Origin: Mariannaea sp. PMI_226
Lineage: Eukaryota > Ascomycota > Sordariomycetes > Hypocreales > Nectriaceae
DNA: 64,000 nt
Assembly: GCA_024336345.1 (NCBI GenBank)
Contig: JANFOG010000014.1
Location: 434,001 to 498,000, forward strand
Direction: 5' to 3'
The notes under the pieces were generated by a model. It worked only from the letters and a program-made list of their open reading frames with translations. It searched no databases and was not told the DNA's origin. The stretch's first letter is position 1; each line of letters starts with the position of its first letter. Both the position numbers and the translations under genes were made by a program. This document shows, in pieces, positions 1 through 64,000 of this stretch.

Positions 1-664
1 CATGTTGGGCACAGGCAGCTGCCACGCCATTCTTCAAGATGTCTGGAGTAAACATGCTGAGTTCCACCTCTGCAGCCAAGATCTTGGCGTGCTTGACTGC
101 TTCGTGGATCGTTTCCGCACTGCACTCGGACAAGTAGACACCGCCAAGCTTGCCCGTGTCAATGTACTCCTTTTGGATGACGGAGAGAGTCTCCTCAAAT
201 GGGGTCTTGGAATCCCTCCTGGCAAATGCAAACGCATCCAGCTTCTTGACACCCCCGAGCTGAGCGATGATGTTATCGAGGGACCTTCGGGTGTTTTCTG
301 GCGAGCCATCGGGCACCAGCGTGTTCAGATTCTGACCGCCCTTGACGAAGATGGTGACCTTGTCGACGTCTTCAGGATACTTTGTGAAGTAGTGCTTGAG
401 CAGCGTCATTGAGTTGTATTCTGGGGTGCCGTAGAACTCGGCGCCGTTCCAAACTGTGCAGCCGTTGTTGACTGCAGTTTTCATGGCCTCCAGGGCCTGG
501 TCGAGAGGAGGAGGGCTTGGACGCCATGTGAAGCCTAATCAGAGATGATGGTTAGCAATAGATAGATATATATATAAAGAAATTGAGACTTGTAAAATGA
601 GGAAGAACTAACCCATAAGCCCGTAACCCAGAGCACCGACTTGCTTTCCAAGGATTTGAGGCAT
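1..664 (-). CDS. Aldo/keto reductase, pyridoxal-reductase-like (C-terminus cut by window edge)
   Basis: Minus-strand gene with exons 664-613 and 534-1, running off the left edge. The intron (612-535) starts GTTAGT and ends TTAG; splicing joins the frame as GLMG-FTWRP. The start is the first ATG of that frame, in the MPQILGK context, and a TATAAAA lies about 110 bp upstream. The visible 195 residues begin with the first beta strand of the AKR barrel (VGALGYGLMG) and then carry NGCTVWNGAEFYG, which contains the Tyr expected at the catalytic position. This pattern resembles fungal pyridoxal reductases (Plr1/YakC-like), which are NADPH-dependent reductases converting pyridoxal to pyridoxine. The family assignment is firm; the substrate is inferred. 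The remaining part of the barrel and the NADPH-binding C-terminus lie outside the window. Confidence 0.85.
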
Positions 665-772
665 GATGTAAATGTTATTGCAGAAGTGGACTGGGAATTA
701 TTGTAGATGTAATTGGATTGAACGATGATGATTCGAATGTTTTATTCATTTTGAAACAGGATTTAGGCTTTC

Positions 773-779
773 TTTTATA
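773..779 (-). promoter_or_regulatory. TATA box of the aldo/keto reductase gene
   Basis: TATAAAA on the minus strand, about 110 bp before the start codon at 664. Assigned by position and sequence only. Confidence 0.5.
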
Positions 780-2500
780 TCGAAACTCGACATCTTCAAT
801 ACCATCATGAATACTGGTGCAGTGGTGTCCCATCCCTCACAACCGTCTCGGGTTAGCCAGTGTCGGGTTTACCACCACAAAACACACACATAAATCCGAC
901 TTGGTGGCTGGCGCCATCCCTCTACTGTTCTAATCCCGCCCAATTAATCCCGCCATATTTCAAGGCCCGATCAATAGATGCGCACCTTACTCATCAGTCC
1001 ATTTTTCTTTCATTCGCTGTGCGGACTCCGCGTTTCCCCTGTCTGCGCGTCGGAGCTACAGAGAGTTGTTCTTATTCCGGCAAATGCTTGGGATATGCTA
1101 CCCAACGACCATCCGCCTTTCGAGCCATGGGGACAGATGCTTTCTTTTTCCACTCAGCTCAATAACCAAGAGACAAGTCCTCTCGAAATTTAATCCCCGG
1201 CCGGCGGGGGGGGGGAAAATTACACATATCCCCAGATACTCGTGTAATGCGCTGGCTAATACTATCATTCCACAGTGTTTTGCAACACCTTCCATCACGT
1301 TATCGCCCACAGTCAGTAGTGAGATCTTATTCTTGTCCACCAGGTCGTATTATGATGTCATAAGTAACTAATGTGCTAGACAAACTCTCAGCGGAGTTTC
1401 CAGGTGTGAAATTGTCAATGCCGTTCTCCTATTGAGCCATTGCCCGAAACGGCAAACAATCCAATCAATATGGTAGCTAGAATGGGCTAGCCGATAGCAG
1501 CCGTGGATGAGGGGGATTCCCTAATGCCAACAAACTATGTAGCGACTATTGCGCTTGAGAACATGGTCATGCTTGCCAGTCAAACCATGGATGCTCGAAG
1601 CGTGTGAGGATACAGAACTGACAGTCACGAATGACGTGATTCGTACTCTAGAAAACAATCACATTCGATAGCAGACCTCAACCAGGCAGAGGGAAATATT
1701 GATGGGCGCTAATAAGCCTGTGGTCTGATAGGGTGTTGCAAAAAAAGCGTTGATTGTTCTGAGAAGACTGGCAGATGAAAATGGCCTCAAACCATCTCTT
1801 GTCTTAGCTGCTACTACTCTAACACGTCTAGGCATATCAGGAATTGTTCGAAGTAGCTTCTCTTGGCATTGTACTAGCGAGCGCGCATGTCTCCAATGAG
1901 AACACTACCCTGAGAGTGGTCAACATCCATCCAAGTCTTTTTGGACTCCTCTCCGCAGACTCCTCATTACGATGTATCGGTGATAGCAGACAGGTTGTCT
2001 CTCCTTTAACCGATGAAAAAATACTCCGTATATGGTTGATCTTTGAAAAAGAAAAAAATAATAGGTATCGTGTAATATTGCCTTGTAATGGTGGGGTTTC
2101 TATCAGGGATGTCAATTTGTGTGAGGTTGGCAGCTCTCGATTCATGCCCGATTTCTCTGCCTCTCACTAACTGACCGCCCCAAGCAGGAGAAAGAGAACG
2201 AAATCTATCACAAATAGCCATTCACTGAATGGTCTGATTTTACAGACCCTAACCCTGCTCTTTCTCAATTCTTCCGCGTAAAGGGTCGCATCTCAAGCGT
2301 CGCATCCCAAGCGCGGCAGCCCCTGGTGAACAGGGCTTGTTTTTGTGAGGGAGATTGAGCGAGTTTTTTTCAACGCCTTTATGAGCAGTATTGATAAATC
2401 AGCACCAATAACATCCGACACTCGACTTGTACTCTATCTAGTGGAACATGAGATGGAAAAGAAACTCACGCTGTGAAACCACTCTACAGATGTTTGCGCG
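780..2500. other. Intergenic region between divergent genes
   Basis: About 1.7 kb between the aldo/keto reductase (minus) and the ferric reductase (plus). The open frames here are short and have neither recognisable domains nor splice partners. A G-rich run lies near 1200-1216 and a 14-bp direct repeat (GTCGCATCTCAAGC, then GTCGCATCCCAAGC) near 2286-2313. Regulatory sites for both genes probably lie here, but I cannot name one securely. Confidence 0.5.
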
Positions 2501-2507
2501 TATATAA
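2501..2507 (+). promoter_or_regulatory. TATA box of the ferric reductase gene
   Basis: TATATAA, 75 bp before the ATG at 2582. Confidence 0.55.
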
Positions 2508-2581
2508 CCAAGACCAAGGCCTCGGAAGATGATGCAAGCCCAGTCAGGTCACTCCTCAGCGAAATACCAAATTTAGTTGCA

Positions 2582-4786
2582 ATGAAGAAACTTCAAGTGC
2601 GTCTCTTTTCTTTTCTTTTCGCCGCGTCTACCGTAAAAGCCAAGACTGGACATGGATTTGTTGGTTATGGGATTGACGCCTATTCGCCTACGTGCGCGTT
2701 CGCATGCCGCGATGCAATCTCTGGTGCAACACTCAACTGTTCTACCAAGGAGTCAGGCACCATGGATGGCATGGACGGCATGGATGATATGGGAATGTCT
2801 GGAGAGGTGATGACGGATCCTGAATGCTACGCCACAGACGATGCCTTCCTGCAAACACTGGCCTGGTGCATTTCGACCCGGTGCAATGACACCTCTGTTT
2901 GGAAACTGGAGAGGTACTGGAAGGCCAATGCTGTCGGTTCAGACGACGTTCAGCCAGATCCAAAGGAGCCGTACCAATTTGCCCTACAAAAGGTTCACGG
3001 CACTCCAGTCGCTATATATGCCGAAACGGGTGTTTTGAACGAAACAAGCGTTGTTGCTTACGACCTGTGGTACCAGAATTACCATACCGATGTAATATTC
3101 TGGGGCCAGGAGAGGAAGCAAGAGAAATACGGGTAAGTTTCAGTGTCATCTGGAGTCTTCTAAGTTCAAACTTTCTAAAAGTAACAATCAACTGTTCCTA
3201 GTCTGGTGATTTTCCTCTCCGGGGTTATACTACCCATTGCCTTTTCGCTGTTGCGTTTCGTTCCATTCCCGACAGTGTGGCGCTCCAAGTTCAACGCCTG
3301 GATCATCGATCCTCCACTCATCGGGTCCAAACACGACGCCCCCAGCTTCTTCGGCCTGGTTCATGTGCCAAAGCGAGGTCAAGCCCTCTTCATCTTCTAC
3401 TTCATCGTCATCAATGTTGTGCTCTCCGCCGTCAACTACGAATACTCGGACCCCAACACATGGTATCCTGGTGATGTTTGGCGTTGGATATGCATGTTAA
3501 TTTCCAACCGCCTGGGATTGCTCAGTTTTGCCAATCTGCCGCTGGTGTTCCTGTACGCGGGTAGAAACAATCTGCTTCTTTGGCTGACCAATTGGTCCCA
3601 CTCGACGTTCCTTCTACTCCATCGTTGGATTGCTGCCATTGCAACTCTTCAGGCGATTCTTCACAGTCTGATATACCTAGACGTTTATGTCAAGACTGGG
3701 ACGCACGCTTCCGAGTCTCAAAAACCGTACTGGTATTGGGGTATCATCGGCACCCTAGGCATGACAATCCTCTTCCCCACATCAATGTTCCCGATCCGCA
3801 AGAAGGTGTATGAGCTTTTCCTGACATGGCATGTTGCGATTTCGATCTTGATAGTCGCAGGGTGTTACTGGCATATTATCTTTGAGTTTCAGCACAAATG
3901 GGGCTATGAGACGTGGATAATCATCTGCATGGCCATCTGGGCCTTTGACCGTATTTTCCGCGTCTTGAGGCTTGCAAGGCATGGAGTAAAAACTGCTCTG
4001 ATTGAGCCGATCGATGGCGAATACGTGAAAGTCACAGTTCCCGGCGTTTCCTCCTCTGGCCATGCGTACCTTTACTTTCCAACTCTTACTTGGCGGGTTT
4101 GGGAAAACCACCCCTTCTCTGTCGCCTCTACTTTTGTTCCAACAACGACTGGTTCCTCCTCAGCAGCCTCTCTAACTCCGAGGAAATGTGAAGATGACAT
4201 TGAAGGGAAAGCTGTAGCAACATCCGCCACCACAACCGTATCCTTAGGTGGAGGTAGTCACGCCAGCGACTCACCTCATTCATCCAAGGAACACTACCGA
4301 GCTGGTATCACGTTCTATATCCGCACTCAGAGTGGTCTGACCGCACTTTTGCAAACTCGTAGGACGATTCCCGTTTTGATTGAAGCTGGGTACAGTTCAA
4401 ATGCCTTGATATCCGAGTCGCTACACAAATCAGCAACACTAATCGGCCTCGCCGGCGGTGTTGGAATTACTGCAGTGCTGCCACATCTGCGATCGCATCT
4501 GGGCCGGGCCCAGCTCTACTGGGGTTGCCGAACACAGGCTCTTGTTGACGATATTCGAGGCACTGGTGCGCTTGATTCAGTCGAGGCTGAGATCTTTGTA
4601 AGCAAAAGAATGTCGATTAGAGACGTCCTGGAGACTGAGCTCGCCAACGGACCAACGTGTGAGACATGTGTGCTGGTCTCTGGGCCGGAGGAGATGATTG
4701 ACGAGGTTCGAAACGTGGTTGGTGAGATTGTGAGGAGAAAGAGTGGTATCAGTGTGAGGCTTGTGGTAGAGTCGTTTTGCTGGTAA
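2582..4786 (+). CDS. FRE-type ferric/cupric reductase, transmembrane flavocytochrome
   Basis: Exons 2582-3132 and 3202-4786 (711 aa); the intron is GTAAGT...CTAG. It reduces extracellular Fe(III) or Cu(II) at the plasma membrane before uptake, passing electrons from NADPH through FAD and two b-type haems. After a signal peptide there is a Cys-containing luminal domain (about residues 20-180), followed by a multi-helix ferric reductase domain with two HX13H pairs: one in the helix starting LLLHRW and one starting LTWHVA. These are the expected bis-haem ligands. The FAD motif HPFSVAS and the NADPH motifs GLAGGVGIT and VSGPEE follow, and the protein ends ESFCW as fungal FREs do. The luminal domain has a tract with six Met in about 17 residues (MDGMDGMDDMGMSG and following), suggesting copper contact. 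Metal preference is inferred. A low-complexity insertion (about residues 500-555, Ser/Thr-rich) separates the FAD and NADPH motifs. Confidence 0.93.
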
Positions 4787-5209
4787 TGGTGATGATTTGT
4801 GGATTGGATATGTCCTCCAGTTGCAGCGCTGTTGCCCAATTGGAATATCTACGCAGGTCAGATGAGCATCAAAGAACACGAAATCGTATCGAATCAACAC
4901 AGCATATGGTGCTAGTACTAAGCTGTCAAATATTTCATAAAGAGCTCTACAAGAGATGTCTTCTGTCTACGGTTCGGTATGCATAGGCAAATCATGCGGG
5001 GTAATTGCTTTGCTGTATATGAGATGCCTATTTTGCCGATGATAGACCAAAACAATCTCTAAACCACGCTCATATATCGTTCCATCATATCACCGCAAAT
5101 ATTCGTCGTGTCTCAGGGTCGTCCCAACGTCCGAGGCAAGGCGGGACGCCTGTGACTAGAGTAAATGAGGCTATCCAAGAACCGTCTCTGACATCAACAT
5201 CAACACAGA
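4787..5209. other. Intergenic, ferric reductase 3' region to tRNA-Phe
   Basis: 3' flank of the ferric reductase and 5' flank of the tRNA gene. I see no gene here. Short frames around 4780-4990 are without features. Confidence 0.5.
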
Positions 5210-5339
5210 GCGGGTTTAGCTCAGTTGGGGTAAGATTCACATCTTCTGGCCCTCGCTTGAGCATAATAACTAACCTTCACTGACAGAGAGCGTCAGACTG
5301 AAGATCTGAAGGTCATGTGTTCGATCCACATAAACCGCA
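5210..5339 (+). tRNA. trnF(GAA): tRNA-Phe (GAA) with a D-loop intron
   Basis: Exon 1 is 5210-5229 and exon 2 is 5287-5339; joined they make a 73-nt tRNA. D-stem GCTC/GAGC, anticodon stem TCAGA/TCTGA and T-stem ATGTG/CACAT are perfect. The anticodon loop is CTGAAGA (anticodon GAA, G37 as usual for Phe), the T-loop is TTCGATC, and the discriminator base is A. The acceptor stem pairs at six of seven positions, with G5 facing A68. The A box (TAGCTCAGTTGG) lies wholly in exon 1 and the B box (TGTTCGATCC) in exon 2, so Pol III signals survive. A T7 terminator follows at 5348. There is no intron at the canonical 37/38 site. Without removal of 5230-5286 the D-arm cannot close, so the gene is either spliced in an unusual way or dead; the perfect stems argue against decay. 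Confidence 0.9.
5230..5286 (+). other. 57-nt spliceosomal-type intron inside the tRNA-Phe D-loop
   Basis: Begins GTAAGATT, has TAACTAACC with the candidate branch A about 15 nt before the end, and ends TGACAG. Donor, branch and acceptor match those of protein-coding introns in this window (for example the 69-nt ferric reductase intron). Cutting exactly at GT and AG restores the D-loop AGTTGGGA; shifting either border spoils it. Nuclear tRNA introns are normally removed by the Sen endonuclease next to the anticodon, and I see no obvious bulge-helix-bulge here. Confidence 0.75.
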
Positions 5340-5347
5340 AACAATAA

Positions 5348-5354
5348 TTTTTTT
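5348..5354 (+). terminator. Pol III terminator of tRNA-Phe
   Basis: Run of seven T, nine bases after the tRNA 3' end. A second, longer T run lies near 5386-5399 and could act as backup. Confidence 0.75.
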
Positions 5355-5701
5355 GCTCATTGATCTACCCACTCACTGTAGTAAAATTTTTTTTTTTTTA
5401 CACACTTTTTTTCATTCCTCTTAGACCCTTAGGAGTTACTCGTTATTACAATGAGATGATGTGATAATTCTGTGTTCTATTCTCTTCGGAAATGTTGCCT
5501 TACCACCCTTAAAGGCATACTCTTGATTGCGGGGTAGATCATGCGATTGTGTTACCTGCATTCCCCGCAGTAAATGCCTTGCCACTGCTCGGGCCGTCTC
5601 GGACCGAAGTATCTCTAGGACGCGGGCGACTTCAGTGAATACTGAAAGCAGCAATTTATCCATCCTGCCTATAAGGGATGGTTAACCAGCGGCACAGTGA
5701 A
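5355..5701. other. Intergenic, tRNA to acetyltransferase
   Basis: Contains a long T run (5386-5399) and the proximal promoter of the acetyltransferase. No gene seen. Confidence 0.5.
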
Positions 5702-5708
5702 TATATAA
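5702..5708 (+). promoter_or_regulatory. TATA box of the acetyltransferase-like gene
   Basis: TATATAA, 82 bp before the ATG at 5790. Confidence 0.55.
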
Positions 5709-5789
5709 AGGTGCTCGTATTCCAATTGAGAACATCATCGTGTGTGCTTCATAGTGTCTTGGACCAGCTACCAGCTGTGATTGTGAATA

Positions 5790-7298
5790 ATGACTTCCAC
5801 TTATAACAACTTCGCCTGGACACAGGAAAAGCCAGGCGTATGGAGCCGCGACGTCGACGAGGCGGAGCAATTCTACTCAGCCTTGGTGAAAGCATTTGAG
5901 GGGACTGGGCGCATGATGTTTGCCATCACTGGTCATCTATCCCTCTCCGTCAACGCTCGTCCAGGAACCCCAGCTGGTGAGGCAGCCAAAGAGGTCGATC
6001 ATGCATTGAAATGCGCATGGGTTGCACTTCGACATGCACACCCAGCCATTGCCTCTCAAATTCACTACAACTCCGAGACGGGCAGTTATATCAAGACGTG
6101 CAACGTTGGTGACGGAGACTGGCTTGAGAGGACCTTTGTGCCAATCTCGACCAACCAGACTGGGGAGGAATGGGCTAATTCGGATCCCCCAGCGCCGCCG
6201 TCGCTCACTCTTTTTGTTGTCAATCGGCCACCGATGGAGCAAGATGGTATTGTTTACCGCGATCTGGTCATTCGGTCCCCTCACGACGTCATCGACGGCA
6301 TTGGGACTCTGATGTTGCTCAACAACTATGTCCTTCTTGCCGCCGATATATACGAGCAAGGAAACAGTTACGCTCTCCCATCTCCGAGCGACATTAGCGT
6401 CGAGAGCTTTAGCCCACCGTATCGCGTTGCTGCCTGTGTGCCTGCCACCCCGACAAAAACTGTGCTGGCCAAGTTGGAGGCAACTAAGGCTGCTGCAGCT
6501 GCAGCTGCTGAAGCAGGTGTTCAGGAGAATAGGGTGGAAGCAATAGGTGTTCCCTTCAAGAAAGGAGCTTTATTGCCAGGTAAACACCAGCGTGTGGCCA
6601 TTACATTCAGCAAGGATCAAACAGCACGACTTCTGGCCGCTTGTAAGAGCATGAATGTCACAGTCACGCACGCCTTTCACGCTGCCATCGCCATTGCCGT
6701 TCGTGATCTCCAGGAGTCGACGGAGCCGCGGCGCGTGCAGTACATCAGCTACATCCTACGCAACGAGAGAGAGAGATGCATTGCACCGTACAATGACAAC
6801 AGACATCCCGCTGGGGTCTATCACTCTGTTTCTGGCGACAAGCTTGTCGTTGAAATGGATCTGAGCTGCTCAGATACGAATCGTCGGGAAGAGTTTTCTC
6901 GCGTCGTTGGCCAAATAAGGGACTTCTATAACAATGTTCGGAACGACAGCGACCACTATGCCATTGCCCCTTTTGCCTGGGCTGCTGCTACACCGAAGCT
7001 TCCTGCAGACCCTTCAGAGGTGATCCCGATTCCTCCACCTATGGAGCCAGCGCCCGTCTCTCTTTCCAGTATGGGTATTGTTGACAAGATTATCACCCCT
7101 CGGGAGGGAGCCTTCTCTGTATCGAACCCATGGGTCACGGGAGAGGAGCTGAAGAACGGCCTGGGACTATTTCTGGGGACTTTCAAAGGTGAGCTTGTTC
7201 TCAGCGCGGCGTACAATGACGTGTGGCATGATAGAGACGTAGTGAGGAATTTTTTGAAAAGATGTGAGGATATAGTATTTGGTGGCTTAAATGCCTAA
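5790..7298 (+). CDS. Acyl-CoA-dependent O-acetyltransferase, trichothecene 15-O-acetyltransferase (Tri3)-like
   Basis: Single exon, 502 aa. It belongs to the condensation-domain/chloramphenicol-acetyltransferase-like superfamily: the catalytic HxxxDG is visible as HDVIDG at residues 165-170, and the second conserved region lies near the C-terminus, where NPWVTGEELKNGLG stands in for the usual DFGWG-like loop. Length and general layout fit fungal Tri3-like enzymes, which acetylate a hydroxyl on secondary metabolites or detoxify them. An Ala-rich insertion (about residues 225-240) sits in the middle. No terpene cyclase, P450 or cluster regulator is found next to it, so this looks like a stand-alone enzyme and not part of a toxin cluster. 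The acyl donor and acceptor are unknown. The start is the first ATG, 82 bp after a TATA box. Confidence 0.8.
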   Translation: MTSTYNNFAWTQEKPGVWSRDVDEAEQFYSALVKAFEGTGRMMFAITGHLSLSVNARPGTPAGEAAKEVDHALKCAWVALRHAHPAIASQIHYNSETGSYIKTCNVGDGDWLERTFVPISTNQTGEEWANSDPPAPPSLTLFVVNRPPMEQDGIVYRDLVIRSPHDVIDGIGTLMLLNNYVLLAADIYEQGNSYALPSPSDISVESFSPPYRVAACVPATPTKTVLAKLEATKAAAAAAAEAGVQENRVEAIGVPFKKGALLPGKHQRVAITFSKDQTARLLAACKSMNVTVTHAFHAAIAIAVRDLQESTEPRRVQYISYILRNERERCIAPYNDNRHPAGVYHSVSGDKLVVEMDLSCSDTNRREEFSRVVGQIRDFYNNVRNDSDHYAIAPFAWAAATPKLPADPSEVIPIPPPMEPAPVSLSSMGIVDKIITPREGAFSVSNPWVTGEELKNGLGLFLGTFKGELVLSAAYNDVWHDRDVVRNFLKRCEDIVFGGLNA

Positions 7299-8503
7299 TC
7301 AAGATCAAATACGTTATCCCTAAACAGAAACCAGGTAGTAAAGGTAGCATATATAGGATATATAATTGCTAGTGTGTGGTTGTAAATGCATCATAGTTAC
7401 ATCCGGCTATCGAGAGTGACAGCGTGTTTTGTGGCACATGACCAAAGTCCAAGACCTATCCCCTACCCCATCTACTGGAGAGGGCAAGTTACGGAACACT
7501 TGAGGATACCCTTTTGATGAGGTTGTTGTTATGTATGTTAACCATATTTGGTAGTGATGATGCAGACTGATGATGGCTTAAAGGTCTGTCATCAAGCTAT
7601 GAATTGTGGTTCTACTTGAGCTCCTTATTGTAGTAATATCAAACGTCTAGCCAATGTTTATAAGCCCCGGCAGCTTCCTATAGTATTCATAGTCTTTTGA
7701 ATGCAATGGCATTTCTTGCAGCACTATCTTCAGCGGTTTTAGTGATAATGCTGTTCGCCAACTAGTGTCAAACTAACGAAATATTCGAGTAATTCATGTA
7801 ACGGTCTGCTCAACTCCAAATGGTTCAGCTATAGGAGCATCTGCTCGGCCGTAAGCATCACGTTTGTATCTCAACAGCTATTTGAGGGTTAAGATGATAT
7901 GGTATCGGCCCTCGCTCCTAGTCGCGTATCTTATTTACAGACGAGGTCACCCTACCGGCTGTGTTAAGCCCTTTTCTCCACTAAGCTTTACTTTTTTTTT
8001 CCTGATTAGTAGTTATTTGTTCATCGCAAATTCTAAGAAATAGAGGATTAGTATTCTTTAATCATGGTATCCACCCAAGAATACCTCGGAAAGGGCATTC
8101 GAAAGATAATACGCTGTTGTCCACTGAGCATCAATAGCAGATGACTCGCAGGCTCTCATAAGTGAGGAAAACTGCTGCTTGAGCCATTGCTGGATGAGTG
8201 CTGTTCCCAATCGCAATCATCCTCACCAATTCATAAATCCTGTGGCGTGGCTTGGCGTGGCATAACAAGAACGCCCCTCTCGGGATGCAAATTGAATAGG
8301 ACAAACTGGCATGTCATCTTCATCCCGAGAAGGTCAGTCTGTCAAATCTTCCAAAAAAAAAAATCAAGTTCATCTTTCTACTTCTCTCTAGTCTTGTCTA
8401 TCCAGACTTTTCTAGATCAGGATACATAGCCAGTCCTGCAACAAACGCTCCCCCAAAATCCCGATGCATTTCAGTTCTTTTCCTTCATTTTTTTTCACCC
8501 CTC
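7299..8503. other. Intergenic between two convergent genes
   Basis: About 1.2 kb holding the 3' ends of the acetyltransferase (plus) and the class-V aminotransferase (minus). Several homopolymer T/A runs; no coding region or repeat recognised. The length is large for a convergent pair. Confidence 0.45.
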
Positions 8504-9990
8504 TCAAAGATACTCCTTTTTTCCAACTCTCTCGCAAACCTTCTTCAACATATCCGCAGCCCACTTGTAATCGTCCAGATCCAAGTACACCTGCGCACTG
8601 ATTCTGACCCAATATCTCCCGTCGTGGATAAACAGGGACAAAAATGTCTTGTAATCCTCAATCATGGTCGTAAGGATCCACTGGAAAGCCTTATCCGCCT
8701 CCTCCGCCGGCACAACCGCATCGCCCTCCTTGCCCTTGGTGCCCTTGGTGCCCACCCACACAGGCAGCGCAACATTTGACATGCCGCAGTTGCGCATCGT
8801 ACCTGTGCTGTTCTCCATGTACTCGGTGCCCAGCGCCTTGGCGACCAGCTCGCTTCCCTTCTTGTTCAGGTCCCAGAGGTACTCCAGCACGGCGTCCTCG
8901 CCACCGAAAGTCTCCTTGCGCCACTGAATCGCATCCTTGACGCAGAGGTAAGGGGAGTTGTCCAGGGTGCCCACAAACTCAAAATTCTGCACGTATCGAG
9001 ACTTGGAGCTCGGGGGCAGGGGGGATTTTCGCGCAACCAGCTTGGGCTCGTAGCCGTGGCTGGTGGCCAGCGTGGTCGGCAGTAGGTGCTGGTTTCGTTG
9101 CGGCACGTAGAAGACGGCGCAGCCCCGCGGGACATGCAGCCACTTGTGGCAGTTGGACACGAAAAAGTCGGGGTCGGCTGCGGACACGTCTAGCTTCACC
9201 ATTCCGATGCCTTGGGCGCCGTCGACCATGCTGATGATGTCCAGAGCCTTGCAGGCCTTGACCATAGCTTCCCAGGGGAAGACGACACCGGGGCGCGAGG
9301 AGACGACGTCGAAGACTGCCACGCGAGGTCTTTTACCCTCCGCCTTGATGGCCTGAACGGTATCGTTGAATCTCTTCAGAATCTCGTCATCATTAATGGG
9401 ATATGTGATTTCAATCTCTCGCGTGGAGATCTTGCCTCCGAAATAGTCGGCCAAAAAGTCAGCAACCTTGGCGCAGGCCTCGTAGATGGTTGAGAAGGTG
9501 ATGACAACGTCCTTGCCGTCATCGTTCCAGGTGAGGTTGCGGAAGACGGTGTTGACGCCAACAGTCGCATTGCTCACGAACACAACGGTGTCATCGGGTG
9601 CGTTGAGGATCTTTGCAACAGCCACACGAGACTCATCGAGGAGCTTGGGGTAAACATAGCGAATGAATTGATCCGGGCGGGCTTCAGATGCATCCTGATA
9701 CTCGCGCAGCTTGGTCTGGATGAATTTGGGATATGTTCCAAAGGAGCCTGAAAAGAAAACGGTTAGAGCAGGAAAAATTGACGACAATTCAGGAAGAGTA
9801 CCACACTGCAAGCATCACTTGTGACCAGTTTGAAGGCAGAGGGGGAGGGGATGGTTTGTCACTGACCATGGTTGAGATTCCTCCACTCCGGGTCCAAAGG
9901 GAACTTCTCCCTCATGGACTTCCCAAAAGCTGAAGTCTCGGGTTTTCCTCGAAGAGGAAGTTCTTGAGAAGAGCCCTGTTCGATACCCAT
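8504..9990 (-). CDS. PLP-dependent class-V aminotransferase family protein (isopenicillin-N-epimerase / Egt2-like)
   Basis: Exons 9990-9867 and 9747-8504 (455 aa). The intron starts GTCAGT and ends TTTCAG, joining NLNHG to SFGTYP and so rebuilding the conserved NHGSFG motif of this family. The fold-type-I core follows: VDGAQGIG (Asp217 for the pyridine nitrogen) and SNCHKW with Lys243 as the expected Schiff-base lysine. Relatives include bacterial isopenicillin-N epimerases, fungal LolT-like proteins and hercynylcysteine sulfoxide lyases (Egt2, ergothioneine pathway). The exact reaction cannot be told from sequence alone; no ergothioneine or beta-lactam gene is adjacent. A Lys/Gly-rich insertion (TKGTKGKEGD, about residues 375-385) is a local peculiarity. 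Start chosen as the ATG in the MGIEQG context; a more distant in-frame ATG would add 19 residues with no conserved character. Confidence 0.88.
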
Positions 9991-10744
9991 ATTTCTGTTC
10001 TGTTTCTCGCTTCTTAAAAAGATTTTGATCCCTTTAGGTGAAAGGATGCTTGGAATTGGGAAGAAACCTCTCACAAAAAAAAATCAAGGGCCGGAAACAA
10101 AGACTACTTTATAATATAGCAAGTCTACAGATGGAGAAGACTCAGCAGAACGGCGTTCGGAGATGCTCTGTGAGTCAACACTCTAATTGGCGTCGCAGCG
10201 CACCTAGATTGACAGCTAGCACCACACAACCCCCACCTCAATGTGGGCAATGTGGGCAATGCGGGCGAGTGAGTAAGTAGTCAATGGCGCCCTCTTGGAG
10301 ACATGTTTGATGGAGCCCATTCAAGGCCGGGTCTAGCCGTCTTGCACCGAGAAACGAGACACGAGACACATGAAGACCGCAGTTTACATGTAGGGCGCTG
10401 GCACTGCGGAATGTGAGTAAAAGATCCGATAGCGCAGACCCATCATCATGCTCCAGCTCAAGCATCAGTCAGTCCAAGTCACAATGCAGGCAGTACTATC
10501 CATGTGGAAGAGCTGTATTCATCATCATCCAAAAGAGAAAAAAACTGGTGTGTTCATTGTGTCTAATGTGTGAATGGTCAACGCCTCGTCCCATCATCAT
10601 AACTCTGAGTGGTGCGCCATCGCCCATTCGAACCAAAAAAGGAATAAATAATATAAATACCATCTAGCATGGCTGTGTGATATCGCAGGGGATTTCCTCC
10701 ATCCAAATGCTTGTGTTTCCGTCCATATGCAGTTCTGACCCCGG
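9991..10744. other. Intergenic, aminotransferase promoter and sirtuin 3' region
   Basis: No gene seen. Contains a short triple repeat of TGTGGGCAA-like units near 10242-10265. Confidence 0.5.
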
Positions 10745-13678
10745 TCATCTTTTGCATGACCATCTCGTGCCCCATCGTCTCAAATCAGAATCGAATCCTC
10801 TCGCCGACGGGCTGGGCATGTTGTGAACTATCGGCGTGCCCTTTCTCAAACCCGTCAAAGCCAAGATAGCATCGGTCTCCTCCGGTCTACTGTCCCGCTT
10901 TATCACAAGCGTCGCCTCTCTTGGTGTTATTTGACGCTGCCAAGTTGGCGGGCGATTTAACTGTCCTACCAGAGGATCATCATAAAAGAATGGGTTCCAT
11001 GATGGGGAGTCTCTTTCGAACCGCATGTTGACCGAAATGGGGGCCAATGGAGGACCTGAGGGGGTTCGAGGCTCAAGAGCCAGGGGTTTGACAAACCACG
11101 GTGTGGAAATATCCAGCGGCTGAGGCTTCAAAGGCGGTAACCGCAGCCCAGGTTCCATCTTCACCTCGCTCGCAATTGTGCGACGCCTACCAACAGTGGG
11201 CATAATTACTTCCTCGCCGTCAATCTTCTTCCGTTTCCTACGCCGGGGATTGGATTTGACGGATTCGATGATGGAGCTGTTGGGTTGAACATTGGCAGGC
11301 TCTGACTTCTCTTGCCTCTCTTGCTTCTCTGGGGTGCTGGGCTGTGTTGTAACGGTTGAAGTCTCTGCAGGTTCCGTAGCTTTGTTCTTTCGCCGAGATC
11401 GACCGTGGTTCGGGTTGAGCGTGGAGGATAGTTGCTTCGGCCTTTCAAGAGCACCAGGAGCGGATTTACGAGGCCGCTTCATCTTCGGTTTGACCACTTT
11501 CTTTTCGGGAGATGTTGATGCTCCTGGGAGGATTGATGTCGCCGGTACCGATATTGAAGCGCGTCGGTCTGGCGGCTTTTCTCCAGATATTCTGTGAAGT
11601 TCATTCACAATCTTCAATGTCCAATAGGCACCTGTAACCTTCGTATCCCGAAGAGCTACAGGATTGGCGGCAGGTGGTTTCTCAGGCTTCTCCCCGTCTC
11701 CTGTCGACTCCCGTTTCTTCTTAGGTTTTGGTGGCTCGGGGTCTTGCCATAGCTTAGGTATCTTGTCCTGCAAGTCAGCAACCCAGGCATCGCAATCCCA
11801 CTCGATCCAGTAGTCGATAACATCGCCCCAAGAGCTCTCCGGAGGCTTTGTGAAGTTGACGAACACAACTTTGCCGCCCTTAGTATGCACTGCCTTGGCA
11901 AATTCGCGAACCATGACCTTGAGGCCGTGTACTCGCAAGCTGGTGCCAAGAATGAGAAGCAAGTCAGGGCTCAGCGCTAGATCGTGCGTCACAATGGGAC
12001 TAATAAGGTGGCTGTTGGGGTGTTCCTCGCCATAGAGCACAATATCAGGCCTAAGTTTGCCAACACCCAGCGCTCTTTTGCCCCTTTCTTCTCTCGCAGT
12101 AGTAGCCCCAACGCAATGGGGACACTCTGGTTGTTGCCCGGACATGGTTTCCAGTTCCTTGTCTTCATCCCATGTGCAAACACGCCCACAGAGGAAACAT
12201 CTAAGGAGCTCTAATGATCCGTGAAGGAATACGCACTCGACGCCCGAGCGTGGCGTTTCTCTACGAGGGTTTCTGGGGGGTGGCTTCATTGCATCCGCTA
12301 AAGGTGGTTCAGTTTCCGTGGTGGGGGGAGTCTCCGTCCCTTCTGATTGAGTAGATTGAGACTGCTGACCAGCAGCTTCAGAATCAAAGTTCTGTTGGGT
12401 AGTGTCTGTCGAACACTGGTCTGTACTGCAAATTGAAGCTTCCTCAACCATTTTGTTTAGTTGATTCGCGTTGGCCGTCGACCTACGCGAGAACCGGCCA
12501 CGGCTGCCAGGGCCATCTTGAAGGGACGTTGACAACCCGACCTTTTCTTCAATCTGGTCAATGTTTTGAGTATAGCAACGGACGAGTTTGCCTCGGTCCC
12601 TCAGGTGACTGATGAAACGATGTGAGCTTGTCGGTTCAATATCCTTCACTTTCTGCCGCAAAGTTGTGGCAAAGGTGTAGAAGACTGATGTTCTCAGAGG
12701 ATCTGACCATATGGCAGCGTCGAACAGATCCTTGCCTTTCATGTTAGGTAGCGTGTTTTTCCCAGGATTCAATGGTTGTGAGAGGCTGAGTTGGTTTGCG
12801 GAAGGAGAGTCATCTACCTCGGATGGCGAGGTGCTGCGGCGGCTCGATTGGCCTTCTGACGGAGATTCAGGTTCAAATGGGTCAAAGAGAACAGGAGGTG
12901 GGCTCGATAGCGGTGAAGAACTGGGTGGAATGATGATGTCAGCCAGATGACTATGGTGATGTTTCCGAAATCCAGTAGGTGGAACAATGAGGTCTTCGGG
13001 CGGTGGTGAAGACAGAGGAGACGTCATGGGCTGTGCTAATCTCAGAGATCGCCGATTGGGTCTAGGCGTAACCAGAGGCAAGCCGTTGGCAGCTTCGCGG
13101 GTGACTGTTGGTGGGAGCTGTTGGTTCTCATCTTGAATATGTGAAGTTGGGAGGTCATTTAGCCGAGCAGAGTCTAGCTCAAGCTGTGCCTGGATCTGAG
13201 CTTCAGCATCCTCAGACAAGATGCTAGAGTCGGCCGCCGCGTCACATGAAACTCTTCGCCTTTTGCTTCGTCGTCCATTGTCTACATCGTTTGCAATGTT
13301 ATCCTTGTCTTTGTCTCCACCATCCTTGTCATTTGAGACGTCTTGTTCGGCGAGACGCGCCTGGCGGGCGGCGGCGTCGAACTGTGCCTGAATCAATGAA
13401 TACAGACCATTTTCGGAGCGGAAATCCTGCGTTACCAGGTTAGTTTTTCTGGGGGGTGATGACGTTCCAGTATTGCATAGGTAACATAAAAAGTGCTTCG
13501 GGGCCTTGGGGGAAGAGGGAAGCGGGGAACTGCGAGCGCAACATACAGGAATACCCGAATTGGTGCTGATGCCGGCGCCCGTGACAACGACGACCTTGCG
13601 CGCCTTGAGTAGGGAATTGGCTATGTGCTGGAGGGTTTCGCTCGCACCAGGCTGGACGTGGGTTGTGGGCATCTTCAA
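10745..13678 (-). CDS. Sirtuin NAD-dependent deacetylase, Hst3/Hst4 type
   Basis: Exons 13678-13547 and 13426-10745 (937 aa). The 120-nt intron (GTATGT, CTAAC branch, GCAG) sits inside the signature GAGISTNSGIP-DFRSENGLYS, which is complete only after splicing. Further sirtuin motifs are TQNIDQIEEKVG (about residue 330), the catalytic region FLHGS (about 444) and the zinc Cys pairs CFLC and CPHC; GTSLRVHG (about 540) and VNFTKP close the Rossmann fold. A long acidic and Ser-rich insertion with a basic RRSKRRR nuclear signal (about residues 75-270) splits the domain, and a basic tail of some 330 residues follows. This layout fits fungal Hst3/Hst4 homologues, nuclear histone H3K56 deacetylases acting in genome stability and silencing. 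The start could equally be the Met two codons later. The intron is open in frame, so retention would give a 977-residue protein with a broken NAD pocket. Confidence 0.9.
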   Translation of the reverse strand: MKMPTTHVQPGASETLQHIANSLLKARKVVVVTGAGISTNSGIPVCCARSSPLPSSPKAPKHFLCYLCNTGTSSPPRKTNLVTQDFRSENGLYSLIQAQFDAAARQARLAEQDVSNDKDGGDKDKDNIANDVDNGRRSKRRRVSCDAAADSSILSEDAEAQIQAQLELDSARLNDLPTSHIQDENQQLPPTVTREAANGLPLVTPRPNRRSLRLAQPMTSPLSSPPPEDLIVPPTGFRKHHHSHLADIIIPPSSSPLSSPPPVLFDPFEPESPSEGQSSRRSTSPSEVDDSPSANQLSLSQPLNPGKNTLPNMKGKDLFDAAIWSDPLRTSVFYTFATTLRQKVKDIEPTSSHRFISHLRDRGKLVRCYTQNIDQIEEKVGLSTSLQDGPGSRGRFSRRSTANANQLNKMVEEASICSTDQCSTDTTQQNFDSEAAGQQSQSTQSEGTETPPTTETEPPLADAMKPPPRNPRRETPRSGVECVFLHGSLELLRCFLCGRVCTWDEDKELETMSGQQPECPHCVGATTAREERGKRALGVGKLRPDIVLYGEEHPNSHLISPIVTHDLALSPDLLLILGTSLRVHGLKVMVREFAKAVHTKGGKVVFVNFTKPPESSWGDVIDYWIEWDCDAWVADLQDKIPKLWQDPEPPKPKKKRESTGDGEKPEKPPAANPVALRDTKVTGAYWTLKIVNELHRISGEKPPDRRASISVPATSILPGASTSPEKKVVKPKMKRPRKSAPGALERPKQLSSTLNPNHGRSRRKNKATEPAETSTVTTQPSTPEKQERQEKSEPANVQPNSSIIESVKSNPRRRKRKKIDGEEVIMPTVGRRRTIASEVKMEPGLRLPPLKPQPLDISTPWFVKPLALEPRTPSGPPLAPISVNMRFERDSPSWNPFFYDDPLVGQLNRPPTWQRQITPREATLVIKRDSRPEETDAILALTGLRKGTPIVHNMPSPSARGFDSDLRRWGTRWSCKR

Positions 13679-15304
13679 GACGGGGGCGAAGGCAAAAAGC
13701 GAGCGAAAATCAGCTCAGCGCGTCGCGCGTGAAGCTGTAATTGTTGGCGATGCGGGCGGAGAGAAGCACGGCACTATGAACGATATCGGGACCCAGTTTC
13801 TCGCGACGACACAGAAAGCTGGGGGAAATGATGTCGTCGGGGTCTAGCAGTGGTGAAAGTATAAGGATAAATTCGACATTTTCGTGCACCACATATGCTT
13901 GGAGGAATCGGACGCGCAGAAAGCCAAGGTGAGCGGGACGTTGAAATGTGAATGCGGGCTTGTTTGTGGTTCGACGCCGCAGAGAGAGCGCAAAAGCGAG
14001 ACGGAAGCGCGACGGTGGTGGTGGAAGTGGAGGAGCGGCGTCACTGCTGAGACTGACTGGGGAAGCCGGGAGGGGAAGGGGAAAACGAGAGAGGAAAAGG
14101 ACGTTTGCAGAGGAGCAGAGAAGTTCGCCGTTCCTATCTCCCGACCATTCAAATGTGAGGCGTGTTTATGGAGGTTGAGATCATGTCAAGTCCAGTCCAG
14201 ATCAAGACGCGATACCTTGAGCTGGTCGGTGAGTACCCGCTATCCATGTAAGTTGGGTAGGTCAGTGGTCATGTAGACTACTAGGTACCTTGCCTTAGGT
14301 ACTGTAGTTGCTTGGTACTTGTGTTGTGCTTTGTGTGGTACTCGGTACCCTGGGGGTGGAGTAGAGTAGCGCCTCTTTCCTTCCTTCGGTTCCAGGTTCC
14401 TTGTTGTGATCCGTGATCCCCATTGGAAAGTGGATGTTTATGTTTGGGCGTGGCTGGCGACTGCCTCCAAATGTTCAACTATCACTTATCGATAAGAGCG
14501 ACTTGGACAATTAAATTCTTGTCGATAAGTAAGGCAAGATAAGTATTTAATTTATTGACTTTCGGACTGCCTTGTATAGAGTACCTAGTGAGTACAATTA
14601 CTGGATGCTTCATTCCATCTCTCTCTTTCTCACGTTGACGTAACGTCATTGCCGCAAGTTTCCAAATCTAAACGAAGACGGACAACGTGCTGAAGAATGC
14701 GCGCCACAGGTCCACTCCACAGCGACCTTACATAGCACACACACAGCATTTTTTTCCCGAATGGAGACGATCAGGGCCCTGAACAGCGCATGCATGTGAC
14801 AAAGGAATAAAGCGATGGAATAATAGTCTTGGGTTTGGACTCGACTTCAAGAAACCGACAAGAGAGCAACAGAGACATCCCCAAGCACATACAATACATA
14901 CATAGTAATTACGCGCAGCATCAACGAATCTAATCCGTCCTCGTCGACAATAAGCAAGGGATCAATCTACCTGCAGCGAGTGCTCGCGGCCACGCTTACT
15001 CCAGCACAAAACGCGGCCCGGTCCACCGCCTTGGTGTCCAAGATCCTGGTCCGTTCGCCTCCCACCCATAACAAACCAAACAGGGATCGTCAGGGCCTCT
15101 TGTTTATCTGACCTTGTGACACACACACCTTGTGCAGGCGAAGCACGATTCTGCTCTCAAGTTGTCAATTGACCAGTCTAATGCAATGAATGCAACAAGT
15201 TATATATGATCAGTTTGTCTATCGTCATAAACATAGGGTTCATCTAACTATAGAATCCTTCCTCTACATAACTACTCCCCCATCAATTCGCATCGCATCA
15301 GAAA
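13679..15304. other. Intergenic, sirtuin promoter and peptidase 3' region
   Basis: About 1.6 kb without a supported gene. A stretch at 14270-14350 is rich in TAGGTACC/GGTAC-type short repeats similar to those at 61.2-61.6 kb. GATAAG-type sites occur near 14490-14540. Confidence 0.45.
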
Positions 15305-17071
15305 TCACATCTTCATCAAAACATCCATAAACTTGCTGAAATCTTGCGGAACTCCCAGCCCAGTCACTGCATCCCATCCCTCCGTCACCGGCCACCCAGC
15401 AGCTCCCTTTCGAAACTTGCACGGATACGCCGCTCCCTTGACCGTATCTTCTAATGCCTCTTGCATTGCCTTCGAGTACAGCTTCTTGTTCAGCCATCCC
15501 AGCACCGGCTTTCCCTTGCGCACCCGCGCATCGTTGATCAGTGCAATCATGGCCGCGATCAACGGCGTGCTCGCGCTGGTGCCCTGAAGCATATTTATCT
15601 TACCCGCCTGCTGTACGACGAAGCTGGTCCCCACTGCCGAAATATCCGGCACGGCGCGGTAGGATGGCGAGTAGTAGCCCTTCATCCGGCCGTTTAGTTC
15701 TGAGACGTAGCCGGCCACGGCCTTCTTCTGCCAGGACGGAATCTCAAAGTACTGCGAGAAGCCACCTCCGCTGAAGCTGGCGGCATGCGGGGGGCTCTTA
15801 TTGTTGGATACGGCGCCAATACTGGTCACCCAGGGGCACGTCGAGGGGAAAACGGCCATGGCGACATCGCGGTCAGATCCGTCGTTGGTTCGACAGTTGG
15901 AATTGCTCGAGCCCTTGGTGCCTCCATCTCCGGACGCCACCAGGACGGAGACGCCACGAGAAGTCAGCAATCCAAAGAGGTCGCACACGCGTTTAGCATA
16001 CGCCCGTGGCACCGAGAGCTCGTCATCGGCATACGAAATGGAGAGCACGTGCGGCAGTTGACGATCTGTCTTGTTGAGTAGGTGTTCGAGAAGCTCCAGG
16101 TAAGGCTCATTGGTAGACTTGGATACGCTCTTGGCGTCGCCGTTGTCATCTAGCATTACGCCTCGGCCGCCTCCCAAGTAGTAGGAGATTTTGGCGGGGA
16201 ATCCAACCCCCATGGCATACTGCACGTCTAGGGCGGCCTCGCCTCCGGATTTCGCCAGGACTTGAGAGTTCTTGCCACCGTTGAAGTTCTCAACCGTGTA
16301 ATTGTAACGTTTCTTGTAGAGTGTCGGTGCAAAAGTCTGGAGCCACTTGTCGCTATCCCGATAGTTGGCGTTTTCTTCCAGGAATCCGGCGATCCCCAAG
16401 CGAATTGAAGATCTGTCGTTGGGTGTCTTGTAATTGATGTTGTAAAGCTTCAGCAAGCAGTCAGGTGTGACTAGAAAACTACACGGCGTAATCGGTTTCC
16501 TACCTCTAGGGGTCAGGTCCTTTGTCACCAGGGAGTGAGGGATGTCCAGCCGTTGCGATGTCAGTTGCCTTTGGGGAAGCATGAAATTGGCAATGGGGTG
16601 GATAAAGTCAATAGCGTCATGAACTTCTTTGGGAACATAGTATTCCCTCGTTCGAAGGACGGGCTTGTGATCCTCAAACTGGTAGAAGTTGAAAGTTGTG
16701 TCCAGGAGCGACTCTGCTGCCTTGACCGTCGTCTTTACATGAACCCAGTCTCTATCAGTAGAGGCTTCTCCCGCAAGGCCCTTGCTCTTTAACCACCCCA
16801 GCACCTTTTTGACATCCTTTTGATTCGGTTCGCGGAGGGCTTGAGCTTCTGCTTGTGAAAGATGATGCGAAGACTCGACCTGCTCTTGAATGGTGTGCGC
16901 ATTTGGATGGTGGAGAGCAAAGGACAGCTGGACCTTTTGCGTAGGGTCAGGAGTTTTGTTGTCAAGTTTCTTCCATCCGCGAGGTATAACAGGGGTGTCT
17001 TCGAGCAGCATGTGCTCGCTGGCACCAAGGCCAGCCAGGGCCAGTACAGACAGTAGTGATCTGAAAATCAT
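15305..17071 (-). CDS. Secreted tripeptidyl peptidase, sedolisin family (S53)
   Basis: Single exon, 588 aa. A signal peptide (about residues 1-17) is followed by the pro-kumamolisin activation domain (about 35-175) and the peptidase domain (about 195-585). The Ser-Glu-Asp catalytic set is visible: Glu278 and Asp282 in SGGEAALD, the oxyanion Asp382 in VASGDGG, and the nucleophile Ser499 in GTSAS. The C-terminal GWDAVTGLG is the usual calcium-site region. Such enzymes remove tripeptides from protein N-termini at acidic pH outside the cell or in vacuoles, supporting nitrogen nutrition and, in pathogens, host protein breakdown. The length matches fungal sed/TppA proteins. A GT...AG pair around residues 188-200 could mimic an intron of 37 nt, but the protein reads through correctly (TPCSFLVTPDCL), so no splicing is assumed. 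Confidence 0.92.
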   Translation of the reverse strand: MIFRSLLSVLALAGLGASEHMLLEDTPVIPRGWKKLDNKTPDPTQKVQLSFALHHPNAHTIQEQVESSHHLSQAEAQALREPNQKDVKKVLGWLKSKGLAGEASTDRDWVHVKTTVKAAESLLDTTFNFYQFEDHKPVLRTREYYVPKEVHDAIDFIHPIANFMLPQRQLTSQRLDIPHSLVTKDLTPRGRKPITPCSFLVTPDCLLKLYNINYKTPNDRSSIRLGIAGFLEENANYRDSDKWLQTFAPTLYKKRYNYTVENFNGGKNSQVLAKSGGEAALDVQYAMGVGFPAKISYYLGGGRGVMLDDNGDAKSVSKSTNEPYLELLEHLLNKTDRQLPHVLSISYADDELSVPRAYAKRVCDLFGLLTSRGVSVLVASGDGGTKGSSNSNCRTNDGSDRDVAMAVFPSTCPWVTSIGAVSNNKSPPHAASFSGGGFSQYFEIPSWQKKAVAGYVSELNGRMKGYYSPSYRAVPDISAVGTSFVVQQAGKINMLQGTSASTPLIAAMIALINDARVRKGKPVLGWLNKKLYSKAMQEALEDTVKGAAYPCKFRKGAAGWPVTEGWDAVTGLGVPQDFSKFMDVLMKM

Positions 17072-19405
17072 GATTTGGGCTTGGACGAGAAGGTCGCCTC
17101 ACAAGCCAGTCTCTATTCTATTCTACATGGCAGGCGACGGCTCTACACAATATAAATGCCTGAAATTAGGTTGTCGATCTAATTCTTGAGCGTCGTTGTC
17201 CCGGGATATCTTTGAGACACTCCAAGTGTAGCCGCACCGATCTGGGAGGATTGCGTTCCAGCTGCCATCAAAATTCCGGAGCCCGCACATACAATGTATA
17301 CATAGCCTGTAGCTGCGATTTTGTTCTAGATCAAGGACACTATATTTATTACATTTGCGCACAATTCTGCATGGACGCGTACGCCTGCTAGATTCCCCGG
17401 TCCTTCTATTTATTCTTGGCGAGTTCTTAATTCTTTGATTGCAATGAGAAGCTATCTAGCAGGAATGGGATACAAATAGAAGTGAAATTTGATCGTATGG
17501 CTTTTCTCATCCATCGAATGATGCCTCAGAAGGCAGGTTGGCTTCTGTGGCCATGACACGGTGATTGGATGGCAAGTCTTCCAGCACATTGCTCATTTCC
17601 TAAGAATGACAAACAATAAGTTTGTATGGACAACAAACATGCCCAAACTGCTACTCTGAAGAACTGACGTGAAAGGGATAAGTGACATAGTAATAAGTCA
17701 AAAGGGCGAGACCACCATCTCCCCCCCTCCCCCTGCCCACTCCCCCACCACGTCGTTGGCACAGACTATACAATTGTGACCTTTTTCAAATAGGCACAAA
17801 CGGAACCCCTTCCTCTACGTGGGTGACCACGGTGAAAATAGCATATTCGGTGAGATGAGGCACTTGCAAGATGCATGCCCCGTGACTCGTGGGTGGTAGC
17901 CCCTTGGGTATCCCACGCAGCCGCTCCACTCGAAACATTGCTTTTTACTGTCATTTGCCAATTTTGCTTTGCCATCTTTCCTCCCCCACGAGACAAGTAG
18001 CATACGTGAAAGTGAGCTGCGATGATGTGACTGAGGTCGCCAAGATCACTGTTCCCATGTCACTGAAAACGGAAACAAGCATGAAATATCCATTATACTT
18101 CTGTCTTTCAGCTTGTATGTGTTTGTGCGTGTGCGCGTCAAGCTGAGGTTGCGATGAACTGAGCTGGACTGGACCGCATTCTTCGGTCAATTAACCCCCA
18201 GCTGGAACTCGAGAAAATTTATAAGACATTGCATTGTCGTCGTCGTCTTCCCATGCGAAGAGTTCCTTTCCCCAGGGGCCCATGCTTGTTTTACTTGGTC
18301 TCATTCAACCCCCACCACTAGGTGGGTATCCCTTGGTCATGGCCTCGACGGCTTGCATGGAGTCCTGCATCGCCATATGCAACACAGCGAGTTTCCTCAC
18401 CTGATGGCGCACGACGACTTGCCCCAACTCCCCGACCTGATCCTGGTCGTTGGGCATGTACTCCCCGAGGCTTGGAGGGGCTTATACCAGTCCGGCACAT
18501 GAATAAAGCATCAGCCGGGATAGCACCAACGACGCCAACCCCAGTTGGTATTATGCTGTCATGATTTGCCCAATTCGATGAGATGAAGCCTTTTACACCG
18601 TAGAAGCAAATCACCGAAGAGCAGAAAAATAGAAAATACTAAAAAAAATAAGTACAATTTTCTTTACATGCAACGTACAGCCATCTTTGAGCTTCGAGTA
18701 TTTATCGTCTTCTCACCGTCGTCGACGATCACCCCACCTCCAAGGGGCGGGGCTACATGAGGCTATCAACATCTCGGCCTCACTTAACCCACGCCGTGAA
18801 CTTGTCATCCTCGGGATCCTCCGCGGGACCACTACATATCCATGCTTGCATAGATGGTCTTTTTCCTCTAACCGTTAGCATCCCATAATGCATGCCCGCC
18901 TCGTTCTTCCCACCCACTTTGACCCATCGCCTCAGCTTCTCTTCCTTTCTCCACCACCGATAGTCCGAAAGACACATGGGCCGTGACGACGACGACCCGA
19001 AGCCCGGCGCTATACCTCGCCTGTTCTGGGGCTATTACTCAGACATTGGTTCGCTGTCATGCCTCGTTGGGTAACTGAAATGACAGCCCTCCCACGGCTA
19101 GGGCTGTCTGGTTTGATCAAGCACCTAGTAGGAGGCTGTCTGAAAGCTTCTAGGGTGGTCCTTTGGGATCATCCACGTCAATAATGCCTGTCCTTATCCC
19201 ACGGCCGACATGTGGGATTTTAAGAGAGACGATAGAAGTGCTCCGTAATTCTTGATGACAAACAATGCACAAACCTTGGCATCCTTGTCTTGGGCGCGGA
19301 AGGGCTTGACATCTGCCGCTCGACTCAGCAGAGGTTCAAATCCCAGCCAAAGAAGAGAGAAGAGTTGGCTTAAAGCCAGTGTCCTGTTCTTTTCTCTTTC
19401 TTCCA
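17072..19405. other. Intergenic between divergent genes
   Basis: About 2.3 kb between the peptidase (minus) and the PLP-rhodanese gene (plus). Many short frames on both strands, none with domains. No tRNA or repeat family recognised; a B-box-like GGTTCAAATCC near 19331 does not belong to a tRNA fold. Confidence 0.45.
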
Positions 19406-19412
19406 TATATAA
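19406..19412 (+). promoter_or_regulatory. TATA box of the PLP-rhodanese gene
   Basis: TATATAA, 129 bp before the ATG at 19541, followed by a CT-rich leader typical of fungal promoters. Confidence 0.5.
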
Positions 19413-19540
19413 CCCAGTCCTCTCTGTCTCTTTCTCTCTGCATACTGAGCGTCTTCGTCTATACCTGCTTGCATCTCATCTCTTTGAGCACCCATTCACA
19501 ACTCTTCAGCCAAGTGCTCTTATATAATTCGACCCTCAAA

Positions 19541-21561
19541 ATGGTCAGCTCTGAGTATCTTGGTGTTTACACGGGATCGGATTCTGTCCGCAAGTACTTC
19601 GATCCAGAATCTTCTCCTCCTATCCCCCTGGTTGAGATCCCAGATTGCCTCAATCCTTACCGAGCCGATGGTGTTCGCATATATGCCAAGATGATGACGA
19701 TGCACCCGGCTACTAACGTCAAAGTTATTCCAGGTTGGTTGCCTCCTCAAGAGAAATTCTTCATCGTACACAAAAATGAATGCCGAAAAAAGCTAATAAT
19801 TAAACCCGGGCAGCCATAAACCTCTTAGAGAAGGGCGTCAAACCTGGCGTCACAAAAACAATCGTTGAGAGCAGCTCCGGCTCCACTGTCATATCCATGG
19901 CCATGGTCGCCCGCGCCTTTCACGGCATCGACGACGTACATGCCTATCTGAGTAACAAGACGAGTGAAACGAAGCTACGTCTAATGCAGTTCTTTGGCCT
20001 CGATGTGTAAGCGCCATCTGACTCCATATTGTGCACTTGACCCGCCATTAATACTTCTGCTCTCCAATATAACAGGACTCTGTTTGGTGGTCCAGCACAA
20101 CCCACACCTGTGGACTTAAGAGGCGGTACCCAAGCTGCTGCTCGCAAGGCGACAGAAGCAGAGTCAATTTGTAGTCCGAATCAATACGTGAATGATGATG
20201 TATGTCACCCCAAGGCCTCATGTTTTATTCAGAAATCCTAGATCTTAACCCATACTGCTTCAGAACTGGAAGTCCCACGTCCGCTGGACAGGCCCTCAGA
20301 TCCACCGCCAGCTCCCCGAAATTAATGCCATTGTGGCTTCCATGGGAACTGCAGGCAAGTCGCGTCCTATCAATCGGACTAATTACTAGCTAATGCGAGC
20401 GCATAGGTACTATGACGGGCTTGGGTACATACTTCAAAGAGGCGAAGCCATCAGTATATCGCATCGCGTAAGTAATTCCCAATGTCTATCCTCTTCAATG
20501 AAGAGATCCTTACCCAGCTTGACAGCGTTTGCACCAAAGCCGGAGAACGAGTACCTGGCCCTCGTGAGTATTCTCTCATGGAAGAAGTCAGATTCCCCTA
20601 CAAAACAGCACATGATGCCCTTGAGGAGGTCTCGGCTCCAGATTCCTTCTCATTATCACTGGCTCTCTCCCGTCGAGGAATTCTTTGCGGCCCCTCTTCT
20701 GGTCTGGCTCTTCAAGGACTGTTCCAGAGAATTGAGGCCATGAAGCAGGAAAATACTCTATCTCGGATTGCTGGACCTGGTGGAGAAGTGCACTGTGTAT
20801 TTATGTGCTGCGACCTTCCTTACCAGTACTTGAATGAGTACTTTGCCAACTTGGGACCTGAGAAGTTTAAGCCTCTTCGAAACGAGGTAAGTTTTGATAG
20901 AGACTGCGATTTTTACAACCAACACCAAAGCTGACTGTGCCTTTCCTTTGCTCCCTCATTCTAGAAATTAAGAAAAGTCGATCTATATCGCTACGATGAT
21001 AGCTGGGAGCTTCAAGCACTCCCCGCTCTGTCTAAGTACTTCAACATCCACCCGCTGGACTCCCACGACACCGTCCTGGCGCTCGCAGACCAGCTAGACA
21101 AAGCTCTCACTGCCAAGCCCAGCACGCAAGTCCTAGACTTCCGTCGCCCCGTCGACTACGACGCCTTTCACCTTCCCAACTCGGTAAACATCCCTCTGAA
21201 TGCCCTCAGCGCTGGTGCGTCGGCGGGTAGTCCGTTTGCAAACGTAGCAGATGAATGTGACATGCTGGAAGAGGTTTGGCTTGAGCTCGAAGATCTCTTC
21301 GCTGTCGAGGGTGCGAACAACGGCAGCGGCAGCGGCAAGCGAAACGCCAGCGCGCAAGCCTTGATGTCGCTTCTTAGAGGCAAGAGAACCCTCACGCTGT
21401 GCTATGACGGCGATAGTGCGAGGGTTGCCAACAGCGTACTTAGAGCTAAGGGTGTCGAGGCCGAAAGCATACGTGGTGGTTTTGCGGCACTGTCCGAGTT
21501 GCAGATGCCGTGCAATAACGCCAGCGACGTTACCGTCCTTCCAGTATCCCTTGAAGTTTGA
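19541..21561 (+). CDS. Cysteine-synthase-like PLP enzyme fused to a C-terminal rhodanese domain
   Basis: Seven exons: 19541-19733, 19814-20006, 20076-20199, 20264-20354, 20407-20467, 20526-20886, 20965-21561 (539 aa). All junctions keep frame; intron 4 has a GC donor (GCAAGT), the others GT. The N-terminal part is a fold-type-II PLP enzyme: Lys61 in PATNVK for the Schiff base, a substrate loop ESSSGST and a phosphate-binding MGTAGTMTGLG, as in cysteine synthase. The segment VPGPR after the fold is also conserved in fungal relatives. From about residue 390 comes a rhodanese-like domain (VLDFRRP, FHLPNSVNIPL) with an acceptor-loop LCYDGD whose Cys487 could carry persulfide. A joined PLP and sulfurtransferase enzyme suggests sulfur transfer from or to an amino acid substrate; the reaction is not known to me. 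There is no secretion signal, so it is presumably cytosolic. Confidence 0.85.
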
Positions 21562-22682
21562 GCGCGTCAATAAGATTCATGGTCTTCTTTTCTATTTTCT
21601 TTGGATCCTTTGTTTTTTCCGTGATTTTTTTGTGCCTCATCGAAGACCCAATGCTTTTATAGAAGGCACCCAAGATGCTCAACTTTCTCGTTTCACCTGC
21701 AGGGTTTTGCCCTCGAATAGAGAAACGCCCTTGGGTGTCCAAGACTTCCAAGCATGCCATTGTGTAGAAATCAGCCCCCTGAGTGCTGGTTCAGTTAAGC
21801 ATCTTGCGGTAAGTGTTGTTGGGGGGCTCTCCCCAAGTTGGATAAGCCCATTCAATTTGGAAGCCTTCCATCAGTCGCAATCCAGAAGTTTTTCGCAGGA
21901 GAGATTTTCGACGGACTGTCATCCACAATCTAATCGATCACCAAGGCCTTTCCCAGCAAATAGCAAGGCCCTTTCTAGGCACTGGGGGCACAGAGTAGAT
22001 AAAAACCAAATCTAGGCTGAGCTTTAAATATGATAGAAATTCTCATGGTAACGACCCCAGCTGAATAAATCAGTCCTAATACTGAAGTCGCCCCAATACT
22101 CTTACCTCGGCCAAAATGAACCAACCACAGGGCCCGATATCTTTTAAGACTTGACTAAACCATTTAATAGCCCACAATGAGAAGTACTCCTCAAGAGCTC
22201 TTCTATCAACGGCAGCCGTCGGGTCGATTTGAGACACAAACGGTAACTTGTTTCTCACCGACTTGCCCATTCACAGCCCGTTTAGAAATCCCAGTTGTTC
22301 CATTACAGGGCTCACAACCGAAACAACTTGCGAACCTGTCTTGATAAGATCAATAAGGTGCAGCTGTCGACTTTTTTGACTAACTAAGGCAACATTGGCT
22401 CTCACTTCACTCTAAAAAGTGACATAGGCTTCGAGGGCTGGCAGGGGTGGGTTCGTCGGCGATGTTTGAAGGTCCTAATTTGCTGTAGGAAAGGTCCTAC
22501 AGTAGGTTGTTTATCTTCTATGCATGGGACTATTTATAGGGGCTTGAGCCCAATAAGGTCTTATTGAGGCTAATGTTATAAGCCGTGTTTTATTTACACA
22601 GCAGGCCTAATGTGACCACCATTTGACATTAAAAAACCACTAGATTATGTCCTATAGATTTACCCCCTGACGATTCAAGGGC
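21562..22682. other. Intergenic between convergent genes, start of an AT-rich stretch
   Basis: 3' flanks of the PLP-rhodanese gene and the Clr5 gene. No coding region supported, although a frame at 21404-22015 is open. A small perfect hairpin lies at 22483-22502. Confidence 0.45.
22483..22502. repeat. Perfect hairpin, 7-bp arms
   Basis: CTGTAGG and CCTACAG separated by AAAGGT; the motif GGTCCTA occurs twice across it. Lies in the convergent intergenic space; role unknown. Confidence 0.5.
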
Positions 22683-24556
22683 TTACCCATTACAGTCCAT
22701 CCCTAAGAAGTCACTGTCAACGCCAAGCCCATTTATGAAGGAAAATTGAAACTCATTGCCATCCCCTAAAGATCCAAGGGTTTGCCCCTCATAATAATCC
22801 ACCCCTAAAGCGTCGCCACTAATAACAAGCCCATTTGAGGTGCTTGAGGCAAGTTCAACATTGTTACCATCTCCACCCTCTTCATCATGCATTTCTTGAA
22901 GTTCTAATTCGTCAAGTCCCTCACACAGAATATTGAGACTAACATCTGTATGCATAGCGATAATATCCGCATTATGCGAGTCACCAACCTGTTGCAGAAG
23001 GGCCCCGAGGCCTAGACAGGCGTTAACGGTCTCACGATGACCAAGTCCAAGCCTATCCCTACACCATGTAAACCAAGTGGTGTAGAGGTCAATAGCCTGT
23101 TCGAAATTCCCTTGGATAATAGCCACATTGGCCAGAGTCTCCAGGTGAGAACTCGGCTCACTCGAATCGGCGATCTCCAAGATAATGCGGTTTCCATCAT
23201 CGTATCGTCGATGGTAGAAATAGAAGTAAGAAAGATCCCGTTTAAGACACACAGTCTCAAAGCTTAAAGCATGCGTGTAGTTCTCCCATCTGGTGATGTC
23301 CTTTTGTAGCAGATCCTCAGCGACGTTGAAATCGACCAATCCAGCCACTGCTTGATTCTTGATGTCTTCATTACGAGCCATCACAACCTCAAACATGAGC
23401 TCACTGCCATCATTCAAACGCTCCATTATAAAGCTACTATAACGATCGATAAGAGGTTTCCAGCTTGACATCATCTCGCCAATACTCATAGTAAGGAACT
23501 CACCCAACAAGGCAGTAAAGGGGTGAGTTACCGAGTATTTCTGTTGAGACATCTCGTAGGCGTACTTAATTATACTCTTTACTACCTCTGGATAGCGATG
23601 AAGGTGATATATAATAGTAGAGATGGAGAAGAAGAGACGGACGCTGCCAGTAGATAGGACAGTTGCATATTGGCTACAGCAAACATTGAGCAGTCGAAAG
23701 GCTCGTTTGCTTTGCCCGCTGTCAAGGAATCTGTAGACATCAACAAATAAATTGGTCCAATTCACAACAAGTTCGTCTTCCGTCAGCCCTTTTTCATAAA
23801 GGTCATCGCTCCAACGGCCAGATTCAAAGTTATCAGCTGCATAGTACTGCAGACATCTCATACACTTTTCCGTCCGTGCCTGGGCATCTGAGGCTGATAA
23901 GAGGAGGAAAGAAGATCTGGTCTGTGGCGGAGAAGCTTCTAGCTGTGACAACATGAGGTCCAAAAGTTTGTCGATTTCTGGGTCCGTCTCATTATTCGAA
24001 CTTTGCCCCGGATCGGGAATTGTAGAGGGCGTTTTGAAGGGCTGCACGGGTGAGGGGGTTCGGACAGCTACCATAGGCGCTATAAATCTCTGCGTAGAAG
24101 GAGACAGGCGGCCACCTTTGGCAGCAGCTAAAATTCGATCTCGATTTCGCTTTGATGTTCGGTTGATGTATGTCTGGAGCTTCTTCGAGTCGACTTTCTT
24201 GCCCCCCACGTACATACTAGAGGCCTTTTGGGCGGCGTCACGCTCTGCCTTCTGATGAAGTAGGGCTTGGACTTGCTCAGCTTTGAACTTCTTCTGCAAT
24301 CCCCATTTATTGAACCGACACTTATACATCCTATCACTTGAGTGTAGGTTAGCAAATTATCTTAACCTTTAATAGCCCTCTGGAGCACTAACGTGGCGCA
24401 AAACTTGTGCTCGTCCCTCATGATTTTCTTTACTTCTTTAAGTGTATGGGTCTGGTATAGCTCAGTGATGATGCCTTGATAAGATCGCCATTTCTCTGGT
24501 GTTGCCCATTCTCCTTGAACAGTACCAGTCGCAGGAACACCAGTAGGAACCTCCAT
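22683..24556 (-). CDS. Clr5-domain protein with TPR-like C-terminal region
   Basis: Exons 24556-24393 and 24336-22683 (605 aa); the intron starts GTTAGT, has CTAAC and ends CAAG. Splicing joins EHKFCAT to DRMYKCRFNKWG, completing an N-terminal Clr5 domain (about residues 15-75: KWRSYQGIITELYQTHTLKEV... then YKCRFNKWGLQKKFK). Clr5 domains are named after an S. pombe silencing factor and occur in many fungal accessory proteins. The middle contains YINRTSKRNRDR, a basic patch, and the second half (about 180-530) is helical with Cys-rich and TPR-like repeats (for instance NVAIIQGNFEQAIDLYTTWFTW in shorter pieces). The C-terminus is acidic and Gly-rich. A role in chromatin or gene regulation is inferred from the domain only. 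An upstream in-frame ATG would add nine residues. Confidence 0.8.
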
Positions 24557-25504
24557 GACGAAAGAGAGGATAAATCGAGTCAATCGGAGGTCAAAATGTC
24601 GATAATTTTGGAGAATAAGAAAATAAATAAGGCAAATAAGTAAAAGAAGAGCAGAATTAAGGTCTGTACAGTCTCAATGCCGACAGGGTAAGGAGGTGAG
24701 AAGGTACAGAGGTTCATATTATGACGGTTGGGATAGAGCCCGTTATAAATACATAGATTGAAGGAGAGCTCGGCCAGCTTACTAAATATAGAGGGCTCAA
24801 AAGGCCCTCACAGAAAGGAGGGTGGTGTGTAAGGTATGCTTATTGGCCAACAAAGAACAAAAGACCCTCACATCAGAGGTGTGTGTTGGCATTACTTCCT
24901 GGCGACTAGTAACGCTCAATTACATTCGGGCCCTTGGCTTGATATGGGTATCGATATTATTTCGTCTTTCTGGTTAGAACTGCATGGCCCCTTACAGTGT
25001 AATCGAAGAGAACTACGAGCCCTGCAATATCTGTACCGACTTACTCTGTGGTCAGTGATTGGCCACTTTAGGTGTCCAGTATGATCAGATGCATCGGAAA
25101 GTGCAAAAGAGGCAATGACATAGCTGACTCGACATAGCTTTCTCTCGCTGCTTATTGAATATAGATAGGCTCAAAAGACCATTGCATTGAAAAAGGAGAG
25201 TGGCGTGGCTAATTGAGATAATGATAATAGTAATAATCTATCGACCATTGGCCGCGGTAATAGATATGTATCTCTTAGCAGAGGCTTGCCCTATATGGTT
25301 GAAATGTAAGCCATTTAGTGAATATTTGCATACTAGGGGGGTAATGGTATGGTTTCTATGAATGTTTTTAGATATAAATTGCACTGGGTGGTCAATGTTA
25401 GCCTCTCTTCTCTTCTCAATACACTCGTTCTCTCAATATTACCCCTTTTTTATATCTTATTGAATTGCATGACTTCTTTGAGATATTGAACTTGAAGCTA
25501 TCTC
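24557..25504. other. AT-rich intergenic, Clr5 promoter to LTR remnant
   Basis: About 950 bp with no supported gene. The sequence is visibly AT-rich, with repeated phrases such as TATAGAGGGCTCAAAAGGCC (24787) and TATAGATAGGCTCAAAAGACC-like text (25160), suggesting decayed duplicated DNA. Confidence 0.45.
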
Positions 25505-25810
25505 TGTCACGGCCTGATCTGCCTGGGGTTATGTGCAAAAAGTAACACCACAAATTTCCCACCAATCAACACGAGTTCGCTCAGGTTCACGCGTGAACCA
25601 TCACGAACCTCACAAAGTTCGTCAGGGTTCGACCTCGAACCGCCACGAACCAGTACCCGGTAGCTAGTATATAAACCACAGTCATTACCGCTATATAGTC
25701 TAACTAACTACTCAGCTTTCAATACAGCTTAGTTACCACAATCCACTTGTGCAATTTCACGTGATTCTTCCGCTATTGCTCAGTACAACGCCCCGACCAT
25801 TCTGCCAACA
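25505..25810 (+). repeat. Probable solo or degraded LTR of a retrotransposon
   Basis: Starts TGTCACGGCC and ends CCAACA, fitting the TG...CA ends of an LTR, about 306 bp. Inside are a perfect 16-bp palindrome (25584-25599, GGTTCACGCGTGAACC), a near-palindrome GGTTCGACCTCGAACC, and a TATATAA (about 25670). No second copy lies in the window, so the borders are estimates. Confidence 0.45.
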
Positions 25811-25972
25811 TAAACCTATTGCGACCTAGTTTATCCCTTGGGAACCAATCAGACCGTTATAATTATTCTCACCCCATCTTCTCTCATGGAGCCCTCATCT
25901 GACAACACCCAGTTATCTAATACTGGTTATCAAGAGTACACCCATACCTTACCTTCATACAATACAAGATAA
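25811..25972 (+). mobile_element. Gag 5' remnant next to the LTR
   Basis: Just after the LTR-like end an ATG at 25886 opens a 28-codon frame beginning MEPSSDNTQLSN, with the position and composition of a retrotransposon gag start, and stops at 25972. Nothing like protease, integrase or reverse transcriptase follows, so the element is truncated or eroded. Confidence 0.35.
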
Positions 25973-26738
25973 AACTTGCTAATTTAATATCCACATAGAC
26001 TTGAGACTAAAGGCTCTATGCTTGGGCAATATATATATAATACATGCTCTTTCCAGGACCGCTTAGTTCGAATTTCAATGGGCATCACTGAGTACACCAT
26101 CGAGTCTATCAGCACCAATATCCCTAATAAGACCTCGAAGTCTCAGGCTAGGGCAACGTGAACTCTATAAAGTCAGGGCCTTACAACCATCCGTTAGTTT
26201 TCTGAGTTTAGTAATCTATATGTTACGTGCTAGGGTCGAGTGAACCCGGACTACATCGAGTTTGAGAGGGACACATCGCTAGAACCCGGCCGAAGGTTTC
26301 CAGTCATCACCCCATCTGGACCTATGCCGACTCGAACGCTAACCGGAGGTTTTCACGATGACTGGATTACGTCGTTACATAGGTCCTATATGCCAAGGCC
26401 TCTATATCAAATTGGTCCCTCTATCTCCATCGTCTTAATTTCGTGAACTGGGTGAGTTCGACGAACGTGTGGCTAGGGAGTTGGCTGCGTGATCAATTTT
26501 CATCTCCGTCCTCCGCTTCATACAAGCCAAACAACTCTTCCAATAATCTTAGAGACGGTCGAAACTAAGCCGACGACACCTTACAACCTGAGCAACATTT
26601 GGCGGGCTATGTCGTACATTCATTTTGGAAATCCCAACAACCAGGCTTACGGTATTGATTCCCTTGCGATAATAAAATCATCCTCCTCTTGCCTGGCTCT
26701 AACCTATAACCGATGAATAAGTATTTGTTTCACAACAA
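25973..26738. other. AT-rich region, possible transposon debris
   Basis: No intact frame of note. Sequence near 26240-26460 may continue the eroded element, but no motif proves it. Confidence 0.4.
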
Positions 26739-28722
26739 TTACTTAATAAGCTGTCCACTAAATCCAAACCCCTCTCGGCTTTTGATCCCTTCACTTTCAG
26801 TCTCCTGGACCTCCAACTGCCCAAATTTTAGCTTTGCCTGCAAAATCCACTCCCTTCCTTGCTGTGTGCCCTCTTTACACAGTTCATCTAGAACGGGATT
26901 TCGCGTAGAAAGAAGGATTGTAGAGAAGCTTGCGTCGCGAGTTTTACGTCCATTGGCGGCGTATGCTATCAACCCAGCAATGACGGAAATCAAAGCTGCG
27001 CCAAAAGCCGCAGTGTAGGCAAGAATCAAGTTGCGGCCTTTGTAAGCGTAAATGTTCAGCTTCAGGCTGATTTCAACTGTAGTGTTATAGTCATGTCTGC
27101 TATATGATCAACATTAGTCTAGATTTAACTTATCGAGCCTGCTCAGCAGACTGGTGGAATGGTACTAACAGGGCTTTGGGTAGAGCGAAATGACTCAAAG
27201 TATGATTACGGGACATCTCTTCGACCAGATCACCTAGTGTACGATTGCCCATGAGGGTGAGAGTGTCTTCGTCAATACTTGGAGGTACTTCATTAATGAT
27301 CGTTTGATTGATGGCTTCTCTATACTCAGCGGGGATACGCTGGAGATCCATATTTCTCAGTTGTTCATACTTCAGCCTACTTAACCGAGATATTAACCAG
27401 CTAAAGCTGTTTTAGGAGCCTGGGTTCGGGACTCTTGATATAGTACCTCCGCAACGCTGTACGTCACGTTATCTTTCGCTGTAAAGGAAAAAAAGGAGCC
27501 GTTAGCGTCGAAGTAGACCGCGCCGTAAAAGATATTAAGTAATGGTTGTATAAAAACACTATACTGGTATAGCGCCAGCTCAATCTGAGTAGTCAATTTC
27601 CTGAAGTCGCTGGTATTATACATGTCATGCTGGGTGAAAGTATATTTGTCCATACTGGTGAGAGGATTGGAAGAATCAAATGAAACCTCGAAGGAAGTGT
27701 TTCGAAGAGAGCAAGTTACACTTTCATTTCCAATCTTTAGCCATAACGCAGTAGGCCCAGGATTGAATAATGGAGTAGGGACAGCATTGTATCCGCAGTC
27801 TGGGTCCTGGCCTAAAACACATCGGTCTATATAAAAACCCCAAGCAGATAGGTAGGCAGATAGGTCGAAAGTGTTTAGCTCTAAGAACGGGGTGAGTCCA
27901 ATATAGACTGCTGCTGACGTCTCGGTCTGTTTTGTTTGATTTCCGACTCGGCGGAATATCGCCTCAATGTCGTGTGATGTGTTGCCATGTGGTTTTTGGC
28001 AGGTAAGTGAGGGGCCATAGAAACTAACATTGTACGCTGAATTCGGTTGGAAAGCAGGCACTGGTGGGATTTGCATGCCAAACGTGACTTGAGTTGCCCA
28101 TCGTTCTGATGCTATGGTTGCACGCCAATCGCCAAGCTCTTTGACTGTTGTGCGATCGTACTCATTGCCGATGTATGTGGCAACATCCAAAACAGGTACG
28201 GCTTGTGAAATGAGAGTGCGCTTAGTGTATGGCACTACGTTAAGTGTTGCGGGCGTAATAAGGGCAGCCAAGGGAAGTGTCCTGTCAGTGCGAGTACAGA
28301 ATTGCTCGTTAGTTGCGAGTTACTATTTACTGTTCAATAAGACTGGTAACAAACCATAATATGAAGGCCAGAAGAGCAGCTACCTTGGAAGATACCAGGA
28401 ATCGGCAATCAAGAAATGGTAAAAAGCTGGACGACACAGCAAAGTGCGAATCGATAGTCGATACCTTGGTATACTTTAAACTGAAAGCCCTCCAGATGTG
28501 TTGCGTAAATGCAGAGCTCACGGCTGCAACAAAAAAGGTCTTGGATAGAAAAGCGAACGCCGTACCATATCTGATGTTAAGTTGCTGAGTGTCTTCACCA
28601 TCGTCATCAATGACAGAGGTGCCCCTGAGCGAGGCGTAGAAGAAGTGGTGTCCAATGGCTAATGCACCCCCATAAGAAGGAATCCCACCATTGTGACTGG
28701 TGCTTGCAGGGTCTGTCTCCAT
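26739..28722 (-). CDS. Multi-pass membrane protein of a lineage-variable fungal family (often labelled formylmethionine-deformylase-like)
   Basis: Model with four exons: 28722-28355, 28281-27463, 27376-27170, 27096-26739 (583 aa). Introns 1 (GTTTGT...CTAAC...ACAG) and 3 (GTTAGT...CTAAT...GCAG) are convincing. Intron 2 (GTACAG...GTAG, 86 nt) is the best frame-keeping solution but weak; the alternative is a one-base frameshift near 27410. N-terminal GHHFFYASL and a helix YGTAFAFLSKTFFVAAV, a second helix VAALLAFILW, then a roughly 350-residue outer domain with many N-glycosylation sites, and a C-terminal helix ILAYTAAFGAALISVIAGLI followed by a cytosolic TILLSTRNPVLDEL motif. The order helix-helix-ectodomain-helix is typical of this family, common in plant- and insect-associated fungi. 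Its function is unknown; the deformylase name has no visible catalytic support here. Confidence 0.7.
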
Positions 28723-30405
28723 TTTGCAGTCGATCTAGCACTCCTGCTAGCTAGATAAGGGCTATTAATAGTATGAGAGCTGGTAAGGTCGTCGTTGTCA
28801 TGACTAGAACGTTGATGCTGGCGATGGATTAATTCGACTTCACCCTGGTCTGTCATCTTCAAGCCTAGGGAAGCACCATCAGGGTTAGTGGTAATAAAAA
28901 CAAGAAAGACTGATGCCAAAAAACAAGAAAGACAGTTGTTATTAGAGCCTCAGCTACAATTTATTTTCAGCCCATGCATATTTAATTGCGTGATATATTG
29001 CTGCCTTACCCCCTTGCCGCAAGATGTTACACTCGGTCGCTTAACTGGCAGGTTACACAACGAGCCACCCCCCGCCAAATTTCGCACAAGTCACTCACGG
29101 ATCAATCACCCTTATGGTCATGATCTAGAAATAGAAGTGCCATGAGCCTTTTGAACACAAAAATAGGATACCTAGGATATAGGCCATAACCAACACTATC
29201 AGATGGTCTAATTAGATTCCTAGTGATAACGTACATAGTGTGTGAAGCCGGTCTCGCCTTATACTAATCCGGCTAACAGTTTGCAGTAAGTGGCCTGAAG
29301 TGCCATTTTTATTTTATACATACGATTTCATACGATTTCTTATGTGGTCAAGCTCATAAACCATTGCATTACTGGCGAGGGATCGCTACCCCAGCCTTCC
29401 CTCACCAATCATCTGAACGCCTGAGAAAACCCGGCATTGTTTCTCGTTCACCTGGCTGGCTCATCATGGGTCGACACTGGGATATTTTTAGTCTGTCTAA
29501 GCCCCATGATCGTCCTTGGTTCAAGTGAGGCGATCATAGGTCTGACGTACTAACAGCACAGACGTCCCCACGTTTCACTGCACGTCATCCAATTCCGCAC
29601 ATCAATCAATATGACGAGATCTTGAGCTTGCCAAAGGCATGACGCCAGTAGGACGCTATATTTCCTTCATTTCATCAATCAACTCTCAACATACACCATT
29701 TAAAAGTAGCACAAATGCTCTCATTAACCCATTAAAACTCCTTGTAGCGACTTCAGCAACGAGAAATTGCCATAAAGTCAACAACAGTTCCGAGCTTGGG
29801 TGCTAGATGTTGAAGCCCCCGCTCTCAACTCCATTCCTTCACCCTATAATGAAAGTCGGAAGATGAAGAATACATCAGTGACCAAGAGCATACCATTCAT
29901 GGCTTCAAAGTTCCCGCTTCCCGTTAGGTCAAGTAATCCAGTAACTTCTGAATCATTCGCAAAACCAAACACCCCATGAAAATGCATCAGATAATAAATG
30001 TTGCAAAATTCCAAAATGGCCTCCGTTATCCAAAAAATACCCAGTCAGTGTCAGTGAATAGTGTTGTAGCAGGGCCATGGTAATGGCCATCAATCACCAT
30101 GGGTAGGATCCTGCTTCATCTCCCATCCAGAGTCGATCCCAATAGACACATGATTTCGGCTCAGGCTATGTCAGTATTCACCGAAGCAAATCACCGATAT
30201 ATCCAGGGGAAAAAAAGGAAATGCAACATATGATCAAGTCCATAACCAAAAACAATGGTCAGCCAGAAAACAGGAGTTGTCCCATGGACATCGTCAGTAG
30301 TTACACTCCATGTGGTACCCCATTGTAGCCAAACAAGTTGCAGCAGGAGAAATAAACAGGACCGCTCAGTTGCTCTGTACCTGCATCACACGCCTAGTCC
30401 CGCAT
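28723..30405. other. Intergenic, membrane-protein promoter and Whi5-like 3' region
   Basis: About 1.7 kb, AT-rich up to about 29.3 kb. No coding region, tRNA or repeat family recognised. Confidence 0.45.
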
Positions 30406-31964
30406 CTACGCATGCATAATGCCCGCGACACCGCTTCTTCGGGGAAGTTGGATTTCTTCGTCATCGGAACTATCCGCCAGTTCAGCTCCTGCCCTGTCGA
30501 GCATTCTGTCAATATCTTCGTCTCGTAAGATCTTTCTTGGCGGTCTGTTTACAAGCCCCAGTCCGCTTGGTAATGACAGTGCCCCTCTTTGGTGGCTACT
30601 GCCGTTTATTCGCATCCGCGGGGTGCCCCGGTTGGGTGTCTGATAAGGCTGTCGTGGCGAATCGAGTTCCATTGGTGAGCCCGGAGGGGGTGGCATTCCC
30701 GGTGACCTTTCAAAACCCGGTCGCTTACTTGGATACTGTGATCGTTGAGATACCGGTAACGGTTTTCTTGGACCAGATGGTAGTGCATGTCGAATCGACG
30801 TCCTTGTTGCACGAATATGTGGCCCAGGAGACCCAGTTGGCGAAAATGCATGCTTCAAATTTGCTGAGTTTCCTGGGCTACTCATAAACAACAATGACTC
30901 GGCAGCATCTTGTTCCCTGACCTTGGTCTGCGGGGAGAACAAGATGGGGTCCATCATACCCCTAGACTCCAATCCACCCGTCAACGTTCGCTGGCTTGGG
31001 GTATGGGGGGAAGCGGAATGTGAATGCGAAAGGAGAGTTGGGGTATAGTGTGGATTGGAATTTCGGCGCGGGTTAGAACGAGGAGGAGCATGCATGTGCA
31101 TAGAAGGCTGGATTGGCGCAGGGGGGGCAAGTGCAGGCTTCCCAGACGTTATCCTTGGAGGTGAGTTGGACTTTCGACGGCGAGTTACAGGCTCGTAAGA
31201 TGAGGGTGCTGAGGCGCCGGGGGTGGAGTTGACTGCTAATCTTGGGCTAGCAGAGGAACCTTGACGGTGATGAATTGTTGAAGTGCTCGAGGAGGGTGAC
31301 GCGGCCTTAGACGCGAGGGATTCAACCTCTTCGAGCGAGTTGTCCTGCCAGCCATTATTCACCTTGACCATGGCATACGAGAGACGAGTCCGTAGCTCAG
31401 CCGACAACTGTTGTCATGTTAGTTGCGTTGTTCATATCAAGGGAGTGCGAGCAGCAGGTTGCTTGGTGTTGATCCGAAATCGCGTTCACCCCTGCATGGT
31501 CGAGATCCTCTTACCTCTCCAAGGTAGCCCCCAGATGGGGAAGCTTTGCCAATCGCGCTATGATTTCTGGAGTGTCTCTTGACCGGACTACGACTTTCAG
31601 ATCGTGTCTTAACCTCTCCATCAGCCATGCGTTTCCTTGACCCGCCGTCAGTCATGAGCTTGCCCTGGGCGGCGGCGATCTGAGACAGTTGGAGCAATTG
31701 GCTATCCTGGCTAGATGGACCGAGAGGGCAGGTGCCCGAGTCGCTACCCGGTGGAGTAAATGCTTGATCTGTTGAGACAGTTGCAGCAGTATCCTGAGAG
31801 TCATCTGTTGACTGGGGATGACTCTGAGAAGATTGATCGTCACCGTCGGTCGAGGGCTGTCGCTGGAGGATCGCTGGGAGCGTCGCCGGGATGGCGGCAG
31901 CCGGTGCGGTCGTAAAGACGGTACCAGCTACCGGTATAGGAGCAGAGGTATCTGGAGTAGACAT
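30406..31964 (-). CDS. Whi5/Nrm1-like G1/S transcriptional repressor
   Basis: Exons 31964-31515 and 31407-30406 (483 aa); intron GTAAGA...CAACAG with a CTAAC branch. Splicing joins GGYLGE to LSAELRTRLSYAMVKVNNGW, the Whi5/Nrm1 (GTB) motif that binds MBF/SBF transcription factors. The rest is low-complexity and Ser/Pro-rich with many SP and TP sites (for example SRSPVK, SPTGSPGP, ERSPGMPP), fitting control by cyclin-dependent kinase. The C-terminus ends in DRMLDRAGAELADSSDDEE, an acidic segment. In yeasts such proteins hold back G1/S genes until phosphorylated. The start is uncertain: the frame stays open to an ATG at 32273, which would add 103 residues of poor conservation character; the ATG in the MSTPDTS context is preferred. 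Placement as Whi5 or Nrm1 is not decided. Confidence 0.78.
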
Positions 31965-34483
31965 GGTTGAAGCAAGAAGGCGGAGGGAGACTCGCGAGTC
32001 GGTCGCGTCGGTCATCGGTGGCCGTACCGCGCAATCCCCACCTACTGTGGTGTGGGCGTCAGAGGTGTCACTGGGCGTTGATAAAGTCCCAAGATGGGCG
32101 ACACTTTTGGGCAACGCGAAGAGCGCGAGGTGTTGGTAATTGTAGATAGTTTCCGTCCTCGAATGATCGGAGCCAACCATATGTTGGAGCGACGATCTTT
32201 GGAGTCTGTTTGAGGGATAATCACGGACGAGGAGCGTGGGTAGGTGAGTGAGTACAGCGCAGTCGCGTTTCAAACCGAAGCCGCCAGTTGATGTCGAGTT
32301 GGACGATAGTCAATGGAATCAAGTCAAAATTGGGCTTGCTCGCTGCCGCGGCTTCTCTGTGGAGAATGCTGTTGGTGGTGAGGTGTCAATGTTGGGATTT
32401 AATGTGGAAGCCTAGAATGGCAAATTCAAATCCAAGCCCCATTCAAGTCGACAGAAGTCAAGAGCGGATGACCCAAGCCTGGAAGGCAGCGTATTTAGAG
32501 GATGGCAGGTGCGCCGTTTGGTTGTGGGATGGTGGTTTACGCGGTCTGGTCGCGCTTGCCCCAGTTGCCGAACACAGGCCAATGGGGAAGCCGCGACCCA
32601 TAAAATGGCGTAGTGGACCTTACTGGCGCAATCTACAGCGATCCGGGCCGCTGAAAATCGCTACAAACTGTTGTTCCTCCAGCGGGCTTACAGCGGTTGT
32701 CTCACTGGACAGGACGATCGGTTATCACCTGAGACTCCGGTTGAGCCCTCCAAGTCCCTCTATTCTTTTTCTATGTGACGTTCACTGTTCCGTGAAGCCT
32801 TGGTCAATGTCATGGTGTAGAGTTGCAAATTGCATATTGCAGCAATGCCATTACACCCATGACACCTACGGCTCCTTGTTGATTGCGGTGCTTGTTGTTC
32901 TTGGTCCCATGGCTGTTGAAGTGAGGCGCGATCTCATCACATGGCCACCCAGCGTTCTTCCTGAGCCAATAACTAACTCCAAGACAAGAAAGTGGTCAAC
33001 TTCTTGTGCTTGGGGGGATGCGGAAACGAAACTTCCATCTTCCATCCCAATTTATGATAATTAAATTATTACTGATACCAAACTATGTCCGTCGCTTCCA
33101 CTCTCTCCCTTCACCTCTCTCGGACCGCTTACAATTATTTCCACTTCCCCAAAACCGGCCTCGGTGGCGTTGCAGAGTTTTGGGCGAGGCTTTTCCATTC
33201 GGCGACAGCGAGCATGATGCAACGACGGAAAAGCAGCAGTACAGTACCCGGAACCACCAGACTAGACGGAGTCTGGAATAGGCAGAATAGGCAGGTTTTT
33301 TTCCCATCGTAGCACACCATGTTTCTCAATCTGGCTTTCTTTTTTTTTCTTTCTTTTTGGTTTTGGGCCATCCCAGAATTTGTATCAGGCCGAACCAAAT
33401 CAAGCAGTCAAGATCTCTTTTTGGGTCATCTATATCGAATGTCTTGCCCTAACCCACCAAATCTTGGCGGGAAGAGCGGGATCCTGCACTTCTTCCGCAC
33501 CCTGTCCCACCAGAGCCACCACCACACACGTCCGCTCCACATGATCCTCACCACCTGCACGACGTCGGCTAAAATCGCGCTCGGACCTGCTCGTCCATGA
33601 CACGAAATCACGTGCTTTGTCGCGACTTGCTTAATCGTTCTCAAGCTTCCTCCAGGGTAGCCGGCAGCCAAGTTGGCCAAGTAGTTGCTTCCTTGAAACA
33701 CCATTGGAAAGATGGGGGCGATGTAGATTTCTGCTAGATGAGGTAGGTAGAGCAGCATGTGATTTCATAATTTATATAGATATATAAATACAATTACATT
33801 GTAATGCTTCTTTGTTGCATTTCGGTCGTGGTGGATCTCTTGACATCCGCCCAGTATCTTTCTTTACCCCACTAACATCCAGCGTTCGGCAAGAAGTCAC
33901 AAGAATAATCGAGAGAAACCTCTGAAGGTCTAACTTTTGTTTTGGGGCTGGGCTGGATTGAAAACAGAACTCTAGTAAAGTTCTCTCTCAACCAATTGAT
34001 TCCCTGATTGCTGATAGTTGAACAAGCAGAATCTACCATCTATTGAGGTGGTGAGCTGGTAATGCATCTCAAGTCAACATCCAAGTGTTATAGGATGTTG
34101 TATAGTCACATGAAGAGAGTAGTGTGACTACAGTTCTATGGTTTCAAGTTTATCGGATTTCTACTCTTTGTCATGCTGTGCGCCTTTTACCTTCGTTATA
34201 GAAAACTCTCCAAAAGATCGACCAGTGCCAAAACTATAGGGAAGTCGATTCCCTGATTCCAACGAATGATGTCGAAGTAGAACAGCCAAAGAAGAGTTCG
34301 GTTACTCATTGGAAGGAAACCATCAAGCAGACAATTTTGGTACACTCTGACCTGATAGCCATATGGTAGGTTCTGTTGTCCTTTTCCACACCTCCCATCT
34401 AGTGCCGGGTTGGTCCGGGTTCTAAGTTGTAAAGTAGGGACGTTAAAGAGCCAAGTCAAGGAAGCGCCTCGTTAGGCTATCCT
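31965..34483. other. Intergenic, Whi5-like promoter and upstream region
   Basis: About 2.5 kb. The first 310 bp could be coding if the upstream start is used. A CCAAT-like site is at about 32579. Frames at 32288-33064 and 34196-34459 are open but show no domain or splice partner. T-rich runs near 33298-33360. Confidence 0.4.
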
Positions 34484-36043
34484 TTAGCCACATTCTGGCT
34501 CATCTCCAGCATGCCCATGTACTCCTCCGTCTAGTATCAACTCTTCGTTATTGTCCAAATCGTGTTGGACTCTCTGCCAACCCTTCTTCCTCCTCGATTC
34601 CCGCCCTTCTACCTCCGCTCCTTTACCTTTAGCGTCAAAAACTGGCTTGATCAATGAGCCGAGCAGAGGATTTCCACTAAACGCGCCGCCGTTCTTGTTT
34701 CCTGATATGTCTCCAAGCGCTCTGTTGTCCGTAGCCACATAGGCATCCTCTTCCTCATCTGAAGGAGTCGCTGGGCGCTCAACCGGTGCCATCTTCCGAA
34801 CAACTTTGCCGCCAACAACGTCGATACTCAATATCTGCCTCCTCTTTTCATATTCGGGACGAGCGTTCCACTCCATTTCCCTCATTATCTTCTGCTGCCT
34901 TTTCAACTCGCGTGCTCGCTCCTCAGGGCTCGCCCACATGTTTCCAGTGCCGCTCATAGCCCCGCTGACATCGAAGTCCGCTGCTTCATCACGTACTGTC
35001 GTTCGCTGGGCATTCTGCGCTTGGAAACCAAGCAGCTTATCGCGATGTGCTCGTGCTATGGCTTCTGCCTCAGTCAGGGCTGAATCATCGGTGTCACGGG
35101 GCTTTGTGAAAGGAGCAGGTGTTTTGGAGACATCTGCCCGACGGTGGGCCTCCCTGTCTGCGGCCATACGCTCACGACCACGTTCCTCCTTGAGCTCTCG
35201 CATCATGGCTTGGATCTCACTCGAATTTAGCAGTGGCGTGCCACAGAATGTACACGGTCCCAGGCCTTCCTTCATACAGATAACTTTTCCACATGAGAGA
35301 CAATTGGGCGCTGCGCCTTGTAGGGGATGTCTCGTAGCTACACAATTACACTTTCTTGCTTTTGTATTCTCCAAGGTTGGATTCGTTGTGATTTCGAGTG
35401 CACGAATGGCAGCATCCAGATCGGCAATGGCGGTTGAGGCTCCCGCCATTGGTAACCCCCCTGCAATCGAAATTTTGGTGCTGTTCCCTGGCTTAGGTGT
35501 AGAGCTTCGCGACCCCGGGTTTGATTTGGGCTTCGGTTTCGAAGGTCCATCTGAGATAAGATAGCCCGCAGACGCATGCTGTTTAGGTGGCGGTTTCACA
35601 GCAGGCTTGGGCACAGGTTTGGGTGTGTTGGATCTCGAGACATCGTTGCTGCTAGGCGCACTAGCCCGCTGGGGGATATACTCGAGATCGCTGTCCTTTT
35701 TATTGTACGATGCACCAGACGGCGCTCCGTAACTCTCGACCTTTCTCGCCTGAGGCGTATGAATATCTGGTCTCTTCTTTTTTGGCCCCCGTTTCGATTT
35801 CGGAACTGGTTCTATTGCTTCCGTGTTGGTGGCGCTGGACGAGGGCTCTACGGGAGCATTCTTCGATGTCTGCCTTCGAGAGTTGAATGATGAGATGAAC
35901 TCAATCGCTTGAGGCGAATTTCCGAGTAAATTGGTAAGATGATCGGCCGCCTGCGGCTTGGAGAGGGTGGCAGCGTAGTCGAGCACTTGTTGCAATTCGT
36001 CATCGGGTAAAGGTAACAGCCTTGAGAGCTGCGAGACCGACAT
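34484..36043 (-). CDS. TRIP4/ASC-1-type zinc-finger protein (Rqt4-like)
   Basis: Single exon, 519 aa. The C2HC5 zinc finger typical of activating signal cointegrator 1 lies at about residues 228-272 (KCNCVATRHPLQG, CLSCGKVICMKEGLGPC, FCGTPLL). The N-terminus (LSRLLPLPDDELQQVLDYA to FISSFNSR) is the CUE-like helical region of fungal members. A Pro/Lys/Ser-rich linker (about 75-195) and a charged helical region (about 275-340: ELKEERGRERMAADREAHRR) surround the finger. TRIP4 and yeast Rqt4 are subunits of the ribosome quality control trigger complex, with the Slh1/ASCC3 helicase, acting on collided ribosomes in the cytoplasm. The start is the ATG in the MSVSQLSRLL context; an in-frame ATG 18 codons earlier is less likely. 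The ASCH domain of animal TRIP4 is absent, as in fungi. Confidence 0.87.
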   Translation of the reverse strand: MSVSQLSRLLPLPDDELQQVLDYAATLSKPQAADHLTNLLGNSPQAIEFISSFNSRRQTSKNAPVEPSSSATNTEAIEPVPKSKRGPKKKRPDIHTPQARKVESYGAPSGASYNKKDSDLEYIPQRASAPSSNDVSRSNTPKPVPKPAVKPPPKQHASAGYLISDGPSKPKPKSNPGSRSSTPKPGNSTKISIAGGLPMAGASTAIADLDAAIRALEITTNPTLENTKARKCNCVATRHPLQGAAPNCLSCGKVICMKEGLGPCTFCGTPLLNSSEIQAMMRELKEERGRERMAADREAHRRADVSKTPAPFTKPRDTDDSALTEAEAIARAHRDKLLGFQAQNAQRTTVRDEAADFDVSGAMSGTGNMWASPEERARELKRQQKIMREMEWNARPEYEKRRQILSIDVVGGKVVRKMAPVERPATPSDEEEDAYVATDNRALGDISGNKNGGAFSGNPLLGSLIKPVFDAKGKGAEVEGRESRRKKGWQRVQHDLDNNEELILDGGVHGHAGDEPECG

Positions 36044-37920
36044 GGTTGCTGCTTTAGGATATTCCTTGAAGTGCCGAATAGTTCCTAGCTTTCTCAAGAT
36101 TTTATGAAAAGAGTGAGGTTACACAGCGAAGAAAGTCCCAAGGTTGAAGCGATGTCGATAGGTGTAGGTTGGTTGGTCACTACCATGCCGGAGATAGCTT
36201 TTGGAGAGCTCTGTTTCCCCCGCCAATGGCAGAGCCCCGCCCCCTCTATAATGACCCGTGCTCTGCCTGCTAGACTTACCCTGTAGTAATTTTCTGAGTC
36301 ATTCGCCGATGTGAAGAATGCGAGCATTTTCTGCCTGAGCTGAACATGAAGGACCACTCAGAGTGTAGTGAGGATTCCTGAAAAATAAGTTTCAAGTACA
36401 TATATAAATACACTGCGTCCTCATGATTGCATCAATATCCACCGCAGGGAATGACATTTCCCACTACGAACCGGTACCGACACGGACGGAAGGGGTGGGG
36501 CTAGATTTGAGATGGGTTGTCGCGATATTTATTACCTCGTAGATACAAGACTCTACAAGTGTGACCGGTAGCCTCAATTAATTATTTTTTGTACTGCATC
36601 GAAATCTCGCATGTGCATATAGACTACGGTACTGTACTGTACGATGTGCAGCTCCAAACCACTCCGACTCAGCTAGTTCACCAACTTGTTGTGGGCATAA
36701 CAACCTGCCGCGTGGTCATGAGGTACAAGGCCAGCTTCCGTTGTCATCCGATGGTGCTACCCACCAACAAGATGATGGCCCATTGAATGTGGGCCCGTCG
36801 TGGGGTAGCTAGAGAGAGGCATGGTGTTTTGGAGTAATGCTATGTAGATGCTGGGATGCAGTGGTTGAAGAAAAGGGAAAGGCTTCATCGTTATAGGTGC
36901 GGATCGGGTTGACGGTTTTGGCAGTGGGATGGATAGAATGTGATGGAGAGGAAGCTCTCCTTCGGACGCAGTAGTGTAGTCTCCATGAGAGGCGGGTGAA
37001 AGGATGGATGGGAATGGAGTGAGCTAACTTGTTAGCCGATACATATGGGTTGTGGGCATACTATATTGTATAATCCCCATGCTCATTTGAGGTGGGAGAC
37101 ATGATGTCTCATGTTGTATCAAGGCAGTGTCCAAGGGACTGTCGCACAGCAGTTGAGTACTTGAATAATAGCGTGACGCCGTCTGAGGTCACTGTTCTGT
37201 ACGTAATGACCCTAATCTCAGCTTATTATGGTGGCTCCCGATGGACATTTGAGCTGGCAAGATCTGATCTGATGTGTGTGATCCATCAGTTGCTGGAAAT
37301 GTGGAGGTGGGGAAAGCAACACCTCATAAGCAGACGTTCATGCTGCTGTGTCACCTTTTTTTTTTAATCAACTGGCGAGGATGAATCGAGATAATTAGGG
37401 CGCACTGCAGGCAAACAATTAATTAAAGCGAGAGCAAAAAGGCTTGACTCTTTTTTCACAATATCTTTTTATGCCTTCCGTCGTTTGTGTCTGAAGTGTG
37501 GCTGATCCTGACGGATTTCTCAAAGCTGCCCTGGTTGTGCATAAGTCTCTCACCGAGAATCTCCCGGGTGCTGTTCATGCCTTCTCGGGGATTGATGGTA
37601 CCCCTACATCGAGACCATCAATCGCTGTCTGCTTTTGAGGATGGTAAATAAATGCACAATATGATCATAGTCCGGACTTCCCGTGCTATGGCAACAATCT
37701 ACATTGACTGTATTATGTCGCTGTCTTCTCGTGTTCTAATGCACGTCTCTTGCTGACCGATTCTCACCGGCCTTTGATGGATCCAATTTTTTCTCCCCTT
37801 GCTCCGTGCACAGAATGAAATTCCGAACAAGCTCCGCTTCCTCAGTTTTTTTTTTGCCGACGCTAAGCTATTTTAAGTAACCAAGACACTGCCCTTCCCC
37901 AGGTCAAGCCCTCTGGGAGG

Positions 37921-37989
37921 GTGCACAGCGAGGCACATAGCGCAGTACACAGCGCGGTACACAAGGCGATACTCCGTGCACAGCGCAGG
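37921..37989. repeat. Imperfect tandem repeat, CACAGCGCG-type units
   Basis: Units such as GCACAGCGAG, GCACATAGCGCA, GTACACAGCGCG and GTGCACAGCGCA follow one another about 270-340 bp upstream of mdh1. Confidence 0.5.
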
Positions 37990-38093
37990 AAATCGAGGGT
38001 TCTGGGTGGGTGAGAGTGGCGCCTTTCCCCCTTCCCGGTGGGCGCTGTGGGTGCTGTGGGTGGGTGCTGTCCCTCATCCCTCGTCCCTCTGCA

Positions 38094-38117
38094 CCGTGGC
38101 TCCGTGGCTCCGTGGCT
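38094..38117. repeat. Three tandem CCGTGGCT units in the mdh1 promoter
   Basis: CCGTGGCT three times in a row, about 140-160 bp before the start codon; just upstream (38043-38070) are repeats of GTGCTGTGGG type. Confidence 0.6.
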
Positions 38118-38138
38118 TGCTGTTTCCTCAGTGGACGG

Positions 38139-38146
38139 TATTTAAA
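38139..38146 (+). promoter_or_regulatory. TATA-like element of mdh1
   Basis: TATTTAAA, about 111 bp before the ATG, followed by a CT-rich leader (38170-38250) typical of highly expressed fungal genes. Confidence 0.55.
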
Positions 38147-38256
38147 GTGCTCATCACCAGCCTCAATTTTGCTCTTCCCTCCTCTTCTTCTCCGGACCCT
38201 CTCCAATTGACCTCATCCTCTCTTCCAATCCTACCTCCCCATCCTCACAAATCACA

Positions 38257-39669
38257 ATGTTCGCCGCTTCCAAGCTTCAGCGACGCGCCTTCTCCGCCTC
38301 GGCCCGCAACGTAAGTCATTTTGCTGTCCCCTTTCAGCTGTGTCTGAATTGCACCAGCCGTGTCACTGTCCGTGACCGGCCAGGCCACATCGCCATTACC
38401 CCCCTCCTACTTTTCACCACCAAACAGCGCCGGCCCAATGCATTGCTACTTCGCTCGCCTTGAAATGCTTCAAACATATGCTAACTCTTCTGAATCCAAT
38501 AGCTCTCCAAGGTTGCCGTCCTTGGTGCTGGTGGCGGTATCGGCCAGCCCCTCTCCCTCCTCCTCAAGCTCAACCCCCTCGTCACTGAGCTTGCTCTCTA
38601 CGATATCCGTGGAGGACCCGGTGCGTTTTTTTCCCCCGAACACTCTCAATCACCTCACTTTGCGAATTCGTGATCTTGCTGTGCTGTCCTCTGGCGGGTT
38701 TCCCCCTGAAGCATTGGACCTGATTCTTGCAATATTGCGACACCTTGACCAACCCACGGCCCTTCCTCTTCTTTCATCATGCCACCTTCCCCAGAAATAT
38801 CTCGCCCCTGCTAACCCTTCCTTCCACTAGGTGTCGCTGCCGATATCTCCCACGTCAACTCCAAGTCTGTTGTCAAGGGCTATGAGCCCACTCCCTCTGG
38901 CCTCGCCGAGGCCCTCAAGGGCTCCGAGGTTATCGTCATCCCCGCTGGTGTCCCCCGCAAGCCCGGCATGACCCGTGACGATCTCTTCAACACCAACGCC
39001 TCCATCGTCCGTGACCTCGCCAAGGCTGCTGCCGCTTCCGCCCCTGAGGCCAAGCTCCTCATCATCTCCAACCCCGTCAACTCCACCGTCCCCATCTGCC
39101 GTGAGGTTTACAAGAAGGCCGGTGTCTACAACCCCAAGACTCTCTTCGGTGTTACCACCCTCGACGTCGTCCGCGCCAGCCGCTTCGTCTCCGAGATCAA
39201 GGGTACCGACCCCAAGGACGAGAAGATCACCGTCATTGGTGGTCACTCCGGTGTTACCATTGTCCCTCTCTTCTCCCAGAGCAACCACCCCGAGCTGAGC
39301 TCCAACGCTGAGCTCGTCAACCGTGTCCAGTTCGGTGGTGACGAGGTCGTCAAGGCCAAGGACGGTGCTGGCTCTGCCACTCTCTCCATGGCCTTCGCTG
39401 GTGCCCGCATGGCTGATGCCATCCTCCGTGCCGCCAAGGGTGAGAAGGGTGTCATTGAGCCTTCCTTCGTCGAGTCCCCTCTCTACAAGGACCAGGGCAT
39501 TGACTTCTTTTCCACCAACGTTGAGCTTGGCCCCGAGGGTGTTGCTCAGATTCACCCCATTGGCAAGGTTGATGCCAACGAGGAGAAGCTCATCGAGGCC
39601 TGCCTGGGTGACCTCAAGAAGAACATTGAGAAGGGTGTCAAGTTCGTCGAGGAGAACCCCGGCAACTAA
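38257..39669 (+). CDS. mdh1: Mitochondrial malate dehydrogenase
   Basis: Exons 38257-38310, 38503-38620 and 38831-39669 (336 aa). Introns start GTAAGT and GTGCGT and end ATAG and CTAG. It interconverts malate and oxaloacetate with NAD in the mitochondrial matrix (citric acid cycle). The first exon codes a basic, Arg/Ser/Ala-rich N-terminus ([18 protein letters not shown]), a mitochondrial presequence. Next comes the NAD-binding GAGGGIGQP loop, the substrate-binding [15 protein letters not shown] segment with its Arg pair, SNPVNSTVP, the signature [11 protein letters not shown] and the catalytic His in IGGHSG. Length and ending fit fungal Mdh1. Codon use is strongly biased to C-ending codons compared with neighbours, as expected for a highly expressed gene; this bias also opens long false frames on the opposite strand. 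Confidence 0.97.
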
Positions 39670-40369
39670 ATCCTGCCCTGAAACGTGCCGCCAACCAAAA
39701 CTTTGGTGTAAGAAAAGGGATGTGGCGAGGAAGGATGGACAAAACAGCTGACTTAGGTATGCTTGGCTTTGCCAGCTGTGCTCCGTGAGGATTGGATCGA
39801 GGTATGGTAATTAACGATACCCACTTCCGCTGTTCTACTGCTGCCCTAGACTTTACGAATTGGGTCTCTGTACCATAGTATGAAATGAAATGAAAAAAAA
39901 AATTATTTAAATTGTACTAAACGAATCCTGGTGAAGATAATGATATGATGAGGCATGGAGGATTTCGCTTTTTTCTTTTCTTTTTATAGATGCAAAAGCC
40001 ATTACCCCTGTAGTACGGAGCAAATGTCATTGTGCTCACTCGTCCAGATACGTAGAATGGGGAGACACTGGGTGGTTGTCGTTCAGCCAAAGTAATATAT
40101 AACAGCTACTAACAAGTAGTATCATATCGTACAGCCACCCCCCTTTCCTTCCTGTGGCACTAATTATTCCCAAGAACGCGTTCAAGGAACTCCATATCTG
40201 ATGTTGTGTTTAATTTCTTTTCCTTCTAGAGAATATATCCATCCATCCCCCGTCTAGCCGATCCGAAGAAGAATCCTCACCAGTCATATAAAAAAAAAAC
40301 AAATGGAGGGGCAATTATTTACTTTCTTAACATCTTCTCTCATCTCTTTTTCTCTTTTTACAAGGCCGC
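39670..40369. other. Convergent intergenic, mdh1 and spf1 3' ends
   Basis: 3' untranslated regions of two convergent genes. A/T homopolymer runs near 39893-39905 and 39967-39990. Nothing else seen. Confidence 0.5.
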
Positions 40370-43300
40370 TCACGCCCTCTGCTGACGGCCTTGCTTCCAC
40401 TCCTCAATCTTTCTTCTTCGCTCCTCGACCTTGCGCTCAAATGCGGCGACCTTCTCGAGTCGGGCGCGGTCCTCCTCCTCGTCCTTCTTCTTCTGTTCAG
40501 CAGCGCGACGGATCTCCTCGCGCTTGAGCTGGTCAGGACGACGCTCAGCGATATCACGAGGGCGGTAGTCGCTGAAGAACTTCTTAAGGACGACTTCAAT
40601 CAACCAACAGACGACGTAGTCGAGAACCATGACGGCGACCATGTTGTATTTGAACTCGTCGCTGAAGGGGACGAGCTTCATACCCTCGTTGATTTCAGGA
40701 ACCAGCTCCAAGGCGCAGGCGAATGAAAGAGCGGAGACACCGACAATACCGTAGAACATGCCCTTGTTTTCAGAGAGGGACTCGCGGAAGGGACGGCCCT
40801 GGTAGTTGATGGCAAAGGTGGAGATCTGTTGAATAAGCTGGAGGAGGTAGACGGCAGAGTTGAGCAGGGAAGGAGAGAATTCAGCCTCAAGATCAACATC
40901 ATCAGAGCGGCTAGGCGCAGTTAGTAAGAGTGTTCGTGCATGTATTTCATTGGATGTCTTGTGTTGAGGAAACTAGGAAAACTTACGGATCAAGTCTGTC
41001 GCACAGTCGAGCAATGTAAATCAAGGTGACAATGTGGACAGCAAACTGGCCGAGGATAGAACCAATGATGTAGACATTGAAAATGTTGGGCTGGGGACGC
41101 TCCTTGCTCAAGCCTTCGACGACGCGAGCACGAGAGATGCTGAGGAAGCAGACAGACATAAGCATACCACTGATGGTATACTGAGTATCACCAAATTTAA
41201 TACCCTCAAGGTAGAGGACGGACAGGGAGTAGGCACTGATCAAACAGTTGAGAGCCAGAATCTTGTACATCTGGATGGTGGCGACGAGAGTGCATCGACC
41301 CTGGCGGATGATGTTGGGGACGGCAATAACATTTCGGAGCTTAGAGGTGAAGGGAGCGGCAACAGAGGCATCACCAAGCTTGAGAGTGGGTGGCTCATCG
41401 TCACCCATCTCAGCCTCCATCATACCCGAAGCGAGTTTGTCAGCCAGTCCGGCAGCCTTCTTGTTAACCTCGGCCTGGCGAGACTCCTGGGCGTTGAGAA
41501 CAGCCTGGGCGCCGGCGGAAGTAATCGTCTCCGTTGGGAATCCAAGCTGAATAACGTACTCCTCGGGAGTGATGTTCTTGTTCTTGGCTTCACGCTCGAC
41601 GGCCTTGAAGAATTGAGGGTTTTGGGGACCGGGGGGATACAGGTGGGCAATCATAACGGGTACAGGAGGCGTGGGTTGGTTGAAGCGCTTCATGAGCTCA
41701 CACTGCTTCTGATACATCTCCTTCATCTTGGTGTTGCGGGAGTGCTCGGCGATACGAGTGAGATCTTCCTTGGTTCCGTTGAGAAGGGCAATACCAATGT
41801 GAGCCTGCTTGAGAGCACCGACATCGTTGGTGCCGTCACCAGCCATGAGTGTGTAGTAACCCATATCTTTGAGACCAAGAAGAATATCCTCCTTTTGCTT
41901 TGGTGAAACACGAGCGTAAACCCAAGTGTGACGAAGGATCGAATTCCAGGCAGCCTGGCCCTTGAACTTGGCAAGAGCATAACCAGTAACACAAATATCG
42001 TTGTTTCGCAGGATCTCAGGGTCGATTGGTTTAGAAGGATCGACATCGATGCTGATCTTATCATCAACACTCTTCCAGACGAGTCTCTCGCCCATGTTAT
42101 CCTCGGGAGCGTCCAAAATAAGAACTTCACGATCCACAATTTCGACCTCGCGGGCAACGTGCACAGCAGTAAGAGGGTTGTCTCCAGTAATCATGACCAC
42201 ACGATGGCTGCTTTCGTTCAACATCTGAACAGCCTCCTTGGCGTCCTCCTTGAGAGGGCAGTGCAGGACGAGGAAACCGGCAAATGTCAAAGCACTCTCG
42301 ACCTTCTCACGCTTCAGGTCATTGATCCTGGAGGCACCGAGCTCAGAGTCGACGGTAAGCTGCTTGTAGGCCAGGGCTAGCACACGAGAGCCTTTTCGAG
42401 TAAAGTACTTGTAAGTCTCTTCGTAGTTTTCGGGGACAACAGTAAGCATCTTCATGATGGTCTCGGGAGCACCCTTGACACCGGCGAATGTGCCCTTAAT
42501 CTTGTGACCAGTCTGGGAATCGGTACCATGAACCATGGCAATGGAGCTTTGACGCTTAAGAGCGGAAGAGAACTGGAATCGTCGCTTAATTTGGACTGTA
42601 CCGTGGGTACTACCGGCCTTGTTGGTGCTCTGAAGGATATCATTCTTGCCAAGAACCCAACCGAGAGAGCTGAGAGTAGCCTTTTCCATAGGATCACCAA
42701 CGATTTCTCCCTCATCGAGCTTGACGAGGGCATGGGCAGTGGCGAGAACAAGCTTGGTTTCCATACTAGTCTCCATAACGGGAACCAGGGTGGAATGGGC
42801 ACCATCAGACTCCGTCTTGTCCTGAATCTCAGCATGGCCGAGGCCCAAACCAGCAATGCCTTCAACGACGAGGTCTTCGCCAGTCAAAGTTCCTGTCTTA
42901 TCAAAGCAGGCCACATCAACACGACCGGCAAAGGGGATGCGGAACGGCTCCGTGCAGAAAATCGCAAGCTTGGCCAATGCAGCCAGACTGGTGTTGACGG
43001 CGAGACTCAGTTCCATAGGCAGTTCAGGGGGGACGACACTGGTGACAATCAAAACACAGTCAAGCAGAAGCTTGGAGCGTTTGCGATCCTTGCGTACACC
43101 CTCGTCCCAGACATACCAGGAGGCAGCAATGGCGAAGACCAGAAGGAACAGAATGAAGAAGAGGGCCTCAGCGTTGTTGGCAGAAACACGCTCAGTAGAG
43201 TAGATCATGGTGCGAACGAGGTTACCCTGAGAAGTCTCGAAACCGGTCTTGATAACGATAGCCATGGCACCATTGTCAGGAGGAGTGGGAACACCAGAAG

Positions 43301-44462
43301 TAAGCTTAGGCTTCTCCTGGTCCGGATTTCCATGAGTGACCTGCAGGACCTTGGTGCCACCCCAGAGGAAAGCGTTCTTGTCGAGACCCTCGGGTTCAAG
43401 CAGGCTGTCGGCGGGGCGGAGTTGAATCGAATCCTTGAGTAGAGGAGTGCTTTCACCGGAAAGCATGGCTTCGTTCACGATGGCGGTACCCTCAACCAAC
43501 AGCATGTCACAGGCGACACCGCTATCCTCCTTAGTGCGACCAACGGAAACCAAGTCGCCAGGAAGGAGATGATCACTCTGAGTCTCAGTCCATTTACCCA
43601 GACGAAACACCCACATATCATAAGGCTTGATGCTCATGCCTCGGAACTCAGTGAGTGTGCGCTGTCGCTGCCAAACGACGGTGCTTTCGAATGCGACAAG
43701 CATGAAGAGAGTGAAGAGCGAGTAGTACCAGTATTCGTCAAGCATCCACAGACCAACACAAAAGATCTGGAAGACGAAGAAGGGGGCAACAGCGTGCTCC
43801 TTGAACAGCTCCGAGAAGGTTGGGACGGGAATATCAAATGTGTTGGCACCATAATGCTGCTCAATACGGGTCAACTCGACTTGGCTATCGATTCCGCGGG
43901 AAGACTGGAACTGGCGGATGGCGGGTTTAGGCTCGGCGTCGATGGTATACTGGAGGGTACCGAAAGACTTTGTATCGGGATCATAGAGAAAGCGACGCTT
44001 CTGGAAGAGGAACGAAAGATTGGACTTTCCGCCGACCTGTGATGATTGAGTCAGTAACTGTCTTGCGTACTCTTAAGCAAACCAACAACAAAAAGGCTGA
44101 CGCACCTGGTCGCGAACCAACTTGCAAATCTCCGAGGATCCGGCGTTTGCGATGGGGATAAGTTTGATCAACAGGGCATCATCGATGCTTTGGGCTTTAG
44201 TTGCCTTGAACTTGCCCTCCAGGTTGACGCTCCAGTGAGTGCTCAGCCAAACCAGCGCCTGGATCGTGATAATGGCGCCAGACCACACAACGGTCCATTC
44301 CTGGGCGCCAATGTGCTTTTCATATAGCTGGGGATCGAGGTAGTAGCGGAAGAAGATAGGCCAGATAATGACGAATGGCCAGACGTATGCATGGAACTGG
44401 AACGGTAATGGGCGCAACAGCTCAGCATGCTTGATTTGCGCGTTGTCGACGAGGGGCGCCAT
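40370..44462 (-). CDS. spf1: Endoplasmic reticulum P5A-type ATPase (Spf1)
   Basis: Exons 44462-44106, 44036-40987 and 40910-40370 (1315 aa). Introns GTGCGT...ACAG and GTAAGT...CTAG. Spf1/ATP13A1 is an ER membrane P-type ATPase that pulls mislocalised tail-anchored and signal-bearing helices out of the membrane, and its loss disturbs ER homeostasis. Visible family marks: the P5A signature PPELPMELSLAVN in helix M4, the phosphorylation site CFDKTGTLTGEDL, the TGES-like actuator loop LSGEST, MITGDNPLTA and the hinge GDGTNDVGALKQA. The N-terminus carries extra helices (FHAYVWPFVIIWPIFF) and a P5A N-domain; the C-terminus is a highly charged coiled tail rich in Glu, Arg and Lys, where ER retrieval information may lie. 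Length matches fungal Spf1 closely. The intron positions keep frame at QVGGKS and LDPRSDD. Confidence 0.96.
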
Positions 44463-46719
44463 CTTGGAGGATGTCTCGTCGTCGGCGGACGCGGCAAAGC
44501 AGAAGGAAGAGACGATTGATGATTAGATGTGCGTAGTCATTGACATGAGTGGAGTAGTAGAGAGAAAGAAGAGGCGGAATAAGTGAAGATGCAACAGGAG
44601 GCTGACTGTTGCCCTTTCGGCTCGTCGTCGATATGAAGATTTCAGGTCCAAGAGAGTCGAAAAGTCGTGATCTGTACTTTTCGGTGCCGCCACCAAACTG
44701 GTTGCCACCCCCGATTGGGGCAGGTGGGAGCCTCCCCACTGTGAGGTTTACGTGGAGGTAGTTAGGAGGACTACCAACTGGTTCACAGGGGCTCCTCGGG
44801 GTTCGCGTGTGGAGCCGCGCCTAAATTGGGGATATTTTAGCACGTAAAGCAGCGAAATCTTGCACACTGCTGTGCGCTCCAGTGGCTACAGGTGCCTCTA
44901 GTTTGGGGTAACTTGCCTGAACATATCACTCTACTCTTTGCCTCCTCTATGCCTGCCACGTGACTAGCATGGGTTAGGCGAAGTCCCCGGATTCTAGCCT
45001 GGTCCATGACATTCTGTTGCAGCATGACACCATACTTGGAATTGATGTAGAAACTCCACCCAATGATAAGGAACGCCAGCTTCCAATATGGGATCAATAG
45101 ACCAGGATATTTACCTACGTACCGACAATATTTTCTACATAGTATGCACGTCGACAAGAATTCCGATCGAGAATGTGGCGCATAACTTGGTTTTTACCAT
45201 TTTCTAATCTGATTGGATGTGAGTAAACCGACGTTTGTTGCGAATAGACGTATGGATGGGAAGCAGGTGACGGCGACATTCTCATAATGCTGTAATCGAT
45301 AAGCGATGAGATTGGAGATTGCGAGTTACGGAGACCTCAAGGCTGTGGGAACATGGCATATCCATAGTAGGATGCTGAACTGATGGTAAAAAGCTAGTGA
45401 ATATATAATACCTCCACTTGTGGAATTGTCGTTGTTTCTGAACTCTCATTTCTCACTAAGAACTAAACCTTTTTGTATCCAGGCGACTTCATTCCTACTA
45501 GAATGCTAGGGCAGTCAGATGTGGATTATGAGTACTTCATTCACGTTAGTATTGGTTAGCGACTTTGCTGAAAACTATGCCGTTGTCTTCTCCATTGACT
45601 CTGGGACCACATTCATGATCGCCCGTTGACGATGAAAAATGGCGGAGATAAGATCAGCTCGAATTCCGAAGAAACACAAGACAGCGGGACTGAATGCGAT
45701 AGTATGAGGTAGTTATTATACTAAAATAAAAGCAAGAACCGGGGTTAAAGTGAGTACGTAACAATCGTTGTCAAAAACGAAGCGTCACTATAGTGTGGAG
45801 AGCCACATGTTTTCCAGAGCATGTCAGACCTCAGCAAGAGGTGAGAGTAGCAGAACCCCCGGTTCAGAGAGCAAAATTACATCACTAGAGCTTATTACTT
45901 TATCTTCGTGGAGCATCAGAGTCCTGAAGGCACACGTGATACAGTATAGGACGACTCCTTGAAGAACTGGGCAATGAGGGTAGGGGTCGCGGCTCTCGGC
46001 AGGATAGCGCTTTTTATCCTTGACAAAGAGACATCTGCATAACATGTGTGAAATGGAGGCAGATCTCGAAAAGTGAGGCGAGCATACGACACACATGGAC
46101 ATCTCATGACACACCATTGAGGGTAGAGCCCATCCCTTTATCCGCGCTCCTGAGTCATTCGATGCTCGAGTATCTAGTTTGGAGAAACCTGCAGCATCTT
46201 GAATGTCACATAAAAGAAGTTAATATGCCACACTTCCTACATCTCGCCTGATTTTGCCTGACCTGAGAGCTGAACAGCCTTGTGATTTAGCGGCCGAGGT
46301 TGGCCCGCGTCTACTTTGTACCATACTTGAATATACTCATAACATCCCCCATCGGGCTATGTCCGGGGTTGACCAATAAAAAATGCTGTATGATTTCGTT
46401 GTTCTTTATTACACTCTTTAGCCGGGCGAGCCAGCCAACCTTGACTCCAATTAAAACAGAACAGTTTTAGGTTGTTATCGGAGAAGCGGCGTATCGCCCC
46501 TCCCGATCACCGATCGCGGGGGAGTTGACAGGCAACCACTCTCAGCTTGGAGGTGCACCTGATACCGCCAGGAGAATCGGCCTTCGGCATAACGAATGAG
46601 GAAATTACATTGCAAAGAAACCGGGGTGTATCGTATCGGGGCTTAGGGATCTAGAAACCGGAGGGACTATGTTGGTAGGGATCTTTGATGTTCCGCCTTG
46701 TGCTGTTGTGGGATGTCCG
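44463..46719. other. Intergenic, spf1 promoter and upstream AT-rich sequence
   Basis: About 2.3 kb without a supported gene. Contains the spf1 leader (44463-44740). A quasi-palindrome CCCGATCACCGATCGCGGGGG lies near 46502 (imperfect). Confidence 0.4.
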
Positions 46720-46726
46720 TATATAG
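46720..46726 (+). promoter_or_regulatory. TATA-like element of the small myristoyl-type protein gene
   Basis: TATATAG, 115 bp before the ATG at 46835. Confidence 0.45.
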
Positions 46727-46834
46727 CTCCTTCTACTCCCCACTCAAGATTTCCCTCAAATTAACTCCCCTTCATGTGCAACATTCGTGGCTATCTATTG
46801 AATCAACAGACTAATATAATTACAATTACCGAAA

Positions 46835-47179
46835 ATGGGCAATCAAACATCTAGCCCGAAAGACTCCTCCACAGACAAGACGCCAAAGAAGTCTCTCCGC
46901 GAACGCATGCGCGACCAGAAACGTAGCAAGCCATTGAGCGATGAGGACATCCTTCGAGCCACCGGCAAGAGTCGTGACGAACTCCAAAAATGGGCCAGTC
47001 AGACTCCCGGCGTGGGCAGCAACCAGCTTGCTGGCAAGCTCGCCATGGGCGGGGCATCAGGACTGGGAGGCGCGGCAGCTGCACATGGGTTGGGCGGCTG
47101 GGGACCAAGTGCAGAGCCTAACGATAAGAACAGAGGGATGAAGTTTCCGCCGAAAAAGGAAGAAGATGTGAAAGAATAG
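46835..47179 (+). CDS. Small conserved-looking protein with an N-myristoylation signal
   Basis: Single exon, 114 aa. I do not recognise a named family. The N-terminus MGNQTSSPK fits an N-myristoyltransferase site (Gly2, Ser6), so the protein may attach to membranes. A Lys/Arg/Ser/Thr-rich region follows (about residues 8-33: TPKKSLRERMRDQKR), then DEDILRATGKSRDELQKWA, a predicted helical segment, and a Gly/Ala-rich stretch (GGASGLGGAAAAHGLGG). The tail KFPPKKEEDVKE is charged. The TATA-ATG spacing, an A-rich context before the ATG and clean codon use support a real gene. It lies upstream of, and convergent with, thi4. Function unknown. Confidence 0.7.
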   Translation: MGNQTSSPKDSSTDKTPKKSLRERMRDQKRSKPLSDEDILRATGKSRDELQKWASQTPGVGSNQLAGKLAMGGASGLGGAAAAHGLGGWGPSAEPNDKNRGMKFPPKKEEDVKE

Positions 47180-47801
47180 AGGTATGAACAGTCTTGAAGT
47201 TTCGCCTAAGCTATATGACCATTTGTTTGTTTTCTTTTTGGGTCCCTCTGATGATTGTTCTAGTTGTGTCAGTTATGTTGAAGTATGCAACGGCCAGTTA
47301 CAGCCCAGTCCAAGACAAACGAGAGACTGATGGACTTGACTACCGAGAGAGATAACTAGGTGATCTTCAGAGAATACTGTTGAGACGACATAATTATTTA
47401 TTGACTTATGACAATGCATGTTGGAGGAAGTATGAGGGTTTTGGATCAATGAGCATCTCAATCTGAAATGGGTTTGGTAAAGTCAGATTATTCATGTGAT
47501 GCCTCATCATGAAACGATATCACGAAAGCAGAAGAAACAAAGAATTATTATGCAAGCTTGTGTATTCTGGAGATGCTAATGAACTAACATGTACTCAGTA
47601 TCATTCTGCCGCTCCGGGCTTGCAACATTCGTCTTTCGCGGGGTATTTTTTGTCAAACTGTGAATACCGAAAAAGCCGAGAAAGCCGAAACCGACAAGGA
47701 ATGGCAAGAGAAAAATTGCTCAAAAAGAGTGGCGCAGAGTAAACCTCTTAATATGTGGCCCTGTTTTCCCATGACCTAGTTCTCTTATTCCGTGGAGGAC
47801 C
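47180..47801. other. Convergent intergenic, small gene to thi4
   Basis: 3' regions of both genes. No further feature recognised. Confidence 0.5.
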
Positions 47802-49037
<1,236 letters not shown>

Positions 49038-49768
49038 CTGAATGATCAAACATCATGGCTGGATAATAACAGGCTGCCGAAAGGTGCCATGACTGCGACT
49101 CCTCGCTGGGAAGATCGTACTGATGTAACAAAGATTCGGTATCTAGAAGTGTTACATCTGTGTCAGCGCTGAACAGCGCTTCAAAGCCAAACACAAACCT
49201 TGAACTTTGAGTAAATAAATCTCGTGAATAGAAAGAGCTGGTTGATATTTGCGTGATTTCTTTGAACTGTTAAAAGAAGACAGAAAGAAAAAGAAACAAT
49301 ATTGAACTTAAGGATCAATAGGTTGATATAGGTAGGGCAGAATATCCCGCAGAAGAGGGGTCGATGTGACCATTGACGTGGTCATTATCATCGTTGTGTC
49401 ATAGGGTAGCGATCATCGGCCACTTCGGCGAGAAGTACCGAGGATATCTGCGTAAGGGTTTGTACAATTTTCCACTATTCACTTATATCCGAGAAGATAC
49501 CAAAGCTGTTTGATTCAATGATATATATTCGGGTTCCTCGTTCGATGAATCCACCACGAGGATTATTCGACGAGACTTGGAACATAGATGAGCACAATTG
49601 CATTGAGTAAACTCTCTGAAAGTCATATTTCAACTTTTTTCAATATTACTTTTTTGTTTTTCTATTATTGCAGTTCTTATGCTGTTCCAATGTTCACCCA
49701 GCCCGAATAGTCCATTCAGTAAGATTCTCTAGAACTCGCTTATTGTGAGCGGACGGAACCCCTGCTCA
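49038..49768. other. thi4 leader and promoter, ankyrin gene 3' region
   Basis: Holds the first untranslated exon of thi4 and short upstream frames (for example one beginning MAPFGSLL near 49090). No other gene seen. Confidence 0.45.
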
Positions 49769-50713
49769 TCATTTCTCGCTTGCGTGCTCCCTTTTCCATT
49801 GGTTTATCAACTCTGCATTCTCGATACAACCCAGTGACCTAGCAACCTCCTCGGCATCTGCATTGCTCTGCAGATTTTTGATAGTTGGGTCGGCACCTTT
49901 GGCCAGGAGCCACTTTACTACTGCGGCACCGTTTGGCTTCCCGGCAGCATAAGAGATCGGGGGCCCCCAATGCCAAGCATGGCCTGGAATGTCGGTGTCG
50001 ATGGCATTGACATCCAGCTTGACCTCGTCAACTAGGTAGCGAAGCATCTCCACCTTCCGGCGTCTCTTTTTGGCAGCTGCGGCATCATCGTCCCCATCCG
50101 ACCCAAAGCCGCTGCCGTCTTCAAGCGCCGGGTCTGCGCCAAATACCGCGGCTTCTTCGGCGGCTCGGTGGAGCGTCCTTGTGCCTAGCTTGGCGCCATT
50201 CTCTTGCAAGTACTTGAACGTGGAGACGCTGCCAAAGAGGGCACAAGTCTCCAGCAAGGGGGCTGGCTGCGGCATAATCTCGTAGTACTCCTGTCCGTAG
50301 TCAATCCGTGCTCCATGTTCGACGAGCCACTTGACGAGGTCGTCTCTGTCGCACGATAGGTCTATCAACTTCTTTCTACAGGAGGTTGGGCCGGGCAACT
50401 CCTCTGAGTTGATGTCCCACCCATTCGCAACGAGGAGCTCGAGCATTTCAAAGCTGAAGTTGGCTAAGAGAGTTGTAGGCTTGATGGCTGTAGCTGGTAC
50501 ATGTTCGTCCTCGAGCAGATATCTAGCCAGCTCTAACTTGCCCTCTCGGATACAGGCCGTGAGAGCATGAGGAATGAATTCCTCAGGTGAGCATCCACGC
50601 ACCGATCCCGACCTTGAGGCGGCAACAGCCTTGGAAAGAGTGTCGACGGAGCTGTGTTGCAGTGCGTCTCGGAGCAGGATGCGTGGATGAGATACACGGC
50701 CACCCGAAGCCAT
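49769..50713 (-). CDS. Ankyrin-repeat protein
   Basis: Single exon, 314 aa, starting at the ATG in the MASGGRVSHP context; an in-frame upstream ATG would add a Phe-rich 47-residue leader that I think is untranslated. The protein holds about five degenerate ankyrin units: ALTACIREGKLELARYLL, NFSFEMLELLVANGWDIN, DRDDLVKWLVEHGARID, FGSVSTFKYLQENGAKLG and GAAVVKWLLAKGADPTIKN. A Gly/Asp-rich insertion followed by KKRRRK (about residues 210-235) breaks the series and may serve as a nuclear signal. No catalytic domain is present, so it is presumably a binding protein. Its partner is unknown. Such short ankyrin proteins are numerous and variable in filamentous fungi. Confidence 0.82.
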   Translation of the reverse strand: MASGGRVSHPRILLRDALQHSSVDTLSKAVAASRSGSVRGCSPEEFIPHALTACIREGKLELARYLLEDEHVPATAIKPTTLLANFSFEMLELLVANGWDINSEELPGPTSCRKKLIDLSCDRDDLVKWLVEHGARIDYGQEYYEIMPQPAPLLETCALFGSVSTFKYLQENGAKLGTRTLHRAAEEAAVFGADPALEDGSGFGSDGDDDAAAAKKRRRKVEMLRYLVDEVKLDVNAIDTDIPGHAWHWGPPISYAAGKPNGAAVVKWLLAKGADPTIKNLQSNADAEEVARSLGCIENAELINQWKREHASEK

Positions 50714-50834
50714 GATCAGCGAGTTTCCTAACTGGAGGCTGATTTTGGAGAAGAGTAAATTGAGGGTGGAAAAGACACACAAAAAAAAAAAAAAATTCAA
50801 GGTGAATCGAGAATGGAAAAAAGGATTCGTAATC

Positions 50835-50940
50835 CAGGGCTGAGGAGGATGCAAAGTTACTTTGAGTGGTGCAGGGCTGAGGAGGATGCGAGTTACTTTG
50901 AAAGTGGTGCAGGGCTGCGTGAAGTAAATTACTTCGTGCG
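50835..50940. repeat. Tandem repeat, about 37-bp units, 2.7 copies
   Basis: Unit starts CAGGGCTGAGGAGGATGC and continues AGTTACTTTGAGTGGTG; copies begin at 50835, 50872 and 50910, the last degenerate. It lies 120-230 bp upstream of the ankyrin start codon, in its promoter or leader. Confidence 0.8.
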
Positions 50941-52310
50941 GTAGCCTTGTAGGATGCTGTCAAGTTAGATGATTGTTTGTAGTCATAGCCCACCAATCCC
51001 TGCGATCGCAGCACTCAGTATTTCACGTGTTGTGATTACCGTGTACGGATGTATACACGAGTAAGCCTTCATTCATCCTTCTTCCAATCCTGCAGGGGTC
51101 AAAGCTGGGGCGGGTCGGACGTCGATCTGGAGCTCGAACATCATAGGCCGAAGAACGAGAGATGCAAGGCACGAACGCAAGCCAGGATTGTAGGATGCAT
51201 ATTAATAACATTCCCACAACAGGCGAGCACGCCAATAGCAGACCATCTTCCCCTGTCAGACCCAAGCCTCGCTGCCTTACCTTGTTCCAGTGCCGATGCT
51301 ACCTTCGGTCGCTAACTTGGTCATAACTACTCCGTAGTCTGTGCAACCTTGTTTTAAGTATTCTTAGCGATCCAGGCACAGACATCCAGCACAGGCGTTT
51401 ATTCCCCATATTTCCCGCCTCCACTTCTGGGCTAGAATTCCTATGAGATAGCCACGAGCATGGAAGCCTCCGATAAATAAAGACCCCTGGTAGCTGGGGA
51501 TCAGTAGAGTTACGATCGGCTGAGTTGTGAGCAAAAGTTCCTGTATGCTCGTTCCCGTTTACTCTCAGCACAAGTTGCTATTGCTCAATGAGGGAGGCAT
51601 GTACATATTGGGTTGCTGGAGGAGTTCAAAGTGATACTATGCAATTACAATGACGGAGATGGATCGCATTGTTTAGGAAAAAATGATTACCCAGATTCAT
51701 ATCAATGATGTAGGAGCAAATCCTGCAATATGAAAATATATGAAATAAGCTTACTCTATTCTGAAACTGCTTCCTATGATGTATATTGGATTCCAGAATA
51801 CTTGGAGCAATTAAGGACCGCGCAACTTTTCTTTTCTGTCTGTGGGTAGGCGATGGCTTCAGGTGGCGCTACAAGTCAACATCACTGTCTTATTCCTCCA
51901 ATTTCTCGCAAAGACTTGTTTACTTGTCACTTTACATCATTGTAGACTCTTTCCTTAATTTCCTCAGAACTGTGGACTTGTTTGTGCGGCAGAGCTGCCA
52001 ATGTCAAACACCCCTGCTCAGATCCTATATCCGCGCATGGCCCCCCCCATGTTAACCGCTGACCAGGCTCCCATTTTGGCTAAAATCCTTCCAATGGACA
52101 AGGCGTCAAGGAAACTCCGAAACAAGCTAAGGACAAAAACGTTGGAGGGCTGGCGGCAATCATCGCCTTCTATCAATACGATTCTGTATCTCTATGGCGA
52201 GGGGGATCAGGGGCCAAGCCACGCTTGACTAACCACTAAGAAAGGCTACATCATGATTACCGTTCACAAAAATTATCCGGCAGTCTTATGGTAAAGATGT
52301 GTTTCTTATT
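50941..52310. other. Intergenic between divergent genes
   Basis: About 1.4 kb between the ankyrin gene (minus) and the secreted protein gene (plus). No coding region supported. Confidence 0.45.
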
Positions 52311-52317
52311 TATATAA
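52311..52317 (+). promoter_or_regulatory. TATA box of the secreted Thr-rich protein gene
   Basis: TATATAA, 82 bp before the ATG at 52393. Confidence 0.55.
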
Positions 52318-52392
52318 GACATGCCCCCCCATATGCCATGAACTTCTTCATAGGGATTTGGTCAGACTCGATTTAGACAATAGCAAACCAAC

Positions 52393-55300
52393 ATGGCTCG
52401 CTTCAGTCTTACCGTCTTATCTCTCATAGCCGCAGCCCAGGCAAATCCCCTCTGGGGCTTGCAACGTCGCCAAGTTGCAGACATCTGCGGCAATCCCACT
52501 GTTACAGTATCTGCCAGCCTTGTTTTGACAGGCGCCGGAGATGCTCTGTACACTTATACCCCTTCACGAGTCGCAGACAGCGCTCAGTGGTCGATTCAGA
52601 CTCCAGTAACCATTACTGAACCTCTTACCACCTCCACTATCTATCCCTTCGGATATGTTTGGGCTCTTTCTGGCACCCCTGGCAGTCTCGAGGTCCCAAC
52701 TCTTCCCACTACGGATGTTCCCTATCCTCTTCCCGTCAGCGCCTCAATAACTCTGTGCGGTACCCCTGCTCAGACCAATATTCAGCCCACTTCAACATTA
52801 CCGGACACAACTACTTCTGCTGCAGATAACTCTGTTCCTCCCATATTTCCAACTCCTACAACTGGACCTGGGGCTCCTACCACTCTCGCTACCTTCGTCA
52901 ATACCACTCCTACCTCAAGTGCTGAAACATTGCCCAACACTGAGCCGGAGACGACCACAGAGACTGAGACTGAAACTACCAGTAACAACACGCCCCCTAC
53001 AACTTCAACCACCGTCAACAATACGCCTCCTACGACTACCACTTCCGTTGGATTGCCCACTTCAACCGAGACTACTGGCACTGAGACAACTGGCCCTCAA
53101 ACCACTGAACCTCAGACTACCGATAGTCAACCGACGACTACAGCATCAGATACAGAGAACCCTGGTACTCCCACCAGTACCCAAGGACCCGATAATGGAA
53201 CCACCGACACGGCAACCACTGGTTCTGTGACCACATCCGAGTCTACTGGGACTGCGTCCACCGACACTGATACCACTGCTGCTGCTCCCACTACAACTAC
53301 CACAGATGGTGTCAACAGCGATAGCACTACCGCTGCCACTACTACTGGCACTGAAGCTGATACCACCACTGGAACTGAAGCTGGTACTACCACTGGAACT
53401 GAAGCTGGTACTACCACAGGTCAAAACAACCCTGAAAACACCACTAAAACGGATCCCTCTGCCGGGACAACCGATCACACTGAAAACCCAGATGCCGGTG
53501 CGACAACCTTCCCAACCTTTAATCCTCCTACCGCTACTGTTACTGGGGCCGCGGCGACTTCTAAAGCAGTTGAGATTGGACCTCTCATCTTCTCTCTATG
53601 GAACAACCGAGACATGCTCAAAAATGACGACGACCTAAAGAAGAAGTACATTGACCAAGTTGAGGAGACCAAGGATGACATCGTTACTCTCTGGAACAAC
53701 TTCGACGTCAAGCCGCCCATCCCCGGCCCTTGTGGCCAGATTTCTCTCAAGAAGCGAAGTCTCATTTCAGGCATCATTGGTCTGCTTGATACAGCTGCCA
53801 AGCTGATTGGCTGTGCCGAGCAGATCGTTGATAATTTGGATAAGCAAGTCAAGCTGCCTGAACCTGACATCAATATTGTAGAGACTCTCACCGACACGCT
53901 GAAAGACATTTCCAATGAGTTAGAGAAGGATGACGATAAGCCTACCAAGACTCAATCCGAAGATAAGTCCTCTACGGGAGAGTCTACCGCCACAACCCAA
54001 CCTTCTACTACCACGACAGGACCAACTACCACGACAGAGCCTCCAACTACCACGACAGGGCCTACCACCACAACAGAGCCTACTACGACTGAAAGCTGCA
54101 CCGCGAGCGGAGTTGAGAGCTGTAGTCAGACCGTCTATCTATCGACATCCTTTTACAAGGACGGCGATACCGACACCTCCACCGTCGAGACCATCACCAC
54201 TGTAGCTTGCGCAACAATCACTGCCTGCGATGCCGTCGCTACAACTGAAGTGACAACCGTCACTACTGCTACTTCAGAGTCCTACTTGATTTGCGATTAC
54301 AATTGTGCCGCTTGTCTTGGTTCTAAGACGAAGCGTGCTGAGCCAACCAGTCAACCTCTCGTTGAACGGTCCCTCGAGGGCAGATCGTTAACAGACAAGG
54401 AGGAAATCGGCAACTCTAAAGGTGACAAGAGTAACTACATATTAGAGATTGTGGAAGGACAACATCAGGCTTCCGAGCTCAACTGGGCATTTGCCTCAGT
54501 TGACTTGGTTTCAATTGACGGGCCGTTTGGAAATGACGATGCGAGGGCCTTTGTTCAAGGCCTCACAGGCTGTACGGGGATTGCCGTTGTCTCCAAAGCT
54601 GGCTACTGGCTCGCTCACTTCATGGAGCCAGGCTTCATCGACGGAAATGAATTTGACTTGAGACGCTGGAATACCAGAATTATCAATGTCATGGAGAATG
54701 GGTCAAATAAGTACACGATACCAGACACTCTCGCCGCCGATGGCGGTTTCCTGAGCTCTGCAAACGACCCTATCATCTACCTCTCTACTCCCATTGGCAA
54801 GGATGGTGGTAGACTGTATAACGACAAAGTCAATATTATTATGGACAAGCTAACCGGCAATGGTGCTCCCTTTCACGGAGTTGAAGTTAGGCAGCTTCTC
54901 TACCAGAAGCCGGTGGGTGAGCAGCAAGCCGAAAGTTTTGCTAGATCTGCCGCGGGCAAGATCGTCATCGAATACACTCCCGACCAGCCTCGACTAGACC
55001 CCGAAACCTTCGAAGAATCCACACCTGACCCTCGTGAGAAGATGATCCGTGTCTGGCAGGAGTGGACAGACTACGAACTCATCATCCCAAGATACGGGGA
55101 GCCACAGTGCAATCCTCCAACCGAAGAGGCTGACGGTGCCGATCCCTCCTTTGTCAACCAGCTAGCCGATCTCTTCTGCACCGGTAAGGATGTTGATTTC
55201 AGCGCTGATGCCGAGCTCACCCTTGGTGGTGGCGACTTGGATCCTGCTATGACTCTGAATGCTGACTTCAAGTTCACTTTCACGAAGAGGAGTGATGGAG

Positions 55301-55966
55301 ACTGCTCACAGAGCTGCACCGATATTTATAGCAGCCTTATTCACAGCTGTAAGTCTACTTTAACAATATTGCACTCTCTCCCGATCTATTGCTAACATCG
55401 TATTGTCTCTAGGCCAGTATAACAGCCACGTTTTCACGGGTGAAGCTGACGCGACTTACGAGTGCGGTAAATATGCCGTCGAAGCTGTGAAAAAGGCTGC
55501 ACCACCTCCTAGCACTCAACCTGAGGTCCGCGATAACTGTGCCGACACAAGTGTTTATACTTCATTCACTCTCGACCAAGCCACTAAGGCTATTGAAGCT
55601 TTCTGTGCCCATGACATTACCTTACTCAAGGCCGCGCAGCCAGTGAAGGAGACATTCAAGATGGATGGCGTTACCCTACAGCTGTGGACCCAGTGGTCAT
55701 CCAAGGGTCAGGATGGCTGCAACCATGTCGACAACCCAGACTACGGTGTCCCCTCGGATGTGTGCAAGGAGCGCTTCCTGGGCGCTGTCAACGACTGCAA
55801 CACTGACACGACGACAGAGAAGTATGGAAACTATCCTTACATTTGGAACAGCCCCAACGGCTGTATCGATTTTTGGATCTATGGAGACGGAGCGGACTTT
55901 ACCTGCGATGAAATCCTCGGTGTTGTCCCTGTCCCTTGCCAAACCAATGGTGTTACTCTTCCGTAG
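52393..55966 (+). CDS. Large secreted mucin-like protein with Cys-containing C-terminal modules
   Basis: Exons 52393-55348 and 55413-55966 (1169 aa); the intron (GTAAGT, CTAAC, CTAG) joins a Cys codon. A signal peptide (MARFSLTVLSLIAAAQA) is followed by a Kex2-like QRR site (about residue 26). Residues 130-375 are a Thr/Ser/Pro-rich mucin-like tract, including three TGTEAG-type repeats; a second Thr-rich tract lies at about 530-570. Between them a helical segment (KKYIDQVEETKDDIVTLW) occurs. From about 675 comes a folded region (YILEIVEGQHQASELNW, LTGCTGIAVVSKAGYWLAHF, YLSTPIGKDGGRLYND) and finally a Cys-rich module with AVNDCNTDTTTEKYG and GCIDFWIYG. Similar C-terminal modules occur in fungal secreted proteins, some fused to chitinase-like domains, but no hydrolase site is visible here. 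Heavily O-glycosylated and extracellular or wall-bound; function unknown. Confidence 0.85.
53344..53415 (+). repeat. 24-bp coding minisatellite, three copies
   Basis: Units at 53344, 53368 and 53392, the last two identical, each coding TGTEA(D/G)TT. Such repeats change copy number easily and alter stalk length of the secreted protein. Confidence 0.8.
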
Positions 55967-58739
55967 AGGGCCGTATAGGCTGGCTAAAAGATAGATACAC
56001 GTTGGGGGGTTTTTTATTTCTCTTTTTCTACAAGTTCGGTCATGTGTAGACTATAATGCAGCGGAAATATTTGATAGAATCTTGAAACGAATAAGATATT
56101 GGGCCTGGATCCTCAACTGCGCAAAAACGACCGAGATCCTGAGCCAAGATGATGATATTCCAGTATCTAGTCTACGTATCACTTCCTCTTCCATTTTGAT
56201 TACTTACGACAAGATCTTGATTTGACATGATATCTTTCAAATTTCGACGTGTTTTAAGGTGAATACATGATATCCTCCAGGCCCAATATCAAAAGTGTTA
56301 GGAGTCTTCGATTTCTGAACTAGACTGAAACATTGATCCATTCGTTCCTTTGAATATCTAGGACATGATTTGTTCGTATCTTACCCATAGCCTTTTCGTA
56401 CTTGTCTCTTTTCTCTTTTCACAACTTTCATTAGGCATTCACAGTGCCATATGCCACCTCATCACAAGCATTCACGCCGTGTGCCCTTTTTGAAATCTAC
56501 TCCCTTTACGTGTCCCTCAGCCCATCCCCTTCCCTTGCTCTGCGAGAACGCTCAACCAATTAAGACTGGTAGAAGGTGAATTTGCGGTGTCCAGCCGCAA
56601 GAGAACTGCGGAGTTTGGGTGTAAACCCCCCCTTTTCGGCCAGTAGGCATAGAGACATGCTTGACTGCTACGGACCTGGCTGAGACAAACAAGCCCCCCC
56701 TTCCCCCAATGCACGATGCATCTTTGTCACTAATAGTAACAGATGAGAATTTTTCCTTCACCGACAAAAAAGAATCAAAGCTGTAACTCTGCTGCATGTT
56801 ACCCACCACTTCTGCTGCAGCATCATTCCTCCTGCCCACTCTCAGTCGTCAAAGTCTGCAGAATCGCAACCACTACGAAGATGTGTGGACCATACATCCT
56901 GCAGAAAAGCGAGTCTTTCTGGGTTTCCAGCTGGTGACAGTCGATCGGCATCGACAAGTTGAGAAACGAGAAAGACTCCTTCTCACCGCTCCTAGGTGGG
57001 AATGCCCAAGCGGTTGGGTCAACAGTCGTTCGCCCCATCCTTTCTCCTCCTCTTCCCACCTTTTTATCTGGAAAGTCAGCCGGGATTGATAATTTCTCGA
57101 CCTCCGTGATTCGACATGTCTCAGAATAGCACAGAAAGGCCCGAGTCAAGACGGTGACTATGACTGGAAAGGGATCCCTCTGTGTCCCAAGAAGGGAACC
57201 GTGGTCAAGGAAGTTGCAACAAACAGGACAAATGTCTTCGACACAGAAGGGGGTTCCAGGGGGAGAAACATGATCAATTACCAAGAGTAAGACTGAATCG
57301 CACGTTCCTTCGGAGACAGACTTGTTGGTTTACTGTCTCACTCGTTGGATTATTGCTCGCCACTTCAGTCGGCTCCAAATTCTACCCGTATTATATCATC
57401 TTTCCCCTTTTGAGAGGCTGCTCGCCGGCCATAAGACTCCGGACCGTGGCAGCCTGTATAATGGAGTTGCTGAATGATGATTATATATACAAAAATAGTC
57501 TGCCAAGAGGACAAAATCAGTATGACTGTTCCAGTGACCCCGAGAGGTGTGCTACCAACTTGCCACGCTCCAGGCGCCGGGTCTTACTTTGACCCGTGGC
57601 GTCTCATCCGGTCTTTTGGGTGTTGGTGTTTATGATCATGTCTTACGGAAAGGTTTGGCCGAGCAGGCGAACCAGTATCCGGATTTCAGAGACATGTTTG
57701 TAATGCTTTGCCAGGTGGGTTATCTTGAGTGGCGGCTAGCACCAGAATGTACTCTATTGTGCTGAACGATGAGTGGCTTCTTCAGCTCAGCTGCCGGATA
57801 AGGACATAAAATCGTGAGTTGCGGCAATCGATCGTGGTCACGCCCCAGCGGCGTGATGGACACTTACCGCCGTCGTCATAGCCCAATTCAGCACAGGACA
57901 ACACGCCCCTCCAGCTGGGTAGGATAGCTGGCTAGCTAGTTAGTGCGTATGGGGAACTCAGGCCCAAGTCACTCTTATTAACCCCCCCAACCGATCTTGT
58001 TCGAACCCTTGTTGACACTCCCGTGTCTCACCAAGCCCCGCTGCCGCCATAAGGCAAGACAGAAATGCTTCCCAGTCCACATGCGATAGCCCCCAAAAAC
58101 AAAAGAACCTCACCAACCTCTTCAATGGGACGAAATCTGCCATACTCTTCTCATTTGGGCGTCTCAATCCTCCACTCTGCTTCCAAAACCAGCCGAATCT
58201 CTGCACATGAGAGCAGTACACAGACTCAGTACGTACAAAATTTTCACCATACCTCATCCGAGTTCCAGATGGCCCCTCCCATCACGTCAAAGTTATGTCG
58301 GCATCCCACCGTTAGTGTCCGGTGAGAGTCAGGCTGGCCTAGCTCATCAATGGCTGGTGGAGGAGACGACCCGGGGGCGAGATTCTCCCTTGTCGGCGTT
58401 AACTGACTGGGGTTGCAGCTTTGACAGCTGAACAAGGGTTAGGGAGCCCATTAGCTACTTATGGTGAAATTACCAAGATCTCCACACCGATAAACGCCCA
58501 AACCGTAGTGGCTGAAAGGTGCCCCTGTGGTGCCGCCCCTGGTCATAGATAGCGGCTTAGAGTTTCCAAGGGAGGTAGCCCACAATGCTGGGCATGTAGT
58601 CTACGTTACGGAGCATCTAAGGATAGGTGCGAGAATGCGCTTGTTCAGTGACATCTTCTGTTCCATTGAGGAGAAGCAATACTGTGGTCTCTCACAGCGA
58701 CACATTAAGCGTCAGTTCCGAGTTAATAACAGAGTTTGG

Positions 58740-58741
<2 letters not shown>
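55967..58741. other. Gene-free region
   Basis: About 2.8 kb. Short overlapping frames on both strands but no recognisable protein, tRNA or repeat. Confidence 0.4.

Positions 58742-58778
<37 letters not shown>
58742..58778. repeat. GA microsatellite
   Basis: About 18 uninterrupted GA dinucleotides. Confidence 0.95.
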
Positions 58779-58781
<3 letters not shown>

Positions 58782-60861
58782 GATGATCCCCCCGTCTAAC
58801 CACGTTCTGGAGGTGCAATATGTAGACGTCCATATTCATGCTCATGAAGATTAGTGCCGATGCACCGATCAGCGTTGCCTGCGCCGTTAGATACTGGCTC
58901 TTCTCTCTTAATCCCAGAATCGATGGCCAAACTGTCCGCAACTTGGTTAGCTCACTGCATCATGCGATTAATGCCTCGAAAGGTGCGGAACTCATTATGG
59001 GCATTTCCCTTGACGCTTTTCCAATATGAGCCGCCCACTGACTTTTCATCCTCAAGCGAGGGTCTTGCTAGCTTTACCTCGGAAAATGCAACGAAATGCA
59101 CTATCTAGATAGACGACGGCTAAAAGTCAATATTGGTGTTCACGGTATGCGTTAAACTCCTCGCTGAGTGCAGAATCATTCTTGGTTATTCCCGTGCTCT
59201 GCTATTGGCTTCGATGATTGCCATGCTTCCTCGACACCGGCTCTCCGTACCCACACACTGTCCTGACGCAGTAATGTGAACAAATAAGTAATAATGCCAA
59301 GTTATTATTTTTTTTTTTTTTTGAATAGCTCTGCACCTTGGCCATAGAAGTATGTGTCTCGGGATCAATGTTGGCGGCCGTGTGGAAGTGCTATATCCTA
59401 TTAGCGAATCTAGAATGCCAGTGCTCGCTTCCACATGAGAAGCGGCACAATTCTATAGTGATAATGACCTCTCAAGTGGAAATGGTCGAGTTACTTGGGG
59501 GGAAAAGGCTACATCAGACCATCTGTGAGCTGTTCCTTTGTCTCACTTGTTGTTATAGCATCATGATGGCTGCATCGGCCCTTATCGGAGCGCGTTCTTA
59601 ATAATTCCACGTTGTTGGATCTCTCGACGAGAAACTACGCGTGACTATGATGCGACGTTTGACTGTACACTACTGCTGAAACCGTCGTGCCTTGACGCAA
59701 GAAAAATGATGGGCAAGTCTTTACGTTGGAACGTCTCCTAGACGATGAGCCGAATTATTGTTCAAACTACTCCCTAACCTCCACTGTATTGCTAGTTCTT
59801 GAGATGAGAGTGACCTGGTGAAAAGAAATGATACAACCCGTCCGTCGGATTGTTCGCTTCACGCCTTCTACGAGAAAACCTTGCGCCTTTGTTTTGCTTT
59901 TTGCTTTGCAACGAGAAAGGCCGCGACCCCGCCGAACACCGCCTTCTTGAATTAGAACTGTGTTATCGATGATGAAGTCTTGACGCGATGAAATATTGAC
60001 TGATGCGATCATCGTGTTGAGGTAAGCATTCAATCGGTCGAGACGGGATTAGCAAAGGAGATCGCCGGTTTTGCTCTGGTAGTATCCTTGAAAGGCTTAA
60101 AAAAATCCCGACCAAAATAGTAGTAACAGACTAGTTGATAAATCGGTAATCGTGGCGTTGGGCTCCAAGATAGTTTGGGGTATCCCTGTCGTCACAATGG
60201 TAATGGCTCCAGAACTATTGAACACTTGAGATGATCCCAATGGCTGCTCAATCACTGAGTGGGTTCGTTCAATTGATGCACTCGTCGTTTTGTGACAGAG
60301 AACTCGGAATCATGACCTCGAATTGCAGCTGCAGCTTGTATTATGAGATCCATCTTGGTGCCGGTCAAATTTCCCTGAGCCCGCTGCAAGAAATCGATCA
60401 GATGGAGATGAATGGCCTGAGGAGACTCCCTCCCCCCGCCCTTCTTTTTGGCTGGAGCCAAACGGCAGTGTGCAATCTAGCAGCAGACAAGGGATGGTAG
60501 TGTATGAGTATGTTATTATCTGGTATTACCAGATCTGTGGACATGCAGCCCTGGCTCTGATTAGCTTCATTCCATAAAGGTGGGGGAACTGGGCAACGAG
60601 CATGAAGCCGTCTATTGGTGTTTGCTAATCGAGTCATCCGGCTCTTTTGAAGCGCACGCCGCTTGGGTGGTGTTGTCGTGTTGTACTAAACCGCATCTGA
60701 TATGAATTGTTATACTATTTGAGGTCTTTACTTGAGATGCTGCCTTGCCCGGTCACATGGTTATAGGCGTGCGAGTTGTTGAGAGTGGCGTGGAAAGGGG
60801 AATCTCAAGAATGAACTGCACCCACACCCTCTAATATTGCATGGCTCCCTCTGTTCTCTCC
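58779..60861. other. Gene-free region
   Basis: About 2.1 kb without a supported gene. A T run (about 16) lies at 59307-59322. Confidence 0.4.
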
Positions 60862-60947
60862 CCGGGTGTAGCTGAGCCTGGTAGCATGTATTCCAACTTT
60901 TGTCTTGGGAGACACCAGAGAGGTGAGCTCAAATCTCAGGAACCCGA
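60862..60947 (+). other. Organelle/bacterial-type tRNA-Pro(TGG)-like relic (tentative)
   Basis: The D-arm text GTGTAGCTGAGCCTGGTAGC and the anticodon segment TGTCTTGGGAGACA resemble bacterial-type tRNA-Pro. CGGGT and ACCCG can pair at the ends, and TGAG/CTCA form four pairs of a T-stem around CTCAAAT. About 11 extra bases lie between D-arm and anticodon arm, and several pairs fail. It could be a nuclear copy of an organellar tRNA or chance. Confidence 0.2.
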
Positions 60948-63900
60948 GTCGGTGTAGATTACACAGCGTTCTCCTAGCTGTGGTATTCCTAACGAATGGA
61001 CGCGAATTGGAGAATGCCCGAGTACAGTCGGAGCGGCCGATAGGTCGATTTGTTACTGGCATTGTCTCTCGTCAGCAGCACCCAAGCGATGGGCACGTAT
61101 GCCGCATTTTCGTCTTGTTCAACGTTGAGGACGTAGCACATATGTACCTACCTATAAGGAAAGGCAGTGTTCAGAGAAGTCACCTATTAGTTCAGACGGC
61201 AGGTGCAGGGTCTCCTGGGACCCCCACCTGCATTTCCAGTGTCTACCTATTGGGCAGTTGCTGTACTTACAGTACCTAGATATTAGATACTGTCAGTCGT
61301 CTACTTAGAGAGGCATTTGAGAAATGCATTAGATGCACAGTTAAGTAGGTACCTAGCTAGGTAGTTAGTGCCTCTCCAATTTACTCTCTACCTACCTGAA
61401 GGAACCTTGCCCTACCTGACTTAGCACCTACCTCTCACATTCCATCGCTAGAGCAAGGTCCCAAACAAGACGGGCAGGTACGACAATCTCTCGCAGCGAA
61501 AATGCTCCCCGATGGAACCTTAAATCGACATCTTCTTTTAATTTGTCGCCACGGAAGTTAAGGTACCTACCATACGTGCCTTAGGTGCATAAGAAGGAAA
61601 ATTGGTTCCCTTAGGTCAGTTGACTCTCGGCCTTGGATCCTTGGAACGTAATTCTCCCTTTGTCTTCGTGTGGTCCCAGAATTCTGCATGACTTACGAAG
61701 ACGTAGAGGCACCTCACCTCCACTTACGGAAGTAGACGCGGAAGACGCATCTGAACCACCCATCCCCGAGATCCTGCAAATAGCCGGATACGGGACTCAT
61801 TAGCGAAGTCTACGTCTCTGGAACAAAGGTCGCATACTGTCGTCCCAAGCTGCATTTGACCGCGCAAGGTACGCACCGGATACTTGCGGCATCACTGGCC
61901 CTACATTTCATCACAGTCGCACCAACATTTACCCAACCTACCAACCGTGCCCCATGTGCGTACTCCGTACTCCATCCTGATTGACATATTGCTACGTCAA
62001 GCGTGGACTTTCGACCCAGCATCCTGGTCGCACGCAAAGGCACCTATTCAAACCCTCGATGGCCGAACGCACAACCAGGTATCACCATAACAGTGTGCTT
62101 GAATTCAAAATTCTGAAGTAGAGGAACACGGGCAGGAAAAGCCACAGTTGTGTGGTAGGCAAGGTATCAGATCTGTGATACGCGAGGTGCGTGCCACCGG
62201 ACGTGCACGATCTCAAGTCAGCAGCCTTCTCATGGCTAGTCGTTGCTCGCTTGTCCTACCGACCCATGACACCTTTTTTTTTTAATGGCGACTTATGGCA
62301 GTTGTAAAACCACCTTCGTGTGCGAATCACTCATATGCTAATAGGCTATTAGACCAATTGTAGAGGCATAAGTCTGTGCTCCGTCATTTGAGCCACATCG
62401 ACATCAAAATACCTCAGAAACATCGAATGAAGAGATCGATATAGGGACGATTCGTCATATATCTACAATGATTCATGAAGGGTCATTATTGCGCAACGCA
62501 ATGGTTAACCTCCCGTGGGAAAGAAAACTATTCTTAAAATCGCACCCGGGTGGCCAAGGGCAACAGACGGCTTGATCCGAAAGGTCTCAACTGTGGGCTG
62601 CAGGAACCGCATACCATTCTGCCACCGTCGCATAGTGTTATCGTCCGAGTATTTTACCACAGTCGCTCTCAGTGCCGGAATTTAAAGGGCCAAAAATACC
62701 ACTAAAGCGGCACACACATATTTTCACCAGCAGCCAGATGACCCCACTCTCCAATTCCCCTGTGTCCAGAATTCTTTGCACTTCTTACGCAGGACATATG
62801 GATCCACGGTTGGGTAAGACTCTCATGGCACATATCTAGGGCTTAGCGTCCCAAGGTCTTGTTGCCCTGATATTTTGAGGAGCCCATCCCTCCTTTCGAG
62901 ACTCAGGGCTCAAAGGGGTGTTGAAACAAGAGAATGAACCCACGTCCTCTCAAATCAATTTCACCTGAAAGCTCTCTTAGCACCCAACCCGTAGTGGTGC
63001 CGTGTTCGGCAAACCTCAATTCACTGAATCATCGCCCATGAACGAGACACCCACGTGTTGTGCGTCATGGTCTTCACACTCATGCATCAGAACCGCCCTT
63101 CGGGGCGAAAGCCTTCAACGTCTTTGTCCCTTTGTCCCAAGCTGATACAAAGCTTTCTATTTGCGAAAATAAATATTCCAGGGACAGACTAGAGACAAAA
63201 CTGAACCCGCACAATAGGGTGCTGTCCCGCATGGTCAAGAATATGTCCGTGTTACTGGTCAGCGGACCACTGCATGGGAAAAGGTATTGCAACGAGGTAA
63301 AAGGTGCGCAACGACCAATGTTGTACGACAATCATCAAGCGAGATTATTGGAGACGGATCGCCCGGACATGCGTGGTTCGCAAGGGCGTCACTGGTGTAG
63401 AGCAGGTTCGGACGGCAGACATGCACGACCTCAGAGCCACTCAAGCTGGAGCCGTGGTCACAGGAAGAAGGCGGATTCCGATTTTAGGCGAACCGACGGT
63501 AAAGCGTCCTACAGATTGTATGAAATACGGGATATTTCGGCGGTGGAAACTTCAACTTTTTCTCGTCTGACGGGATTCATCGAGAATTTAAGGTGGTCGA
63601 GCGTGACTTGAGTGGTGAGCTTCACCCTGGTTAACCATATCAACCAGTCACACCAGCTCGACATAGGCTCCTTCACAAAGCCACTGTTTTTTTTCTATAG
63701 TCCTTCCTGGCAGCCACGATTTCTCCAAACAACAATATACACACACACAGAAAAACACACGATTAAATAGAAGTATGCAGTATTATACCCCTGGAAAATA
63801 AGAGTGCACCTAAAGTGCTTGGCTCTATCAGTCGTTTACTCGGGTTATCTAGAATCAGCCATACCCTATGGTCAGACCTGGGTTACATGACAGAACTAAC

Positions 63901-64000
63901 CATTTATTCAACATATGAGGGTCCCAGGGCTGTTTAGAATGAACCTATAAACAACAGAGGATTCTCATAATATCGAGTTTGCACAGTTCAGAAACGAAAA
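60948..64000. other. Gene-free region to the window end
   Basis: About 3 kb. The frame at 63060-63611 is the longest but its composition and lack of domains argue against a gene. The region contains the ACCTACCT-rich stretch below. Confidence 0.4.
61140..61600. repeat. ACCTACCT / AGGTAGGT-rich low-complexity region
   Basis: Many short ACCTACC, TAGGTACC and CTAGCTAGGTAG blocks, especially 61140-61155, 61330-61440 and 61560-61580. A similar but smaller patch is at 14270-14350. These are not canonical telomere repeats. Confidence 0.55.

Follow-up and report, generated by a model that had tools for sequence, protein, structure and literature searches.

All tRNA-Phe genes found in the fungus Mariannaea sp. 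PMI_226 carry putative spliceosomal introns in the D-loop

Structure of the locus

The window analysed here is a stretch of 64,000 nucleotides from the genome of Mariannaea sp. PMI_226 (Hypocreales, Nectriaceae). One of the proteins encoded in it shows 100% identity to BGZ63DRAFT_366067 of this strain. At positions 5210-5339 of its plus strand it harbors a tRNA-Phe(GAA) gene that consists of a first exon of 20 nt, an insert of 57 nt (5230-5286), and a second exon of 53 nt. The insert is located between nucleotides 20 and 21, in the D-loop. As proposed in a first-pass annotation of the DNA, removal of the insert yields a complete tRNA-Phe(GAA): ARAGORN folds the remaining 73 nt into a cloverleaf and assigns it as tRNA-Phe(gaa). 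The intact gene (5210-5339), as it stands in the window, is reported as a tRNA neither by ARAGORN nor by Rfam at gathering scores. The constituent features, read from the sequence and with further evidence given in brackets, are as follows.

5210..5229, plus strand: tRNA-Phe exon 1, nt 1-20, comprising the 5' strands of acceptor stem and D-stem, the A box and the first part of the D-loop, identical in 8/8 copies
5217..5228, plus strand: presumed A box, internal Pol III promoter, entirely within exon 1
5230..5286, plus strand: spliceosomal-type intron, 57 nt, at D-loop position 20/21 (shuffle test; site common to 8/8 genes found)
5230..5235, plus strand: GTAAGA as 5' splice site, where the remaining 7 copies have GTATGT or GTAAGT
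5270..5274, plus strand: branch-site motif CTAAC with branch A at 5273, invariant in 8/8 copies
5284..5286, plus strand: 3' splice site CAG, the first AG downstream of the branch site
5287..5339, plus strand: tRNA-Phe exon 2, nt 21-73, without interruption at 37/38 (ARAGORN)
5300..5302, plus strand: anticodon GAA (ARAGORN)
5319..5327, plus strand: presumed B box GTTCGATCC, internal Pol III promoter
5348..5354, plus strand: T7 run, likely Pol III terminator

The host gene has the signals of a Pol III transcript. The segments that we take to be the A box (5217..5228) and the B box (5319..5327) of the tRNA-Phe gene are intact, and a downstream T-run is found in 8/8 copies. The earlier observations that the A box is retained in exon 1 and that position 37/38 is uninterrupted both hold, the former given our assignment of the box and the latter in all eight copies, whose anticodon arms are contiguous. 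The previously described donor, branch site and acceptor (GTAAGA, CTAAC and CAG) are likewise present. Only the spacing has to be corrected: the distance from branch site to acceptor was given as about 15 nt, whereas 12-13 nt follow the branch A among the copies and 13 nt separate it from the end of the insert at 5230-5286. The ARAGORN drawing contains a mismatch in the acceptor stem, G5/A68 (window positions 5214 and 5334), which is common to 8/8 copies because their exons are identical.

tRNA-Phe genes in the genome

Whole-genome searches (42.2 Mb, 25 contigs) reveal 8 tRNA-Phe genes, and each of them carries an insert of 55-60 nt at the identical 20/21 site. A search with the window gene places them on four contigs, namely C6, C19 (2 genes), C20 and C25 (4 genes). 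The first-pass annotation had suggested looking for the same intron in other tRNA-Phe(GAA) genes of the genome, and no exception is found among these eight. The 3' half of the tRNA, searched with up to 3 mismatches, has exactly 8 matches, all of them exact (none for the reversed control). At the same tolerance, 10 matches are obtained with the 5' half, of which the 8 exact ones are the insert-bearing genes (control: 1). The two additional exon-1 matches (L097 with 2 mismatches and L098 with 3) were rejected, as neither a Phe anticodon arm nor a B box is present in the next 200 nt. The uninterrupted D-arm GCTCAGTTGGGAGAGC has no match in the genome, and the anticodon-arm string has 27 matches, including the 8 tRNA-Phe genes, all continuous at 37/38. 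According to the first-pass annotation, intact intronless genes that supply all mature tRNA, together with a lack of spliced reads from this locus, would point to a pseudogene. On the genomic side, the searches return no such gene: 0 matches for the D-arm, and 8 exact 3' halves and 8 exact 5' halves that all belong to insert-bearing copies. Neither an intronless tRNA-Phe nor one split at 37/38 was found in the 42.2 Mb, in an assembly where a gap could hide a copy.

All 73 exon positions are identical across the 8 copies. The flanking sequences share 36% identity upstream and 44% downstream, and T5-T7 runs are located 8-11 nt past the last tRNA base in 8/8 copies. Four of the genes are found within 1.4 kb (L056, C25:944566-945953), one on the plus strand and three on the minus strand, and both of the intron families described below neighbour each other in this cluster. 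ARAGORN with introns allowed also calls a tRNA-Pyl there.

Scans of viral and other genome contigs for relatives returned no fungal homologue. Two tRNA-Val genes were found in viral contigs, and a contig labelled as a Flavobacteriales MAG (L084:6399-7227) contains a tRNA cluster with an intronless tRNA-Phe that shares an identical stretch of 34 nt with the fungal gene, reaching from the anticodon stem to the T-loop. The stretch is AT-rich and the contig may, as a guess, be misbinned; it is not a known fungal relative.

Splice signals and sequence divergence of the inserts

The eight inserts have lengths of 55, 56, 56, 57, 57, 57, 58 and 60 nt. The donor is GTAWGT in 7 copies and GTAAGA in 1, the acceptor is CAG in 7 copies and TAG in 1, and CTAAC is present in 8/8, with 12-13 nt following the branch A. 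In the printed insert sequences, the terminal AG is the first AG past the branch site. All eight therefore match a U2-type intron in their GT...AG ends, fungal donor consensus, and branch motif at the right distance. Each of the 8 inserts was shuffled 200,000 times, and the combined signal set (GTA[AT]G[TA] at the start, CTAAC near the end, and AG at the end) arose once in the total of 1,600,000 shuffles.

Pairwise identity among the inserts is 100% in the branch motif and 86% in the donor, and averages 48% in the middle part (36% for shuffled middles). Divergent middles, identical exons and retained signals are what removal of the insert, with conservation of its splice signals, would be expected to produce. 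The inserts form two families, A (L001-L005) and B (L006-L008), with a middle identity of 40% between them; these sequences are compatible with common descent as well as with two gains at one site. Within family A the middles are 53% identical, and 17 nt (CTAACCTTCACTGACAG) are the same in 5/5 copies. These 17 nt constitute the 3' end of the intron (window 5270-5286). The 8 nt between CTAAC and the terminal ACAG, identical in all five copies, are unexplained by splicing signals alone.

Other classes of intron were considered as well. No Rfam match to a group I or group II catalytic core was obtained at gathering scores in the window, L001, L006 or L056, and 55-60 nt is too short for an intron of either group. 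The idea of a mobile intron was rejected: the search with the window gene found just the 8 genes, at that sensitivity, and there is no sign of a spreading family. The intron of L007, used as query, matches just one further place in the genome, another tRNA-Phe copy. The longest T run in the transcribed body is 3 in 8/8 genes; the product of the chance probabilities is 0.24, so avoidance of T4 is not significant.

Introns of mRNA, U6 and U3 genes in the same genome

For comparison, introns of other genes in this genome were inspected. The window contains a gene for a P-type ATPase, from which removal of two introns restores all 1315 residues of the annotated protein (P0001). The introns comprise 69 nt (GTGCGT..CTGAC..CAG) and 76 nt (GTAAGT..CTAAC..TAG), and were delimited by a script that imposed GT/GC and AG ends and left the branch motif free. 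Judged at this level, the signals of the tRNA-Phe inserts match those of mRNA introns of the same genome, as represented by the one gene compared. A set of 46 ORF-supported intron candidates was set aside in favor of these two introns, as the candidates had been picked by a motif filter and are noisy.

The first-pass annotation had named the mRNA-type introns of some fungal U6 genes as the nearest precedent, and the U6 gene of this very genome turns out to be split in the same manner. A search in which 47 of 2720 candidates were scored gave one Rfam match, and this gene, on contig C2, carries a 56-nt intron (L044:1473-1528) GTTAGT..CTAAC..CAG directly 5' of ACAGAGA; 12 nt follow its branch A. 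Joining the exons UUGAAACGAU and ACAGAGAAGAUUAGC restores the Rfam consensus UUGgAACgAUACAGAGAAGAUUAGC. The Rfam U6 alignment is poor at its 5' side, where the model runs into the intron and thereby masks it; the intron is revealed by the flanks. A B-box-like sequence, GTTCGAATCC, is located inside the U6 intron. Both U3 matches (L085 and L086) are interrupted too, by introns of 89 and 203 nt with the structure GTAAGC or GTATGT..GCTAAC..CAG. These introns sit after ACTTCA and before GAGAATCATTTC, where they are concealed by the Rfam model. They contain runs of T4 and more, and Pol II transcription of U3 is therefore likely. The U6 and U3 introns have 12-13 nt after the branch A, matching the tRNA-Phe inserts, and the eight tRNA-Phe introns together with the U6 intron span just 55-60 nt.

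Folding of the precursors

The junctions were tested for a canonical bulge-helix-bulge. In 16/16 tests (8 copies in 2 registers) only 0-2 of the 4 central pairs are formed; the tests cover canonical forms alone. The previous remark that no such motif is evident is borne out for the canonical form in both registers of 8/8 inserts.

In 8/8 cases the full precursor folds somewhat more stably than signal-preserving shuffles do on average (z between -0.6 and -2.8), with 3 to 86 of 300 shuffles folding as well as or better than the precursor; the copies are not independent of each other. Splicing signals by themselves do not account for this tendency. Tests of local folding are weaker (z of -0.7 to -1.6 for the 3' part and 0.0 to -2.2 for the 5' part). 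In the predicted folds the 3' end of the intron pairs with exon 2. For family A the predicted partners are GTCAG and TGAAGGT of exon 2, a statistically weak pairing that would place the 3' splice site within a loop of 7 nt; for family B a different pairing with the same exon 2 is predicted. We note that the program used does not recover the cloverleaf of the spliced tRNA either, and the precursor folds hence merit little weight. As a speculation, such pairing could hold the precursor out of the cloverleaf until splicing.

The Sen pathway and other tRNA genes

Two matches to PF01974 (Sen-type) exceed the cut-off in the genome. In a sample of 63 of the 1269 Rfam tRNA candidates, which includes none of the eight tRNA-Phe loci, 11 genes are long (84 nt or more), and for 9 of these ARAGORN reports an intron in the region of the anticodon loop. 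By these matches and predictions, the Sen/ligase pathway of tRNA splicing appears to be present in this fungus.

Other tRNA genes were screened for an intron at the same site. The pattern AGTTGG..GTAWGT..CTAAC has 8 matches, 7 of which are tRNA-Phe genes (reversed control: 5), and a version with AGTGG has 10 (control: 10). ARAGORN calls no tRNA at the 11 non-Phe loci; it also misses D-loop inserts, those of the Phe loci among them, and the B box was therefore sought directly. It is located 43-44 nt past CTAAC in 7/7 Phe loci and is absent within 110 nt in 11/11 others. Further tRNAs with a D-loop intron behind AGTTGG or AGTGG were rejected on these grounds, for these spellings of the A box and for this site.

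Proposed mode of splicing and alternative explanations

The explanation that best fits these observations, with a probability of roughly 0.9, is that the major spliceosome, and not the Sen/ligase pathway, splices the precursors of the cytosolic tRNA-Phe pool. Pol III would transcribe all tRNA-Phe(GAA) genes found, from intact A and B boxes to the T-run, and each pre-tRNA-Phe would carry a 55-60-nt U2-type intron in its D-loop (20/21). The major spliceosome would recognise GUAWGU (or GUAAGA), CUAAC, and the first AG thereafter; the intron would leave as a lariat, with G20 joined to A21, and the spliced tRNA-Phe would then follow normal maturation. The Sen endonuclease and tRNA ligase would be bypassed, while both are expected to process the anticodon-loop introns of other tRNAs.

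One alternative is a non-canonical tRNA intron that relies on the Sen endonuclease for cleavage and on tRNA ligase for joining, its GT-AG look being coincidental. The pathway is hinted at by the two PF01974 matches and by the introns in the anticodon-loop region of 9/11 long tRNA genes, and according to one published account archaea have ectopic introns at 20/21, while non-canonical tRNA introns occur in Cyanidioschyzon and nucleomorphs (PMC4090602). Nonetheless, with 0-2 of 4 central pairs in all 16 canonical tests, and with the conservation of GTAWGT, CTAAC and YAG in 8/8 inserts left unexplained, we consider cleavage by Sen very unlikely. Retention of the insert in the mature tRNA, as an expansion of the D-loop after nt 20, where its length varies naturally, is imaginable in structural terms: G18 and G19 lie in exon 1, and the acceptor, anticodon and T arms are whole, so that a long D-loop branch could be accommodated. 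It would leave the mRNA splice signals persisting next to middles that diverge to a mean identity of 48%, and is the least credible of the alternatives.

The eight loci might also be pseudogenes or tRNA-derived repeats, with the real tRNA-Phe encoded by an unassembled intronless gene. The assembly consists of 25 contigs and may have gaps, four of the copies lie within 1.4 kb, and eukaryotic genes predicted with non-canonical introns are, according to the same account, usually deemed pseudogenes (PMC4090602). Decay is difficult to reconcile, however, with 73/73 identical exon positions in 8 copies whose flanks are unlike each other (36-44% identity), with exon 1, exon 2 and T-run terminators intact in 8/8, and with no intronless copy in 42.2 Mb; this explanation is highly improbable, if slightly less so than a retained insert. 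What decides for splicing by the spliceosome is that the inserts carry these signals, that the exons are identical and that no other copy was found; the intron position alone does not discriminate.

As no other tRNA-Phe gene was found, cytosolic decoding of Phe would depend on the spliceosome. Judged from the genome, it is quite probable, though less so than spliceosomal removal as such, that the entire cytosolic tRNA-Phe supply of a eukaryote is made by the spliceosome and depends on pre-mRNA splicing capacity. If true, translation and splicing are coupled, and a drop in splicing would be felt first at Phe codons; an essential tRNA would have switched splicing systems, and tRNA-Phe would report naturally on the capacity of the spliceosome. 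The gene would also constitute a natural test of the spliceosome on a short Pol III transcript with a first exon of 20 nt. Such genes are overlooked by some gene finders, here by ARAGORN and by Rfam at gathering scores.

Comparison with known systems

Canonical tRNA introns at 37/38, which are processed by Sen and a Trl1-type ligase, resemble the present case in that a nuclear tRNA gene is split with its A and B boxes undisturbed. The tRNA-Phe inserts differ in their site (20/21), in the lack of a canonical bulge-helix-bulge, and in their GT-AG ends and branch site. Closer in position are the ectopic bulge-helix-bulge introns of archaea, Cyanidioschyzon merolae and nucleomorphs: the archaeal introns at 20/21 have a bulge-helix-bulge, and red algal and nucleomorph tRNA genes contain non-canonical introns (PMC4090602). 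In contrast, the tRNA-Phe inserts lack the canonical motif and have mRNA-type signals. For tRNAscan-SE, a search for non-canonical introns is described for archaeal candidates (PMC8450103). A tRNAscan-SE survey of tRNA gene numbers in 552 Sordariomycetes genomes does not contain the word phenylalanine in its main text (PMC12707824). The literature searched, which leaves most subscription journals outside its scope, yielded no description of a tRNA gene with a spliceosomal intron.

U6 and U3 are the small-RNA precedents for mRNA-type introns. Spliceosomal introns in fungal U3 snoRNA genes have been described (PMC5832005). Like the tRNA-Phe genes, U3 is a structured small RNA with an mRNA-type intron, and both U3 matches of this genome are interrupted; it differs in the length of its introns (89 and 203 nt here), in their T4+ runs, and in not being a tRNA. 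The closest known system is U6 snRNA, a Pol III transcript whose genes in S. pombe and other fungi carry mRNA-type introns; Canzler et al. 2016 reportedly dealt with U6 introns. The likeness extends to the short GT-AG intron and the CTAAC-type branch site. In the present case, however, the host is a tRNA, the site is the D-loop, and all 8 copies found are affected, so that the spliceosome would serve translation. Since mRNA-type introns in Pol III RNAs are already known from U6, what is new is the tRNA as host and the interruption of every gene found for one isoacceptor.
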